NCBI GenBank assembly: GCA_021732995.1
Contig: JAKFWA010000099.1
Coordinates: 17,693 to 81,692 of the forward strand
Length of the DNA: 64,000 nt
Source: Planctomycetaceae bacterium
GTDB taxonomy: Bacteria; Planctomycetota; Planctomycetia; Planctomycetales; Planctomycetaceae
Direction: 5' to 3'
A program made the position numbers and the translations under genes. Position 1 is the stretch's first letter; each line of letters begins with the position of its first letter. Under the pieces are notes generated by a model. The model saw nothing but the letters and a program-made list of their open reading frames with translations. It was not told the origin of the DNA and did no database searches. Below, one piece after another: positions 1 to 64,000 of the stretch.

Positions 1-269
1 CGAAGAGTCTGGCGGGGACAATTTCAGCCGCCGGAACTGGTGTCATCAACCTTGGTTCCAATGCCAACAGCATCACGGCGAACACGACGATCGGCGGCGC
101 ATCAACAGGAACGATTACGCTCGCAGCAGCTACGTTAGTAGACGGTGCTACGCTGACACTTGGGGCGGGCGCGGCCACGGCGATTAGTGCTACGTCCATC
201 AGTGGAACGGGTGGTGGAACAGCCTCCAATCTGACGTTGAACACCACAGGTGCGGTGACGGTGAGCGGC
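1..269 (+). repeat. Perfect direct repeat, copy A
   Basis: Bases 1-269 are identical, base for base, to 571-839, an offset of 570 bp (190 codons, in frame). Copy A is cut by the window edge, so the true unit may extend upstream. It lies inside the giant repeat gene. Confidence 0.95.
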
Positions 270-3200
270 GCGGTCGGCACGGACATCGGCACGCTGACGA
301 TCACTCAGTCGGGCGGTACGACATTCCAAAACACAGTCAACGCGAGCACGGTGGCACTGACCAACACCACGGGCACGATCGCCTTCCAAGACAATTTGAC
401 TGCCGCAACGCTTACTGCCGCCGGGCAGGCTTACAACGTGAGCCTCACGGGATCGAGCAACTCATTTACCAATGCGGTGACCTTCTCTAACACTGGCACG
501 CTGACGATCGGTAATCAGAACACAGACAGCACAGCCTTTACCGCTGGCGTGACGGCCACAGCACCATCGTCGAAGAGTCTGGCGGGGACAATTTCAGCCG
601 CCGGAACTGGTGTCATCAACCTTGGTTCCAATGCCAACAGCATCACGGCGAACACGACGATCGGCGGCGCATCAACAGGAACGATTACGCTCGCAGCAGC
701 TACGTTAGTAGACGGTGCTACGCTGACACTTGGGGCGGGCGCGGCCACGGCGATTAGTGCTACGTCCATCAGTGGAACGGGTGGTGGAACAGCCTCCAAT
801 CTGACGTTGAACACCACAGGTGCGGTGACGGTGAGCGGCACTGTCGGCACGGATATTGACACGCTGACGATCACGCAATCGGGCGGTACGACGTTTCAAA
901 GCACTGTGGATGCGACGACTGTCTCGCTGACCAACACCACTGGCACGATCGCTTTCCAGGGCAACTTGACTGCGACAACTTTGAGCACTGCGCTGCAGGC
1001 TTACAACGTTAGTCTGACTGGTACGAGTAGCTCGATTGTGAATGCGGTGACATTCTCCAATACGGGTGGTGTGACACTCGGAGATGGTGGCGACACAACC
1101 TTGTTTACTGGCGGAGTGTTGAGCACGGCGTCGACAACGACCATCAACGGGACGGTCCGAACGGGTGGGAACACAGCACAGTTCGGGGCGGTGACCCTGG
1201 CAGGCAACTCAACCATTGATACGACAAACGGTGGTGGAACACCGAATGGTGGCGATATCACGTTGGGCGCGGTGACAGGCGGGGCCGTCAGTCTGGCGTT
1301 AATTGCTGGCACGGGTGCTGGCAGCGACATCAGCGGCACGAGCGTCGCGACGACTGGTACACTAACGGTGACTCAGTCAGACAGTGCGGCCTTCAGCGGC
1401 ACAGTGGGTGTGGCGACGCTCGACCTGCAAGATACGAATGGCGTGATCGCGTTCCAGAACAATGTGACCGCGACAAGCCTGACCACGGCAGCGCAGACCT
1501 ATATCGCGAGTCTGACAGGTGCCAGTAACACGATTACGAATGTGGTGACGTTCTCAAATACAGGCGGCGTGACTCTCGGTGACGGTGGCGACGTGACCTT
1601 GTTCAATGGTGGAGTAACGAGCACGGCTTCTACGACCACAGTCAACGGATCCGTGCGAACCAGTGGTGACGTGGCTCAGCTTGGGGCAATCACACTCACT
1701 GGTAGTTCAACGATCGATACAACGAACAGCGGTGGTACGGCGACTGGGAACGACATCACGTTGGGGGCAGTAACCGGCGCAGCGTTCAGTTTGTCTTTGA
1801 ACGCTGGTACGGGAGCGGGAAGTGACATTTCCGGAACGAGCGTCTCGAATGTCGGCACTTTAACCGTGACGCAGTCGGATAGTACCAAGTTTAGCGGAAC
1901 AGTCGGTATGACGACGCTTGACTTGCAGGATACCAACGGGGCCATTGCGTTTCAGAGTAACTTAACGGTGACCAATCTCACGACGGCGGCTCAGACCTAC
2001 AGTGTGAGTCTGACAGGCGCCAGTAACACCATTACAAATGCCGTGGCGTTTTCAAATTCAGGCGGTGTCACGCTGGGTGATGGCAGCGACGTGACGTTGT
2101 TCGATGCGGGAGTGACGAGCACGGCATCGACGACCACTATTAACGGCACACTTCGAACCAGCGGTGATACCGCTCAGTTTGCAGCTGTTACTCTCGCGGG
2201 CAACTCAACGATTGATACGACGAACGGTGGTGGCGTTGCTGCCGGTAACAACGTGACCGTGAGCGGAGCCATCAACGGCACGTTCAGTTTGGCCGTCACT
2301 GCGGGAACTGCAGGCATTGTTTCGTTCGGCGGCGCGATTGGTAGTACTACCGCGCTGACGGACCTGGATGTCACTGCGGCAACGATCAATTTAAATAACG
2401 CCACCGTAAAAGTTGATGGCGCTGCGGCGACAGGAACCGTGACATTGGTTGGTTCCGTCGTCCTGGGGGCCAACGTTTCAATCGACACCGATGGAGCGAC
2501 GGACAACAACTTAACGGTGACTGGTTCGATCAATGCCGACGCGGCGGCGAACAATCGCACGCTGACTCTTGTGACTGGCAGCAAGATTATTGACTTCAGC
2601 GCCGCGCCGATTGGTGCGAGCCAGCCGATTCAAACGTTTTCGATTACGAGCACAGACACTTCGAAGCTGGGAGCTATTAGGACGCGTGACGGAGGCATCA
2701 GTATCACGGCGGCCGGTTCACCAGCGCTTAGCTTGAGCGGCAATCTGAGCACGGATGCGGGCACGAATGCGGGTGCTATCACCATAAGTGGTAGCTTTGA
2801 CCTGGTTGCCAATCTGACGATCGACACGGATCACGCGACGGGGACCGACGGCAACTTTAGTGTCACAGGCTCGGTCAATGCGGATGCCGTTGGCAACAAC
2901 CGCACGTTGACTGTGACCGCAGGAACTGGCACGGTCACTTTCGGCAGCAACATTGGTGCGTCCACCAACTTGCAAACATTTACGGTGGCATCTGCTAGCT
3001 CCACGAGCGTGCGGCAAATTCGTACTCGAACCGGCGGTGTCAGCATTACTTCAACGGCTATCACGCTGAATGACAACATCAGCACTGATCTGGATCCTTC
3101 GGTTGCGGGTTCGGTTAGCGTGATCGGAAATGTGACGTTAGGTGGAGCAGTCACAGTTGATTCCGACAAGACCACCGATGCCAATATTTCTATCAATGGT

Positions 3201-6200
3201 ACGGTTAACGGGGCTCAAACGCTGAGCCTTGTTGCAGGCGATTCTGATGTCAGCATTTCAGGGGCGATCGGAGGGACTGTTGGCCTCAGTAGTTTGTCGG
3301 TCACCGGCAATGACATTTCGGTGAACAACATCGGTGCTGGCGCAGCAGGAGTCACTGGCACTACGACAATCATCGCGACAACGGGTGGTGCCGATACTGG
3401 CTCGGTCACCTTCAACGGATCGACCTACAACGCCAACACGCAGAACTACACGGCTCCTGCTGGAAGCAGTTTCATTCTCGCTGCGGGAGCAACGACTACC
3501 TTCACGTCGACTGCCGACCTAGTCTCGTTTGCGACCGGGACTTTGTTGCTCAACGATGGCAGCGACTTGTCCGTAGCCACAGCCGGAGGCGCGATCTCGA
3601 TTGTGGCAATTGGGGGTACATCGGACGAGGACGTCACGCTCAACGCGGCAGCCAGCACGATCGCTGTCGGAGCTATCGGCAACGCCAACGAGATCAACAC
3701 CGTCGCACTGACGGGGTCGGCGGGCATCACGCTCAATGGCGATATTACGACCTCAGATGCCTCTGGGAATACGGTCACGATGACAGGACCGGTGACGCTG
3801 GGTACTGGCATCACGATCGACAGCGATAACACCACGAACGACGGTGCGGTGGTCTTCTCAGGAACAACGACGACGATTAATGGCGCTCAGTTGTTGGTTA
3901 TTCAATCCGGTACTGGAGCGACCAGCTTCAATGGAGCCGTTGGCGGGACAACTCCGCTTACGTCCTTGAATGTTTCTGCGAGCACCACTAACGCGAACGC
4001 GAATATCACGACGGCCTTAAACGGCGATCAGACCTATTCCGGTGCGCTGTCACTTAATGCCGCGACGCTAGCTGTTTCGGGAATCGGTGAGATCAATCTG
4101 GGTGGCAACGTCACCGTCGCTGGAACCGCAGTCAGCACAATCAATGGGAAGCTTGATCTCAATGGAGCCGACAGAACGTTCACAGTTCCCGACGCCACAG
4201 GTTCGACGGCGACCGATCTGTCAGTGGCAGCCGTCGTGTTGGGACCAACCGGCCTGATAAAAGCCGGCGCCGGAACGATGGACCTCGGTGGTACGAATAC
4301 GTACTCCGGCGCGACGACGATTAGTGCTGGCCGGTTGAATGTGAATGGCTCCACGGCAATCGCAAGCGCCGTGTCGGTGAACTCAACCGGAACGCTCGGC
4401 GGCACTGGGACAGTCAATGGGACCGTGGCTGTTGCGAGTGGCGGAACGGTGAGCCCCGGTCTCTCGCCGGGCATCCTAAATACCGGCGATGTGACGTTTA
4501 ATTCTGGTTCGACGTTCGCCGTCGAAGTGAACGGCTCGACTGCCGGCTCTGGTCACGACCAGCTTAGCGTGACGGGTACGGTGTCTCTGGGAAATGCGAC
4601 GCTGAGTACCTCGGGAACGATTGCTTCCTCGCCTGGGCAAGAGGTCATTCTGATCAGCAACGATGGAACCGACGCCGTAACGGGAACTTTCAACGGCTTG
4701 CCTGAGGGCGCGACCGTCCCCATCAACTCCATCAGCTTTGTGATCTCGTATGTGGGTGGAACGGGCGGTAACGATGTCACACTCGTGGAGTCGGGGGCGA
4801 TCACTTACTCGCCAGGAGGCGGTGTCACGACGAACGGCGATGACACGATGGTGCTCAGCGAAGTTGTGATTTCGGGGACGCCCTACCTCCGTATCGCGGT
4901 GGGGGGCGTGATTCGGGATCAACGCGCTACTTCGTTGGTGACGACTCTGGTCATCAATGGAGGCAATGGCGACGATTCCTTGAACATTGACTACAACGGC
5001 ACAGGCGGCTTCTTTGCCAATGCGATTACGTTCAATGGTGATGGGCAGGCAACCGCGGCAGGTGACTCGCTCAGGATCACCGGAACGGGAACAACGAATG
5101 CTACCTATACGCCGAGTGCGACCACGAATGGCAATGGTACGGTTGATGTCGATGGAAGTGCCGTCTCGTTTACGGGGCTAGAGCCTGCCGATTTCACGGG
5201 AATGGCGACCTTTACGCTTAATTTGCCCGGCGCCAACGACTCGGTGACCGTCACCAATGGCAAAGACACAACGACGGGGACAACAGACGCATTGGTGTTG
5301 TCGGGCACTAGTGGCGGTGTCGGATTTGAAGCGGCTCACGTCTTCGGCAACACGAATGTCGTGATCAACACCACAGCTTCTGATGGCAACGACACTATCT
5401 CGATTGCGAGTGCCAACAACGCTCACACCAACACAAACCTGACGATCATTACGGGAGCCGGTACTGACACACTGAGCTTTGCGGGCAATGTTACAGTGAC
5501 TGGCAACCTGCGATTGAGCACTAGTGCGACGGTCAGCGAAGCGACTGACGTCATCACTGCCGCAGGGTTAATGTTGCAAGGCACGGGTTCCTACTCGCTG
5601 ACTACTGCGACGAATGACATCACGACTCTGGTAGCCAGTACGACCGGAGCGATTAGCTTCCGCGACGCGACGGCTCTGACGGTAGCATCTTTGACTGTGA
5701 ATGGCACCACAGTTAACGGCATCACAACGAGTAACGCCGACGGTCAATTGCAGACCGGAACCACGTTGCTCATTGATGATGACATCAATCTCGGCAACGG
5801 TGATCTCGGGTTGAATGCGGGCGGCGCGACGACTCAAAACGCAGGGGACACCGTCACGGCTTCGGGACTGGCGCTGACAGGAACGGGTCCCTTCACATTG
5901 ACCGACGCCGCCAACAACGTAGCCACCATCGCGGCCAACACCGCTGACACCATTAGCTACGTGGATTCGAGTTCGGTTTCGGTCGGTTCTGTCACCGTCA
6001 TTGCGGCGACCACCACTGGCATCACAACGTCCGGCGATGACGTTCAGTTGCAGACGACCACGACACTGGTGATTGATGACGACATCAGTCTTGGTGCGGG
6101 CGATCTGGGATTGAACTCGGGCAATGCGACAACTCAGAATGCAGGCGACACCATTGCCGCTGCAGGACTCGCTCTGACTGGAATTGGGCCTTATACACTC

Positions 6201-9200
6201 GCCGATGCTGCGAATAATGTGACAACGCTCGCGGTCAACTCAGCGAGTACCGTGAGCTACCGTGACAATGACTCACTCTCTGTTGCTTCTGTCACTGTTC
6301 TTGCTGCGACGACGACCGGCATCACGACATCCAATGACGATGTCCAATTGCAGACCGGAACGACGCTGCTGATTGATGACGACATCGCTCTAGGGAGCGG
6401 TGACCTCGGATTGAATACCGGCGGGGCTACGACTCAGAACGCTGGCGATATCGTCACGGCTTCCGGGCTCGCACTCACCGGTACTGGGCCTTACACGCTG
6501 ACCGACTCCGCGAACAATGTGACGAACATCGCAGCCAACACCGGCGATGTTATCAGTTATCAAGACACGGATACACTTACCGTCGGGTCTATCACTGTCA
6601 TCGGAGCAACGACCACCGGCATTACGACATCGAGTGACAATGTCACGTTGCAAACCGGAAACACGTTGGCCATCAGCCAAGCGGTCAATGTCGGGACAGC
6701 GAATCTCGTTCTGAACACAGCGGCGGCGACAACTCAGACCGCAACAATTACTGGCGGTGGACTGGAGTTGCTGGGGACAAGCCCCAAGACGCTCAACAGC
6801 GCCAACGACATCGACAACATTGCTGGAACCGGCAACACGACGATCGCCTTTACCGACGCCGATGGCTTCAACGTCTCCACGGTCAACACGGCGGGGTTAA
6901 GTGCCAGTTCAACGATCGCGCTCGTTGCCACGACTGGAAATGTCACGGTGGTTAATACCGCAGCGGGGAACGACATCAACGCTGGCGGCGCGATCACAAT
7001 CACACTCAGTGCCAACGATGGCTTCTTTACGATCAATGCTGGCGCTGATGTCGAGACCTCAACCGGTGGCGTGACAGTCAATGCGGACAAAATGTCACTG
7101 GCAGGAACCATCACAGCGACGACTCAAACGGTGACGCTGCAAAACTCAAGTGGTACGGACCTGATCAATCTTGGTTCCGCTACAGATGCAGCCGCCAATA
7201 CGTTGGAGTTGTCGAGTGCTGAACTCAACAATGTGGCCGCCACTCTGCTGGTCGTTGGCAGCGGGTCAATGGGAGCCATCACCGTCAGTTCTGACGTCAG
7301 CACCGGCGCTACGACTCTGCACCTCAGAACGGGCAGCACGGTGACCGGCACCGCAGGCGGTATCACGGAAACGAACCTCGCGATTTCAGCGAGCGGCACG
7401 ATCAATTTCACGGACTCGACGACCGACGTCGATAATCTGGCCATCGCAAATACGACCGGCGATATCACCTTCACCGACGCGGACGACCTGACGATCGCTG
7501 ACGTGACCGGTTCTGCAACGATTTCGGGTGTTGATACGAATGCAGGTTCGGTGACTCTGATTGCAACGACCAGCAACATCACCGTGAACAACACGGCTGC
7601 CGCCTCGACCAACGACATTGAGGCAACCACTGGCATCACCATCACAGCGTCCGCCGACGAAGCAACCTTCACGATCAACGGTGGTGCTGATGTTCAAACA
7701 ACAGCCGGTGGAGTGACCGTCAACGCGGACAACATCGATCTCGCAGGCACCATTACGGCGACCGGGCAAACGGTGACGCTGCGTCATCAAGTCGGCACTG
7801 ACGCCATCACACTGGGAGTCGCAGGCGACGGGACAGCAGCCACGCTCGAACTAGCGGACGCGGAACTCGACCGCGTCACCGCTTCAATCTTGGTGATTGG
7901 TCAAGTGACAGCTGGGGCAACCACCGTGGCCAGTGACGTAACAACCGGCGCGACAACATTGCACTTGATCAACAACAGCACGGTGACAGCGACAGCGGGC
8001 GGCATCACGGAGAACAACCTCGCGATCTCTGCGGCTGGCGTCGTGAATTTCACGGACTCAACAACCGATGTGAATAACCTGGCCATCGTGACGACTACTG
8101 GCAACATCATCTTCATTGATGCTGACGACATCACGGTGGCTGATGTTGCGGGTGCCAGCACAATCTCGGGCGTTGATACGAATGCGGGTGCGGTCTCTCT
8201 GACGGCGACCACGAGCAACGTCACCGTCAATGACACGTCTGCGACGAACGATATCGACGCGACCACCGGCATCACCATCCTGCTGCAGGGCAATGACGCC
8301 ACATTCACCGTCAACGCGAACGCCGACGTTGAGACGGCTGCTGGCGGGATCATCGTGACGGCTGACGAAATGAACCTGGCTGGCAGCGTCACTGCAACGA
8401 CGGGTACTCAAACGATCTTACTGCGTCCGTTCAATGCGGGTGAGTTGATCAATCTCGGTACGAACACAGGAACGGCCAACACGCTTGAGTTAGACGACAA
8501 CGAACTCGATCGGGTCACTGTGGCAACGACCGGCTTCATTCAGATTGGTCGTAACGATGCTTCTGCTTCTGGCAACATCACCATCAGTGCGACGATCGAC
8601 CGCGCAGCGGTTGTGACGCTGCACCTCTTCACGGGCGCTGCGGTGTTGGAAACCAACGGTCCGACCAGTGACATCACGGGACCATCAGGCACGAGCCTCG
8701 CGATTAACTCAGTGAGCGGCATTGCCAGCGGCACAACGTTGGAGACAACGGTCACCAATCTGGCCTTCAACAACACGACGTCGAATGCGGCTGCGTTCCT
8801 CAATTCGGGTGCGCTGTCAGTGACGAGTATTGATGGAGTGGCGACGTCCAATAACGGCGGCACGACAACCACTGTCACCGCGACGAGTCCCATCACATTC
8901 GTCGTGAATACGACCAGCGTGGGAACGCTGACTGCTCAAGCACTCGAATCAGGAGCGACAAACACCGACAATATCACGGTCAACGCCGGTGTTACCGTCA
9001 GTTCGACGACTGGTAATGTGGTGTTTGAAGCGGGCGATCGAATCAGCATCGCAGCTTCAGGCATTGTGACGTCGACGACCGCCAGTGTAATGATCGATTC
9101 CGGTTTCAACGACACCGACAATGATGGTTCGATGGCGCTGGATGGTACGGTCAATGCCGCCACGACCATCACACTCGACCTGAATCAGGAACAAGGTGCC

Positions 9201-12200
9201 ACGCAGGCCGGCGCAACAGGCGTCATGACAGCGACGAATCTCGTACTGCTGAGCAACGCGAGCACTGCGGCTTCGTTCTCACTCGGCACGAGTACGAATA
9301 ATAACGTCACGAATATTGCGGCTCAGACGAGTGGTGCGATCGACTTCCGCGAAGGCGACAACATCAATGTCGAAACGATCGCTGGCGTGACCGGCATCAC
9401 AACGGGCAATGGAGTTGCGTCGGGAGCGGCCGTCTTAATCAACGCCCTGAACGGTCTAATTGATGTCAATTCTGCGATCTCAACGGCGGCTGGAACGGGC
9501 GGCGGTATCACCACGACCGGAGCGGTCACTATCGATGCTTCGATTACAGCCGCGGGCGGCAACGTCACGCTGAACGGACAAAGTGTCGCCGCCAGTGACC
9601 TCAACATTAACGCGACTCTCACGTCCAGCGCCAGCATGTCTTTGAGTGCGAATCGTGACATCCACGTGCGAGCTCTCGTGCAAACCAATAATGCTGGCTC
9701 GGACATTGTCTTTTTGGCGGACTCTGATGCGGATGCAATCGGTGGATTGCGACTGTACGTGGCTGGCCAAGTGATCTCGGTCGATCAAGTCACCATCAGC
9801 GGTTCGAATTTGTCGGATACCGCAGTTCCTGTGGATGGAGTCGATATCGATGCCGATACGACGAATATTCAGATTCAAGGTGGCGGTCCGATTCTGATCT
9901 TCACGAATGCTGCTGCACCCGCCGCGAGCGACATCATTTCGGACGGCTTCATCATCGCGACCGGTACGGCAACAGTGACGATCACTGCGATGCATAGCGT
10001 GACATCGCAACTGTTCGGCGACATCACGACGGCTGGCGGCGCAGTGCTTATTACGGCGGACAACGCAGCTGGAAATAACCTTGGCGCGATCTTTCAGGCG
10101 GATGGCATGGTCATAAATGCCGCGACCGGGACGATCACGCTGCTGGCTGATGGTGACATCACACTCGGCAGCAACGTTACCACGAATGCGACGACTACGG
10201 CCGTCACGATCACGACCACCAACGGAGCGGTCATTGATGGCGGCGATACAGACATTGAGATCATCGCGAACTCGGTCGGTGCTCGAGTCGTCATTAATGC
10301 CGTAACCGGTATCGGCAACGGGAATCCACTCGAAACGACCATCAACGAACTCGACGCCGATAACGCCACCAGCGGCGATATCGCCATCAACGAGACCAAC
10401 GCCATCATTCTGTTTGATGTGCAAGAAGCGACCGCTGGCAACATCCAGATCGTGACGACGAATGGAACGATTACGGTCAATGCGAGCGCGGTAGCCTCAA
10501 CGGTCGTAAGCACCGTAGCCGCAGGCACGATCTTCTTGGACGCCAACGGAAGTACGTCCGACATTGTCTTGAGCGACCGGATTCAATCTGTAGCTGGCAC
10601 AATCACACTGAATGCTGACAACGACATCACGGCTGATACTGATGGCGACATTACCTCCACGAGCGGTACGCTGACGGTGACCGGAGATCTCAACAGCGGA
10701 GTCGCCAGTGTTATCACGATGGCCGATGGAGCCATCTGGAACGCCGGCAGCGGAATCATTGATCTGGATACCGACGGAAACATCACGCTGGGCAGCCTGC
10801 AAACCACCAGCGCGCTGACGACTGCGGTGACGATTGATACCACGACAGGCGGCGTGATCGACGGCGGTGATACCGACATTGAGATCATTGCGAACAATGT
10901 CACAGCGCTGGCGACAATCAACGCCGCGACCGGCATCGGTGGGGCGGCCGGGGCAGGAGCTGACAACGCGCTGGAAACGCAGATCAATTCTCTGGATGGA
11001 ACTGTGACCGGGGCCGGCGCGATTGATATCGACGAGACTGATGCGATCATTCTGCTCAACGTGGATACGGCGAACGGGTTCATCACCGTGGACGCGGGCG
11101 GCAAGATCACGGCCACGGACGTTGAGTCAACGACCGACGACGATGCGAATGACATCACGCTGACCACGACGTCGGGGAATATTGTTGTGGCTCTCGTGCA
11201 GGTTACAACGGCAGGCAGCGCTGCGGCTGGCGATGTGTTCCTGAATGCGGCGGCTGCAATCGAGGAAGCTCCATTCACTGGAGCGGACGCTACTGCTGAC
11301 GTCATCGGTCAGGACATTCGACTGGTCGCGGTGAGCGGCATTGGCGATGCGGCCAAGATCGAGATCAACGGTGTCAACCTGGCGGCTACGACCGTCACAG
11401 GCGATATCACGCTAAACGACACCGCAAGTGGTCTGGTCATCACGACAATCACCACGGTTGGAGCCAGCATTACCGTCGGAGCTGTGGGTGACGATATCGA
11501 TATCAGCACGAGCAGCCCGCTAACGGTGAACTCGCCGGTCACGAATACGGGTGGCGGCAACATCATTCTGGCGGCTAATGGCAATGTGGCGGCGGATGAC
11601 CTGACGTTGAATGCGAACGTCACCGCGACTGGTGGTAACGGCAACATCACGCTGTATGCCGGCGATACGATCAGCATGGGCGCGGCGGTTATTGTGAGCG
11701 TGGTGGGAAGCGGTACGGTGTATGTGTCAGCTGGTTCCAACTACCAGAACGGAATGGGGTTGATTGACGGCAACAGCACCGGTGCCATTTCGATGACAAG
11801 CGGGTCTACGATCCAGTCGGCTGATGGGGATATTTCGCTGTTGGCGCCGAACGGTATCGCGTTGAGCGTGGTCAACGCCGACAGCAACACCTCGGGCTTG
11901 ATTGGCGATATCGCTGTCGCGGCGGATTATGCTGGCCCGGATAGTTCGGGCGGCAGCCTCTATGCGAGCGACGGCGTTGGAGCGATCTCTGATAACCTCG
12001 CGGCCGAAACGCCGAACATGATCGGTGATAAGGGTACTTTGACCGCCGGTTCCGGTATTGGCTCCGCCGACGATATCGAGACCACGCTAGTGACACTGGA
12101 CGCGCGCAACACGACGTCCAACAACATCGATATCACGGAAACGAATACGATCTCTGTTGTGCGAATGACGAATACCGTTGCCAATGACGCAAATGGTGCG

Positions 12201-15200
12201 ACGGGCACGGCTAGTATTACTGCTGCTGGAACCATCACCGTGCTGTCTGGTGGCTCGGGCGGGCTGGGGATTTCCGCGACGGACGGCAATGTGACGCTCG
12301 ATGCGAACGGTGCGACATCGGACGTCCTCGTCAACCAGTTTGTTACTGCAACTCTGTCTGGAACGGTGACGCTGACTGCTGATCGCGACGTGACGATCAG
12401 CTCGGCGGTTTCCGGAAACAGTGGCGTCGTACTGACGAGCGGAATCGCGGGTACCGGTTCCGTGACGGTCTCTGCGGGAGCGAGTGTTTCTGCGGCAGGC
12501 ACAGGTGCGGATATTACGATCACTTCAGGAACGACTGCCGGTAACGTGTCGTTAGGCGGAGCTGAGTCGGCGAACGACCGCTTGACGATCACGAGCCTGG
12601 ATGTCGTCAGCCAGCCCGGCGGAGTGATTGTCGCTCCGAACTTGCTGCTGCTCGGTGCGGCGGACGTTTCACTGAATCAGGCGGTGAATGACTTTGACAC
12701 TGTGGCAGCGGATCTGCAGCCGGGATCGATAGTCATTGATGACACGGACAGCATCGCTGTTGGAACCGTGAGTGGAACCGTCGGCATCCAGACTGGTAAT
12801 CCCGGCACGGGTGGGGGCGTCACCATTAACGCAATCAGCGGTACGATTACGGTCAGCCAGCCGATTGATACGAATAATGGTACTGGCGGCGGAATTTTCG
12901 TTTCCGGTTCCGTGAACTTGAATGCGTCGCTGACCGCTGCAGGTGGAAACATCACGCTCAATGGCAGTGCGTCGTCTACGAGCGACATCATTGTCAACTT
13001 CCCGCTGATCAGCAGTGCGAGCATCGTGCTGTCCGCGCCGCGCGACATCATCGTGAATGCACTGGTGCAGACGACTGGTGTCGGGTCAGATATCACGCTG
13101 ACGGCAGATTCTCAGGGAGTGCCGGATGGACTTGGCGGCGTGCGGATCAGCGCGGCAGGTCAGGTGAACTCCGCCGATCAGGTGACGATCAGTGGCTCCG
13201 ATCTCTTCGTGACCACTGCGGGAGGTCCAGACAGTGTCGAAGTTCAATCGGACGGGGCGACGGTACAGGTCCTCGCAGTTGGCAGTATCGTGATCCAAGA
13301 CGGTCCTGGTGCTCCGATTGGTGCCCAAACCTTGGTCAATGGACGGATTCAGGCGACTGGTGCTGGTTCTTCGATTCTGATTAGTGCCGAAGGCACGGTA
13401 TCGTTCTCGCTGGATGGTGACGCCATCACCAACAATGGTGCGGTGACGGTCACGGCTGACAGTCGTAGTGGGGATAACGGCGGCGACTTGCTCCAGGCAA
13501 ACGGTGCGGAGATTCAGGCGGGCAATGGCCTGATTACTCTGACTGCAGACGACATGATCGTCATCGGTCTGTTGCAGACGACCGGCGAAGTCCGCGTCAC
13601 GACGAATGGCCTGATGCTGGATGCGGACACCACCGGTACTGACATCATTGCTACGACTGCGGCGCTGCGAGCAAGGACGTCGATCGCACTCGATAACAAT
13701 GGCTTTGAGACTCAGATCGGCACGTTGGCTGCAGTCACTAATTCAGGTGACATTTTCATCGCCAACACGGGTGCATTGATTGTTGGTACTGTGAACGGGT
13801 TGGTCGGTGTCACGATTACAGATGTCAGCAATCAGAACGCTCGCGTCAACAATATCACCCTGACGGCTTCCAGTCCGCTGACCGTCAACTCTCCGATTGC
13901 CAACCTGGACGGCGGAAATATCACGCTGACGGCGACGAATGACGGTGGCAGCGACGATCATCTGACGATCAGTGCCAGCCTGCTTGTGACTGGCGGCGAC
14001 GCCACTATTGATTCTGACGGCAATATCGCGCTGACAGCAGGCACGGACCTGATCATCAACAACGGCAGCACGGTTTCCACAGATGCCAGCGGCACGATTA
14101 TCGGTACTGCTGTCCGCAGTACTTCGGTGTCGGCGGCTTCGACGCTTCAGACGGTCAATGGCACACTGACGCTGAGCGGGAATCAAGCAGTCGTTGCGAT
14201 CACCGGTAACTTTAGCGGCGTCACCGTGGATGCCTCGACTATCACCACTTCGAACGGCGCAATCTCGCTGCTCGGCAAGAGTGGTGACACGGCCGGCAAC
14301 GATGGCGTGGTCGTTCAAGGCGGATCCAGCGTGTCTGTCACGGGTACGACGGGAACAATCACCGTGACTGGCGCTGCAGTGGCAACAACGTCGAGCGACG
14401 GCGTGGTGATCACCGGCGCCGCGACGAAACTTGGCTCAAGCGGCGGCCTGATCACCGTGACCGGTTCTGCGACTGTTGGCGACGATGGTGTTGAAATTAC
14501 TCAATCCGACATCACCGCGACCAGCAGCGCGAGTATCACCCTGATGGGTACAACTACTGGCGCTGCTGCAGACTCCGATGGTGTCGCCATCAATGGCGGC
14601 AGCCTGACCGTCATCAGTGCTGTGAATGGTGCAGTTCAATTGACCGGTGTCGGTAGTCAGGACGACGGCGTTGATTTCAGTTCAGCCCAGGTGAGTACCT
14701 CGGGCTCGGGCAGTATTACCGTTGTCGGTAGCAACGGTTTGGATGAGGGAATTGATCTCGCAAGCACGCAGATCACGACGAGCAGTTCTGGCAATATCAC
14801 TCTGACGGGTACCGGTGGTGCGTCCGGCGGCGGTGGCTCGATCGGTGTGTCGTTCGTTGGTGCGACCACCCAAGTGGCGGCGACTGGCTCCGGCAGCATC
14901 GCTATCACGGGAACTGGAGGAACAGCCAATAGTGCGGGCATTAATCTGCCATCTACCGTAACGAAGCCGATTGACGCCGATGGAGCGGGTTCCATCACGC
15001 TGACGGGCGATGGGACCGGTACGTCGGCTGGCATTCATATCGACACGGAGATCGAAAGCGGATCTGGCACTGTCACGGTCAGCAGCGCTGATGACATTCG
15101 ATTTGCTGCGACAGGCTCAATCGACTCCGTGAGCAACACCGTCACGCTGACGGCTGATACCACTGCCGGTAACAACGGTGGTCTGATCAGCATGGCAAAT

Positions 15201-18200
15201 GGAGCACAGATTACCGGGGGCAGCGGGGCAGTAGTGTTGGGCTCGGACGGAACCGTGACACTCGGTCGAATTGTCACCACGAGCAGTATTAGCGTCAATT
15301 CGACCAGCGGTTCGGTTCTGGACGCTGCCAACAATGCGGACATCGACCTCGAAGGCAGTTCTCTGACGGTTACCGCGAGCGGCACGTTCGGCGCGGCGGA
15401 TAACGATGACATCGATACGAAAGTTGGCAGCCTGAGTGTGACGACGGGCGGTGCTCAGTTCATCAATGAATCGGATTCGCTGACGGCAGTGAATCTCAAC
15501 GCTAACTCTGGTGCGGCGAGCATTGATCTCGAGGCAGGCGGTTCCGTGACCGATAGCGATGCGGCGGTTGACGTTTTGGCCAATAACCTGGTCGCGGACG
15601 TCGCCGGTGCGGTGACGCTGGATACCACCATCGCCACTCTGGATCTGTCGGCTACAGCCGCCGGCGTGATCGACATCGACGAAACCAATGCTATCACGTT
15701 GACTGACGTTGATACCGCGAATGGTTCGATCAACATCGAAACGACGGCGGGCACAATTGCTGCGACCGATGTGGAGTCTATCACGGACTCCGACGCCAAT
15801 GACATCGCACTTGTTACGACTGCGAGTGGCGACATTCTCGTAACGCGAGTGACTGCTAAGGCCACCGGTGACGTGCTCATCAGTGCCGCTGGCGCGATTA
15901 CGGACAACAACGCTGCTGCGACGCGAGACGTGGTTGGTGACGACGCGATCCTGAGCGCCGGTAGTAACAGTGTGGGTAGCTCTGGTGACGTCCTGGAAGT
16001 CAGTGTCACGAATCTGGAGGGCGCCGCGATCGGTTACTTCCTTAACAATGATCAAGCGCTGCAGATTGGTGGAAACGCAGCGATCTTCGCCAGGAATCTC
16101 AGCGGTCTGACGTCCACTGGTACGGTGCGAATTACCAACAAGGGCAGCGTTTCGACTACTGACGACGTCCTGACATTGACGGAGAGTATCAGTGCAACCG
16201 GGCAACTCGTCGTTCTGACCGCCGATGGCGTTCGCAGTAACAGCGACGACGCGAGTGTTTCTCAGACGGTTGATATTACGTCGGCCAACCTGCTGCTGGT
16301 GTCATCGTTTGGCATCGGTACGCTGGCTGATTCGGTTGAGATCAATGCGACCAGCAATCTCGCTTTCACCAACACAGCCGCGGGTGACGTGATGGTTGTG
16401 GATTCGACTGGCGGTCTGGCTATCGATGACGTAGACGGTGTTACGGCCTCAACAAACAGCGCTGCTGGTGGAGCAATCTTTGTTTCATCACTCCAGGGAC
16501 CGCTCGCTGTTGCTCACAACTTGGCCGCGCAGGCCGCCGTGCTGCTGCGGACCACCGATGCCGCGACCCTGATTGAGCATCTTGTCGTGACCTCAGGCAC
16601 AACGGTCAGCAGCGCGACGAACCAGATCACATTGCAGGCTGCAGACAATCTGACTATTCAAGATACGGCTGTGCTGCAAGCCGCCACGACCGTCACGATT
16701 ACGTCTGATTTCGGCAACGCCGATTCAGGGACAGGTTCGCTGGTGACGTTCAACGGAACGTTGAACGCGGTTGCGACCTCGACGATGACGGGCAACAGTG
16801 ATGCCGATCAGTTCGTGATCTTCCCGAAGAATCCCGACAATGGAGCTGACACCGATTCGGTTTCGGCGCTCACGATCAACGGTGGTGATAACGCCGATCA
16901 ATACACAATTCATATCGGCGGTCTCAACGGCGGTGTGACAGACGTGACGTTGCAGGATACTGGCGCTGGCGGGGCCGACTCGGCGTTGGTCTACAACAGC
17001 AGTTCGGCCGACGGTTCTGCGGGTACGCCGTTGCAGGTTCACAATAATGCTGCCAACGGGGCGACGCAGACTGGTGGATTCGTCAACAATCAGGTGCGTT
17101 CGGAGCGATTGGGGTACACACAGACGCTCGAACAGCTGGAAGTTCGAGGTGACGAGGCTACCGGTGGCTCGGCAACGGCTCCGGCGGCGAATGACGCAGG
17201 GGACTATTTCGATGTGCAGCCATCGCAAACGACACGTATCGTGATCCACGGCAATGATCCGCAGTTTGATAATCTGCCGGGTGATACACTCAATGTTTCA
17301 GCGTTCGGAAATGCCTACAGCGTCAACGGCAATGAGGTGCAGGTAACGGGCGGCAACCCGAACGTGTTCTTGCCAATTGCGTTCCGTAATATCGAGTCAA
17401 TCCCACTGGCGCCGATTCCGGCTGCGATTCCCGCGAACAATTACAGCTTCGATTTCAACATCCTTAACGATGTTACTGCCGTCGTTTCTCCGACGCAGGC
17501 GGGCTATCTGTCAGTGCTGCCGAATACGATCTACGGGCAGACGGGAAATACCTACGGGTGGCGTACGAGTGATTTGAACAATCCCGCGACGTTCCCCGTG
17601 TTCAACGTGGTCGATCGTGGTGTCGTGGCGAGCACGTTTAGCGATCTGATACGCGATGGACACGTGTCGGACGTCGCTCAGGTCTTCAAAGCCAATATCG
17701 CGAACAATGGCTGGTATCTGGTATCCGTGAAGGCGACTGAGTCGCTCAATCTGAAGATCAGCGATGCCGATACCGGGCTGGTGGTTGTCCCGGATGCCGA
17801 CCTGAGTGGCGCTGGGGAAGTCAGCTTCGTGATGCAGATCACCGACGGAACGCTCGATTTGCAGATTGAGTCGGGTAGTGGGATCGCCAATCCGTGGGAG
17901 ATCAACGGAATCGACTTGCGACCGGCGGCTCCGTTTACGTCAGGTACGTTGGAGCCGAACAACGTCGCGGCGGACGGTGCGACAATTGACGCTTACACTG
18001 GTACTGGAGCAACACCGAACGCGCTGATTACAGTGAGCGGCGGGTTGGACGTGAATGGCGATGCGACAAATGACGTGGCTTTGAGCATCACGTCGACCGA
18101 CGCTGATACAGTGCTGGCTGGCGTGCAGGTGCAGGCGAATGGGGCTGGACAGTGGAGCTACAGCGTGCGCCGTCCGACGGCGATCGGCACTGCGTATGTC

Positions 18201-20894
18201 ACGTCAACTGAGTTCGCAGGCACGAAGACCAGCGTGCAGGCGATTGAGTTTGGCCGAGTGAATACTCGTCGATTTGATTTCAATTTGGGGACTTCGCCGA
18301 CGCAGGCTCCCGTAAATGGCTTCCCGGTCGTGATGGGCACGACGGAAGTCGGCGGGTACATCGGCGTGAACCCGCTTGACGTGAGTCTGAAGAACCTGGG
18401 CTATGCTTGGGCTAATGCCGCGAAATCGACGGACTTGGCGAGTTATAGCGGCGGGGCACAGACAAATCTGTTGCGAGATGTGCATCAAGGCGATGGCGGC
18501 AGTATGGGGGCAAACACGTTCTCGATGCATTTGGCCAATGGCACTTATCTTGTGAATGTTACCAGCGGCCACCCGACTGCGTCGATGAGTGCCTTGAACG
18601 TGACTGCGGAAGGTAATTCGGTATTAAGTAACCTGAGCACCGGCCCTGGTATTTTCCGCTCAGATTCGTTCACCGCGACTGTCACGGATGGGCAACTGGA
18701 TCTTGGATTCAGTGCTATCTCGGGCTGGTCGCTGGCTGGGTTGGAAGTTCGGCTCGCCAGCAGTGTACCGGCGAACGCGGTGACGATTGATACGTTTGAT
18801 CCGGCTGGAGCACCTCCTGCGGCAGTAGTTCCGCCCGCAGAGAATGTTACAGCGGACGGGACGTCGATCGACACGATCAACGGCACTGCTCCGGCAAATG
18901 CGATTATCACCGTCAGTACCACGCTGGGAGCGATCACGTCGGCGGATATCAGCTCGGCCTATGATGGCATTCAGATTCAGGCGTCCGCTGGTGGTACCTA
19001 TAGCTTCACGCTGCAGCGGCCTGCGGTTTTCGGACAGCCTACAATCTCGGTGAGCACCATCAACGGTACCGGCAGTACCAGTAGTAGTGCGGTTGTGAGC
19101 TATCAACTTGTGGCGGGGAACGGTTCGTTCTTTGACTTCAACGGCACCAATAGCCCGACTGAGACCGGATATATCGGCGTCAGTTCGCAGGCACTCTACT
19201 CGCCAGTGTCGGGTTATGGCTGGGTAACGAACAGCCCGGCAGAAATTGATGCCGGTGCGGTCGGCGGTACCAACTTCTCGAATCTGCTGCGTGATACCAA
19301 TACCTACGGCACGAGCCGTACATTCAGGGCGGATCTGGCTGCGGGGGCTTACGAAGTCACGGTGATCTACGGCGGTACTGCCGCAACATCTAACGACAGT
19401 GTGAGCATCGCGATTGGCACGGGGACTGGTCTTACAGGGCTGGGTTCCGATGCTTCACAGTTCAGTCATCGTCGTCTCACGGTGAATACCGCTGTGGATG
19501 GCGGGTTCAATGCCATCGCGTTGACGTTTGATAATTCCGATGCCTCACCGTGGTCGATTGCCGGATTGATCTTCCGACCAGTGGCTGCTGTGGCCACGAA
19601 TTTGGCGGTGACAGTCGTTGGTGGCACGCTGACGGCTGACGGCTCAACCGTGGATGCATACTCGGTGGGTAACCTCACTGCGGGGCGGACTTATACGATC
19701 AGTACAACTGCGGGCACGATTACCAGCGCGGATGGCGATGCGCGGTTCAGCGGTAATCAGTTCGTCGCGACCGGCGCTTCGCAGAACTTCTCGATTCGTC
19801 GTCCAGCGCTGGCGGGTACCGCCACGATTCAGGTCGAGGAAGTGACCGGCGCCCAGCGCGGATCGAACACTCAGGCGTTCGGTATTGCGACATCGCGACG
19901 TTTCGACTTCGGTACGGACATCAGTCCCGTTGCGACCGGTTACATCGGTGTGCCGGCGAGCACGTCAATCTTCGATGGGCTGGGATATGGTTGGAACGCG
20001 GAAGGCGGCTTGGGCGGCGAAGGTGGTAGTACGAATGGTTACGACCGCGGTACTGTGACGGGCGTCACGACGACGAGCCTCTTCCGAGACGGTGTGATCA
20101 TTCAACCAGCCACGACGTTCCAGGTGTCTGTGGCACCAGCCACGTTGTACGACTTGCGGGTCTACTTCGGTGATAAGTTCAACGCGACTCAAGTGATGAT
20201 TGCCGCGGAAGGCGCCACGACCGTTACGACGGCGACGTTGGCCGCGAACACGTTCGGCAACCAGTTCATTAACAATGCCAGCGATACGAACGCTGATGGT
20301 TACATCGACATCACGTTCACGGCTGGTACTGCGGCGGGCGTCGACGCGGCCTACATCAATGGCTTTGACATCGCTGTTGACGGCACGTTGCCAGCGGCAT
20401 CGGCTCTGCTGGCTGCTGAAGTTGGTTCGGGTACGGCTCAGATCACGGATGACGACCTTACACCGATCGTGGCGGCTGCGATTGCACGCTACGAATCTCT
20501 GGGTGTTTCCGGTGTCGCGTTGACGCATCTGCGGAATGTGACCTTCGCAGTTCAGGATCTGGAAGGAGCCACGCTGGGTCTCGCCGGAAGGGGCCGAATT
20601 CTTATCGATTCAGATGCTGCGGGCTTCGGCTGGTTTATCGACGCCACGCCGCTGGATGACTTCGAGTTCAACAACCCGTCTGGCGGAGTGGAACTGAAGG
20701 CAGCCGCTGGTCCGGCTCAGGGGCGCTTCGATCTACTGACGACGGTGATGCACGAGCTTGGCCATGAGTTGGGACTTGATGACGTGCGCGTGGGAGCGGA
20801 ACCGCATGATCTGATGACCGAACAGCTCTCGCTGGGTATTCGCCGCCTTGCCGATCTCGACGCAGTTTTCGCTGCGAACGGTTGGATCGAATAG
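1..20894 (+). CDS. Giant beta-strand-repeat surface protein with C-terminal metalloprotease motif (5' partial)
   Basis: The frame is open to the left edge (first full codon at base 3), so the start lies outside the window; the first in-frame alternative codon, TTG at 237, sits inside a repeat and is not a credible start. At least 6,963 residues remain. The body (to about nt 17400) is Thr/Ser/Ala/Gly/Asn/Asp-rich, alternating short beta strands as in beta-helical adhesins, with several tandem repeat families. Nt 4255-4520 matches the autotransporter-associated beta-strand repeat (GGTNTYSGATTISAGRLNV). Four malectin-like modules follow at about 17445-17930, 18269-18760, 19121-19590 and 19899-20380. 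The end carries HELGHELGLDD (20751-20783) and a Met-turn-like DLMTE, as in metzincins. I read no cysteine in the whole frame. Role inferred: secreted or cell-surface structural or adhesive protein. The secretion signal cannot be seen here. Confidence 0.9.
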   Translation, partial: KSLAGTISAAGTGVINLGSNANSITANTTIGGASTGTITLAAATLVDGATLTLGAGAATAISATSISGTGGGTASNLTLNTTGAVTVSGAVGTDIGTLTITQSGGTTFQNTVNASTVALTNTTGTIAFQDNLTAATLTAAGQAYNVSLTGSSNSFTNAVTFSNTGTLTIGNQNTDSTAFTAGVTATAPSSKSLAGTISAAGTGVINLGSNANSITANTTIGGASTGTITLAAATLVDGATLTLGAGAATAISATSISGTGGGTASNLTLNTTGAVTVSGTVGTDIDTLTITQSGGTTFQSTVDATTVSLTNTTGTIAFQGNLTATTLSTALQAYNVSLTGTSSSIVNAVTFSNTGGVTLGDGGDTTLFTGGVLSTASTTTINGTVRTGGNTAQFGAVTLAGNSTIDTTNGGGTPNGGDITLGAVTGGAVSLALIAGTGAGSDISGTSVATTGTLTVTQSDSAAFSGTVGVATLDLQDTNGVIAFQNNVTATSLTTAAQTYIASLTGASNTITNVVTFSNTGGVTLGDGGDVTLFNGGVTSTASTTTVNGSVRTSGDVAQLGAITLTGSSTIDTTNSGGTATGNDITLGAVTGAAFSLSLNAGTGAGSDISGTSVSNVGTLTVTQSDSTKFSGTVGMTTLDLQDTNGAIAFQSNLTVTNLTTAAQTYSVSLTGASNTITNAVAFSNSGGVTLGDGSDVTLFDAGVTSTASTTTINGTLRTSGDTAQFAAVTLAGNSTIDTTNGGGVAAGNNVTVSGAINGTFSLAVTAGTAGIVSFGGAIGSTTALTDLDVTAATINLNNATVKVDGAAATGTVTLVGSVVLGANVSIDTDGATDNNLTVTGSINADAAANNRTLTLVTGSKIIDFSAAPIGASQPIQTFSITSTDTSKLGAIRTRDGGISITAAGSPALSLSGNLSTDAGTNAGAITISGSFDLVANLTIDTDHATGTDGNFSVTGSVNADAVGNNRTLTVTAGTGTVTFGSNIGASTNLQTFTVASASSTSVRQIRTRTGGVSITSTAITLNDNISTDLDPSVAGSVSVIGNVTLGGAVTVDSDKTTDANISINGTVNGAQTLSLVAGDSDVSISGAIGGTVGLSSLSVTGNDISVNNIGAGAAGVTGTTTIIATTGGADTGSVTFNGSTYNANTQNYTAPAGSSFILAAGATTTFTSTADLVSFATGTLLLNDGSDLSVATAGGAISIVAIGGTSDEDVTLNAAASTIAVGAIGNANEINTVALTGSAGITLNGDITTSDASGNTVTMTGPVTLGTGITIDSDNTTNDGAVVFSGTTTTINGAQLLVIQSGTGATSFNGAVGGTTPLTSLNVSASTTNANANITTALNGDQTYSGALSLNAATLAVSGIGEINLGGNVTVAGTAVSTINGKLDLNGADRTFTVPDATGSTATDLSVAAVVLGPTGLIKAGAGTMDLGGTNTYSGATTISAGRLNVNGSTAIASAVSVNSTGTLGGTGTVNGTVAVASGGTVSPGLSPGILNTGDVTFNSGSTFAVEVNGSTAGSGHDQLSVTGTVSLGNATLSTSGTIASSPGQEVILISNDGTDAVTGTFNGLPEGATVPINSISFVISYVGGTGGNDVTLVESGAITYSPGGGVTTNGDDTMVLSEVVISGTPYLRIAVGGVIRDQRATSLVTTLVINGGNGDDSLNIDYNGTGGFFANAITFNGDGQATAAGDSLRITGTGTTNATYTPSATTNGNGTVDVDGSAVSFTGLEPADFTGMATFTLNLPGANDSVTVTNGKDTTTGTTDALVLSGTSGGVGFEAAHVFGNTNVVINTTASDGNDTISIASANNAHTNTNLTIITGAGTDTLSFAGNVTVTGNLRLSTSATVSEATDVITAAGLMLQGTGSYSLTTATNDITTLVASTTGAISFRDATALTVASLTVNGTTVNGITTSNADGQLQTGTTLLIDDDINLGNGDLGLNAGGATTQNAGDTVTASGLALTGTGPFTLTDAANNVATIAANTADTISYVDSSSVSVGSVTVIAATTTGITTSGDDVQLQTTTTLVIDDDISLGAGDLGLNSGNATTQNAGDTIAAAGLALTGIGPYTLADAANNVTTLAVNSASTVSYRDNDSLSVASVTVLAATTTGITTSNDDVQLQTGTTLLIDDDIALGSGDLGLNTGGATTQNAGDIVTASGLALTGTGPYTLTDSANNVTNIAANTGDVISYQDTDTLTVGSITVIGATTTGITTSSDNVTLQTGNTLAISQAVNVGTANLVLNTAAATTQTATITGGGLELLGTSPKTLNSANDIDNIAGTGNTTIAFTDADGFNVSTVNTAGLSASSTIALVATTGNVTVVNTAAGNDINAGGAITITLSANDGFFTINAGADVETSTGGVTVNADKMSLAGTITATTQTVTLQNSSGTDLINLGSATDAAANTLELSSAELNNVAATLLVVGSGSMGAITVSSDVSTGATTLHLRTGSTVTGTAGGITETNLAISASGTINFTDSTTDVDNLAIANTTGDITFTDADDLTIADVTGSATISGVDTNAGSVTLIATTSNITVNNTAAASTNDIEATTGITITASADEATFTINGGADVQTTAGGVTVNADNIDLAGTITATGQTVTLRHQVGTDAITLGVAGDGTAATLELADAELDRVTASILVIGQVTAGATTVASDVTTGATTLHLINNSTVTATAGGITENNLAISAAGVVNFTDSTTDVNNLAIVTTTGNIIFIDADDITVADVAGASTISGVDTNAGAVSLTATTSNVTVNDTSATNDIDATTGITILLQGNDATFTVNANADVETAAGGIIVTADEMNLAGSVTATTGTQTILLRPFNAGELINLGTNTGTANTLELDDNELDRVTVATTGFIQIGRNDASASGNITISATIDRAAVVTLHLFTGAAVLETNGPTSDITGPSGTSLAINSVSGIASGTTLETTVTNLAFNNTTSNAAAFLNSGALSVTSIDGVATSNNGGTTTTVTATSPITFVVNTTSVGTLTAQALESGATNTDNITVNAGVTVSSTTGNVVFEAGDRISIAASGIVTSTTASVMIDSGFNDTDNDGSMALDGTVNAATTITLDLNQEQGATQAGATGVMTATNLVLLSNASTAASFSLGTSTNNNVTNIAAQTSGAIDFREGDNINVETIAGVTGITTGNGVASGAAVLINALNGLIDVNSAISTAAGTGGGITTTGAVTIDASITAAGGNVTLNGQSVAASDLNINATLTSSASMSLSANRDIHVRALVQTNNAGSDIVFLADSDADAIGGLRLYVAGQVISVDQVTISGSNLSDTAVPVDGVDIDADTTNIQIQGGGPILIFTNAAAPAASDIISDGFIIATGTATVTITAMHSVTSQLFGDITTAGGAVLITADNAAGNNLGAIFQADGMVINAATGTITLLADGDITLGSNVTTNATTTAVTITTTNGAVIDGGDTDIEIIANSVGARVVINAVTGIGNGNPLETTINELDADNATSGDIAINETNAIILFDVQEATAGNIQIVTTNGTITVNASAVASTVVSTVAAGTIFLDANGSTSDIVLSDRIQSVAGTITLNADNDITADTDGDITSTSGTLTVTGDLNSGVASVITMADGAIWNAGSGIIDLDTDGNITLGSLQTTSALTTAVTIDTTTGGVIDGGDTDIEIIANNVTALATINAATGIGGAAGAGADNALETQINSLDGTVTGAGAIDIDETDAIILLNVDTANGFITVDAGGKITATDVESTTDDDANDITLTTTSGNIVVALVQVTTAGSAAAGDVFLNAAAAIEEAPFTGADATADVIGQDIRLVAVSGIGDAAKIEINGVNLAATTVTGDITLNDTASGLVITTITTVGASITVGAVGDDIDISTSSPLTVNSPVTNTGGGNIILAANGNVAADDLTLNANVTATGGNGNITLYAGDTISMGAAVIVSVVGSGTVYVSAGSNYQNGMGLIDGNSTGAISMTSGSTIQSADGDISLLAPNGIALSVVNADSNTSGLIGDIAVAADYAGPDSSGGSLYASDGVGAISDNLAAETPNMIGDKGTLTAGSGIGSADDIETTLVTLDARNTTSNNIDITETNTISVVRMTNTVANDANGATGTASITAAGTITVLSGGSGGLGISATDGNVTLDANGATSDVLVNQFVTATLSGTVTLTADRDVTISSAVSGNSGVVLTSGIAGTGSVTVSAGASVSAAGTGADITITSGTTAGNVSLGGAESANDRLTITSLDVVSQPGGVIVAPNLLLLGAADVSLNQAVNDFDTVAADLQPGSIVIDDTDSIAVGTVSGTVGIQTGNPGTGGGVTINAISGTITVSQPIDTNNGTGGGIFVSGSVNLNASLTAAGGNITLNGSASSTSDIIVNFPLISSASIVLSAPRDIIVNALVQTTGVGSDITLTADSQGVPDGLGGVRISAAGQVNSADQVTISGSDLFVTTAGGPDSVEVQSDGATVQVLAVGSIVIQDGPGAPIGAQTLVNGRIQATGAGSSILISAEGTVSFSLDGDAITNNGAVTVTADSRSGDNGGDLLQANGAEIQAGNGLITLTADDMIVIGLLQTTGEVRVTTNGLMLDADTTGTDIIATTAALRARTSIALDNNGFETQIGTLAAVTNSGDIFIANTGALIVGTVNGLVGVTITDVSNQNARVNNITLTASSPLTVNSPIANLDGGNITLTATNDGGSDDHLTISASLLVTGGDATIDSDGNIALTAGTDLIINNGSTVSTDASGTIIGTAVRSTSVSAASTLQTVNGTLTLSGNQAVVAITGNFSGVTVDASTITTSNGAISLLGKSGDTAGNDGVVVQGGSSVSVTGTTGTITVTGAAVATTSSDGVVITGAATKLGSSGGLITVTGSATVGDDGVEITQSDITATSSASITLMGTTTGAAADSDGVAINGGSLTVISAVNGAVQLTGVGSQDDGVDFSSAQVSTSGSGSITVVGSNGLDEGIDLASTQITTSSSGNITLTGTGGASGGGGSIGVSFVGATTQVAATGSGSIAITGTGGTANSAGINLPSTVTKPIDADGAGSITLTGDGTGTSAGIHIDTEIESGSGTVTVSSADDIRFAATGSIDSVSNTVTLTADTTAGNNGGLISMANGAQITGGSGAVVLGSDGTVTLGRIVTTSSISVNSTSGSVLDAANNADIDLEGSSLTVTASGTFGAADNDDIDTKVGSLSVTTGGAQFINESDSLTAVNLNANSGAASIDLEAGGSVTDSDAAVDVLANNLVADVAGAVTLDTTIATLDLSATAAGVIDIDETNAITLTDVDTANGSINIETTAGTIAATDVESITDSDANDIALVTTASGDILVTRVTAKATGDVLISAAGAITDNNAAATRDVVGDDAILSAGSNSVGSSGDVLEVSVTNLEGAAIGYFLNNDQALQIGGNAAIFARNLSGLTSTGTVRITNKGSVSTTDDVLTLTESISATGQLVVLTADGVRSNSDDASVSQTVDITSANLLLVSSFGIGTLADSVEINATSNLAFTNTAAGDVMVVDSTGGLAIDDVDGVTASTNSAAGGAIFVSSLQGPLAVAHNLAAQAAVLLRTTDAATLIEHLVVTSGTTVSSATNQITLQAADNLTIQDTAVLQAATTVTITSDFGNADSGTGSLVTFNGTLNAVATSTMTGNSDADQFVIFPKNPDNGADTDSVSALTINGGDNADQYTIHIGGLNGGVTDVTLQDTGAGGADSALVYNSSSADGSAGTPLQVHNNAANGATQTGGFVNNQVRSERLGYTQTLEQLEVRGDEATGGSATAPAANDAGDYFDVQPSQTTRIVIHGNDPQFDNLPGDTLNVSAFGNAYSVNGNEVQVTGGNPNVFLPIAFRNIESIPLAPIPAAIPANNYSFDFNILNDVTAVVSPTQAGYLSVLPNTIYGQTGNTYGWRTSDLNNPATFPVFNVVDRGVVASTFSDLIRDGHVSDVAQVFKANIANNGWYLVSVKATESLNLKISDADTGLVVVPDADLSGAGEVSFVMQITDGTLDLQIESGSGIANPWEINGIDLRPAAPFTSGTLEPNNVAADGATIDAYTGTGATPNALITVSGGLDVNGDATNDVALSITSTDADTVLAGVQVQANGAGQWSYSVRRPTAIGTAYVTSTEFAGTKTSVQAIEFGRVNTRRFDFNLGTSPTQAPVNGFPVVMGTTEVGGYIGVNPLDVSLKNLGYAWANAAKSTDLASYSGGAQTNLLRDVHQGDGGSMGANTFSMHLANGTYLVNVTSGHPTASMSALNVTAEGNSVLSNLSTGPGIFRSDSFTATVTDGQLDLGFSAISGWSLAGLEVRLASSVPANAVTIDTFDPAGAPPAAVVPPAENVTADGTSIDTINGTAPANAIITVSTTLGAITSADISSAYDGIQIQASAGGTYSFTLQRPAVFGQPTISVSTINGTGSTSSSAVVSYQLVAGNGSFFDFNGTNSPTETGYIGVSSQALYSPVSGYGWVTNSPAEIDAGAVGGTNFSNLLRDTNTYGTSRTFRADLAAGAYEVTVIYGGTAATSNDSVSIAIGTGTGLTGLGSDASQFSHRRLTVNTAVDGGFNAIALTFDNSDASPWSIAGLIFRPVAAVATNLAVTVVGGTLTADGSTVDAYSVGNLTAGRTYTISTTAGTITSADGDARFSGNQFVATGASQNFSIRRPALAGTATIQVEEVTGAQRGSNTQAFGIATSRRFDFGTDISPVATGYIGVPASTSIFDGLGYGWNAEGGLGGEGGSTNGYDRGTVTGVTTTSLFRDGVIIQPATTFQVSVAPATLYDLRVYFGDKFNATQVMIAAEGATTVTTATLAANTFGNQFINNASDTNADGYIDITFTAGTAAGVDAAYINGFDIAVDGTLPAASALLAAEVGSGTAQITDDDLTPIVAAAIARYESLGVSGVALTHLRNVTFAVQDLEGATLGLAGRGRILIDSDAAGFGWFIDATPLDDFEFNNPSGGVELKAAAGPAQGRFDLLTTVMHELGHELGLDDVRVGAEPHDLMTEQLSLGIRRLADLDAVFAANGWIE
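571..839 (+). repeat. Perfect direct repeat, copy B
   Basis: Identical to 1-269. After 839 the copies diverge quickly at both DNA and protein level (GAVGTDIGT versus GTVGTDIDT), so exact identity stops sharply. This points to a recent duplication or gene conversion within an older 190-residue repeat. Confidence 0.95.
1047..2240 (+). repeat. 498-bp tandem repeats (166 aa), about 2.4 copies
   Basis: The anchor FSNTGGVTLGDGGD and its variants recur at codons starting near 1047, 1545 and 2043, exactly 498 bp apart, and the intervening protein aligns through segments such as DISGTSV, TLTVTQSDS and LDLQDTNG. Copies differ at many positions, so this is an older expansion than the perfect 269-bp repeat. 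Confidence 0.9.
4255..4520 (+). repeat. Autotransporter-associated beta-strand repeat
   Basis: The translated segment GTMDLGGTNTYSGATTISAG followed by RLNVNGSTA and then TLGGTGTVNG and VSPGLSPG has the classic signature of the passenger-associated transport repeat of type V autotransporters. It appears once, amid unrelated repeats, and no outer-membrane beta-barrel translocator is present at the C terminus. Confidence 0.8.
5531..6830 (+). repeat. 300-bp tandem repeats (100 aa), five copies
   Basis: The segment TTQNAGD and its variants recurs with an exact 300-bp period: anchors at 5831, 6131, 6431 and 6731, with a more diverged copy at 5531. Each unit carries a GLALTGTGPYTL-like stretch, a middle ANNVT segment and an LVIDDDISLG-like acidic turn. 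The exact spacing with no indels over five units shows strong length constraint, as expected if each unit makes a whole number of beta-helix turns. Confidence 0.9.
6900..8560 (+). repeat. About 640-bp tandem repeats (212-214 aa), three copies
   Basis: The segment NAGADVET and its variants recurs at codons 7041, 7683 and 8319 (spacings 642 and 636 bp). Shared blocks include NFTDSTTDVDNLAI, TISGVDTNAG and the LELxxxELxxV segment. The family follows directly after the 300-bp family. Confidence 0.85.
9480..10000 (+). repeat. Long-range duplicated block, copy A
   Basis: The protein segment running from GGGITTTGAVTIDAS through VRALVQTN and VDQVTISGS to TATVTI is clearly homologous to the block at about 12880-13390 (GGGIFVSGSVNLNAS, VNALVQTT, ADQVTISGS). 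The two are about 3.4 kb apart and not adjacent, unlike the tandem families. Confidence 0.8.
12880..13390 (+). repeat. Long-range duplicated block, copy B
   Basis: Partner of the block at 9480-10000. Similarity is at protein level with the same order of sub-motifs. It suggests that a segment of several repeats was once copied as a unit inside the gene. Confidence 0.8.
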
Positions 20895-20904
20895 CTGAGG
20901 ATCA

Positions 20905-20929
20905 CGGCGGACGCATCTCACGTCTGCCG
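20905..20929 (+). terminator. Hairpin terminator candidate after the giant gene
   Basis: A 9-bp stem (CGGCGGACG / CGTCTGCCG, one G-T mismatch) with a 7-base loop starts 10 bases after the TAG stop. No T tract follows. The next gene converges from the other strand, so the hairpin could serve both. Confidence 0.5.
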
Positions 20930-20981
20930 CTGTGCGGGTCCGTTGTTTGCGAAGCTTGCCAGCTATGAGACGCTCCCAACA

Positions 20982-21866
20982 CTACGAAAACCACGGCGCG
21001 TGACTCAGATCGCCTCGTGGCAGATCGAACATAGGCTCGACGATGGCGAAATCTTTGCGGTCGTTGCGAGTCAACTTAGCTGCAGCGATGTCGGGATCAT
21101 GATCAAAGAGCGCGAGCCAACCGTGATCGGCGATCAGGCCCAGCAACTCGGCCTTGCTGCGGCGCGTCTGGGCCATGTGCACGTCGTAGCCGAGGCACCA
21201 TAAGACCGGCAGGTGACGCCAGGTTGGGCAGAGGTCACCGAGGTAGATGGCAACTTCGCCTTCAGACTCGATGATGATGGCTTGATGGCCATCAGTGTGG
21301 CCTCCCGTCACGAAGGATCGCAGGCCGGGCAGGATTTCGACGTTGCCGTCAATCAGCCGCAGCCGGCCGCTTTTGGCCAGTGGTTCGAGGTTCTCCGACT
21401 GATAGGCACCTCGATACTCAGGGAAATTCCCCGTGGCTGTTATCCATTCGCGACGCTGAACCACATACTCCGCGCGAGGAAAGACATCCTGGATCGAGCC
21501 GTCGGCCAGCAGGCGAGATGCACCACCTGCATGATCGAAATGCAGATGGGTGAAGATGACCGTATCGACATCTTCAGGGCGAACATGGAACTCGGCCAAG
21601 CTGGCGATGAGCGGCTCGTCCGCTTCGGCGGAAATCTGTCGTTGCTGCTTCTCGGGAAGCTTGGGCCCGTAGCCAGTGTCGATAACGACCAGGCGGCCTT
21701 GCGTGCTCACTAGCAAGCAACTGCAGCGCTGAGCAATTCGATGCTGTTCATCAGCGGGAAACTGCCGCTCCCACAGCACCCGCGGAACGACTCCGAACAT
21801 CGTTCCACCGTCGATCCAAAACCGGCCGCCGTTCAAGGTTTGAAGATCGAAGCGACCCAGTTGCAT
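20982..21866 (-). CDS. MBL-fold metallo-hydrolase
   Basis: This is a 294-residue metallo-beta-lactamase-fold hydrolase. The HxHxDH zinc motif is plain in FTHLHFDHAGG (about residue 106), followed by a second His in GGHTDGH, the bridging Asp in YLGDL, and a late FDHDP His. The order and spacing match the family that includes quorum-sensing lactonases, glyoxalase II and related esterases; the substrate cannot be told. There is no signal peptide, so a cytoplasmic place is expected. The gene lies downstream of the phosphorylase on the same strand with a 74-base gap, and may be co-transcribed. It converges on the giant gene. GGAG lies about 11 bases before the ATG. Confidence 0.88.
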   Translation of the reverse strand: MQLGRFDLQTLNGGRFWIDGGTMFGVVPRVLWERQFPADEQHRIAQRCSCLLVSTQGRLVVIDTGYGPKLPEKQQRQISAEADEPLIASLAEFHVRPEDVDTVIFTHLHFDHAGGASRLLADGSIQDVFPRAEYVVQRREWITATGNFPEYRGAYQSENLEPLAKSGRLRLIDGNVEILPGLRSFVTGGHTDGHQAIIIESEGEVAIYLGDLCPTWRHLPVLWCLGYDVHMAQTRRSKAELLGLIADHGWLALFDHDPDIAAAKLTRNDRKDFAIVEPMFDLPRGDLSHAPWFS

Positions 21867-21940
21867 AACGTCCGTGCTCCAGATCAGCCGAAGAAGTCGT
21901 CATCCTGCGGAACAGGATGACGACTTGCCGGAACGAATGA

Positions 21941-24079
<2,139 letters not shown>

Positions 24080-24238
24080 GTTGCACATCCTTGCCGAGTG
24101 TGTGAGTTGCAGGCGACCACGAGCTGACCCTCCAGCGATTGCTGGTGAGCCCGTCCTTACTCCATGTCGCCCATCCATATGCCTGTCGGAAACCGGTCGT
24201 TCCTCGTCAGCGAAGCGCGTCGCGCTCAGAACTGATCG

Positions 24239-24256
24239 TTTCCCTAAAGCGGGAAA
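24239..24256. repeat. Small inverted repeat upstream of the phosphorylase gene
   Basis: TTTCCC and GGGAAA form a perfect 6-bp stem with a 6-base loop, about 160 bases upstream of the phosphorylase start and 105 bases after the stop of the upstream gene. It could end transcription of the upstream pair. The rest of 24080-24361 shows nothing I can name. Confidence 0.35.
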
Positions 24257-24361
24257 GAGTATAGCCGTCCGAAGGCAATGGTCGAGACTGACTGTCTTTT
24301 AGGGGCCAGCGTCTTTCCGCCAAAACACAGGCTCTAAATTTCAGTTCAGTAGTTTAAGGTG

Positions 24362-25744
24362 CTAGTCCGGAGTGCTGAGCTGCACGCGTAGATCGTTCAG
24401 CTTGACCGGCACCTCGATCAGCAACGTTGGGGCTAGATAAACAAACTTCCAATCTCCGGCTGCGACTGGCAGGTCTTTGAAGCGGTATTCAACGCCGACC
24501 GATCCCTGATTCTGGAACAGCGATTCCATCCCGTCGTTGGGAGCCATGCGGCGTCCGTCCGGCGTCAGCAGGTAAACTTTGTTGTGGAAGATCCACGTTT
24601 GATGGGATTCAAACGCCTGGACTTGAGCGTCGTAGCTCACGTGAGCTTCCAGCACGGCCGACGAACGTCCGTTGCCGGCTGGCTTTACGATGACGTTAGC
24701 CAGCGCGACGGTTACGCCGCCACGACGCCGGGCGACTCCACGTGCTGTCTGCCATTTTGAGAACTCGATCGGGTGTTCGGCTGCCGCAACCAGCAATCTC
24801 GCTTCGCCGTTTAAGACAACAGACGGAGGAACCTGTAGCGGTCCCTGAAACTTCAGTTCGACTTGTGCCTCTCGCCCCCCGTCTCCCAGCGGGATTTCTA
24901 CTTTAGCTTCGGGGTCGAATGGGCCCCATCCGGTTGAATCGGGGGCCGACAGTCTGAAATCGCGCGCCGCGAATCTCAGGAATAGCGGTCGCAACCGCGG
25001 CTCGGCAGTGAGCGTGATCGGGCAGCGGTAGAGCCGCTGGTCTTTGCCAACGGGCATCGTCGTCACTGGTCCGGCCTGCAGGCGGAGAGCGTCTTGAACT
25101 GTCGCTTGCCCAGCCGAAGCGGGTTTGCGAGCTGGCGCGAACTCGAACTCTCCGCGATCCGCGACGAACGTTAGCTCGATGCCCGATTGTTCTAGGTCCA
25201 CGATGGCGTCCCAGAAGGTTCGAGCTTGCCAGTCCACCTTGAGCGTCTCACTACGTTCGGAGATCGCTTTGGAAAGAGTGATGCGATTTCCCGTTTGCTG
25301 CTCAATGAGCCTGGCGAGGGCCAACGCTGAATACTGACCTGTTGCTGTGAGGCGGCTAGCGGCGATGGACAGTCGTGCTGCTTCGTGCTCGAGCCGGATA
25401 CGAACTCGCTGCACCGCTTGCTTGCTGCCGAGGCTGGGTAACAGGTCCGTCGGGGGCAGCAGTGGCAAAATACCGGGACCGAGCTTGTTGAGTTCCTCTT
25501 CAGCCTGCGTTCGATCCGCGAGTTTCGGGGCGTCCAGTTGTTCAATCAACCGACGCACTCGCGCCGCTTCGTCTCCAGTCGTAGCTGCGGTGTTTTTTGA
25601 GGTCGGTTGAGGAGTTTCGTTCGGTTGCCCGAAACAGTCGCCACACAACCCTACGAGAACCGCGATTATCAAGACGGCGAAGCGGCCGAAGACGAGATAT
25701 TGAGCGGAGAGCTGCTGGCGAGGCGCGAACACGATGGCACTCAC
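24362..25744 (-). CDS. Exported protein of unknown function
   Basis: A 460-residue protein that I do not recognise as a named family. A hydrophobic stretch at residues 20-40 (VLIIAVLVGLCGDCFG) looks like a signal peptide or anchor, with a Cys that could allow lipidation. Residues 60-110 resemble a small helical repeat region also seen before HEAT-type domains. Residues 140-190 (ALARLIEQQTG, then FWDAIVDL) resemble the secretin/TonB short N-terminal (STN) pattern. The rest is predicted beta-rich. The GTG start at 25744 overlaps the stop of the SelW-like gene in a GTGA, so the two are translationally coupled. The overlap is the main reason to accept GTG as the start. Confidence 0.7.
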   Translation of the reverse strand: MSAIVFAPRQQLSAQYLVFGRFAVLIIAVLVGLCGDCFGQPNETPQPTSKNTAATTGDEAARVRRLIEQLDAPKLADRTQAEEELNKLGPGILPLLPPTDLLPSLGSKQAVQRVRIRLEHEAARLSIAASRLTATGQYSALALARLIEQQTGNRITLSKAISERSETLKVDWQARTFWDAIVDLEQSGIELTFVADRGEFEFAPARKPASAGQATVQDALRLQAGPVTTMPVGKDQRLYRCPITLTAEPRLRPLFLRFAARDFRLSAPDSTGWGPFDPEAKVEIPLGDGGREAQVELKFQGPLQVPPSVVLNGEARLLVAAAEHPIEFSKWQTARGVARRRGGVTVALANVIVKPAGNGRSSAVLEAHVSYDAQVQAFESHQTWIFHNKVYLLTPDGRRMAPNDGMESLFQNQGSVGVEYRFKDLPVAAGDWKFVYLAPTLLIEVPVKLNDLRVQLSTPD

Positions 25745-25983
25745 GATTCCGGGCTTGGGGCTTGATGCTGCTGGATCAGCTTGACGATCTCGGCATCCAG
25801 CGGGAAGCGGCCAGTTTCGTGCTTCGAATAAATGAGCCGGTCATCAAGCAGGACGTCGAAGGCACCGCCGGGGCCGCGCTGCAGTTCCGGCGAGATCCCG
25901 AATGCCCGTGAAATGGCCACCGCCAGGCTGGCCGCGCGAGGTCCGTAGCTGCATTGCCGACAGTATTTGATGCTGATTTTCAC
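25741..25983 (-). CDS. SelT/SelW/SelH (Rdx) family protein
   Basis: An 80-residue thioredoxin-like protein of the Rdx family. The CxxC redox motif is at the N terminus (KYCRQCSYGPRA), and the C-terminal half carries the typical RGPGGAFDVLLDDRLIYSK pattern followed by GRFP. Both motif positions are Cys, with no in-frame TGA, so no selenocysteine is used. Members are thought to act in thiol redox chemistry; a precise substrate is not known. The next gene's GTG overlaps the stop by four bases. A second paralogue lies at 55588-55890, also coupled to an envelope protein. Confidence 0.85.
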   Translation of the reverse strand: MKISIKYCRQCSYGPRAASLAVAISRAFGISPELQRGPGGAFDVLLDDRLIYSKHETGRFPLDAEIVKLIQQHQAPSPES

Positions 25984-26164
25984 AGTACGTCCGAAGTTGA
26001 AACCGGCGAGAAGGCATTCGTCCTTCCAAGATCACGATGCCGCTTGCCGCTCGCAAGCCGAGTCCCGAGGCCGGGCGTCCTTTGCGGCAGAAGTGCCACC
26101 GATATACTCGCGGGACTTCCCGGCCTGTCGGTTCGGGTGGCCCTCCTGATGACGAGCACTTTCG

Positions 26165-28159
26165 ATGACAGCGTCCACTGCGAATACGAACTACACAGTC
26201 ATGGCGCGGCGATTTCGACCGCAGGCCTTCGGTGATGTCGTCGGTCAGGAGCATATTTCTCAAGCTCTGCGGAACGCGATCCGGGGGAACCGGGTTGCGC
26301 ATGCTTACCTCTTTACCGGTGCTCGCGGAGTGGGGAAGACGTCGTCGGCCCGTATTCTCGCGAAGGCTTTGAACTGCCCGAGCGCGGTTGATGGTGAACC
26401 CTGCAACGACTGCGAAATCTGTCGCGGGATCTCGGCAGGCAACGACATCGACGTGCTGGAAATCGACGGTGCGTCCAATCGCGGTATTGAAGACATCCGG
26501 CAGTTGCGGGCGAATGTGAACGTGAAGTCGATGCGGACGAAGTACAAGGTCTACATCATCGACGAAGTTCACATGCTGACGAAGGAAGCGTTCAACGCGC
26601 TCCTGAAGACGCTGGAAGAACCACCGCCGAACGTGAAATTCGTGTTCTGCACGACGGAACCGAACAAGGTGCCGGACACGATTCTCTCACGCTGCCAACG
26701 GTTCGATTTCGGGACGATCGCGACCAACAACATCAAGCTGCGGCTCACCCAGATTGCCGCGGCTGAAGGCGTTGAAGTCGATGACGGCGCGCTCGAATTG
26801 GTCGCCCGCAGAGCCGCCGGTTCGATGCGTGACAGTCAGTCAATTTTCGATCAATTGCTGGCGTTTGGTGAGGAACATGTCACCGCCGCTGATGTGCACC
26901 GACTGTTGGGGACGGCGAGTGACGATCGGCTGACGGCGATTGTCGATGCGCTCGTTCATCACAATCAGTCGCAGGCGCTGCAGTCGTTTCACGCGGCGCT
27001 GGATGGTGGCGTGCAACTGGGTGAGCTGACCGATCAACTGCTGTTCTACTTGCGGGACCTGATGGTCATCGCGGTCGGTGCCGGTTCGCTGGAACTGCTT
27101 TCCGTGGCCGAAACAACTCGCGCGACGTTGGCTCAACAGGCTCAACAGTGGGGGCTGCAGACCATTGTGTCGGCGATGCAGATCTTCGCGGACACCAAGG
27201 CCCGGATGTCACGCGTGACCTACGGCCGCGCGCTGGCGGAACTCGCGATTGTGCGAGTGGCTATGCTGGAAAACCTGGTCAATCTGGATGCCGTGATTGA
27301 TCAGCTTCGTACCGCCGAACCGATTTCGGCGCCGCCTGCCGCTACTCCGTCTTTGGTGGCAGAAAAAAAAAATGACCTAGCGCTGCCAATAGCGCCCGGG
27401 CCGACCCCTACGCCGTCGGTTGCTGTCGCGGTGGCAGAGGCAGAGGCTGAGCCTGAGGCAGACGAACGGTTTGAAGAGCCGGATGAGGTTGCCGATGCCG
27501 CGATGCCAGTCGACGAGCCAGAGGAAACGAGCGTTCTCGAAGAGTCCCAGCCTGTGGCTCCGTTGCCGAAATTGGTGATGCCGTCACCACCACCGGCGGC
27601 AGAGGAAACGCGGTTGTCCGAACCGCTTCCAGCAGCCCCAGAATCAGCAGTCCAAGACTCGCTGGCTGCGCCGGAAGCTGTCGGTTTGCCGCCGGATTCG
27701 GCTGCGGGTGGCCGCACAGCGGCAGATTTCCAACATCCAAATCCCATCGATTTTTGGTCACAAGTCGTTGCTGAGATTACTGATCTGCTGAAAAGCCATG
27801 CCAAATCGGCAACCCGCATTGCAATTATTGGACCAAATAAGCTGGAAGTTTCCTTTCCGCAGCGTTACCACTTCTCGAAGAAGTACTGTGAGAAGCCTGA
27901 CGTACTTCGGCGACTGGAAGAGATCGCTTCTCGGGTCGCGGGACAACCGCTGCGGATCGTGCTGACAGCCTACGAAGACGAGTCGGCGAACGCTGCTGCG
28001 GCAACACCCGACGCTCCCAAAGCGACAAAGGCCGGACGTCGAATTTACAAACCCGAAGAGGATCCATTTGTCAGCAACATCATGAACCTGTTTACGGCTC
28101 AGGTGGTGAAGGTGGAACCGGTGATCGGGGGCTCTGGCGAATCTGAGTCAGCAACCTGA
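26165..28159 (+). CDS. dnaX: DNA polymerase III subunit gamma/tau
   Basis: Clamp-loader ATPase of 664 residues. Walker A is at GARGVGKTS, the zinc site at CPSAVDGEPCNDCEIC, Walker B at YIIDEVHML and the SRC sensor at ILSRCQRFDF. Residues 1-370 are the conserved ATPase and lid domains. Residues 395-525 form a Pro/Glu/Ala-rich linker, and a conserved tau-like C-terminal domain follows (NPIDFWSQVVAEI onward). An A10 run at codons 400-403 marks the join between core and linker and probably allows a short gamma product (see separate entry). A second ATG at 26201 begins MARRFRPQAF, where similarity to the family starts; either could be used. ybaB and recR follow, a widely conserved arrangement. Confidence 0.95.
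   Translation: MTASTANTNYTVMARRFRPQAFGDVVGQEHISQALRNAIRGNRVAHAYLFTGARGVGKTSSARILAKALNCPSAVDGEPCNDCEICRGISAGNDIDVLEIDGASNRGIEDIRQLRANVNVKSMRTKYKVYIIDEVHMLTKEAFNALLKTLEEPPPNVKFVFCTTEPNKVPDTILSRCQRFDFGTIATNNIKLRLTQIAAAEGVEVDDGALELVARRAAGSMRDSQSIFDQLLAFGEEHVTAADVHRLLGTASDDRLTAIVDALVHHNQSQALQSFHAALDGGVQLGELTDQLLFYLRDLMVIAVGAGSLELLSVAETTRATLAQQAQQWGLQTIVSAMQIFADTKARMSRVTYGRALAELAIVRVAMLENLVNLDAVIDQLRTAEPISAPPAATPSLVAEKKNDLALPIAPGPTPTPSVAVAVAEAEAEPEADERFEEPDEVADAAMPVDEPEETSVLEESQPVAPLPKLVMPSPPPAAEETRLSEPLPAAPESAVQDSLAAPEAVGLPPDSAAGGRTAADFQHPNPIDFWSQVVAEITDLLKSHAKSATRIAIIGPNKLEVSFPQRYHFSKKYCEKPDVLRRLEEIASRVAGQPLRIVLTAYEDESANAAAATPDAPKATKAGRRIYKPEEDPFVSNIMNLFTAQVVKVEPVIGGSGESESAT
27363..27372 (+). promoter_or_regulatory. 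Probable slippage/frameshift site for gamma production in dnaX
   Basis: Ten consecutive A residues read as GAA AAA AAA AAT in frame. A -1 ribosomal shift, or transcripts with one extra A, give K-K-K then TGA at once (403 aa). Loss of one A gives ATG ACC TAG. Any out-of-frame slip therefore stops within a few codons, at the end of the conserved clamp-loader core. T. thermophilus dnaX uses an A9 run for transcriptional slippage, and E. coli dnaX uses A AAA AAG for -1 frameshifting. Confidence 0.75.
27380..27395 (+). promoter_or_regulatory. Hairpin downstream of the dnaX A-run
   Basis: GCGCT and AGCGC form a perfect 5-bp stem with a 6-base loop, seven bases after the last A of the run. This is the spacing at which a stimulatory RNA structure acts in -1 frameshifting. 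The stem is short, so the effect may be weak. Confidence 0.5.
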
Positions 28160-28244
28160 TGTGCAGGTGTTAGCGGCATTTCAGAAATTTCGTTCATAAT
28201 CGGGACGGCATTTGCCTGCCCGCAAATCAGAAAGCGTAAGGGGT

Positions 28245-28589
28245 ATGTTCAAGGGCATCAGCGACATGATGTCGCTCATGGGCAAAGCCAAAGAGATGCA
28301 GAGCCGCATGAGCGAGATCCAGGACAAGCTCGCTCAAACTCGAGTCCGAGGTTCCGCAGGCAACGGTATGGTGTCCATCGAAGTGAACGGCAAATTCGAT
28401 GTGCTGAGCTGCCAGATCGATCAGTCGCTGGTGGACGGCAACCGCGCCCGCCTGGAGGAAATGGTGGTCTCGGCCATGAACGATGCCATGTTCAAAGCCC
28501 GGAAAACCGCTGCGGAAATGATGCAGGAAATGTCTGGTATGGATCTGCCAGGCATGGGCGATGCCTTTTCAAAAATGGGACTTGGTTAA
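28245..28589 (+). CDS. ybaB: YbaB/EbfC family nucleoid-associated protein
   Basis: A 114-residue dimeric DNA-binding protein. The N-terminal helix is rich in Met and charged residues ([18 protein letters not shown]) as in the family, followed by the conserved VEVNGK-like core ([17 protein letters not shown]) and a C-terminal helix. The ATG at 28245 is preceded by TAAGGGG, a clear ribosome binding site; upstream TTG extension to 28212 is not needed. The gene sits between dnaX and recR, its usual place, and ends 13 bases before recR. The Met-rich tail ([14 protein letters not shown]) is common in the family. Confidence 0.92.
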
Positions 28590-28602
28590 CTCAGGAGCCA
28601 GC

Positions 28603-29223
28603 ATGGCCAAGTATGTTCCTGAGTCGCATCCATTCGGTCCGGCGGTTGCCAATCTGGTAGCGCAACTTGCGAAGTTGCCAGGGATTGGTGGCAAGACGGC
28701 CGAACGACTGGCTCATCACATTATTGCTTGTCCGCAGAGTGAAGCCTTAGAGCTGGCTGATTCGATCCAGCGGGTCAAATCGGCGATTCGCCCGTGTCGT
28801 GTCTGCTTCAATCTGACAGAACATGAAGTCTGCCGCATCTGCGCGTCGCCTCAGCGGACGAAGCAGGTTGTGTGCGTCGTCGAACAGCCGCGCGACGTGA
28901 TTTCGCTGGAATCGTCGGGGGCCTACGACGGTGTGTACCACGTGCTGCAAGGGCGAATTTCGCCGCTCGAAGGAATTGGGCCGGAAGACTTAACGATTGA
29001 TGCGCTCGTAAGACGTGTTCGAACCGATGGCGTACAGGAAATCGTGATGGCGACGAATCCAACGCTTGAGGGGGATGGGACGTCTCTTTTCATTTCGAAC
29101 TTGCTGGCAGGCTATTCAGTGAAAATCACGCGACTTGCTCGGGGGATTGCCTCAGGCAGCGTGCTAGAGTTTGCCAACAAAGACATGTTGGCTGATGCCA
29201 TGCGCGGTCGGCAGTCCTTCTAG
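28603..29223 (+). CDS. recR: Recombination mediator RecR
   Basis: A 206-residue protein that works with RecF and RecO to load RecA at gaps. The helix-hairpin-helix region ([16 protein letters not shown]) is followed by a C4 zinc finger (CRVC ... CRIC), the Toprim domain starting [10 protein letters not shown], and the C-terminal [12 protein letters not shown]-like Walker-B region. The ATG at 28603 has CAGGAG 5-6 bases upstream and starts at the family position. The longer frame from 28561 would overlap ybaB and adds residues with no family match. No recF or recO is visible in the window. Confidence 0.95.
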
Positions 29224-29279
29224 GACCGCCAGCCGCAGGGTCGCACGGTACCAGCGAACACGATTGAGGATGTGGATTC

Positions 29280-30770
29280 ATGCACCTGAACTTCTCACAG
29301 AACATGCGGATGAGCCAGCAGATGAAGCTGGCCCCGCGCATGATCCAGTCGATGGAAATCCTGCAGTTGCCCACCATTGAGCTGCAGGAGCGCATCGAAC
29401 AAGAACTCGAAGAGAACGTCGTCCTCATTGCCGAGGGATTGAAGACCGAACGCACTGACACGGAAATTCGGCAGGATCTGCAGCAGGCTCATGACGACGC
29501 CAACGACAAGCGACTCGATCAGAAAGAACTGATCGTCGACAACGAGCATGGCAACGACGCTGACTTCGAACGCTTGATGGAGATGTCGGCGGATTGGCCG
29601 GACGACAACTTCGCCGCTGAATCCCGCCCCTCGTCCAACCGACTTTCGGACGATCGGGAACGCTACGACGACCTGATGTCCAACGTCGAGGCCACGCCTC
29701 AGACGCTGCAGGATTATCTGCTCGAACAGTTCACCTTTTTCGACTCCTCGACCAAGCAACTGGAGTTCGGCAAGTACCTCATCCTGAACCTGGATGAGAA
29801 TGGTCGCCTGCAGAGTTCACTGCCCGAGATCGTGCAGGTCTACGGTGGCGATATCAGCTTTGAAGAAGCGCAGGAGGTTGTGCGTCAGATTCAAAAGTTG
29901 GATCCGCCGGGCGTCGGTGCGCGGGATCTCAAAGAGTGCCTGTTGCTGCAACTCAACGATGACATGATCTACAAAGATGTCATCGCCACGTTGATCTCCG
30001 AGCACCTCGATGACCTCGGTAATAATCGTCTGCCGCTGATCGCGAAGAAGACCGGCTACACGATCGAAGAGATCAAAGAGGCGATGGAGGAAATGCGGCA
30101 ACTGGATCCGTTCCCTGGCCGCCGTTTTCAGGCTCGGCAGGTTCAGAATGTCGCTCCGGACGTCGTCGTCGAGCTTGATGAGCACAACGCCTGGAAAGTC
30201 CGCGTGCTGGATGAGTACATCCCCAGCTTGCGGATCAGCAAAAAGTACCGCGAGATGCTGCAGAACGGCGTCGATGCGAAGACCAAAGAGTACATCAAGA
30301 AGAAGATCGATTCGGCCAAATGGCTGATCGAATCCATTGAGCAACGTTACTCAACGTTGCGTCGCGTCTCGCAGGCGATCGTCGATCACCAGACCGCCTT
30401 TCTGGAACACGGTCCAGATCACATTCAGCCGCTGAAGATGCAGCAGATCGCCGATCAGGTCGGAGTGCACGTGACGACCGTGTCTCGCGCTGTCGATGAC
30501 AAGTGGATTCAGACCCAGCGCGGATTGTTCCCGCTGAAGCGTTTCTTCGGTGGCGGCACCAAGACCGCGACCGGTGAAGACGTGGCTTGGGACATTGTCC
30601 GCATCAAGCTCCAGGAGCTGATCGACAGCGAGGACAAGGACAAGCCCTACAGCGACGATGAAATCGTCGAAGAGATGGGCAAGCTCGGCTACACCTTGGC
30701 TCGCCGCACGGTGACCAAGTACCGCAAGAAGATGAACATCCCGACCTCGCGTCAGCGTCGCCAGTATTAG
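29280..30770 (+). CDS. rpoN: RNA polymerase sigma-54 factor
   Basis: A 496-residue sigma-54. Region I is Gln/Leu-rich ([17 protein letters not shown], then [13 protein letters not shown]). An acidic region II spans roughly residues 55-140, followed by the core-binding domain ([35 protein letters not shown]). The helix-turn-helix is [19 protein letters not shown], and the RpoN box [15 protein letters not shown] sits at the very end. All parts needed for -12/-24 promoter binding are there. The gene follows recR by 56 bases and may be read through from it. No bacterial enhancer-binding protein gene is in the window. Confidence 0.95.
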
Positions 30771-30797
30771 GCGTACATTGAGGCTAAGCGATAGTCG

Positions 30798-30816
30798 CTG
30801 ATCGCTCCGCGATCAG
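30798..30816 (+). terminator. Hairpin after rpoN
   Basis: CTGATCGC and GCGATCAG form a perfect 8-bp stem around a 3-base loop, 28 bases after the rpoN stop. No T tract follows, so it may stabilise the 3' end rather than terminate by itself. Confidence 0.5.
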
Positions 30817-31159
30817 ACACGAGCTTCATCGCCACGCAGTTCTATCAGCTTTGTGGCGATGGCATTGTCTCTGCCCACTGTTTTTTCTCGGCACGAGGAC
30901 CAACTCAAGGGGCCAGCAGCCGCTTCATTTCCGTTTTGACCACGGAGTGGTCAGCGACTTTCCTCCGCGACTTCTGCTTGCGGCGACCCCTTGTGATGCG
31001 TTCCGGAATCCGCCTTTTTTGACAGCACAGGCTCAGTCACGGATCGCTGTCGACAGAACCGCTCGGTTGCATTTCATCGCAAGTATGAACGGAATTCATG
31101 CGGCCAAGTTGCTGCGCCGCTGGCACTTGTGAGAATCCTCAAAAAACTCGTCGAGAGCG

Positions 31160-31186
31160 TGTCGATTCTTCGAACCCTCATTCGAT
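31160..31186 (+). promoter_or_regulatory. Candidate ECF42-type promoter
   Basis: TGTCGA (31160-31165), a 17-base spacer and CGAT (31183-31186) fit the -35/-10 pattern reported for ECF42 sigma factors (TGTCGA and CGA-type). It lies 79 bases before the first DGPF gene, whose family is the usual ECF42 target. The sigma gene itself is third in this block. The consensus is recalled, not computed. Confidence 0.5.
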
Positions 31187-31264
31187 GAGTTGGCAGAGTG
31201 TGAGTCACACCGGCCAAGTTCACCCGGGCTCGACACCGAGATTTAATCACTAAGGAGAACGACG

Positions 31265-31699
31265 ATGCGATTCATGATCCTGATCAAGGCCACCAAAGAT
31301 TCCGAAGCCGGTGTGATGCCCAGCGAGCAACTGCTGACCGAAATGGGAAACTTCAACGAGGAGCTCGTGAAAGCCGGCATCATGCAGGCAGGCGAGGGCC
31401 TGCATCCCAGTTCCAAGGCAGCTCGCGTACGGTTTTCGGGAGCCAATCGCACCGTGATTGACGGGCCATTCGCCGAGACCAAAGAACTGATCGCCGGCTT
31501 CTGGATTTGGAAGTGCGAGTCGTTGAACGAAGCCATTGAATGGGTGAAACGCTGCCCGAATCCGCATCCCGATACCACCGAAGTCGAGATCCGTCAGATC
31601 TTCGAGATGGAAGATTTCGGGGCCGCGATGACTCCCGAACTATGCGAGCAGGAAGATCGCCTGCGCGCTCAAACGGAAGAACTGGCGAAGAAGAAGTAG
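31265..31699 (+). CDS. DGPF (YciI-like) domain protein
   Basis: A 144-residue protein of the YCII-related family. It opens with MRFMILIKA and carries the family hallmark VIDGPFAETKELIAGFWIW, with EAIEWVKRCP and a VEIRQIFEMEDF end. YciI-like domains are small ferredoxin-fold dimers; the biochemical role of the DGPF branch is unknown. Members are typically encoded next to an ECF42 sigma factor, as here. AAGGAG lies about 7 bases upstream of the ATG. The C-terminal 25 residues are a charged helix (QEDRLRAQTEELAKKK). A related domain forms the first half of the next gene. Confidence 0.88.
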   Translation: MRFMILIKATKDSEAGVMPSEQLLTEMGNFNEELVKAGIMQAGEGLHPSSKAARVRFSGANRTVIDGPFAETKELIAGFWIWKCESLNEAIEWVKRCPNPHPDTTEVEIRQIFEMEDFGAAMTPELCEQEDRLRAQTEELAKKK

Positions 31700-31837
31700 G
31701 GCGAGGGGTTAGGGGGTAGACGGACGGCATTCGTGTGCGTCGCTCTTCATCCTCAGTGCTTTTTGTTTTCTTCTCCGCGAGCTTCGCGCCTTCGCGTGAG
31801 ATTCGTTCTTACCAATCAAACCAAGTCAGGAATAACC

Positions 31838-32665
31838 ATGCGTTTCATGATGCTGATGATCCCCAAGGGCTACGAGTCTGCTGAACCCGGCGCGATGCCC
31901 AGTGCCGACGCTGTCGCGGCGATGATGAAGTACAACGAAGACCTGCAGAAGGCGGGCATCCTGCTCGCACTGGATGGTCTGCATCCGCCGTCCATGGGCG
32001 CGCGAGTCTCCTTTGCCGACGGCAAGGCCAAGGTCACCGATGGTCCGTTCGCCGAGGCCAAGGAAGTGCTCGGCGGTTACTGGATGATTCAGGTACGGTC
32101 GAAGGAAGAAGCCATTGAATGGGCCAAGCGTTGCCCGGGCTCGCCCAATGAAGTGATCGAACTGCGTCAGGTGCAGGAGATGGAAGACTTCCCTGCTGAC
32201 GTTCAGAAGGCGGCCGAAGGCTTCGCCGAGATGCAGGCCAATCCGCAGCCCAAGCCCGCTGAGTCACAGAACATCTTCGTCAATCTGCCCATCAAGGATC
32301 TGAAGGCCAGTGTCGAGTTCTTCACGAAGCTGGGATACACGTTCAATGCACAATTCACCAACGAGAGCGCCACGTGCATGGTCGTCAGCGAGCACATCTA
32401 CGTGATGCTGCTGGTCGAAGAGTTCTTTAAGACGTTCACAACCAAGCCGCTGGTGGATGCCAAGACTTCAACGGAAGCGATCATCTGCCTTTCCATGCCG
32501 TCGCGTGATGCCGTGAACCGCATCGTCGAAGCCGCGCTCGCGGCCGGTGCTCGACGTTATGCCGAGCCCAAGGATTACGGCTTCATGTACCAGTGGGGCT
32601 TCGAAGACCTCGACGGCCACATTTGGGAGTACTGCTGGATGGACCCCGCCCACGTGCAGAAGTAG
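31838..32665 (+). CDS. DGPF (YciI-like) and VOC (glyoxalase-fold) fusion protein
   Basis: A 275-residue protein made of two modules. Residues 1-125 are a DGPF domain (MRFMMLMIPKG, VTDGPFAEAKEVLGGYWMI, VIELRQVQEMEDF). Residues 145-275 are a vicinal-oxygen-chelate domain (NIFVNLPIKDLKASVEFFTKL, here read as two parts, then CMVVSEHIYVMLL and GFEDLDGHIWEYCWMD). The VOC half resembles the PhnB/lactoylglutathione-lyase-like extradiol group often found with ECF42. The ATG at 31838 follows CAGGAATAACC; the longer frame from 31733 is a GTG in an intergenic repeat-like stretch and is rejected. It is 138 bases after the first DGPF gene, probably in one operon. Confidence 0.9.
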   Translation: MRFMMLMIPKGYESAEPGAMPSADAVAAMMKYNEDLQKAGILLALDGLHPPSMGARVSFADGKAKVTDGPFAEAKEVLGGYWMIQVRSKEEAIEWAKRCPGSPNEVIELRQVQEMEDFPADVQKAAEGFAEMQANPQPKPAESQNIFVNLPIKDLKASVEFFTKLGYTFNAQFTNESATCMVVSEHIYVMLLVEEFFKTFTTKPLVDAKTSTEAIICLSMPSRDAVNRIVEAALAAGARRYAEPKDYGFMYQWGFEDLDGHIWEYCWMDPAHVQK

Positions 32666-33108
32666 TGATGTCGATAGTAGGGGCGACGACTCGACACACA
32701 AACGCGCAGTCGCTCCCCTCGCCCCGCGTTGCGGGGAGAAGGGCTGGGGGTGAGGGGCGAACTCACTTCCAGTCCTCGAACTCGCATTGCGCACGGTAGG
32801 GTGGGACAAGCGATCGCAACTGCTCGGTGGGCCGGCGCATTCGACGCCAGTTGGTCTCGACGGTCGGTCCCAGCGCACAACAGGGCTTGATCGCGCCGGC
32901 CCACCAAATGACGGCCCCGAATGCTGGTCCCACCCTACCCGGTGCGCCATGCGGGCTAAGTGGGAATCGGTTACCGAAAGGTCACAGCACCCCTCACCCC
33001 GACCCCTCTCCCCAAAGGGGCGAGGGGAGTTGATCTCGTTAGTATTGGAGGCGCATCAACCCGCCACTCGCTTTGCGAGCGTCCGTAACTGCGGTGTAAT
33101 TGGACGCC
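32666..33108 (+). other. Repeat-filled gap between the DGPF-VOC gene and the sigma gene
   Basis: The whole 443-base gap is built of three nested inverted repeats (entered separately). No protein gene is supported. Several short frames in this stretch are by-products of the GC-rich repeats. Confidence 0.75.
32713..33029. repeat. Nested inverted-repeat island
   Basis: Three pairs of arms nest symmetrically. The outer pair is 32713-32759 and 32988-33029 (starting CTCCCCTCGCCCC, imperfect). The middle pair is 32795-32807 and 32927-32939 (GGTAGGGTGGGAC and its complement, exact). The inner pair is 32826-32838 and 32893-32905 (GGTGGGCCGGCGC and its complement, exact). The layout looks like one mobile palindromic element inserted inside another. 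Confidence 0.85.
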
Positions 33109-34371
33109 ATGACAGCGTCCGATACCCGCAGCGCGATTGATGCCATCTGGAGAATTGAGTCTGCCCGGCTGATTGCCAGCCTCGCGCGGATTGTGCGCGA
33201 TGTGGGCGTGGCGGAAGAACTCGCTCAGGACGCGCTGGTGGCGGCTCTGGAGCAATGGCCAACGTCTGGCGTGCCGCCGAATCCCGGTGGCTGGCTGATG
33301 TCGACGGCCAAGCATCGAGCCATCGACTTCGTGCGTCGCAGCAAGCTGCTGGAACGTAAGCATGAGGAACTCGGTCGAGCGTTCGAGCAACAGGAGCAAG
33401 CTGTGCCGGACCTTGATACCGCCCTGGATGACGACATCGGCGACGATCTGCTGCGGCTGATCTTCACGACGTGTCACCCCATGCTCTCCACCGAAGCACG
33501 GGTGGCCCTGACGCTACGTCTGCTGGGTGGCCTGACGACGGACGAGATCGCTCGCGCGTTTCTGGTGGCCGAACCGACGATCGCTCAGCGCATTGTGCGA
33601 GCGAAACGCACTCTGTCCGAACAAGAAGTTCCGTTCGAAGTCCCGCGCGGTGCCGAGTTGGCGGAACGCCTCTCGTCGGTGCTGGATGTCATCTACCTCG
33701 TCTTCAATGAAGGCTACACCGCGACAGCCGGTGATGACTGGATGCGTCCCGCGTTGTGTGAGGACGCCTTGCGTCTAGGACGTATCCTGGCCGAACTGGC
33801 GCCGCGCGAACCCGAGGTCCACGGTCTGGTCGCTCTGATGGAGATTCAGGCCTCGCGTTCTCGGGCTCGCGTCGGACCTTCCGGCGAACCCATTCTGCTA
33901 CTCGAACAGAACCGAGCCCGCTGGGATCAACTGCTCATTCGTCGCGGCCTGACCGCTCTGGACCGAGCCCAGCGCCTGACCGGGCAGCCCGGCCCGTATG
34001 TGCTGCAAGCCGCCATCGCCGCCTGCCACGCCCGAGCCCGCACAGCCGACGCCACCGACTGGCGCCTGATCGCCGCCATCTACGGTGCCTTGGGCCAACT
34101 CACGCCGTCCCCCATCATCGAACTCAACCGAGCCGTCGCCGTCTCCATGGCCCACGGCCCCCAAGCCGGCCTCGACATTGTTGATACTCTAACCTCGGAC
34201 CCGTCCCTCCAAACCTACCACCTGCTCCCCACCGTCCGAGGCGACCTCCTTTTCAAACTCGCCCGCTTCAACGAAGCCCGAGTAGAATTTGAACGCGCTG
34301 CAGAACTCACTCGCAACACGCGCGAACGGGTGTTGCTGCTTGATCGAGCTTCTTCCTGCCGCTCCTCTTGA
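33109..34371 (+). CDS. ECF42-type RNA polymerase sigma factor with C-terminal TPR-like domain
   Basis: A 420-residue sigma factor, about twice the usual ECF length. Region 2 spans roughly residues 10-75 (AEELAQDALVAAL, GGWLMSTAKHRAIDFVRR), and region 4 spans 115-170 (ALTLRLLGGLTTDEIARAF, AEPTIAQRIVRAKRTL). The C-terminal 240 residues are helical and TPR-like (FNEGYTATAG, EPEVHGLVALMEIQASR, YGALGQLTPSPIIELNRAVA, RVEFERAAELTRN). This architecture and the DGPF neighbours define group ECF42, which has no anti-sigma factor; the C-terminal extension is thought to control activity. I prefer the ATG at 33109; a TTG lies nine bases upstream. No strong ribosome site is visible. Confidence 0.93.
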   Translation: MTASDTRSAIDAIWRIESARLIASLARIVRDVGVAEELAQDALVAALEQWPTSGVPPNPGGWLMSTAKHRAIDFVRRSKLLERKHEELGRAFEQQEQAVPDLDTALDDDIGDDLLRLIFTTCHPMLSTEARVALTLRLLGGLTTDEIARAFLVAEPTIAQRIVRAKRTLSEQEVPFEVPRGAELAERLSSVLDVIYLVFNEGYTATAGDDWMRPALCEDALRLGRILAELAPREPEVHGLVALMEIQASRSRARVGPSGEPILLLEQNRARWDQLLIRRGLTALDRAQRLTGQPGPYVLQAAIAACHARARTADATDWRLIAAIYGALGQLTPSPIIELNRAVAVSMAHGPQAGLDIVDTLTSDPSLQTYHLLPTVRGDLLFKLARFNEARVEFERAAELTRNTRERVLLLDRASSCRSS

Positions 34372-34402
34372 ACCGACGGAAAAATGTGACGCCGCAAAAG
34401 TA

Positions 34403-34699
34403 TCACCCACCCGCGATCGCGCCGACGACGAAGAAGGGCTCGGCTCCGGATGCGACAGCTTCGGGCAATGGCGTGTCAGGGTCGTCGTAGGAGTGGTCGG
34501 TTTCGCAGGCAAAGAAACGGAGAAGGGGGCGGCGTTTTTGAGTGACGTGGTCGCGGATGGTGCCGCTCAGCACGGGGTAGCGGGCTTCGAGTTCATTCAG
34601 GATCGAACGCTGCGTCACCGGGCCGGTGACTTCGAGCGCCACTTCAGAACCGACTTTGGCCAGGTTTCGCAGATGGTAAGGCAAGACGACTCGGATCAT
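34403..34699 (-). CDS. MoaD/ThiS-like ubiquitin-fold protein
   Basis: A 98-residue beta-grasp protein. It opens with [17 protein letters not shown], as in MoaD-type sulfur carriers, has the central [12 protein letters not shown] helix region, and ends in AIAGG, with the C-terminal Gly-Gly that is adenylated and thiocarboxylated in MoaD and ThiS. It is longer than MoaD (about 80 aa), with a charged insert near residues 60-80 ([18 protein letters not shown]). It is alone; no MoaE, MoeB or ThiF gene is near, so the pathway is open. I chose the ATG at 34699; the frame continues upstream into repeat DNA with no family match. It converges on the sigma gene, 31 bases apart. Confidence 0.82.
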
Positions 34700-34922
34700 G
34701 GATGCATTGCGAGTTGAGGGTTTCAAAAGAGGTCGCGCAGGACGCGAGTTGACCAGCGCCGTCTTTGGCCCTTTCAACGCAAAGACATGCGACAACTCCC
34801 GGAGTGTAGCAGTGATTGCGGCTGCGGCATCGTCCGATTGAGAGCTGTGACTTTCTTGAACGGCTGAAGATTTCCCGCAGAGGCGCGGAGCACGCAGAGG
34901 TTCAGAGAAGTCAGAGTGAGTA

Positions 34923-34994
34923 GCAGTACCGCGACCGTGAGGGAGCGGCCACCGCGTGACCAATCGAGCCGCTCCTTCACGGTCGCGGTACTGC
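34923..34994. repeat. Long hairpin element (27-base arms)
   Basis: Arms at 34923-34949 and 34968-34994 are complementary at 26 of 27 positions (the exception gives a G-U pair), around an 18-base loop. The core reads AGTACCGCGACCGTGAGG. Size and near-perfect symmetry suggest a non-autonomous palindromic repeat. Confidence 0.85.
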
Positions 34995-35061
34995 CTCAAG
35001 GGGATCTCAAACAGAAGCTCGGGAAGGACGCAAAGGATCGTCTGAGCTGGACTCACCTGTA

Positions 35062-35128
35062 GGGTGGACAATCTTGTCCGCCGCGATTCAACCTCAGCAT
35101 CGGCGGACAGGATTGTCCGCCCTACAAC
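35062..35128. repeat. GGACAATCYTGTCC-type palindromic repeat, copy 1
   Basis: Begins GTAGGGTGGACAATCTTGTC and ends with the reverse complement of that pattern (GACAGGATTGTCCGCCCTAC), with a 27-base centre. Each arm holds its own small palindrome (GGACA / TGTCC). Three more copies occur in the window. Confidence 0.88.
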
Positions 35129-35242
35129 GAAAAGAACTGGTATCGCTACCTGATGAATCAGTCGCCTTCAACACGGGTGAATCTTCTTCGCGTCCTTAGC
35201 GAGCCTCTGTTCGATTTGCCTGATGGTTCATGACGCTCGCGG

Positions 35243-38200
35243 CTATGGTTTGATCGACCAGGTCTGAGTGGTGGGTTTTTCGGCGTTGAGTTCATGGCCT
35301 TTGGCGGTGAGTTTGCCCGCTGAACCCAGCGAAAGCGTGACTTGGTTAGCCGCCACGCGAACGGCTCCCGAGGTGCCTTCAAACGAAAGATCTTCCAAGG
35401 TGAACGAGAACTTGGAGGGGCTGAGGAAGACGTAGTCCGTCGTATCGCTGGACTGAACTTTGAGAACTCGACCTTCGGCGAGCGATGTGACCAGCGGCGG
35501 CTTCTGTGTTTTGAGGCGCGGATAGAGCACCGTCACAAATGAGCCGGTGGATGACGAAGCGATGACGCCAGTCTGCGTCGATGGCCAGGGAGTACGCGTC
35601 TCGCCGTTCGGTGTCAGGCCGGTGCTGGATCTCGTTTTGGTCTCAGTCGTTAATTGAACCGGCGCGGGTGAAGCGAAGACGATCTCGAGGTTGACGTCTT
35701 CTTTCCCCTCGACGAGTGCAGCGCGGTCTCCGAGAGTGACTTGATCCGCCGTGAGCCACAACTGCCACTTGGCGGGATCAGGCCTATCGAGAGTGTCTGC
35801 GATGACGAAGTAATTCGGACCAAGCGGGTCGCGATCTTTGGCAAACGCGATTTGACGCGTCCAACCGCCGCGCTGACCTTTGACATAATCCAGGTTGTCG
35901 GTCGTGGCGAACTCTTTGATCTGCATCACGCTCATCGGAGCGATTGATGGAGACACAACGAGATTGTGATCTTCAGCCGACGCGATGCCGGTATAGCCGA
36001 AATCATCAGCCAGAATCTGACCCTTGCCCCACAACGTGAAGCTGCCTGAGTCATCGTCGTAATGGGCGTGATTGTTGCCCGCGATGAGCAACAACTGCGT
36101 CTCGCGATCGGATGGGAAGCCATGACGCAGGACGACACCCGTCTGCGGGAACAGTTCGCTGGTATAGGCCGGAGCCTTCGCCGGAATGCGTTCATCCAGC
36201 AGGAACGTCCGATAGCCAGCCAGCGACGGAAAGAACCCGCCAATGCCCGGCGACGCGAACTCACCTTGCTCGCGATACATCCACTGCATGCGCGCCGCGA
36301 AGTCCGGATCTTTGTCACGCCAGAGATAGGCCAGCAAACCGAACTCGCTGGTAGGTTCGCCCGTGGGCGTGTTGCCGATGGGCGGCAAGTGACGCCGTCC
36401 GGAAACTCGCCAATCGCGAGGCGTCGAAATCTTCGCCAGCCAGTCGCCGACCTGCTTCATGCGCGGATCGTATAAGTCGTCACCCAGGCCCGCATGATGC
36501 GCCGCCAGAAAGCACGCGATGAGATAATCCCAACCCACCACAGCATAGTGCGGAGCTTCCAGCCAACCGCCGTTTTCGTCGGACCAGGCATGCAGCTCGC
36601 GCTTGAGTTCCGTCAGCCCGCCATTGATCCAGGCCGGCGCCATCGGATGGGAGGGAATCGCACCGGCGCTGAGCACTTGAAACGCTGACACGGTCGACGT
36701 CATGTTCGGGTTCGCGGCATAACCTCGCGCCTGCGAATAGAAGTCAGGCCGACTGACCGTGTAGGCGAGGAACGCCAACTGCCCCTGCAGGCGACGTCGC
36801 TGTTCGGGCTGCAGATGCTCGCTGGCCAGCACAAGCGCAGCCAAATTGATCGCCGGGAGCAGTTCATTCGCGCGGCGGTGCGGTTCGGCTCCGAGCGTTG
36901 GATTGTGTTCTTGCAGGAGAAAGCGATCGACCTCGGCCTGAATCAACGTTGTCGCTTGCTGAGCGAGATGTCGGCCCAACGCGGCATCGTTCGTGCCGAG
37001 GTAGTACAGCACCACATCGTCCATGGCATACGAGGCGACAGGTGCCTGGCGGTAACGATCGAGCAGCACCGGATCGGGCTTGAACCTGCGGCGCAAGGCA
37101 TCGACCTCAGCCTTGCTGAAGAACAGCCGCGCTGTGGACGCCTTGTCGTTCGGCCAGTCGAGCACGTAGTTGTTTACGCGCTCGAGCGGGAAGTCGCCGT
37201 GCTTGATGAGATATTTCTGAGGCAGTGTCGCGCGCAGCACCGTGATTGGCCCGCGCGCTCCGATGGTCTCGGTCTCTTTCATGATCGATAGGCTGGCGGC
37301 TTTGTCGAACGACCCGATCATCCATTTGCGAGTCCCCCCGCGCAGCGGAAATCGCGCCGCGAGTTCGCCCTTATCAGACGTGATGAAAACTTGCGGGGGC
37401 GATTGAGTGTCGTGCGGTTGCTGCGGATCAACCCACACACCCGGCTCGCGAGCGCCGAGCATCAACAGGTCTGAACTCTTCTCGTTATAGAGTCCGCACC
37501 AGTTGCCTTGACGCTGTCTCTCCCACCAATGCAGCCACGGTTCGAGCACAAACGCAGGCGGCACCGTTCCCGCGCGGGTGCCGGGATTGGTGGCCGCGTC
37601 AACGGCGTCGAGTCGTTCATTCGCGTTCTTGCCGACGTGACCCGCACCATGCCGATAGAGAATGCCGGTTGGTTCAAAATCGCGCGAAAGGTCGAGCACG
37701 AAGTTCACATCCGTGCCGAGCGAAAATGACTCGTCGATGAGCACCACCGGCTCGCCCGCTTGAACGCGGACCTTCAGTTCCCAAAGTCCGTTCTGTTCGA
37801 ACTTCACTCGGCAAACGGCTTCGGCGAAGACCGGTCCGCGCGCGATGATCTCCGTCGTCACGGATTCGACGTTGCGCACCTGTCGTCCGGTTTCCAGACG
37901 TGATCCGCCGATCCATTGATCGGACTGCAGCAGCACTCCTGTGATTGGACCTTCACCCGGCTTCAGCGACTTGCGTAGTGAAATGCCAACTTGATTGTTG
38001 ATCAGCGCGACGCGTTCATCAGTCTCGATGATCCTCAGATCAGAGGTGTCCGCTGCTTTGCTATTGAAGCGATACTCGCGCGATTCGAATGGGTTCAGAT
38101 CGACAGCAAAGACAACTTGCGTGGTCTTCTCGCCCGGAGCGATCTGATAGGCGACAGCCTTGCCATCCGGGCCGACGATTGTCTTACTCGCTTGAGCCGC

Positions 38201-38371
38201 CTTGAGCTGCGCATCGGTCAGCGGGAACCGCACCAGTTCATTGCGCCAGGTGCGGCCGAGATAGTCCGCAATGCGAAAACTATCGTCGGCCGCCGCCGGT
38301 TCGAGGCTGGCAGTCAGACTGCTGATGGCCAGCAGCAATGCCGCGATTCGTGCCGTGATACGCCGTGGCAT
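35243..38371 (-). CDS. Heparinase II/III-like polysaccharide lyase, secreted
   Basis: A 1,042-residue exported protein. Residues 1-30 form a signal peptide (AALLLAISSLTASLEPAAA). Residues 30-400 are beta-rich. A helical toroid-like domain follows (about 450-720; ENGGWLEAPHYAVVGWDYL, YLWRDKDPDFAARMQWMY), and the C-terminal part holds the motif NNHAHYDDDSGSFTLWGKG, with its Asp/His pattern like the heparinase II/III fold (HxHxDxxSF). Such enzymes cleave uronic-acid polysaccharides by beta elimination. The substrate is unknown. The ATG at 38371 has GAGGAG eight bases upstream and fits the signal peptide; the longer frame starts at 38392. It lies 56 bases after the BNR gene on the same strand. 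Confidence 0.78.
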   Translation of the reverse strand: MPRRITARIAALLLAISSLTASLEPAAADDSFRIADYLGRTWRNELVRFPLTDAQLKAAQASKTIVGPDGKAVAYQIAPGEKTTQVVFAVDLNPFESREYRFNSKAADTSDLRIIETDERVALINNQVGISLRKSLKPGEGPITGVLLQSDQWIGGSRLETGRQVRNVESVTTEIIARGPVFAEAVCRVKFEQNGLWELKVRVQAGEPVVLIDESFSLGTDVNFVLDLSRDFEPTGILYRHGAGHVGKNANERLDAVDAATNPGTRAGTVPPAFVLEPWLHWWERQRQGNWCGLYNEKSSDLLMLGAREPGVWVDPQQPHDTQSPPQVFITSDKGELAARFPLRGGTRKWMIGSFDKAASLSIMKETETIGARGPITVLRATLPQKYLIKHGDFPLERVNNYVLDWPNDKASTARLFFSKAEVDALRRRFKPDPVLLDRYRQAPVASYAMDDVVLYYLGTNDAALGRHLAQQATTLIQAEVDRFLLQEHNPTLGAEPHRRANELLPAINLAALVLASEHLQPEQRRRLQGQLAFLAYTVSRPDFYSQARGYAANPNMTSTVSAFQVLSAGAIPSHPMAPAWINGGLTELKRELHAWSDENGGWLEAPHYAVVGWDYLIACFLAAHHAGLGDDLYDPRMKQVGDWLAKISTPRDWRVSGRRHLPPIGNTPTGEPTSEFGLLAYLWRDKDPDFAARMQWMYREQGEFASPGIGGFFPSLAGYRTFLLDERIPAKAPAYTSELFPQTGVVLRHGFPSDRETQLLLIAGNNHAHYDDDSGSFTLWGKGQILADDFGYTGIASAEDHNLVVSPSIAPMSVMQIKEFATTDNLDYVKGQRGGWTRQIAFAKDRDPLGPNYFVIADTLDRPDPAKWQLWLTADQVTLGDRAALVEGKEDVNLEIVFASPAPVQLTTETKTRSSTGLTPNGETRTPWPSTQTGVIASSSTGSFVTVLYPRLKTQKPPLVTSLAEGRVLKVQSSDTTDYVFLSPSKFSFTLEDLSFEGTSGAVRVAANQVTLSLGSAGKLTAKGHELNAEKPTTQTWSIKP

Positions 38372-38427
38372 GCAGAAGTCTCCTCGGACCATTTACCGGT
38401 TCTTCCGCACGTCGCAGGGCTGAATCG

Positions 38428-39543
38428 TCAGGCCAGAGTCTGGACTTCAACCGAGACGACAGGCGGAAGGTCTCGCACGATCGCCGTCCAGTGGTCGCCC
38501 GAATCGGGCGACATGTAAACCTGACCGCCACTCGTGCCAAAGTAGATACCGCATTCGTCCAGCGAATCTACACTCATGCCGTCCCGCAAAATGTTCACAT
38601 AGCAATCTTTTTGGGGCAGCCCGTTTGTGAGCGGCTCCCAATCAGTCCCGCCGGTGCGGCTGCGATAGACCCGCAGCTTGCCCTCGTCAACATAGTGCTC
38701 GGAGTCGCTCTTGATCGGCACGACGTAAATCGTCTCCGGTTCGTGAGCGTGCACTTCGATCGGAAAACCGAAATCCGTTGGAAGATTGCCGCTGATGTTC
38801 GTCCACGATTCGGCTGCGTCGTCGGTACGCATCACGTTCCAGTGCAACTGCATGAAGAGCGTGTTGGGACGTGCCTTGTGCATCGCGATGCGATGCACGC
38901 AGTAACCGATTTCGGCATTGGGATCCGGGATGTACTTGGACTTCAGCCCGCGATTTGCCGCCTTCCAAGTGAGGCCGCCATCGTCCGTGCGGAAGACTCC
39001 CGCTGCCGAGATCGCAACGAAGATGCGCTGTGGATTGGTGGGGTCGATCACAATGGTGTGCAAACCCATGCCACCCGCGCCGGGCATCCACTGCGAGCCT
39101 GATCCCTGAGTGCGCAGTCCGGCGAGTTCTTGCCAGTTGTCCCCGGCATCGTCAGAACGAAACAACGCCGCGTCTTCGGCTCCGGCATAGACAACATCAG
39201 GATTGGTGAGCGACGGTTCCAGATGCCAAATGCGTTTGAACTCCCAAGGGTGAGGCGTGCCGTCATACCACTGGTGAGTGCCTGGAGTTCCTTCATACAG
39301 AAACTTGTTGCCGACCGTTTCCCAGGTCTTGCCGCCGTCGTTGGAACGCTGCATCACTTGCCCAAACCAACCGCTGGACTGCGACGCATAGATGCGGTTC
39401 GGGTCAACGGGGGAACCCTTCATGTGGTAGACTTCCCAGCCACCGAAGTGCGGACCGCTGACGTCCCACTTCTCTCGCTTGCCGTCCGATGTGAGGATGA
39501 AAGCACCCTTACGCGTTCCGACGAGAACTCGAACTCCGCTCAT
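38428..39543 (-). CDS. BNR/sialidase-type beta-propeller protein
   Basis: A 371-residue protein with repeated Asp-box motifs SxDxGx[50 protein letters not shown] and [11 protein letters not shown]. This pattern gives a six- or seven-bladed propeller, as in sialidases and photosystem-assembly-like proteins. No catalytic Arg triad is evident, so the name glycosidase is not justified. No signal peptide is seen. The ATG at 39543 has AAGG about seven bases upstream. It is likely co-transcribed with the heparinase-like gene downstream. The role is inferred only from the fold. Confidence 0.8.
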
Positions 39544-39851
39544 GCCTGACCTTTTCGTGTGGTGATGTTGAGTTGTTTCCAAGCCGTGTGGATGGCAGCC
39601 TAGACCGAACCTGCCATCGTGATGAACACGAACTTTGAGAGGACTCGCATCGTAAAAAAGTCACTCAACTGATGGTTGGATGTTTGCTCTGAACATAGCG
39701 CCGTTGCTCGATTCGTGGCGCTCGAAAGGCTGTAACGAATCGCTTTCAAGTTGTAGGGCGGACAATCTTGTCCGCCTTTGCCTTCCTCGACATCGGCTCG
39801 ACGGACAGGATGTCCGTCGTACTTCTTTGAGCAGTGCGCGGTCGCAAGTTC
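39544..39851. other. Intergenic gap with a palindromic repeat
   Basis: The 308-base gap holds copy 2 of the GGACAATCYTGTCC element (39753-39822). The remaining sequence, including 39583-39752, shows nothing I can name. Confidence 0.5.
39753..39822. repeat. GGACAATCYTGTCC-type palindromic repeat, copy 2
   Basis: Starts GTAGGGCGGACAATCTTGTC. The right arm is more decayed than in the other copies (GGACAGGATGTCCGTCGTAC). It lies 30 bases beyond the stop of the DUF1549/DUF1553 gene. Confidence 0.8.
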
Positions 39852-42353
39852 TCAGCGCACGAGCACGAAGTCGCGGCTGTTGAGCAGACTCCACATCAGA
39901 TCCTGGACCGCTTCGGTCTTCTGCTGTGGGCCGTAGGTTTGTAGGTGCTGCTGAGCGACAGTTAATTCTCGCGAGGTCGGACGGCGGGACAACGACCAGA
40001 GATAGAGCTCTTCGATGAGTGCCTCGTCTGCGAGATTCTGTCGCAACAACTGGGCGACTCGGCCATTGCCGTCGGTGACGCGCCGCAAGATGGAATTGCC
40101 GTTGATGAGATGCAACGCCTGCAACATGTTGGACTCACCGTCACGTTCGCATTCACAGGCTTCCGAGCGTTGTGGCTTGCCGAACAGTGACAGGAAGTCG
40201 CTGGTGACTTCCGCGTCCGGAAGTTGAGCGGCCGTGAAACCGGCCGGTGCACCTCCGAAGTTTTCACGTACTGCCGTGGCCTGCACGAGCGAGTCCAGCA
40301 ACGCTTCGGCCGGGATACGGCGCGGAATGGCGCGCGAGAAGTTCAGCACATCATGCTTGTTGGTGTCGTTCGGAGCACTGCTACGCTGATAGGTTTGTGA
40401 TGTCACAATACGCCGCATGAGATGCCGCGCATCGAACTTGTTGTCGATGAAGTCCTTGGTTAGCGCGTCCAACAACTCGGGGTTGATCGGTGGGTTCGTC
40501 GTTCGCAGATCGTCAACGGGATCAATAATCCCGCGATGGAAGAAGTAGCTCCAGTAGCGATTTGCCAGACTGCGAGCGAACAGCGGGTTGTCTGGCGTCG
40601 TCAGCCATTTGGCGAAGTCGGCTCGACGATCTTTGTTGGGTTCGAGCTTGGGTTCAGCGCCACCGAGGTAACGCGGCGGCTGGGCTTGTCCGCTGCGCGG
40701 ATTCGTAGAAAAACCTGCTGCGACGTTCAGAGTAACCGCGCGAGCGTTCGGCACGTTGACGAAGCGCGGGTCGTTCTTGGCGCTAACCTGATTGAAGAAG
40801 GTGTGCAGGCCGTAGTAGTCCTCTTGAGTCCAGTTTTCGAGCGGATGCGTATGGCAGCGAGCACACAACATGCGGACTCCGCAGAAGACCTGAGCGACTC
40901 GTTCAATCGTTTCGTTCGTGTCTTTGCTGATGAGGTAGTACGCGCTGGCTGGGTTGTCCGCCTGGCCTCCGCGGCTGACGAGCAGTTCGCGAGCCATCTC
41001 ATCAATCGGCTGGTTTGACGCGACCGAACTGCGAATCCATTCCCGGAACGAGTACAGGGCGGGTTCGCTGACCCTCACGCGCGAGTTCTGCAACAGGTCG
41101 CCCCACTTGAGCGACCAGTGATCGACGAACTCGGGACGCGTGAAAAGTTCTTCGATCTTCTTGGTGCGTTTGGTCGCGTCTACATCGGCGACGAACTTGC
41201 GAACATCTTCCGGAGTTGGTTGCAGGCCGATCAGATCGAGCGAGACTCGTCGCAAGAAGTCCTCATCGTTCGCCAACTCGGAAGGCGTGATTTTCAAATC
41301 GTTCAGCTTGGCGATGACATGCTGGTCGATGAAGTTGTCGGCGGGCGCAGGCGTCGGTTGAAAGCTGGGACGCGGCTTCAGCACGATCAAGCGCGAGGCC
41401 GCGAACTTGCGTTCGAACCGCGCGACGATGGCCGATTCTCCCATTTCTTTGGCGACCACATGGCCGACGTCATTCACATCCGCAACGCCTTCCGTGTTGA
41501 CCGTGAAGATGGCCTGACGCGTGACATCGCGCGTCGTGCCGTCGGTGTAATGAGCGATCAACTGCAGCCGATGCGGCGAGCCCGGTTCGAGTACGAAACG
41601 CTCCGGGTGGATGCGGACAAACTCAACTTCGTTCTTGTCGTCCATGTCGCCCTTGGCACCTTGAGTCACCCAGCGTTCGAGCGTCTGATGTAGTTCGCTG
41701 TTGCGGGCGAAACGCACGCCGCCGCGATGCGGGACATCGCCCAACGGCTTGGTGAGCAGCAGGCTCTCGGTCGGTTTCAGCAGGTTGACACGCCGTCCGA
41801 AGTTGTCGGCGTTGATCGCGACAATGTCCTGCTTCGCGTCCCCTCCTCGCAGCGACAGCTTGAAACCGTTCTTGCCCAGCGAATAGCCGTGGCAGGCTCC
41901 CATGTTGCATCCGCCTTTGGAAAGCACGGGCATGACTTCGTGCCGAAAACTGTAAGGTTTCTCTGCGTCGGACAGGACACTTTCGACGGGGACCTCCACT
42001 GCCTGGCCTGCGACTTCGATGATGATTTTGGTGGTGCCAGACTTCAACGGCTTCACCCAGCCATCGACGATCTTCGTAATGGACTCGTCTGCACTGCGCA
42101 GTTTCGCATGAGCTGTCAGATCCACCGCGCTGCCGTCAGCGGTGCGGCCGGTGATCAACAGTGAATGGTCATAGCGGTGATGGACGAGTCGCAACGTCTC
42201 GGGATGAACCTGCACTTTGCCAGTGACGGGCGGTTGGTCCGCGGCGCGCGCGGTTGCGACGGTGAGCTGCAGCACGAATGCAACGAGCAACCCGGCGCTG
42301 GTTGTCGTGATGCGTGAAGTGAATTTTTGGGCGAGTTGGCGAGTATCAAACAT
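39852..42353 (-). CDS. DUF1549/DUF1553 domain protein (PSCyt2/PSD1), exported
   Basis: An 833-residue planctomycete-type protein. A signal peptide (LLVAFVLQLTVATARA) is followed by a bacterial Ig-like (BID_2) domain at about 50-140, then a Cys-motif region with CNMGACHGYSLGKNGFKLSL, a second Ig-like domain, DUF1549 (residues 345-560, DEDFLRRVSLDLIGLQPTP) and DUF1553 (from about 590, NRYWSYFFHRGIIDPVDDLR). A CxxCH haem-type motif lies in RMLCARCHTHPLENW. These proteins are frequent in this phylum, nearly always beside DUF1501 proteins, as here; the function of the pair is unknown. The C terminus SRDFVLVR is the family end. It starts 34 bases after the upstream gene's stop. Confidence 0.9.
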   Translation of the reverse strand: MFDTRQLAQKFTSRITTTSAGLLVAFVLQLTVATARAADQPPVTGKVQVHPETLRLVHHRYDHSLLITGRTADGSAVDLTAHAKLRSADESITKIVDGWVKPLKSGTTKIIIEVAGQAVEVPVESVLSDAEKPYSFRHEVMPVLSKGGCNMGACHGYSLGKNGFKLSLRGGDAKQDIVAINADNFGRRVNLLKPTESLLLTKPLGDVPHRGGVRFARNSELHQTLERWVTQGAKGDMDDKNEVEFVRIHPERFVLEPGSPHRLQLIAHYTDGTTRDVTRQAIFTVNTEGVADVNDVGHVVAKEMGESAIVARFERKFAASRLIVLKPRPSFQPTPAPADNFIDQHVIAKLNDLKITPSELANDEDFLRRVSLDLIGLQPTPEDVRKFVADVDATKRTKKIEELFTRPEFVDHWSLKWGDLLQNSRVRVSEPALYSFREWIRSSVASNQPIDEMARELLVSRGGQADNPASAYYLISKDTNETIERVAQVFCGVRMLCARCHTHPLENWTQEDYYGLHTFFNQVSAKNDPRFVNVPNARAVTLNVAAGFSTNPRSGQAQPPRYLGGAEPKLEPNKDRRADFAKWLTTPDNPLFARSLANRYWSYFFHRGIIDPVDDLRTTNPPINPELLDALTKDFIDNKFDARHLMRRIVTSQTYQRSSAPNDTNKHDVLNFSRAIPRRIPAEALLDSLVQATAVRENFGGAPAGFTAAQLPDAEVTSDFLSLFGKPQRSEACECERDGESNMLQALHLINGNSILRRVTDGNGRVAQLLRQNLADEALIEELYLWSLSRRPTSRELTVAQQHLQTYGPQQKTEAVQDLMWSLLNSRDFVLVR

Positions 42354-42387
42354 GGTTGGCTCAAGGCGACGTGGCGTGGGTGGGCAT

Positions 42388-44877
42388 CTATTTCGGCGGG
42401 TAGGTCAGCTTCACGGTCAGGTCGAGTTCATTCTTGACCTGCAGGTTTCCTGACATTGGGTCTGGTGGCCCGACAGCATTGAGCTTCAGGCCAGTGACGT
42501 CCGTTTGCGTGAAGTTGGCAGGGAAACGTATTTCCAGAACGAAGTCTTTCTGGTCCGGTTTCACGTTGGCTGTTGTCGCACTCACCCCTGCGGGCAGCCC
42601 GGCGACGGAGAAGTTCACATCACCTGCAGGTCCACCGAGTCGCTCTAGCTGTCCGGCGACTTTGATGATGGCTCCCGTCTTCGGATCGAACATGGCTTCG
42701 AATGCCGGAGGCGTAGCGAGCTTCAGAGCGAGCGGATTGACCTTCGGCAGGCGACGCACCGTGGAATACGCGGTTCGCAGCACGGTGTTGCGTTCTGGGT
42801 TGAGCAGTTCTGCTCGCACCACGATGTCGCTCGAGGAGTCGGGCAGTTGAGCGGGCACGATCACGGCCAGTTCGCTTTTGGCGTTTGCCTTGGCTTCCGC
42901 TTCTTTCGCGGCGGCTTCGGCAGCGGTCTTCTTGGCCGTGAGGTCTTGGACTTTCGCCTCTGCGGCGGGCTTGGCATCCGCTTGAGCGGCGGCAGCCTGC
43001 TTGGTGGCTTCGACAAGCTGCTTGTCCAGCGCGGCAACGTTGTCCCAGGCGGCTTTGACGGGCGGATCAATCGGAACTTCGACGACGCGTTCACCACGCA
43101 AGGTCACGGCGAGGTTGGGCTGGTTGTTGACGCGCGGGCTGTCGTGAGAACTCACGAGCGTCAGTCGCAGCGGCCCCAGCATTCCACTGGGCCGCACGAA
43201 CGTCACGGGCAGGGCGGTTTTGGTGCCCTGTGTCAGTTGTGCGAGCGGTGCTGCGTCTGCCCACGTTACTGCGAAGGCGGTCGCTGGCTTGGTGACGGAG
43301 GCGACCGCGAGTTGCTCGCGCAGCCAGGCGGGAGAGGGATCGTCTGGAGTCAATGCCGTCCGAACAGGGGCGATGATCATTCCATCGGGCGACTTCACGG
43401 ACACGGACGTGAGCAACTGCGCTGCAACGTCGCTGGCGTTGCTGAGCGTCAACAACGTGCCGCTGGCTCCCGCGGGGATGTCGGTTCCGGTGGCGGTGAC
43501 TCCGGCCGGAAGTTGAGCGAGTGCGATCTGCAGTGGTCCGTCGTATCCGCGACGCGTGACGAACACTTCGACGACTTGAGACTCGCCAGCAGCGACGTTG
43601 AGAGCGTCCGCTTTGGCAATCGCTTCAATGGGTTGAGCGACAACATCCGCCGGTGAGATTGCCAGTCGATAGATGGCCTGCGAGGTGCCGATGTCGAGCG
43701 TGTCTCGGACGACCACTTCGACGGCATCAAGGCCGGCCGGAACGGTGAACTCCAGACGCGGGTCGATGGTGTTCGTTGAATCGTCATTGCTGGCGAGAAC
43801 TCCACCTTGCTTGTTGCGTACTTCCAAGACCGCATCAATTTGCGATCCGAGACGTTCGCCAAATACTTCGAAGACCAGCTTGGTTCCGGCAGTGACTGGT
43901 AACTGGAACCGATCGAGTTGTCCGGGCTGGTCTAGCCGACCGCTGACCGCCACCGGCAGAGCGGCTAGCGGCATGGGCTCGGCACCGTTGGCGGCTTCCA
44001 GAACTTCAGGCCAGGCGCTGATCAGAACGCTCGGCGGCACCCCACTGGCTTGAGGGGCCGAAGATAGGGCTACTGGCTGGATCTGGCTGCCCATCGGTGC
44101 TTTGAAGGGCAGCTTGGTCGTCCCGGAGTTGCCTAGCAGCTCCAGAGCAACCTCTTGTCCTTGAGTGACGGCGGGCGGAAATGCCAGATCGGCGAACTGC
44201 CACTGACCGATCTTCAGTCGGAAGAAACTCACTCCCGGTGGAGCATATTGAGCGTCATGCACCTCGACCGAATATTTTCCATCTGCTGGCAGTTTGGCCG
44301 TGAGACGAGCATCTCCCTGCAAGGTTCGAGACGGCGCTGCCCAGGCGATCTGTTTGCGTTGCTCATTGAAGAGGTGAATCACGGGGCGGAGCTTGCTGCC
44401 CAGGCGTCGTGCTTCAACCTCGATGAGGACCTCTTCGTTGGCCTTGCCCGCGAAGGATGTCTTTGAAGTTCCACTGCCGGGGACGGAACCATGCAAGGCG
44501 ATTGGAAGGGCGGGTGCCAATTCTGCGATGGCTTGCTGGGGCAGACGATCCAGTCCCACAAGCACACCATTGGAAACGCCGTCGGCAGTGGCCAGACGCA
44601 GCACTGCGACTCCCGGAGTTGTCTCGTTTGGCACTGTGGCCGTTAGGACGGCTCGGGCTGCGTTACTTTGCGGATCCACGACAACGTCCAAGCCGCGATC
44701 ATTCAGGAAGACTTTTGGTGCGGGCTGAAGATCGACTCCGTCCAAAGTAATCGTGGTGGCCTGCCCGATCTGCAGACCTCGAATGTTGACGTTCCGAATC
44801 TCCGGCGGTCGTGCATCGCTGGAGGACGCGGCCAGCAGCATGCCAGCAAACACTGAGACAAATGACGTGAGCCGCAT
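42388..44877 (-). CDS. Exported pre-peptidase C-terminal (PPC) domain protein
   Basis: An 829-residue exported protein with an Ala-rich signal peptide (FVSVFAGMLLAASSSDA). It is built of beta domains: an IPT-like N terminus (IRNVNIRGLQIGQATTITL), two PPC-type modules (about 120-230 and 300-420; the second reads GRLDQPGQLDRFQLPVTAG and ASNDDSTNTIDPRLEFTVP), and Ig-like domains later. Residues 640-690 are an Ala/Lys/Glu-rich coiled-coil stretch (AAAAQADAKPAAEAKVQD). No catalytic motif is visible. It is the middle member of the exported block, between DUF1501 genes and the DUF1549/DUF1553 gene, and probably sits at the cell envelope with them. Confidence 0.75.
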   Translation of the reverse strand: MRLTSFVSVFAGMLLAASSSDARPPEIRNVNIRGLQIGQATTITLDGVDLQPAPKVFLNDRGLDVVVDPQSNAARAVLTATVPNETTPGVAVLRLATADGVSNGVLVGLDRLPQQAIAELAPALPIALHGSVPGSGTSKTSFAGKANEEVLIEVEARRLGSKLRPVIHLFNEQRKQIAWAAPSRTLQGDARLTAKLPADGKYSVEVHDAQYAPPGVSFFRLKIGQWQFADLAFPPAVTQGQEVALELLGNSGTTKLPFKAPMGSQIQPVALSSAPQASGVPPSVLISAWPEVLEAANGAEPMPLAALPVAVSGRLDQPGQLDRFQLPVTAGTKLVFEVFGERLGSQIDAVLEVRNKQGGVLASNDDSTNTIDPRLEFTVPAGLDAVEVVVRDTLDIGTSQAIYRLAISPADVVAQPIEAIAKADALNVAAGESQVVEVFVTRRGYDGPLQIALAQLPAGVTATGTDIPAGASGTLLTLSNASDVAAQLLTSVSVKSPDGMIIAPVRTALTPDDPSPAWLREQLAVASVTKPATAFAVTWADAAPLAQLTQGTKTALPVTFVRPSGMLGPLRLTLVSSHDSPRVNNQPNLAVTLRGERVVEVPIDPPVKAAWDNVAALDKQLVEATKQAAAAQADAKPAAEAKVQDLTAKKTAAEAAAKEAEAKANAKSELAVIVPAQLPDSSSDIVVRAELLNPERNTVLRTAYSTVRRLPKVNPLALKLATPPAFEAMFDPKTGAIIKVAGQLERLGGPAGDVNFSVAGLPAGVSATTANVKPDQKDFVLEIRFPANFTQTDVTGLKLNAVGPPDPMSGNLQVKNELDLTVKLTYPPK

Positions 44878-44937
44878 TAATTCAAGACCTCAAAGTTGGT
44901 CAGCAATCGCGATAGGGGAGCTTGAGCTGGCGGTCTT

Positions 44938-44986
44938 GCAGGTCGGACAATCCTGTCCGACTGCCGGACAAGATTGTCCGGCCTAC
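44938..44986. repeat. GGACAATCYTGTCC-type palindromic repeat, copy 3
   Basis: Reads GCAGGTCGGACAATCCTGTC at the left and GGACAAGATTGTCCGGCCTA at the right. Nearly identical to copy 4 at 54840-54888, including the short centre, so copies 3 and 4 form a subgroup. It lies between the DUF1501 gene and the PPC gene. Confidence 0.9.
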
Positions 44987-45011
44987 TTCCGCTAGGCCGC
45001 AGCACGTGGCA

Positions 45012-46397
45012 TCACGAGAACAATTGTGAAATCGGCTCGGCTTCAATCAACCGGATCGGTCGATTGCCGGGGCCGGGCATCATGGTGGTTTCGAGGTCGA
45101 TGCCCATTGCGTGATAGATCGACGCCAGAATCTGTGGTGGTTCGATGGGGTTGTTTTGAGGGCGGGAGCCGGTCTTGTCTGTCGAGCCGATGGCCTGACC
45201 GCCGCGAATCGGTCCGCCAGCCATGAAGTTCGTCCAGGCGCCGGGATGATGGTCGCGACCGCCGCGTCCGTTGATGCCCGGAGTGCGTCCCATTTCGCTG
45301 AGCACGCAGACGACAGTGTCATCCAGCATGCCGCGTTGAGTGAGATCTTCAATCAACGCTGTGAATGCCCAGTCGAACTGCGGGCACAGCAAGTTTTCGT
45401 AGTCCGCGTAGGTATTATTCAGCCCGCCGCCATCCGCGTGCATATCCCAACACGAGATCCCAAATACTGTGTCGAAGTGGTTGATGGTCACGTAGCGGCA
45501 ACCGCGTTCCACGAGGCGGCGAGCCATCAGGCAGCTTTGGCCAAGCGTGTTGCGACCGTAACGATCCTGAATATCACCCGTTTCCTGAGTGAGATCGAAG
45601 GCCTGCTTGGCTTCGGGCGAAGTAAGCAGGTTGAAGGCTCGGTTGTAGGCTGTATCTCGACCGACTTCCGAATTCGTATCAGCCCTGCGCTGCACGTCAT
45701 CAATCTGCGTGAGCAACTGGCGACGGGAATTGAGTCGAAACTCAGACTGCCCGGCGGGCGGAGCAAGATCCACGACCTTGAAGTCCGACTTGGCTGGGTC
45801 AGCACCGAGGAAGAACGGTTCGTGGGCACTACCCAGATAAGCTGCCGACTGGCCATGCAGAGGGCCAGCGCCGGTATTACCAATTTTATACGGCAGCACG
45901 ATGGATGCGGGCAGCGTGCCCTTATTGCCGAAGACTCGGGAGATAACCGAACCGCTATGCGGCTTCATACTATCGGCGTTGAATTCATGGCCGGTCATCA
46001 TCCAACGCTGACCATTTTCGTGCGTTGCGCCGGTCTTGTGATGCAGGCTGCGGATCAAAGCGACCTTGTCCATCATCCGCGACATCAGCGGGAAGTGTTC
46101 GCAGATCTCGATGCCGGGAACATTGGTCTCGATTGGCTTAAACTTACCGCGAATTTGAGCCGGTGCTTCCGGCTTCATATCCCATGTATCAAGGTGGCCA
46201 GGTGAGCCAACCAAGAATATAGTAATACAATTACGTATTTGCTGTTTGGACTTGTCGACGGCGCCGCTGGCCTCCAGCGACATCCACGCTGGCAGCGATA
46301 GGCCCATTAAACCTGCCGACCCCGCCTGCAAAAAACTGCGTCGCGTCGGTCCGTGACCAGAGCACATCGGAACTTTTTCATAGCCGATATGAAGCAT
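45012..46397 (-). CDS. DUF1501 protein, Tat-exported
   Basis: A 461-residue protein with a Tat-type signal (GPTRRSFLQAGSAGLMGLS). DUF1501 proteins have a sulfatase/alkaline-phosphatase-like fold; landmarks are FLVGSPGHLDTWDMKP near the N terminus, HENGQRWMMTGHEF, LVERGCRYVTINHFD and SEMGRTPGINGRGGRDHHPG near residue 390. The enzymatic activity is not known; the Asp/His set suggests a metal site. The ATG at 46397 has GGAG six bases upstream; the track of sequence offers a TTG at 46409 that overlaps this ribosome site. It follows the next DUF1501 gene by 78 bases and shares only modest identity with it. Confidence 0.9.
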   Translation of the reverse strand: MLHIGYEKVPMCSGHGPTRRSFLQAGSAGLMGLSLPAWMSLEASGAVDKSKQQIRNCITIFLVGSPGHLDTWDMKPEAPAQIRGKFKPIETNVPGIEICEHFPLMSRMMDKVALIRSLHHKTGATHENGQRWMMTGHEFNADSMKPHSGSVISRVFGNKGTLPASIVLPYKIGNTGAGPLHGQSAAYLGSAHEPFFLGADPAKSDFKVVDLAPPAGQSEFRLNSRRQLLTQIDDVQRRADTNSEVGRDTAYNRAFNLLTSPEAKQAFDLTQETGDIQDRYGRNTLGQSCLMARRLVERGCRYVTINHFDTVFGISCWDMHADGGGLNNTYADYENLLCPQFDWAFTALIEDLTQRGMLDDTVVCVLSEMGRTPGINGRGGRDHHPGAWTNFMAGGPIRGGQAIGSTDKTGSRPQNNPIEPPQILASIYHAMGIDLETTMMPGPGNRPIRLIEAEPISQLFS

Positions 46398-46475
46398 TGT
46401 GATCTCCAAGAGTGGGCGAGGCGGTTGGCGAGATTATTAGTAGGTGGTTCTGATGAACGAGTGGAATTGTCGAAT

Positions 46476-47762
46476 TTAAACTAACTCGGCAATTGCCTTA
46501 CGTTCTTCCAAAACATGGCGTGGTCGACCGGAGTAATCGTTGAACGTAGTGGCGGGATCTATACCCAGATGGCGATAGACCATCGCGAGCACGTTTTGAG
46601 GACGGTAAGGGGCTTGAGTGACCTGCGCGGCGATGCGATCTGTCGCTCCGATCACTTGGCCCATGCGGTAGTTGCCGCCGGATAATACGATGCTGTTGAC
46701 GGCTGGAAAATGGTCTCGGCCGGCTTTGGCGTTGATACGTGGGGTTCGACCGAACTCACCCATGCCGATGACCAGAACGTCGCGTTCCAGGCCGCGACTG
46801 CGCAGGTCGTCGATCAGAGCGCTCATGCCGGTGTCGAACATCGGACCACGCTGCTTCATGCGGTTAGCGAGGTCATCATGGTCGTCCCAGTCGCCCATGC
46901 GGACGGTGACGAATGGGACATCGGCTTCGATCAGGCGTCGGGCGAGGAGTAGCCTCTGGCCGAAAGTGTTGCGGCCATAGCGATCGCGGATGCGGGGATC
47001 TTCGGTCTGAATGTTGAATGCCCGCCGCGCTCGGTCGCCGGTGATCAGGTCAAACGCCTGCTGGGAGAACTGGTCGATGGCTGCTGCCGCGCCTGAGCGA
47101 TCCACCACCTGCTGAGTTTGATTAAGGGATGATTGCAGGCCTCGGCGGTCCTTCAGGCGGTCTACGTTCAGTTTGTCGGACAGCGCCAGGTTGTTGATAG
47201 CGAATGGTTCCTGGCTCGGGTCTGAGTCGACCGCAAAGAACTGATGCTGAGCTCCCAGCCAGTGCGGGCTGGAGTAGCCATGATGTCTCGGAATTGACAC
47301 GTAACCCGGAATTCCCGAAGCGCCGACTCCCCGCATGCGCGAGATCACTGAGCCCATGCTGGGCATATCACCGATGCGAGAATTCGCCACGTTGATCAGG
47401 TCGTAGCCAGTTTCGACGATGTGCTCGGCGATGTGGCTGGCCTGCTCGTGATGAATCGAACGCACGACGGCGAGTCGATCCGCCATCGCGGCCAGTTTTG
47501 GTAGTAGTTCGCAAAACTGCACGCCGGGCAGGGCCGTGTTGACCGCCCGGAATTCGCCCCGGTATTCGACTGGTGCATCGGGTTTCGGATCGAACGTCTC
47601 GAACTGCGAGGCACCTCCGCCCATTGTCACGAAAATCGCGGAAGTCGCTCGGGGTTGGTCTGGATTGGCGGTGGCTCGCGCGCCGAGCAAGTTGGCGACG
47701 GACAGGCCGCCGACCGTCAGACTCATCGATTTCAGCAGGTTCCGTCGGGTGAGTTGCGGCAT
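46476..47762 (-). CDS. DUF1501 protein, Tat-exported (second copy)
   Basis: A 428-residue DUF1501 protein with the Tat signal LTRRNLLKSMSLTVGGLS. It carries VTMGGGASQFETFDPKPDAP, SIHHEQASHIAEHIVETGYD, ADVPFVTVRMGDWDDHDDL and GMGEFGRTPRINAKAGRDHF. It belongs to the same family as the adjacent gene but is shorter and differs in the N-terminal motif (GGGASQFETFD against GSPGHLDTWD), so the two are old paralogues, not a recent tandem copy. It starts 16 bases after the stop of the small Ig-like gene, which suggests one transcript. Confidence 0.9.
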   Translation of the reverse strand: MPQLTRRNLLKSMSLTVGGLSVANLLGARATANPDQPRATSAIFVTMGGGASQFETFDPKPDAPVEYRGEFRAVNTALPGVQFCELLPKLAAMADRLAVVRSIHHEQASHIAEHIVETGYDLINVANSRIGDMPSMGSVISRMRGVGASGIPGYVSIPRHHGYSSPHWLGAQHQFFAVDSDPSQEPFAINNLALSDKLNVDRLKDRRGLQSSLNQTQQVVDRSGAAAAIDQFSQQAFDLITGDRARRAFNIQTEDPRIRDRYGRNTFGQRLLLARRLIEADVPFVTVRMGDWDDHDDLANRMKQRGPMFDTGMSALIDDLRSRGLERDVLVIGMGEFGRTPRINAKAGRDHFPAVNSIVLSGGNYRMGQVIGATDRIAAQVTQAPYRPQNVLAMVYRHLGIDPATTFNDYSGRPRHVLEERKAIAELV

Positions 47763-47778
47763 TTAATCCCACTCCCGT

Positions 47779-48084
47779 TCAGACGGTGAAACTGAGCTTG
47801 TTGGAGACCTCAACCAGCTTGCTGGCCGTGAAGTTGCCGGCCGTGTCTTTGGCGTAGCCTTCGTACTTAAACATCTTCAAGACGGCTTCGTACTGTCCGG
47901 GAGTGTTGTGTTCGTGTGTGTATTCGTTGTTTGCGCGAGCCGGGACGGTGGCAACAACCTGGCCGTTGCGGGTGATCTCCCAGACAAGCTGCGAGCCCCA
48001 GTCGTTGGTGACTTTGCTGCGGCTCAAACGCCGACCCTCGACGCGAATCTCGGCCTTGGGCGTACCTTCAAAACGCTGGTCCAT
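47779..48084 (-). CDS. Small Ig-like-fold protein of unknown function
   Basis: A 101-residue protein without a signal peptide. Its pattern, WGSQLVWEITRNGQVVATVP and TPGQYEAVLKMFKYEGY followed by GNFTASKLVEVSNKLSF, looks like one beta-sandwich (PKD/Ig-like) domain. I do not recognise a named family. It leads the block of DUF1501, PPC and DUF1549/DUF1553 genes, and its start codon directly follows a perfect inverted repeat (separate entry), which suggests translational control. It lacks Cys. Confidence 0.7.
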   Translation of the reverse strand: MDQRFEGTPKAEIRVEGRRLSRSKVTNDWGSQLVWEITRNGQVVATVPARANNEYTHEHNTPGQYEAVLKMFKYEGYAKDTAGNFTASKLVEVSNKLSFTV

Positions 48085-48102
48085 AATGAGAGCCCTCTCA
48101 TT
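48085..48102 (-). promoter_or_regulatory. Hairpin abutting the start codon of the exported-protein operon
   Basis: On the mRNA strand AATGAGAG-GG-CTCTCATT lies immediately before the ATG at 48084. The likely fold is a 7-bp stem AATGAGA / TCTCATT with loop GGGC. The purine-rich GAGAGGG that could serve as ribosome site is inside the hairpin, so folding would hide it. Confidence 0.65.
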
Positions 48103-48203
48103 CCACGGATCGACAATGCGAGACGAAAACTCATCAAAGATCGTCTATCTGAGCACGGCGCGGCGCGCAATCCAAGTGCAATTCTTGAGAACGGCGGTCG
48201 TGG

Positions 48204-49028
48204 CTACTTGAAGAGCAGGTCTTCCGCTTGAGGCAGTTCATCCAGATTGCCGAGGCCGAAGACGGAGAGGAAGCGGCGCGTTGTCCGGTAACGGACTAGC
48301 TTGCGGTCAGTGGGGTCGCGTTCGAGCGAGATCAATTCGCGTCGCAGCAGTTGGCGGAGCACGGGGGCGGCGTTCGATTTGCCGAGTTCTTCAATCTGGG
48401 CGGGCGTGATGGGCTGCCGATACGCGACCAGTGCCAGCACTTCCAGTACGTCTTGCGACAGCCGTACTTCGCGCGGGCCGATGCCGTAGACTCGGTTTCG
48501 CAGACGCTGAAATTCTTCATGCAGGACCAGTCGGTAACCGCCTTCGCCGAGCCGAATTTCATACGGGCGGCATTCGTCGAGGTATTGATGATTGAGTTCG
48601 TCGATCATCTGCTCGACATAGTCCAGGTCGGCGTCGCCCTTCAGGACGTAGCACAGCTTCTTGGCCGTCAGCGGCTGACCACCGACGAAGATGGCAGCTT
48701 CGATCACTTGCCGAGGCGTTACGCGAGCGGGCAGCGGATCGTCTTCTGGCTCTTCTGAAACTTCAGTTTCGGCTGCTGTAGCTTCTTGAGGTGCAGTCTC
48801 TGAGTCTGCGTCATCTTCGGCTTCAGCTTCGTCGACAACACCATTTTCGCTCTCTTCGGACGCAGCCTCCACTGGCTGGCCGATTTCCCATTCGACGGCG
48901 TCATTGGCTTCGAGCGCACGCAGATAGGCCTGCTCGATATCCAGTCCGGACCAGTCGCCGTCCGAGCTTTCTTCGCTGCTCGGCGAGTTCACGGCATCAG
49001 GTAGTTCGTCGTCGTTCGCGGGACTCAT
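48204..49028 (-). CDS. scpB: Segregation and condensation protein B
   Basis: A 274-residue ScpB, the winged-helix kleisin-partner subunit of the SMC-ScpAB condensin. Residues 105-274 are the conserved part: VIEAAIFVGGQPLTAKKL, YRLVLHEEFQRLRNRVYG, LSQDVLEVLALVAYRQPITPAQI (read in two parts) and RRFLSVFGLGNLDELP. Residues 1-100 are an acidic, low-complexity extension (VDEAEAEDDADSETAPQE), absent in most ScpB proteins. scpA and smc are not in the window. The gene follows the RND transporter by 14 bases; the AGGAG ribosome site overlaps the transporter's 3' end, so coupling is likely. Cytoplasmic, chromosome-associated. Confidence 0.92.
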   Translation of the reverse strand: MSPANDDELPDAVNSPSSEESSDGDWSGLDIEQAYLRALEANDAVEWEIGQPVEAASEESENGVVDEAEAEDDADSETAPQEATAAETEVSEEPEDDPLPARVTPRQVIEAAIFVGGQPLTAKKLCYVLKGDADLDYVEQMIDELNHQYLDECRPYEIRLGEGGYRLVLHEEFQRLRNRVYGIGPREVRLSQDVLEVLALVAYRQPITPAQIEELGKSNAAPVLRQLLRRELISLERDPTDRKLVRYRTTRRFLSVFGLGNLDELPQAEDLLFK

Positions 49029-49042
49029 CCTGAGTCACTCCT

Positions 49043-51994
49043 CTACGCCTGCAGCTCACCTTCGACAGGCATTCCATCCGTGGAAGGCACTCGTCCGCGG
49101 ACCATCGTGAGTAGGGCCGGCAACACCACCAGGGCGATATACAGCGTGCCGGCCAGGCCGATCGAGAGCACGAAGCCCAGGCTGTAAAGCCCGCGATGGG
49201 CGGACACCATCATGCTGCCAAAGCCGACGATCGAAGTGGTGGTTGTGAGCACGGTGCCGTTGAATGTGCTGCCGGACATCTCGTAACGACCGCGATGGTG
49301 CGTGAAGTCGTGCACCACATGCACTCCGACGTCCACGCCGATACCAAGGATCAGCGGCAAGACAATCAGGTTCGCGGCGTTCAGGTCAACGTGCCACAGA
49401 GCCATCAGGCCATACATCATGACCGCGCCCAGAATGGGCGGGCTCATCGCGAGGAGAGTCATCTGCAGGCAACGCCAATCGAGGATTGCCACCAGTGGGA
49501 GCCAGAGGGCTCCGAAAGACAGCCACAGGATGGGCCAGTTGACCGCACCCTGCATCCAGTTTTGAGCGATGCCAATGCAGCCCACGATGATCAACGTGGG
49601 AATCAAGGCTTGCAGCGCCAGTCGATGGCCGAGGAAGTCCATGATGAGCACCATTGCCACGGCCACGAAGGCGTAGACGGCCGCCTTAAGGAAACTGTTG
49701 GCGAACTGCTCGGAAGCTTCCAGGTTCTGTAATGGTGTGCCCGTGGCTTCCGGGTCGACCGTGCGCACATCGTCCACGAATTCTTTGAGTGGCCCCGGTT
49801 CCCAGATGGAGTTTTTGGGATAGATCTGCACCAGCCATTTGCCATCCTGGCTGACGTAGCGCGAGGTCAGCTCCTGCGGAAAGTCGTCCAGCGTGATCGG
49901 GTCAGGGTTGGCGGCGGACTTCAAGGCGTTTAACTGGCCCAGCAACGACGCGACCATGCCGTGCTGGTAGCCGGTCAGCAGTTCGGACTGTTGCTGTAGT
50001 TCCAGTTGATCGAGCACGTCCAGAACTCGATCGAATCCTACCGCAGCTTCTTTGGCCAGCGGATGATCCACGGCCGAAAGTGTCTTGTGGAGTTGCTCCA
50101 GAGTTTCACCGACAAGCTGTGGGTTGACCGGAGCGGTCGGCGGCGGTTGCTCGGGCAAGTGAGCCAGCAGCGACTGATACGCCTGCACGAGCAACACCAG
50201 CTTGTCTGGCGCACTGGCTGGCAGCCGCGAACCCAGTTCCTCGACGTGATGCACGGTGGGCAGCGCGAGGAACTTTTTCTTCAGCTCACGGGCATGTTCG
50301 GCGGAATCCGCGAGTGATACAGCGAAGAGCAACGAACCTTGGCCGACTCCCTGATGCTTTTCAGCTTCGCGGAAGATGCGTTTCTGGACCTCGACCGATT
50401 CCAGACCATCCGCCTGCAGGTTCAGCAGATTGTAGTCGTACTTCACTCGAAACTTGAGTTTGCCGTTGTCGTTTTCAAACGCACAGGCGCCGATGGCGAC
50501 TACGACGGCTGTCGACAGGACGGCGATAATCAGCGGGTTGCGGCTGACGAACTTGCGCCAGGCCGTGCCTTCAAACTGCTCGGGCAACTTGGTGACTTCC
50601 GTGTTGCGGTCGGCAACGGCAATCAGGGCTGGCAAGACGATGAAATTGGCGACGAGACACAGCAGCACGCCGCCACCGCCGATGATGCCCAACTCGGCGA
50701 CACCGAGGAAGTCGGTGAAGCAGGCACAGAAGAAGGCCAGCGAGGTCGTAATGGCCACGGTCACGATGCCGAGCCCGACGTTCGCCGCGCTGTCGCCGAC
50801 GGCTTCCAAGAGACTCATGCCACGATGGCGGCCTTCGAGGTAATGCGCGAGGAACACGATCGCATAGTCGATGCCCAGGCCGAACAGAATCGCGGCGAAT
50901 GAGACCGACAAGATGTTGAGATGTCCCACCACAGCAGTGGTGAAACCGAATGACCAACAAGTCCCGACAACCAGCATCAGCATCGCCAGAAAGGGGTGCT
51001 TGTAGCCGCGGAAGCCGATCACCAGCAGCAGCCAGCAGCCGAAGAACGACAGCACCGAGGCAATCGTCATGTCGTACTGCGTGTCCCGCATTTCGTCGCT
51101 TTCCAGCACCGGAATGCCGGTCAGGCCGATCTCGGTGCCAGGGAACTTCGTGCGGACCTCGGAAATGATCGTCCGGGCCTTTTCAATCGACAGGTTGGCT
51201 CCCGTGAAGCCTTGATCCTTTTCCAGCGGCCGGGCTTTGATGAAACCCATCGTGCCGGCATCGTTCATCAGGTAGACGGTGCCTTCCGCAGCTCGGCGGA
51301 ACTCGGGATCGACCTGCAGCACTTCAGGCCACGGATTGGTGAATTCTTGCGTGGTGACGAATTTCTCAAGGCTCTTTGATAGCAGATTGAGCTGCAGCAG
51401 ACTGCCGCCAAACTGCTGCTGACCGATTGGGTTGGCGGGATCGTCCTTCATCAGACGCGTGCCATCGCCCAGTTGATCCATCAGCCCTTGCGACAGGTTG
51501 CCGAGCCGCAACAACTTCCAGCCGTTATTCAGGATCGGCTGAAACGCCTGTAGATGCTGCAAGCCCTTTTCGAGCTGGTCTGGAGTCAGGTACTGCAGAC
51601 CCTTCTTGCGCAGCGGGCCGGGGTCGATCTTGTAGAGCACCTGGTCGAAGAGTTTGGGTTCCGCCTTCAGTCGCGTGCCTAACTCTTCGACGACTTCTTT
51701 AATGCGGTCCGGCTGATCGGCTTCGACGACCACTACCATGTCCGAGCTGTCGCCGAAGCTGTCGATGTACGCCAGCCAGCGGCGGTGGAACTCGGCGGAT
51801 GGATCAATCAGATCGGCGCGGTCGGTTTTGAATTCCAGCCACAACCCGGCCGCAGCCATACTGAGCACAGACGCCAGAATGGCGAACCCGAGTGCCAGCC
51901 TGGGCTTCGAGGCGCACGCCAGCGAAACTGAGCGCAGGAAGTGCTCCATATCGAAGTCAAGGCGGCTGGCTTGTGAGTCGCGTCCCTGCTGCAT
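49043..51994 (-). CDS. MMPL/RND family transporter (HpnN-like)
   Basis: A 983-residue inner-membrane protein with the RND layout: TM1 at about 25-45 (LALGFAILASVLSMAAAGL), a large periplasmic loop to about 295, a first five- or six-TM bundle (SVLSFFGCWLLLVIGFRGY, LNILSVSFAAILFGLGIDYA), TM7 (NPLIIAVLSTAVVVAIGAC), a second loop, and a second TM bundle (LNAANLIVLPLILGIGVDVG). The GLGIDYAIVFLAHY and GIGVDVGVHVVHDF segments carry the acidic residues used for proton coupling. It resembles hopanoid-associated HpnN and MMPL lipid exporters, so a lipid substrate is likely but not shown. The upstream ATG at 51994 is used; an internal ATG at 51949 is possible. Confidence 0.85.
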   Translation of the reverse strand: MQQGRDSQASRLDFDMEHFLRSVSLACASKPRLALGFAILASVLSMAAAGLWLEFKTDRADLIDPSAEFHRRWLAYIDSFGDSSDMVVVVEADQPDRIKEVVEELGTRLKAEPKLFDQVLYKIDPGPLRKKGLQYLTPDQLEKGLQHLQAFQPILNNGWKLLRLGNLSQGLMDQLGDGTRLMKDDPANPIGQQQFGGSLLQLNLLSKSLEKFVTTQEFTNPWPEVLQVDPEFRRAAEGTVYLMNDAGTMGFIKARPLEKDQGFTGANLSIEKARTIISEVRTKFPGTEIGLTGIPVLESDEMRDTQYDMTIASVLSFFGCWLLLVIGFRGYKHPFLAMLMLVVGTCWSFGFTTAVVGHLNILSVSFAAILFGLGIDYAIVFLAHYLEGRHRGMSLLEAVGDSAANVGLGIVTVAITTSLAFFCACFTDFLGVAELGIIGGGGVLLCLVANFIVLPALIAVADRNTEVTKLPEQFEGTAWRKFVSRNPLIIAVLSTAVVVAIGACAFENDNGKLKFRVKYDYNLLNLQADGLESVEVQKRIFREAEKHQGVGQGSLLFAVSLADSAEHARELKKKFLALPTVHHVEELGSRLPASAPDKLVLLVQAYQSLLAHLPEQPPPTAPVNPQLVGETLEQLHKTLSAVDHPLAKEAAVGFDRVLDVLDQLELQQQSELLTGYQHGMVASLLGQLNALKSAANPDPITLDDFPQELTSRYVSQDGKWLVQIYPKNSIWEPGPLKEFVDDVRTVDPEATGTPLQNLEASEQFANSFLKAAVYAFVAVAMVLIMDFLGHRLALQALIPTLIIVGCIGIAQNWMQGAVNWPILWLSFGALWLPLVAILDWRCLQMTLLAMSPPILGAVMMYGLMALWHVDLNAANLIVLPLILGIGVDVGVHVVHDFTHHRGRYEMSGSTFNGTVLTTTTSIVGFGSMMVSAHRGLYSLGFVLSIGLAGTLYIALVVLPALLTMVRGRVPSTDGMPVEGELQA

Positions 51995-52241
51995 CCGGCT
52001 GAAACCTGCTGGAGATCAAAAGAGGATCCGGCATCCGGGTCCAAGTCCTTGTAGTTTGGCAAGATAGTCAAGTTGTTGGGAATGCCGCTAACCCAGTTTT
52101 CCGCCGAGAGAATAGGTGCTCACCTGCATGAGTAAGTTCTCATGGATTCGACGCCATCTGTGCCCGGGAGTCATGCACGACCGGGCGGAATCTGTCACAC
52201 TGATGTCGATCGTTATCTACTGTCCTTGATTGAGCTTAGAC

Positions 52242-52697
52242 ATGACCGAAGCAGACTTCATCGCCGCCTTTGAATCCGATTTTCCGTACGAGAACCCGGA
52301 GCTGGCCCGCTCGCTGATTCAGCAGGCGGTTGCGTGCTCGCCGAACGCGGCTTTCTTCATCGCCCTGAAACTGGTCCGGCCGCCGCAGGAACGCCGTGTC
52401 GCCGCGACAAGGCGCCTGGAACTGCTGTCCGTGCTGCGGTCTCAGTTGAAGCACCCGCTGGCGTCGCTGGTACTGGGTGTCGCTGAACGGATCATTTATG
52501 GCCAGCGTCTGCACCCGGATGAAGTCTGTCGACACATCTATGAAGTAGCCGCGTTTCCGGGTGAGTACGCCGCGTTGAACATTGTGTTCCTGTCGTCGGA
52601 AGAAATGAACGACATCGTCAACACGATCTACGACATGACGATTGCGGGCTGGCAGACCGACGAGAAACTGGAAGCCGCCTTCGGGATGGAAGAATGA
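52242..52697 (+). CDS. Small conserved-looking protein of unknown function
   Basis: A 151-residue, mostly helical protein (TEADFIAAFESDFPYENPEL, AFFIALKLVRPPQERR, YEVAAFPGEYAALNIVF, AAFGMEE). I do not recognise a family. Its start ATG at 52242 is likely; a TTG lies 12 bases upstream. The stop overlaps the ATG of the PHP hydrolase gene (ATGA), so the two are coupled and the pair may work together. No signal peptide or membrane segment is seen. It is divergent from the RND transporter, with about 245 bases between the starts. Confidence 0.7.
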   Translation: MTEADFIAAFESDFPYENPELARSLIQQAVACSPNAAFFIALKLVRPPQERRVAATRRLELLSVLRSQLKHPLASLVLGVAERIIYGQRLHPDEVCRHIYEVAAFPGEYAALNIVFLSSEEMNDIVNTIYDMTIAGWQTDEKLEAAFGMEE

Positions 52698-54832
52698 AAA
52701 CTCCGCGTCTGCTTGCTCTGTTGTGCACGACCTTGGGGCTGGTCGTCGGGGGGATCTTTTGCCGGATGAGTTCGGCGGCTGACTCGGATGAGTTGAGCAA
52801 GGTCTGGGTTCATCTCCGCAACAGTGAGCGTCGCGAGTGGACCGAGTTCCCCGAGCAGTCCGACGGTGTGTTGCTCGAACGGCAATTTCAGGCTGCGAAG
52901 AATTCCATCGAAGCCACCCTGAGCCTGCAGCAATACGACGTGAAGCAGGTGTGGCGCGTCAGCGTGAACGGTAAGTCGCTGGGCGAACTGGTCCGCGACG
53001 AGAACCACATGCGGAGTTACTTCGCGGTGCCCGCCGGATTGCTCAAGGACGGCGAGAACGAGCTGCGCATCGAACCCGCATCCCGAGCCGCTAAAGATAC
53101 GGATGACATTCGTGTCGGACGCATTCGCATCGAACTGCAACCATTGAACAGCCTGCTGCGGGCTTGCCGACTTACTGTCAAGGTTCTCGACGAAGCGTAT
53201 TCGCCAATCCCGGCTCGGATCACGATTCTGGATGCGTCAGCACCCGAGTATGGCGGCTGCCTGCAGACCGTGGGGGCGGAGTCGGACGACGAGATTGCCG
53301 TGCGCCCGGGGACAGTTTTCACCGCGAATGGTAAAGCGGTGATCGGGCTTCCGAAGGGTGAATTCACGCTGCTTGCCAGCCGCGGGTTCGAGTATTCGCT
53401 TTGTAAAGCGGACATTAAGAACTCGGGTTCCGCGGACATCGAGGTCATGCTGCCCATTGACCGTCAGGTGAATACGCTGGGATATGTCGCCTGCGACACG
53501 CACGTGCATACGCTGACTCATTCCGGGCACGGAGATGCGACCATCAAAGAGCGGCTGATCACGCTGGCGGGCGAGGGGATCGAGCTGCCGATTGCGACGG
53601 ATCACAACAAGCACATTGATTTCGCACCGATTGCTGAGGAACTCAAGCTGCGGCGCTACATGACGCCGGTTGTCGGCAACGAGGTCACCACCAGCGTCGG
53701 GCACTTCAACATCTTCCCAATTCAAGCTGGCGCGCGAGTTGTCGACCACAAACGTAGCGATTGGGGCGGAATCTTCCGTGAGATCTATCAGACTCCAGGC
53801 GTGGGTGTCGCGGTCCTGAATCATGCCCGCGACTTGCATAGCGGCGTGCGACCTTTTGGCCCGAAGCTGCATAACGCCGTCATTGGCGAGAACATCGCGG
53901 GCTGGCCGATGTATTTCAACGCGATGGAAGTCGTGAATTCCGGGGCGACTCAGAACGATCCGTTGCGGCTGTTTCATGACTGGATGGCGACGCTCAATCG
54001 CGGCCTCTCTGTGACGCCGATCGGTTCGAGTGACTCGCACGACGTTGCCCGACACTTTGTCGGTCAGGCGCGGACTTACATCCGTTGCGATGATGAAGAC
54101 GCCAGCAAGATTGACGTTAAGGCAGCGGTAGAGAGCGTGCAGCGTGGGCGTGTGCTGGTGAGCTACGGGTTACTCGCGGACATCTGGGTTGACGACAAGT
54201 TTCAATCCGGCGATCTCGCGACGGGCCTGTCGGACCAAGTGAGAGTCCGGGCGGAAGTTTGCGCTCCCCATTGGAGCCATGCTGATGAGGTACAGCTCTT
54301 TGCGAATGGACGTCTGATTGAGTCGGTTTCAATAGACTTCAAGCCCCCGAAGGACCCAAAGGCTCGCGATCGCCAGTTCGTCTGGAAGCATGAGTGGGTG
54401 TTGCCTCGACCGTCTCACGACCAGCATCTCGTCGTGATTGCGACAGGCCCGGGAATCGCTGGCTCGTTCTGGAAGACGGCCAAGCCTTATCAGGCGACAT
54501 CGCCGGATTGGACGTCGCGAGTGATTGGTTGCAGCGGTGCCGTGTGGCTGGACGGCGATGGCAACCAGCATAAGTCAGCGGCACGAGAATACGCGGAGCG
54601 GCTCGTTGAGTTGTCCGGCAAGGACGGTCTCAAGCTGCTGAAGAGTCTGAGCAAGTTCGACTCGGCCGTCGCCAGCCAAACCGCTCATGTGTATCAGGCG
54701 GCGGGCGGTTCACTGAAGTCGGCTGAATTTCAAGCGGCTCTACAGTCCGCACCTGAGCACGTCCGGGAAGGCATTCAGGCTTATCTTGAAGCCGTGCGGG
54801 AATCCGAGGTGGCGCGGGCTGAGTCGCCCTGA
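52694..54832 (+). CDS. CehA/McbA-type PHP-fold metallohydrolase, exported
   Basis: A 712-residue exported hydrolase. A signal peptide (LLALLCTTLGLVVGGIF) is followed by a beta-rich N-terminal region to about residue 265, then a PHP domain: CDTHVHTLTHSGHGD (HxH metal site), IATDHNKHIDF, VVGNEVTTSVGHFN, VAVLNHARD and IGSSDSHDVAR. These are the usual PHP metal ligands in order. CehA and McbA act on aryl carbamates and phosphonate-type esters in some bacteria; here the substrate is not known, and the planctomycete branch is large. A C-terminal beta and helical region (to 712) is unassigned. The start overlaps the upstream stop by four bases. Periplasmic or envelope location is expected. Confidence 0.85.
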   Translation: MKTPRLLALLCTTLGLVVGGIFCRMSSAADSDELSKVWVHLRNSERREWTEFPEQSDGVLLERQFQAAKNSIEATLSLQQYDVKQVWRVSVNGKSLGELVRDENHMRSYFAVPAGLLKDGENELRIEPASRAAKDTDDIRVGRIRIELQPLNSLLRACRLTVKVLDEAYSPIPARITILDASAPEYGGCLQTVGAESDDEIAVRPGTVFTANGKAVIGLPKGEFTLLASRGFEYSLCKADIKNSGSADIEVMLPIDRQVNTLGYVACDTHVHTLTHSGHGDATIKERLITLAGEGIELPIATDHNKHIDFAPIAEELKLRRYMTPVVGNEVTTSVGHFNIFPIQAGARVVDHKRSDWGGIFREIYQTPGVGVAVLNHARDLHSGVRPFGPKLHNAVIGENIAGWPMYFNAMEVVNSGATQNDPLRLFHDWMATLNRGLSVTPIGSSDSHDVARHFVGQARTYIRCDDEDASKIDVKAAVESVQRGRVLVSYGLLADIWVDDKFQSGDLATGLSDQVRVRAEVCAPHWSHADEVQLFANGRLIESVSIDFKPPKDPKARDRQFVWKHEWVLPRPSHDQHLVVIATGPGIAGSFWKTAKPYQATSPDWTSRVIGCSGAVWLDGDGNQHKSAAREYAERLVELSGKDGLKLLKSLSKFDSAVASQTAHVYQAAGGSLKSAEFQAALQSAPEHVREGIQAYLEAVRESEVARAESP

Positions 54833-54839
54833 TAGGGTT

Positions 54840-54888
54840 GCAGGTCGGACAATCCTGTCCGAAAGCCGGACAGGATTGTCCGGCCTAC
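54840..54888. repeat. GGACAATCYTGTCC-type palindromic repeat, copy 4
   Basis: Reads GCAGGTCGGACAATCCTGTC, then GAAAGCC, then the mirrored arm ending GGATTGTCCGGCCTAC. Starts 8 bases after the PHP gene stop, so it may form the 3' end of that transcript. Very close to copy 3 at 44938-44986. Confidence 0.9.
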
Positions 54889-54905
54889 TTGCCAGTCCAG
54901 TTCAG

Positions 54906-55610
54906 ATGGTTCACCCAGATCAATCCTCTCACGAACGGATTCTCGACGTGAGTGTATCGATCGATTTGTGTGAGACTCGACTACGCATTGCGGGGCGGGA
55001 GTTCAAACTAAACCTGCCGCGTCAGCCTGAGCGGATCATCGGTGCGGTGGCCCAGTTGGCCGACGCGGACCGATCCCAGACGGATCCGTATTGGGGCATC
55101 CTGTGGCCGTCGTGTTCCGTCATGGCAGAACTGCTGCTCAACACCGAATGGCCGCCGGGGCTGCGAGTTCTGGAACTCGGCTGCGGCAGTGGGTTGCTCG
55201 GCATTGCAGCGCTCATGAAGGGCATGCAGGTTACCTTCTCGGACATCGTCTCAGACGCTGTCGGTCTGGCAGTCGAAAACGCGGACCTCAATAGTTTTTC
55301 GAGCGTGCCGGGTCTGGTCTTCAACTGGCGACAAGCACCTGCGTTGACCTTCGATCTGATCCTCGCGAACGACGTACTCTACGCTTCCGAACTACATGCG
55401 GCGTTGCTCAGCACAATCGAAATGATGCTCGCGCCCGGCGGTCAGTGCTGGATCGGTGATCCCGGTCGCACCGCTGCGAAGGACTTCATTCATCAGGCGT
55501 CCGATCACGGCCTCGGTGTCGGTTTTCGCGATGCCACCGGACGCATCGGACTGTTTCCCTCTGCTGGTGAGTTTCAAGTGATCGTGCTTACTCGCCCGGC
55601 GTCTGATTAG
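54906..55610 (+). CDS. Class I SAM methyltransferase (METTL21/NNMT-like)
   Basis: A 234-residue methyltransferase. The SAM site is LRVLELGCGSGLLGIAAL (motif I), followed by acidic motif II (VTFSDIVSDAVGLAVENA) and DLILANDVLYASELHAALL (motif IV). The pattern resembles the Methyltransf_16 group (lysine and nicotinamide N-methyltransferases). N-terminal SVSIDLCETRLRIAGREF gives a small beta segment. I chose the ATG at 54906, which lies beyond the palindromic repeat; a longer frame from 54786 would translate the repeat. The 3' end overlaps the convergent SelW-like gene by 23 bases. Substrate unknown; a protein-lysine target is one option. Confidence 0.8.
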   Translation: MVHPDQSSHERILDVSVSIDLCETRLRIAGREFKLNLPRQPERIIGAVAQLADADRSQTDPYWGILWPSCSVMAELLLNTEWPPGLRVLELGCGSGLLGIAALMKGMQVTFSDIVSDAVGLAVENADLNSFSSVPGLVFNWRQAPALTFDLILANDVLYASELHAALLSTIEMMLAPGGQCWIGDPGRTAAKDFIHQASDHGLGVGFRDATGRIGLFPSAGEFQVIVLTRPASD

Positions 55611-55890
55611 CAGCGCGGTCGGTGTGCCCGAGATCCTTGTCCGGGGAGACGCGATCGCGAACGAGTTGCTTCAGTTCCTTGATGTCCGGAAAGCGACCCT
55701 GCTCGGCGCGAGACCAGAGCAGGCCTCCATTGATTCGAACCTCAAAGATGCCACCCGTTCCGGGGGCGAGCGAGACTTCATCGAGTTCCGCTTCAAACGT
55801 CGTCAACAACTCTTGAGCCATCCAGGCCGCTCGCAGCAGCCAGCGGCACTGAGTGCAGTAACGAATCTGAACACGGAACTCGTCGGTCAT
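55588..55890 (-). CDS. SelT/SelW/SelH (Rdx) family protein, second copy
   Basis: A 100-residue Rdx-family protein. The CxxC motif is in IRYCTQCRWLLRAAWMAQEL and the later part reads APGTGGIFEVRINGGLLWSR and GRFPDIKELKQLVRDR, the usual C-terminal pattern. It shares the family layout with the 25741-25983 protein but belongs to a different subgroup (WLLRAAW after the CxxC, SelW-like proteins with a longer tail). It starts within the stop of the HtrA-like protease gene (ATGA overlap at 55887-55890), and its own 3' end overlaps the convergent methyltransferase by 23 bases. No selenocysteine codon is present. Confidence 0.85.
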   Translation of the reverse strand: MTDEFRVQIRYCTQCRWLLRAAWMAQELLTTFEAELDEVSLAPGTGGIFEVRINGGLLWSRAEQGRFPDIKELKQLVRDRVSPDKDLGHTDRAANQTPGE

Positions 55891-57734
55891 TTGGTACCAC
55901 TGGTTGTGCTGGAACCAGCCTTCTTGGCTTCGTTCTTGGCCCGGTTTACCGCCAGACTGAACTTCTGGAAGTACTTGCTGATGTTCGCCCGCATCGTCTT
56001 GGGCATGCCGCCCTGGAAGAAGAGTTGGTCGGAGATGTTACCGACTTTCTCACGCTCTTCGTAGATCTTGTAAACCTGACCGTTCTCGTCGCGGTACAGG
56101 CACGTTGAGAAAATCGTCAACGACTGATTTGCTCGTGTGCCACCAGCATCGTCGAGTTCCATGCCAACCAGCATGAATGCCCCGGCGCCGTCCTGGACGC
56201 GGATCTTGGCGTTGCTGAGCGACTTCTCGAAGTCTTCGCGCACCGTCGCGGTGATGCGCCCGCTGGGATCAAAGCCGACCCGCAGCATGATGATGTCCAT
56301 CGTTGTCAGCTTGGCCAGGAACTGTTTGGCCTCGTCCGTTCCCACAACGTCCTTCGGCGGAGTGGGCTTGCCGCGACGTGCTTTGCGCTCGGGAACGGAA
56401 CCTGGTGCTCCCAGAGGTCGAGCGGTGGACTGCTTCTTGGTTAATCCGTCCGCGACATCCTTCGCCGAGATCGCGAAGTTGAGGTTCTGGCCAATGGTGA
56501 TGGTCATCGTATTCATGCCGACGACTTCACCCTTCATGTTGACCAGCGGACCGCCGCTGTTTCCGGGAGAGATCGGTACCGAATGCTGCAGCCAGGTTCC
56601 CTGATAGTCGGGAATGCCGAGAGCCAGCAACTCCTGAGCGTCTCGAATGGCGCTCACGTTGCCCTGGGTTGTCGTGAAGTCGAGTCCCAGCGGCGCACCG
56701 AACGCCACCAGTTCCTCACCCTTGCGAGGCAGGTCTTTCGCGAGGCTCAACGGATGCAGCTTATCCTTCGGGGCTTCGATTTTGACGATGGCGATGTCCC
56801 GCTTTTCATCAATGTAGTAGATGCCAGTAATGGGATACTCAGCCTTCTTGTCGTCGCGGAACCGACCTGTGCAGCGCGTCGCACCTTCGACCACATGGTA
56901 GTTGGTCACCATGGTGCCTTCGGTATCGATCACATAGCCGCTGCCCGCGCCTTCGCCTTCCGGGCTGCTCATGGAGATCCGGACGACCGATGGTTCAATG
57001 GCTTCAATGAGGTCCGCGACGCTGGGGAAGGGCTTGTCGCGTGCCGCCGTTGCAACTGGCGCCGTGCCGTTTGCAGGAGTGGTGCCCGGTTGCGTCGGCG
57101 CAGCCGGAGTTGTCATGGGAGTCGTCGCGGCAACCGCATTGGGTTGAGCCGCGTGACCCGCAGCGGCGGGTGTTGTTGTGGGGGTAGCCGAGGCGACCGG
57201 CTGCGCGGCATGGCCTGCGGCTGCCGGAGTGACACTGGCTGTTGGCTGAACGGCGGGAACCGCATTCGCCGGAGCTGTCCCGGTCGGAGTCAGTGCTGCA
57301 GCGGCCGTGTTCGGAGCCGTCGCGGGCGTACCGGTCTGAGGTGTTGTTGATGCGGCGTCGTGCCCCGCTGGAGCCGCGCTGGCAGCCGCATTCGGATCAG
57401 TTGCCGTGGCAGTGGGTTGCGCAACCGCGACCGCGTTGGGAGCTGGAGTGTCGTCAGACCCGCCTCGAAACAGCAGGGCAACCAGCAGGCCCACGATGAC
57501 TACGCCACCGCCGCCCATGACTCCCAAAGCCCACGTCGGCATGGCGCTCGATGATGAGCCGGATGAACGGGAACGGCGAGCTGGTGCTCGGGAACCGCCG
57601 CGTCGGGGACTGCTGTCGGGGTCTGGGATGCGGATGGCTGTACCGCAGGAAGGGCAACTAACCTTTCGACCCGCATGTTCATCCTTGGCACGAAACTCAT
57701 CACCACAGTCATCACAGACGACCAGAATGGCCAT
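55887..57734 (-). CDS. Zinc-ribbon, single-TM, HtrA-type serine protease
   Basis: A 615-residue protein. Residues 1-40 hold a zinc ribbon with two CxxC pairs (VVCDDCGDEF, VSCPSCGTAI). A basic Ser/Arg stretch (SRAPARRSRSSGSS) and one TM helix (about 65-90, GVMGGGGVVIVGLLVALLF) follow. Residues 95-240 are an Ala/Pro/Thr linker with the repeated AAAGHAAQP. The protease domain is about 245-450: His in TNYHVVEGA, Asp in EKRDIAIVKI and Ser in SPGNSGGPLVN, the trypsin-like S1C triad. No PDZ domain is obvious; residues 460-600 are a separate beta region of unknown role. With the zinc ribbon inside the cell and the protease outside, a membrane sensor or quality-control role is possible. Coupled to the SelW-like gene downstream. 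Confidence 0.88.
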   Translation of the reverse strand: MAILVVCDDCGDEFRAKDEHAGRKVSCPSCGTAIRIPDPDSSPRRGGSRAPARRSRSSGSSSSAMPTWALGVMGGGGVVIVGLLVALLFRGGSDDTPAPNAVAVAQPTATATDPNAAASAAPAGHDAASTTPQTGTPATAPNTAAAALTPTGTAPANAVPAVQPTASVTPAAAGHAAQPVASATPTTTPAAAGHAAQPNAVAATTPMTTPAAPTQPGTTPANGTAPVATAARDKPFPSVADLIEAIEPSVVRISMSSPEGEGAGSGYVIDTEGTMVTNYHVVEGATRCTGRFRDDKKAEYPITGIYYIDEKRDIAIVKIEAPKDKLHPLSLAKDLPRKGEELVAFGAPLGLDFTTTQGNVSAIRDAQELLALGIPDYQGTWLQHSVPISPGNSGGPLVNMKGEVVGMNTMTITIGQNLNFAISAKDVADGLTKKQSTARPLGAPGSVPERKARRGKPTPPKDVVGTDEAKQFLAKLTTMDIIMLRVGFDPSGRITATVREDFEKSLSNAKIRVQDGAGAFMLVGMELDDAGGTRANQSLTIFSTCLYRDENGQVYKIYEEREKVGNISDQLFFQGGMPKTMRANISKYFQKFSLAVNRAKNEAKKAGSSTTSGTK

Positions 57735-58238
57735 AAAAGCTCCTGACGATTGATCCCAGCCTGTTCCAGTTGTTTTCTTCAGATCGGAACCGGTGCCAAA
57801 TCAACCGCCGACGACAACAAACAGTCACAAGAAATATTATGACGAACTTGAAAGTCTAGAGTTCCCGCCGGCTACGGCAAATTGGCCCGCCCGTACACTG
57901 AATCTAACGGGTTGATGTGTACAGACAATCGAAATGAGGGTTTGGACTCATAAATATTCAGATAGATCGATGAATGTGCGGGTTCGTGGTCGCATGCACG
58001 GGCGAAAACCGATGGCTGGAGCGATTTGTCGACTCACTCAGGTCGCGACGGCTGCTGCGGATGAGTCCGCTCAAGTACGAGGATTCCGGAGATGGGCGCA
58101 ACTCGGGTCCGACTCCACGACTGGGCGCGAACTAGGAACTTCTGGGCGGATCGTGCGCGCTACTGACCGCGACACGCTTCAGTGGTGCAACGGTCCCTCA
58201 ATTCGTGGTGTCGCCAAGTCCTGGTTCGGGAGTCGGGC
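57735..58238. other. Divergent intergenic region
   Basis: About 500 bases lie between the protease start (minus) and the diguanylate cyclase start (plus). The stretch near 57830-57960 is AT-richer than its surroundings (for example AAGAAATATTATGACG), as expected for promoters. A 106-codon frame at 57934-58254 has no support. I found no repeat or RNA gene here. Confidence 0.4.
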
Positions 58239-59231
58239 ATGTCTTCCAATCTGAAGTTCAACCCGTCGCAAATTGTGACGACCTTCGAAGAGTTTCAGTC
58301 TGCCCCTGTTGTCCAGTTGGGGACGACTCTGCTGGAGCTGGCTCAACTTTTTGCTCGTCTTGAGGTCCGGCACGCAGTCGTGCGGGGCGAAGACGGCCGG
58401 CTGGTAGGAATTGTGTCGACGCAGCATCTGCAAGATGCGATGCGTGATCTGGACGACAACATCGCCCCCGCGTGGCATTCAAGGGCGGTGGAATCGTTAC
58501 TGCCGATCAATCTGGCGGAGTCGCAAGCCGAAGCGTCACCTGAGCAGTCGTCGGCCGCGGCGCGAGAAGTCGACTGCGTTTCCGTGCGCGAAGGTTCGTC
58601 GCTGGTGGCGCTGATGACAAACAATGACGTGCTTTTCAGTTGGAATCGCCTGGAGCCGACGCTTGCGCGGGCAGCGCTGGATACGCTCACGCAACTACCG
58701 AATCGAGCTCACTTCGAACGACGCTTCGAATCAGAATGGCAACGAGCCTCGCGACTCGGTTTGTCGCTGGGCGTGCTGATTGTGGACGTCGATCATTTCA
58801 AAGAGATCAACGACGGCTTCGGACATCTGCGGGGCGACCTGGTATTGGCGTCCGTAGCCCGCTGCTGCCAGAGCTATTTGCGCTCATATGATCTGGTGGC
58901 TCGCTTTGCGGGTGATGAGTTCATCGCGCTGACGTGCGGTTGCAGCGCAGAAGATATCGATCTGCCGATCCGACGGTTGCAGAGCGCGACTCGCGAGTTG
59001 CAGCTTCGTTTCGGTGATCGGCGGATTTCGGTGTCGTTATCGATCGGTGCGGCTGTGATTTGTGCTGGGCTCGATCAACGTCGACCGAGCGACCTGTTGG
59101 ACGCTGCGGACAAGTGCTTGTACCTGGCGAAACAGCAGGGACGAGATCGAGCCTTCCGTGCGGAATTGCACGCGGATGGCTCGCTGAGTTCGGCGATTCG
59201 CGTTGATGCCGCCCCCGCGCACGCCGAGTAG
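58239..59231 (+). CDS. CBS-domain diguanylate cyclase (AGDEF)
   Basis: A 330-residue protein. Residues 10-140 form a CBS pair (LEVRHAVVRGEDGRLVGIVS, and a weaker second half ending LVALMTNNDVLFSW). Residues 155-315 are a GGDEF domain: LDTLTQLPNRAHFERRF, VDVDHFKEINDGFGHLRGD and the active-site loop LVARFAGDEFIAL, in which the first Gly of GGDEF is Ala; AGDEF is known from active enzymes. RxxD (RSYD) lies five residues before it, the usual inhibitory c-di-GMP site. It should make c-di-GMP from GTP, with the CBS pair as a possible nucleotide sensor. The ATG at 58239 follows GGGAG by about 7 bases. No membrane segment is seen. Confidence 0.87.
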   Translation: MSSNLKFNPSQIVTTFEEFQSAPVVQLGTTLLELAQLFARLEVRHAVVRGEDGRLVGIVSTQHLQDAMRDLDDNIAPAWHSRAVESLLPINLAESQAEASPEQSSAAAREVDCVSVREGSSLVALMTNNDVLFSWNRLEPTLARAALDTLTQLPNRAHFERRFESEWQRASRLGLSLGVLIVDVDHFKEINDGFGHLRGDLVLASVARCCQSYLRSYDLVARFAGDEFIALTCGCSAEDIDLPIRRLQSATRELQLRFGDRRISVSLSIGAAVICAGLDQRRPSDLLDAADKCLYLAKQQGRDRAFRAELHADGSLSSAIRVDAAPAHAE

Positions 59232-59274
59232 CGCCGCGGAGTTCGACAACGGTCAGAGTTCAGGTCTGCCTCGG

Positions 59275-59838
59275 CTACCTAACGAGTCGGCTGATTTCTT
59301 TGAACTCGGGAGTGCCGGCGCGTTCGCACCACTCGAAGAGGACTGATTCCGTTGTCGTGATGATCGCCCCGAAGCTGGCGAGCCGTTGCAGGGCGATCTG
59401 CTTGTCGAGCGGCCTGCGGCTGCCGACCGCATCCGCGACGACGTAAACTCGAAAGCCGTAGCTCAGCAGGTCCAGAACCGTTTGCTGCACGCAGACGTGA
59501 GTTTCGACGCCCGCCACAACGATCTTGAAACGTCCTTCTGGATCATCCGAGGAAGTGCCCCAATTGAGGCACTTCAGGCAACTGAATTCGAGTTTCTCCA
59601 GACGCGTGGGCAGGTGCTCGGCTAACTGGGAAATTGTCGATCCGAGTCCTTTAGGGTACTGTTCGGTCGCATAGACGGGAACTTGCAGGATCTTGGCACC
59701 GGCGATCAGTTTGCCGCAGTTCGCAGCCACTTCGGTGTGCTGATCAATCACCGGAACCAGCTTCTCCTGCATGTCGATGATGAGCAGTCGCGACTCGGCG
59801 CGCGACAGAAGTTCGTGGCTGCGAATGAGGTCAGTCAT
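59275..59838 (-). CDS. Isochorismatase-family cysteine hydrolase
   Basis: A 187-residue hydrolase of the isochorismatase-like (YcaC) group. The Asp-Lys-Cys triad is seen: Asp in LLIIDMQEKLVPV, Lys in TRLEKLEFSC and Cys in VAGVETHVCVQQTVLDL. Substrates of this group include isochorismate, nicotinamide and small amides; none can be fixed here. The ATG at 59838 (MTDLIRSHELL) has GGA about 7 bases upstream and fits the family N terminus; the extension to 59949 has no match. It is divergent from the alpha/beta hydrolase gene, with an inverted repeat in the gap. Confidence 0.88.
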   Translation of the reverse strand: MTDLIRSHELLSRAESRLLIIDMQEKLVPVIDQHTEVAANCGKLIAGAKILQVPVYATEQYPKGLGSTISQLAEHLPTRLEKLEFSCLKCLNWGTSSDDPEGRFKIVVAGVETHVCVQQTVLDLLSYGFRVYVVADAVGSRRPLDKQIALQRLASFGAIITTTESVLFEWCERAGTPEFKEISRLVR

Positions 59839-59975
59839 AAGATTCCGCTGAGTGTCAGGTTCCAGAAATGCAGTGTGAGCGAGAGGCGACAGCGTCGGGC
59901 TCGTGGGTAAAGAATCTTTGCCCCACGAGCGCATCGGCTGGTAACTCACCTCTCGTCGCAGTTTGAGCGATAACC

Positions 59976-60000
59976 GTTGAACTGCCTACAGTGGTTCAAC
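59976..60000. promoter_or_regulatory. Inverted repeat in a divergent promoter region
   Basis: GTTGAAC and GTTCAAC form 7-bp perfect half-sites around 11 bases. The gap between the divergent starts at 59838 and 60035 is 196 bases, and the repeat is 35 bases before the plus-strand gene. It could be an operator; no regulator gene is adjacent. Confidence 0.35.
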
Positions 60001-60034
60001 GTTTTACGGGCCACTGAAGCGAGGGTTACGTGCC

Positions 60035-61249
60035 ATGCCACAGCACAATCGGTTTCGTCATCAGGCGTACCCGACCGCTCCTGCCCTGCAGCCGCAGTTG
60101 TTGAAACTGACAAGTTCCGTGTCCACAGAGCCCGGGGCCTATGCGGCGCTGCACACTCGACACCGCGTTCGCGAGGTCATCGTCGTGCACGGCACGTTCG
60201 TCGGCGATGACCCGCTGGGGATTTCGGCGGCTCTACGATCGGCCGGTGGTGGTGTGCCCTTGATTGGCGACGCGATGGCTTCGTTCGCGAAGTCCGTCAG
60301 TGACCTCACGAAACACACCACTGACGACACGATGAAGGACGTCGCCAATTACTCGCGTGAGTTTTGCGAAGCGTTTCAGCGACTGGTGGGTCAGGACCCG
60401 CGCGTCGGACTTCTGGAGCCCGGCTGGTCGAGTCAGAATCATCATCTCGCGCGAGCTGATCTGGCCGTGCGTCTGTTGTGCTATCTGGACGGGTTGCAGC
60501 TTGATCCGCAGCACGAGCGCGTGCTGTTGTGGGGACACAGTCATGCGGGGCAGGGGTTTGCTTTGCTCAGCAATCTCCTGGCGAACGATCGTGATGCGGT
60601 GGAGCGTTTCTTTGAGGTGGCCGGGGACGGTCGTGACGAGCACTGGAAGCAAGCGAAAGACATTCTGGAAAGGTTGGGCGGACCGCATCCATTGGCTCGC
60701 TCCGTGCTGTTGGTGACGTTCGGAACGCCGGTGCGCTACGGCTGGGATTCATCGGGCTATCACTACCTGCTGCACGTGTCTCATCATCAGCCGCTGGATG
60801 CGGACCATCCGACTCAAGGCCGCGCGTTATACCCGTTGCCGCGCCGGGAAGACCTGATGCAAGCCAAAGGCGGCGACTGGGTGCAGCTCGGCGGTATTGT
60901 GGGGACTGATTCGCCGACAATGCGTGATCGCAAGGTGATCGAGAGCTATGGCGGACTGTTTGAAGAAGACTTGGCCGCGCCGGATCTGACATCAGCCCCT
61001 CCGTCAATCGTGCCGCTGAAGCTGCGGCATCTGTGCGCTCGCTGGAAGCTGGGCACGCGAGTGCATGCCGATGGTCGCAACTTGCTGGTCGACTATGAAC
61101 CCTGCGGCCGCAAGTGGCTGGGACGCCCCGTTGAGGAGGCAGTGCTAGGGCATGGCGTGGCGACCACGATCGACTGGTTACCCGCGCACTTGAAGTTGGT
61201 TCTCGACTGGTTTGAGACGGATCGAGTGACGCCGTTGCTCAATGCCTAA
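60035..61249 (+). CDS. Alpha/beta-hydrolase-like protein of unknown substrate
   Basis: A 404-residue protein. The nucleophile elbow GHSHAG is in VLLWGHSHAGQGFALLSNLL, preceded by VREVIVVHGTFVGDDPLG, the usual oxyanion-hole strand. A helical stretch follows (ANDRDAVERFFEVAGD), and SVLLVTFGTPVRYGWDSSGY comes next, where the acid residue could lie; the His may be in LGHGVATT near the C terminus. I do not recognise a named family. No signal peptide is evident. A GAGGG site lies about 10 bases before the ATG. Its stop is 4 bases from that of the convergent C45-type gene. Confidence 0.7.
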   Translation: MPQHNRFRHQAYPTAPALQPQLLKLTSSVSTEPGAYAALHTRHRVREVIVVHGTFVGDDPLGISAALRSAGGGVPLIGDAMASFAKSVSDLTKHTTDDTMKDVANYSREFCEAFQRLVGQDPRVGLLEPGWSSQNHHLARADLAVRLLCYLDGLQLDPQHERVLLWGHSHAGQGFALLSNLLANDRDAVERFFEVAGDGRDEHWKQAKDILERLGGPHPLARSVLLVTFGTPVRYGWDSSGYHYLLHVSHHQPLDADHPTQGRALYPLPRREDLMQAKGGDWVQLGGIVGTDSPTMRDRKVIESYGGLFEEDLAAPDLTSAPPSIVPLKLRHLCARWKLGTRVHADGRNLLVDYEPCGRKWLGRPVEEAVLGHGVATTIDWLPAHLKLVLDWFETDRVTPLLNA

Positions 61250-61253
61250 GAAA

Positions 61254-62231
61254 TCAATGCATGAGACGCGTCGGCACGAAGAGACGCACCGTGCGTTGTC
61301 GCGGTCGGAAGATCATGTGCTGCGCGGTGATGTTTTGAATGACCGACGGGTCGGTGAGAGCGTAGAGGAGTTGAGCGTCTTCAATGGTTTGCTGGGAGTT
61401 ATGGTTCTCAAAGAAGCCGCTCAATGCCTCGAAGCGGCTGCAAGACGTTGAAGCCAATTGATCGCCGGTGCGTGCCGCCTGACACTTGCCGAGCAGGCGA
61501 TAGTCGTTCGTGGTAACGAGCGGTTCGTCGAGCACCGGCCAGCGCAGTTGATGCTGCGTCGGCGTGCGCTCGATGACGACGCGCTGCTGATTGTCGCTGC
61601 CGACGAGTGTGAAGAGCGCGGACATCATCAGCCGGGCTTCACTCAACCAGCGCAGCGCCTGATCGAAATCCTGAGCCTGTTCAACGACTCGTCTGAGATG
61701 CAGCAGCACCGGGTAGCCGAGCCGGTTCATGCCTTCTTTGCTGGCGACGGCGTTGAGGACCACCGCGAAGCCGCGTTCGGATAAGCCGCTGACGGTGCCG
61801 ATCGCTCCGGGCCAGCCGGCTTGTGTGAACTGCACGACGCCCCGCCGCGTGTACTTCACGACTCGGCTGCTGCGTGCCAGCAACTCTTGAGGGAAGAAGT
61901 CCATATTGCGGGCAAGGATCGGGCCATCGGGCGTCGCGAGTGCGATCGTTGAACAACCCATCTGGCTGACGATGAAGTCGTAGATCAGGTTGGCGATGAA
62001 GACCAATGATGGATCGGCACCCACGACATTGGCGATCTGCAGAGCTTCGCGTCGGAAGATGCCCATCGTTCGCAGGTGCAGCGGGCCTGCGAGTCGCAGC
62101 GCTGTTGATGGCAGGTTGGCTTGAACGTCCGCCAGTAGCCGCTTGACTTCAATCACCGCGTCTTCGGGGATGTGAGCGAAGCCATCCTGGCGATCGAGTG
62201 CGATCTCAACCGCTCCACATTCCTGCCACAT
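61254..62231 (-). CDS. C45-type (acid-ceramidase/choloylglycine-like) Ntn hydrolase
   Basis: A 325-residue protein with the linear-amide C-N hydrolase signature MGCSTIALATPDG and ILARNMDFF. In this superfamily the Cys becomes the N-terminal nucleophile after self-cleavage, giving a roughly 90-residue alpha chain and a 230-residue beta chain. Asn in NMDF and an Arg/Asp set complete the site. Further parts are GWPGAIGTVSGLSERGFAV and the late TTNDYRLLGKCQAARTGDQL. Substrates include amidated lipids, bile salts and beta-lactam side chains in the wider group; here unknown. It follows the DUF1501 gene by 36 bases, with a hairpin between, and may share its transcript. No signal peptide is visible. 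Confidence 0.78.
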   Translation of the reverse strand: MWQECGAVEIALDRQDGFAHIPEDAVIEVKRLLADVQANLPSTALRLAGPLHLRTMGIFRREALQIANVVGADPSLVFIANLIYDFIVSQMGCSTIALATPDGPILARNMDFFPQELLARSSRVVKYTRRGVVQFTQAGWPGAIGTVSGLSERGFAVVLNAVASKEGMNRLGYPVLLHLRRVVEQAQDFDQALRWLSEARLMMSALFTLVGSDNQQRVVIERTPTQHQLRWPVLDEPLVTTNDYRLLGKCQAARTGDQLASTSCSRFEALSGFFENHNSQQTIEDAQLLYALTDPSVIQNITAQHMIFRPRQRTVRLFVPTRLMH

Positions 62232-62248
62232 AAGCGTCCGCTGCTCCC

Positions 62249-62262
62249 GCGACGAAAGTCGC
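62249..62262. repeat. Small hairpin between DUF1501 and C45 genes
   Basis: GCGAC-GAAA-GTCGC makes a 5-bp stem with a stable GNRA-like loop on the plus-strand reading. It sits just beyond the DUF1501 stop and is part of a GTAGGTCGAGCGACTTTCGT stretch on the minus strand whose TAG supplies that stop. Confidence 0.5.
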
Positions 62263-62267
62263 TCGAC

Positions 62268-63650
62268 CTACACGAGTTCACGAATCGGTCGAGCGGAGTC
62301 TTCGACGAGATACTGCGGGCGACCGTTGTTGTCCTGGATCGTGATTGCTGACGAATCAATCCCCAGATTGTGATACAGCGTCGCGTAGATTTCGCCCCAT
62401 GTCACGGGTCGGGATGCGGCTTCTCCGGCCAGGCGATCCGTCGAGCCAATCACCTGCCCGGTCTTCATACCGCCGCCAGCCATGATCGCACAATTAACCT
62501 GCGGCCAATGGTCGCGACCGACTTGCGCGCTGATCTTGGGAGTTCGGCCGAACTCACCCGCGATTAGCACCGTGCAGTCCTTATCGAGTCCGCGTTCATG
62601 CAGGTCTTCAATCAACGCGCTGACGCACTGATCGAAGATCGGAAAATCTTCCTGTTCACGCAGGAAGATGGAATTGTTCGCGCGGCCTTCGGCATTCGTG
62701 CCGCCGTGCCAGTCCCACTTGCTGTAGTTGAGTGTCACAACTCGAGCACCAGCTTCGACCAGTCGCCGCGCAACCAGCAGGCTTTGGGGCACTCGCGGTG
62801 CGCCATTGCTGTCGATCATGATGTTCGGGTTGCCGGTGCCATACCGAGCGACCGTGCGCGGATCTTCTTTAGAAAGATCAAGAGCTTCAGCCAGCTTGGA
62901 TGAGGTCAATAATCCCATCGCCTGTTCGGCAAAGTGATCCATGCCGTGCATCATGCGCGTGGCGTCGGCGTCGCGTTTGAACTGATCCAAACTTTTCATC
63001 AGCGAATGGCGGTCGCCTAATCGCTCGAGCGTCACGCCGTTGAGCACCATGTCGGCGCGAGTCGGTCCCATCGGGCGGAACGGTGACTGCGCCGCTCCGA
63101 GGAAGCCCGGGCCGGGTTCGTTGTACGGGCCGTGAGTGCACGTGTAGCACAGGCTGACATACGGCGGGGTTGTACCACTCGCCGAACCCGTCATTTTCGC
63201 GACGGCCGAACCGAATTGAGGCCAGCCGCCCGACGGCTTTGGCTTGCGTGGGTGGAAGCCGGTGAAGACTTGAATGGCATCGTGATCGGCCTGATTACCG
63301 ACCAGCGAGCGAACGATCGCCAGCTTGTCGCCCATCTGCGCCAGCTTGGGTAACGCCTCGCAGATCTCCATGCCCGGCACGTTGGTGTGGATCGGACGCC
63401 ACGGCCCGGCAACCTCTTTGGGAGCGTATGGCTTCAAGTCGATCATGTCCTGATGCGGAGGGCCTCCGACCAGATAGATCATGATAATCGACTTATTCGA
63501 GCGCCGGATGCCGGCGTCAGACTCGGCCTTGAGGAGACTGGGTAGCGTCAGACCGCCCAGCGCCAGACTGCCGATCTTCAGGAAGTTACGCCGCGACAGT
63601 CCATCGCAAAAACTGCTACCAGGGTAGGGGCGGCCAAGAAGAGTCAGCAT
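62268..63650 (-). CDS. DUF1501 protein, Tat-exported (third copy)
   Basis: A 460-residue DUF1501 protein. The Tat signal SRRNFLKIGSLALGGLTLPS is plain. Landmarks are MIYLVGGPPHQDMIDLKPY, GNQADHDAIQVFTGFHP, ARVVTLNYSKWDWHGGTNAE and IAGEFGRTPKISAQVGRDHW. It is closer in layout to the 45012-46397 protein (long form) than to the 428-residue one. The ATG at 63650 has GGAG about eight bases upstream; the TTG at 63665 overlaps that site. Unlike the other two, it has no DUF1549/DUF1553 partner in view; instead a C45-type hydrolase follows. The upstream partner may lie beyond the window. Confidence 0.9.
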   Translation of the reverse strand: MLTLLGRPYPGSSFCDGLSRRNFLKIGSLALGGLTLPSLLKAESDAGIRRSNKSIIMIYLVGGPPHQDMIDLKPYAPKEVAGPWRPIHTNVPGMEICEALPKLAQMGDKLAIVRSLVGNQADHDAIQVFTGFHPRKPKPSGGWPQFGSAVAKMTGSASGTTPPYVSLCYTCTHGPYNEPGPGFLGAAQSPFRPMGPTRADMVLNGVTLERLGDRHSLMKSLDQFKRDADATRMMHGMDHFAEQAMGLLTSSKLAEALDLSKEDPRTVARYGTGNPNIMIDSNGAPRVPQSLLVARRLVEAGARVVTLNYSKWDWHGGTNAEGRANNSIFLREQEDFPIFDQCVSALIEDLHERGLDKDCTVLIAGEFGRTPKISAQVGRDHWPQVNCAIMAGGGMKTGQVIGSTDRLAGEAASRPVTWGEIYATLYHNLGIDSSAITIQDNNGRPQYLVEDSARPIRELV

Positions 63651-64000
63651 GGCGGGGAACTCCAAAGCGAGGGTAGGAACGCGTCGAGTTCAAAGCAGGG
63701 CAGGTGAGATCACTTATCGGGCGGAGACAGTAGAGCCGTCCACGCTGTGGTTCCACAATCCAATCTTTCGGGTTTCAGCGGATTTCGGGGGACACCACAG
63801 AGCAGCGACGCGGCGTGTCTGTGGAACGTAGCTGAATTCGTAAGAATTCAGACGCTTTACCCCGGAGACTGAATTCTCACGAATTCAGCTACTCCAGATC
63901 CTTCACCCCCCACAGCGCGTGGCATCAGTCGCAACTTGACTGCCGGTCCGTAGACTGTGCTGTTGACTGACCTGACACACTTCCGGAAACGCGCGTTATG
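63651..64000. other. Intergenic end of the window
   Basis: The last 350 bases hold a long hairpin (63828-63892) and no supported gene. The final three bases are ATG, which could start a plus-strand gene, but nothing more can be said. Confidence 0.4.
63828..63892. repeat. Long hairpin element (24-base arms)
   Basis: Arms at 63828-63851 and 63869-63892 are complementary at 23 of 24 positions (one G-U) with a 17-base loop. Each arm contains CTGAATTC-type palindromes. It has the same style as the 34923-34994 element but a different sequence. Confidence 0.85.

Follow-up and report, generated by a model that had tools for sequence, protein, structure and literature searches.

The dnaX gene in the window, the 64,000-nucleotide stretch of a Planctomycetaceae genome analyzed here, contains a run of ten A's (A10, positions 27363-27372, plus strand) that is very probably a programmed transcriptional slippage site, at which the short DnaX subunit gamma would be made beside full-length tau. 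This assignment draws on the sequence of the site, on the rarity of such runs in the genome and on the conservation of the run in the class. According to the proposed mechanism, the nascent A-run would be re-aligned on the template T10 by RNA polymerase, giving dnaX messages that have gained or lost a few A's. Messages that keep the reading frame, with 10 A's or a number differing from 10 by a multiple of three, would yield tau, and all others would reach a stop within three codons and yield gamma. The predicted gamma retains the ATPase domains as well as domain III and is devoid of the linker and the tau tail. Slippage of RNA polymerase at the A10, accumulation of gamma and its work in the clamp loader are what we infer from sequence comparison.

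The A-run in dnaX of the window

The list of open reading frames places dnaX at 26165-28159 (plus strand) as a single open frame of 664 codons (664 amino acids), and the gene was classed as a dnaX orthologue whose long product comes from one frame. Residues 10-365 match TIGR02397 with 445.8 bits against a cut-off of 250, and the best relatives in the PDB are the tau/gamma chains of E. coli. Pfam domains PF13177 (residues 27-184), PF22608 (190-236) and PF12169 (domain III, 239-380) make up the ATPase, lid and domain III part common to tau and the predicted gamma (residues 27-380, positions 26243-27304, plus strand). The tau tail, the C-terminal 165 residues (27662-28156, plus strand), is missing from the predicted gamma, and a profile of 65 tails from the class locates it in the shifted frame of split dnaX genes elsewhere in the phylum; it includes the sequence EEDPFVSNIMNLFTAQVVKVEP at 28055-28120.

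Positions 27362-27380 read G AAAAAAAAAA TGACCTAG. As dnaX starts at 26165, the frame over the run is GAA AAA AAA AAT GAC from codon 400, and the A10 begins in this codon, spans codons 400-403 and lies 20 residues past domain III. The first-pass annotation had placed the run precisely at the join of core and linker; the run is indeed there and close to the end of the core, but with 20 residues between it and PF12169, "precisely" is slightly too strong. One additional A, or a -1 shift, leads to TGA at 27373-27375 (plus strand) and a product of 403 residues, while one A fewer leads to TAG at 27378-27380 (plus strand) and a product of 404 residues; two additional A's lead to this TAG as well. The 403-404 residues given by the annotation are thus correct. 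Seven bases past the run, a small GC stem-loop (GCGCT...AGCGC, 27380-27395, plus strand) can form. Its position was thus given correctly, whereas its stability was not clearly above that of shuffled sequences (z -1.4 for 30 nt and +0.6 for 60 nt).

The genome of 9,392,773 bases (9.39 Mb) contains no other A10 or T10 (one match on the forward strand, none on the reverse strand). Runs of A9 or longer occur at five separate sites, including the A10 of dnaX. By eye, two of the A9 sites (L060, L064) resemble intrinsic terminators, one (L063) is located close to where a coding frame ends, and the remaining one joins the two halves of a second split gene described below.

Conservation in the class and the choice between mechanisms

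A search of 59 genomes of relatives yielded a class dnaX locus in 58, the window included, and none in G011; together with eight loci from a draw across the phylum these form a class set of 66 loci, among which L058 and L059 are fragments and L017 is cut by a contig end. A run of at least nine A's is present in the dnaX ORF of 52 of the 66 loci, and in 51 of them it lies between 60 nt before and 200 nt behind the end of the core. The other 15 lack a run near the core end, although one of them (L006) has an A9 430 nt further on. None of the 66 loci has an A9 or longer in the core earlier than 60 nt before its end, and none of the ORFs contains T9, C9, G9 or longer runs (C8 or longer in six, G8 or longer in one). 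The 51 runs are either A9 (36 sites) or A10 (15 sites) and begin in codon phase 1, 2 or 0 at 32, 17 and 2 sites, respectively. The restriction to nine or ten A's combined with a varying codon phase indicates that the letters rather than the residues are conserved. The longest A-run per gene was 3-7 in 14 genes and 9-10 in 52 genes; the sole A8 was found far downstream in L075, which also has a longer run. In L071, L072, L073 and L075, the dnaX linker contains two runs of 9-10 A's separated by a few bases.

Chance arising from codon use was ruled out as the origin of the runs: synonymous shuffling with the protein kept predicts 5.05 class genes with A9 or longer and shuffling of the codon order behind the core predicts 0.87, compared to the 52 observed. 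In 15 sampled relatives, the number of A9 matches per genome ranged from 6 to 52, both strands together. The zero frame continues for at least 100 codons past the run in 50 of the 51 genes, the exception being the truncated L017. A ribosomal heptamer was considered as a replacement in the 15 loci without a run near the core end, and no general replacement was found. No heptamer is present from -60 to +260 nt in 13 of them; in L007 an in-frame A_AAA_AAA is followed five codons later by a -1 stop, and L016 has GGGAAAG with a stop 37 codons away. Gamma may therefore be dispensable in these 15 cases or be made in another way.

Stops behind the run provide a means to distinguish between mechanisms, since slippage adds or drops bases and needs stops in both shifted frames, whereas a ribosomal -1 shift needs stops in the -1 frame alone. 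Within five codons past the run, the -1 frame is closed at 94% and the +1 frame at 67% of the 51 class sites, compared to 18% each at control positions elsewhere in the same 51 genes, and both frames are closed at 65% against 2%. Median distances to the stop were one codon (-1) and four codons (+1), versus 20 and 21 in the controls. None of 5000 resamplings reached the observed -1 or +1 value, a significance that is overstated because related genes are not independent. At nine of the 51 sites, the stop in at least one shifted frame is more than eight codons away.

Stimulators of ribosomal frameshifting were assessed by folding the 50 nt downstream, with z scores relative to random windows, and by counting Shine-Dalgarno-like motifs upstream. 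The 51 class sites had no excess of structure (mean z -0.17 versus -0.04, p = 0.255), and none of them, the window included, had the motif that belongs to the E. coli type of site (control rate 0.07). Similarly, 32 A9 or longer sites from families f51 and f43 showed no excess (z -0.23 versus -0.26; the motif at 3 of the 32 sites, against a control rate of 0.06). Heptamer sites of family f8 and three kindred loci gave a pronounced signal in structure (z -1.64 versus -0.01, 31 sites, p = 1.6e-8) and motif (18 of 32 versus a rate of 0.11), indicating that the test detects ribosomal cassettes and that none was detected in the class of the window. The hairpin is accordingly not supported as a stimulator, in view of the absence of an excess in the class, in f51/f43 and in the second gene, and of the positive result for f8. 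The annotation had suggested ribosomal frameshifting as a possible addition to slippage. Considering the lack of structure excess and motif and the closure of both frames, a hairpin-aided ribosomal contribution at the dnaX gene of the window is not supported. Stops in both shifted frames together with the lack of a structure or motif excess point to slippage during transcription, as in T. thermophilus. Consistent with slippage, the split f51 gene L263 has an A12 and its tau tail in the +1 frame, and the downstream ORF of the second gene, in the -1 frame at 25 loci, occupies the +1 frame at one.

Since every A9 or A10 contains A_AAA_AAA in frame, some ribosomal shifting may occur. That gamma arises by -1 programmed ribosomal frameshifting on this heptamer, alone or together with slippage, would agree with the better closure of the -1 frame, with the ribosomal appearance of f8 in the same phylum and with the in-frame A7 and nearby -1 stop of the otherwise run-less L007. 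We nevertheless consider it unlikely, because the class sites show neither a structure excess nor the Shine-Dalgarno-like motif and the +1 stops are enriched as well. Moreover, an A7 would be enough for the ribosome, yet a single A7 and no A8 were found near the core end as opposed to 51 runs of A9 or A10. A motif scan that covered 12 genomes gave, in the genome of the window, two putative tRNA-Lys genes for each of the two anticodons, and PMC5009743 links the presence of both to the reliance of T. thermophilus on slippage.

Alternatively, the run could lack a role in expression: within the variable linker its Lys-Lys stretch would be neutral, any slippage would be tolerated noise, and gamma, if made at all, could be a proteolytic product. 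The linker is in fact variable, 15 of the 66 class loci do without a run near the core end, and cleavage produces gamma in Caulobacter according to PMC5009743. An excess of 52 genes over the 5.05 expected for a constant protein, the varying codon phase and the closure of both shifted frames make this explanation very improbable. Even less credible, to a degree that we give it hardly any weight, is a contingency locus at which changes of run length during replication switch tau on and off between cells. Long homopolymers can mutate, and replication slippage is described as hard to exclude in PMC1088944. However, the zero frame is open behind the run in all 51 class genes, in a comparison made between species, and an essential replication gene seems an unlikely switch.

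Other dnaX families and a second gene with an A9 junction

For the phylum draw, 148 genomes were searched, and the comparison took in dnaX from 113 of them (105 new and eight already in the set). Among 220 loci from the phylum, 77 are single-ORF genes with a run, 16 are split with a run, 34 are split with a heptamer, 11 are short without either, 81 are single-ORF genes without a run and one is cut. In family f51 (L251-L277), 26 of 27 loci bear the run (A9 in two, A10 in 23 and A12 in one), 15 being split at the run and 11 single, and family f43 (L278-L285) has it in six of eight loci. With the profile of 65 tails, the tau tail was located in the -1 frame of 13 of the 16 split f51 loci and in the +1 frame of one, L263, with two loci giving no hit. 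In f51, the roles of tau and gamma appear to occur both ways round, the putative slip product being either gamma or tau. An A7 was seen in L254 (f51) and L279 (f43), CCCAAAA in L285 (f43) and a split dnaX with an A-run in L124 (f10).

Family f8 (L159, L161, L162, L286-L315) differs in its site. In all 31 complete loci dnaX is split and has an in-frame AAAAAAA, GGGAAAA or CCCAAAA within 45 nt upstream of the zero-frame stop, compared to two of 156 single-ORF genes with a heptamer at the same position. The heptamer starts 13 nt before the end of the stop in 26 of 32 cases and 10 nt before it in four, and the tail profile has a hit in the -1 frame of 23 of the 29 complete loci tested and missed six. 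Three heptamers in a fixed phase point to the ribosome, and decoding in f8 looks like ribosomal frameshifting. A FastTree phylogeny requires 14 changes in presence of the run in the class and 10 changes of architecture within f51; these counts are rough because 78 of the 216 inner forks are weak.

Slippage as in T. thermophilus, which the first-pass annotation had proposed for planctomycetes together with a survey of the run across their dnaX genes, has sequence support in 51 of the 66 class loci. With 81 of 220 phylum loci being single-ORF genes without a run, f51 occurring both ways round and f8 appearing ribosomal, "planctomycetes" was too broad. Among 80 named loci, the run was present in eight of 12 from planctomycetes, some of which may duplicate sampled genomes (L172/G029, L182/G080) and with Schlesneria, Gemmata and Aporhodopirellula records among those bearing the run, and in three of 68 from outside the phylum, where L193, L210 and L247 are cut by a contig end. 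The three are records of an Ignavibacteria, a Bacteroidetes and a Verrucomicrobia.

Several short dnaX genes have other arrangements. In family f14 (L109, L132, L133, L166), no A-run is present and a C/G-rich end is followed by a long -1 frame, with tail profile hits in the -1 frame of L109, L133 and L166 and none in L132. L107 has the tau tail in the +1 frame and an ATG shortly past the zero-frame stop, and the tail may be a separately started ORF. An A11 was noted in dnaX of L096, from an AT-rich planctomycete (GC 0.33); with such a composition, chance may account for a long run.

To cover other genes, ORFs were compared around 63 sites of A9 or longer, four from the genome of the window and 59 from eight relatives (G001, G026, G028, G042, G045, G049, G050, G053). 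Aside from copies in G053 and a pair in G026 and G028, one family with an A9 junction recurred, in six genomes including that of the window. This second gene consists of two ORFs of approximately 500 codons in different frames that meet at an A9; in the window's own genome (L065, L378) it lies at G000:C98:22211-23355 on the minus strand, and its relatives are among L376-L405. ORF1 matches STN and ORF2 matches TPR, in both cases weakly and under the Pfam cut-off. Relatives occur in 56 of 59 genomes, and in 11 they form one frame of 1237-1621 codons. Both halves were present in 26 of the best 30 loci, all of family f1, and in all 26 the overlap of the ORFs contains an A-run (A9 in 24, A10 in one and A8 in one), with L405 as the one locus having ORF2 in the +1 frame. 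The first half was not shown in the other four, three of which have an A9 near the junction. No excess of structure or motif was detected at the second-gene junctions (z -0.28 versus -0.17, p = 0.254; motif in 3 of 29). Several loci have start codons for ORF2 near the junction, and separate initiation of ORF2 is therefore possible. We regard the second gene as a candidate slippage gene for a long fusion protein; if it slips, it would independently support slippage at A9 runs in these bacteria.

The copies in G053 (L363, L365, L369, L370 and L368, L372) are near-identical ORFs with an A9 at the same place and are probably insertion sequences. L323 (G026) and L334 (G028), the pair shared by two genomes, represent a gene of two ORFs joined at an A9; judged by eye, the first is presumably an ABC-type ATPase and the second acetyltransferase-like. 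Two long ORFs in shifted frames also meet at an A9 in L322 (G026), the second by eye resembling the ketoreductase of a large synthase.

Taken together, we lean towards the view that Planctomycetota use polymerase slippage on A9/A10 as a standing device, with a dnaX site that is widespread and was repeatedly gained and lost, roles of tau and gamma that were exchanged several times, one family that turned to the ribosome, and a second gene in which the same device makes a long fusion. A class-wide case next to families that seem to use reversed slippage or the ribosome makes the choice of mechanism by a lineage testable, and likewise the purpose of gamma. It also serves as a warning that split planctomycete dnaX genes, like the second gene, which is widespread too, may be mistaken for truncated or broken ones.

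Comparison with known systems

For decoding of a cellular gene by polymerase slippage, dnaX of T. thermophilus serves as the standard example. Transcriptional slippage there takes place on an A9 (Larsen et al. 2000, as cited in PMC1088944 and PMC5009743). The gene of the window shares with it a tau encoded by a single ORF, nine or ten A's on the coding strand behind the core and nearby stops in both shifted frames, and it differs in that slippage in the window is predicted from sequence and that most members of a class have kept the run. The run is also located at about 60% of the gene in the window, compared to seven-eighths in T. thermophilus (PMC1088944). The same source considers conserved run length among homologues as very likely purposeful.

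In the two-ORF type, tau results from the shift of frame; GeneTack found 17 such dnaX genes, with Chlorobi species among those named (PMC3711429). The split genes of f51, f10 and f8 have this arrangement, while the window gene is a single ORF that, instead of a zero-frame stop right after the site, stays open to 28159. Two planctomycete genomes were included in PMC3711429, and its dnaX section names no planctomycete. A search by title and opening text, with most subscription journals outside its range, found no paper on planctomycete dnaX recoding; PMC1088944, PMC5009743, PMC4066793 and PMC3711429 describe the cases of T. thermophilus and E. coli and the two-ORF genes.

In E. coli, dnaX is decoded by -1 ribosomal frameshifting on A_AAA_AAG with a Shine-Dalgarno sequence and a stem-loop as further elements (PMC5009743 and PMC3711429). 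The predicted gamma of the window likewise ends right after the shift site, and the class differs in showing no excess of either stimulator and in having A9 or A10 in place of the heptamer. The heptamer A_AAA_AAA inside the run of the window, with TGA next to it, is uninformative in this respect because any A9 contains it. By its ten A's behind the core and its TGA and TAG in the two non-zero frames, the site of the window corresponds in sequence to that of T. thermophilus, and by lacking the Shine-Dalgarno-like motif it departs from that of E. coli, so that the predicted mechanism is the one known from T. thermophilus.
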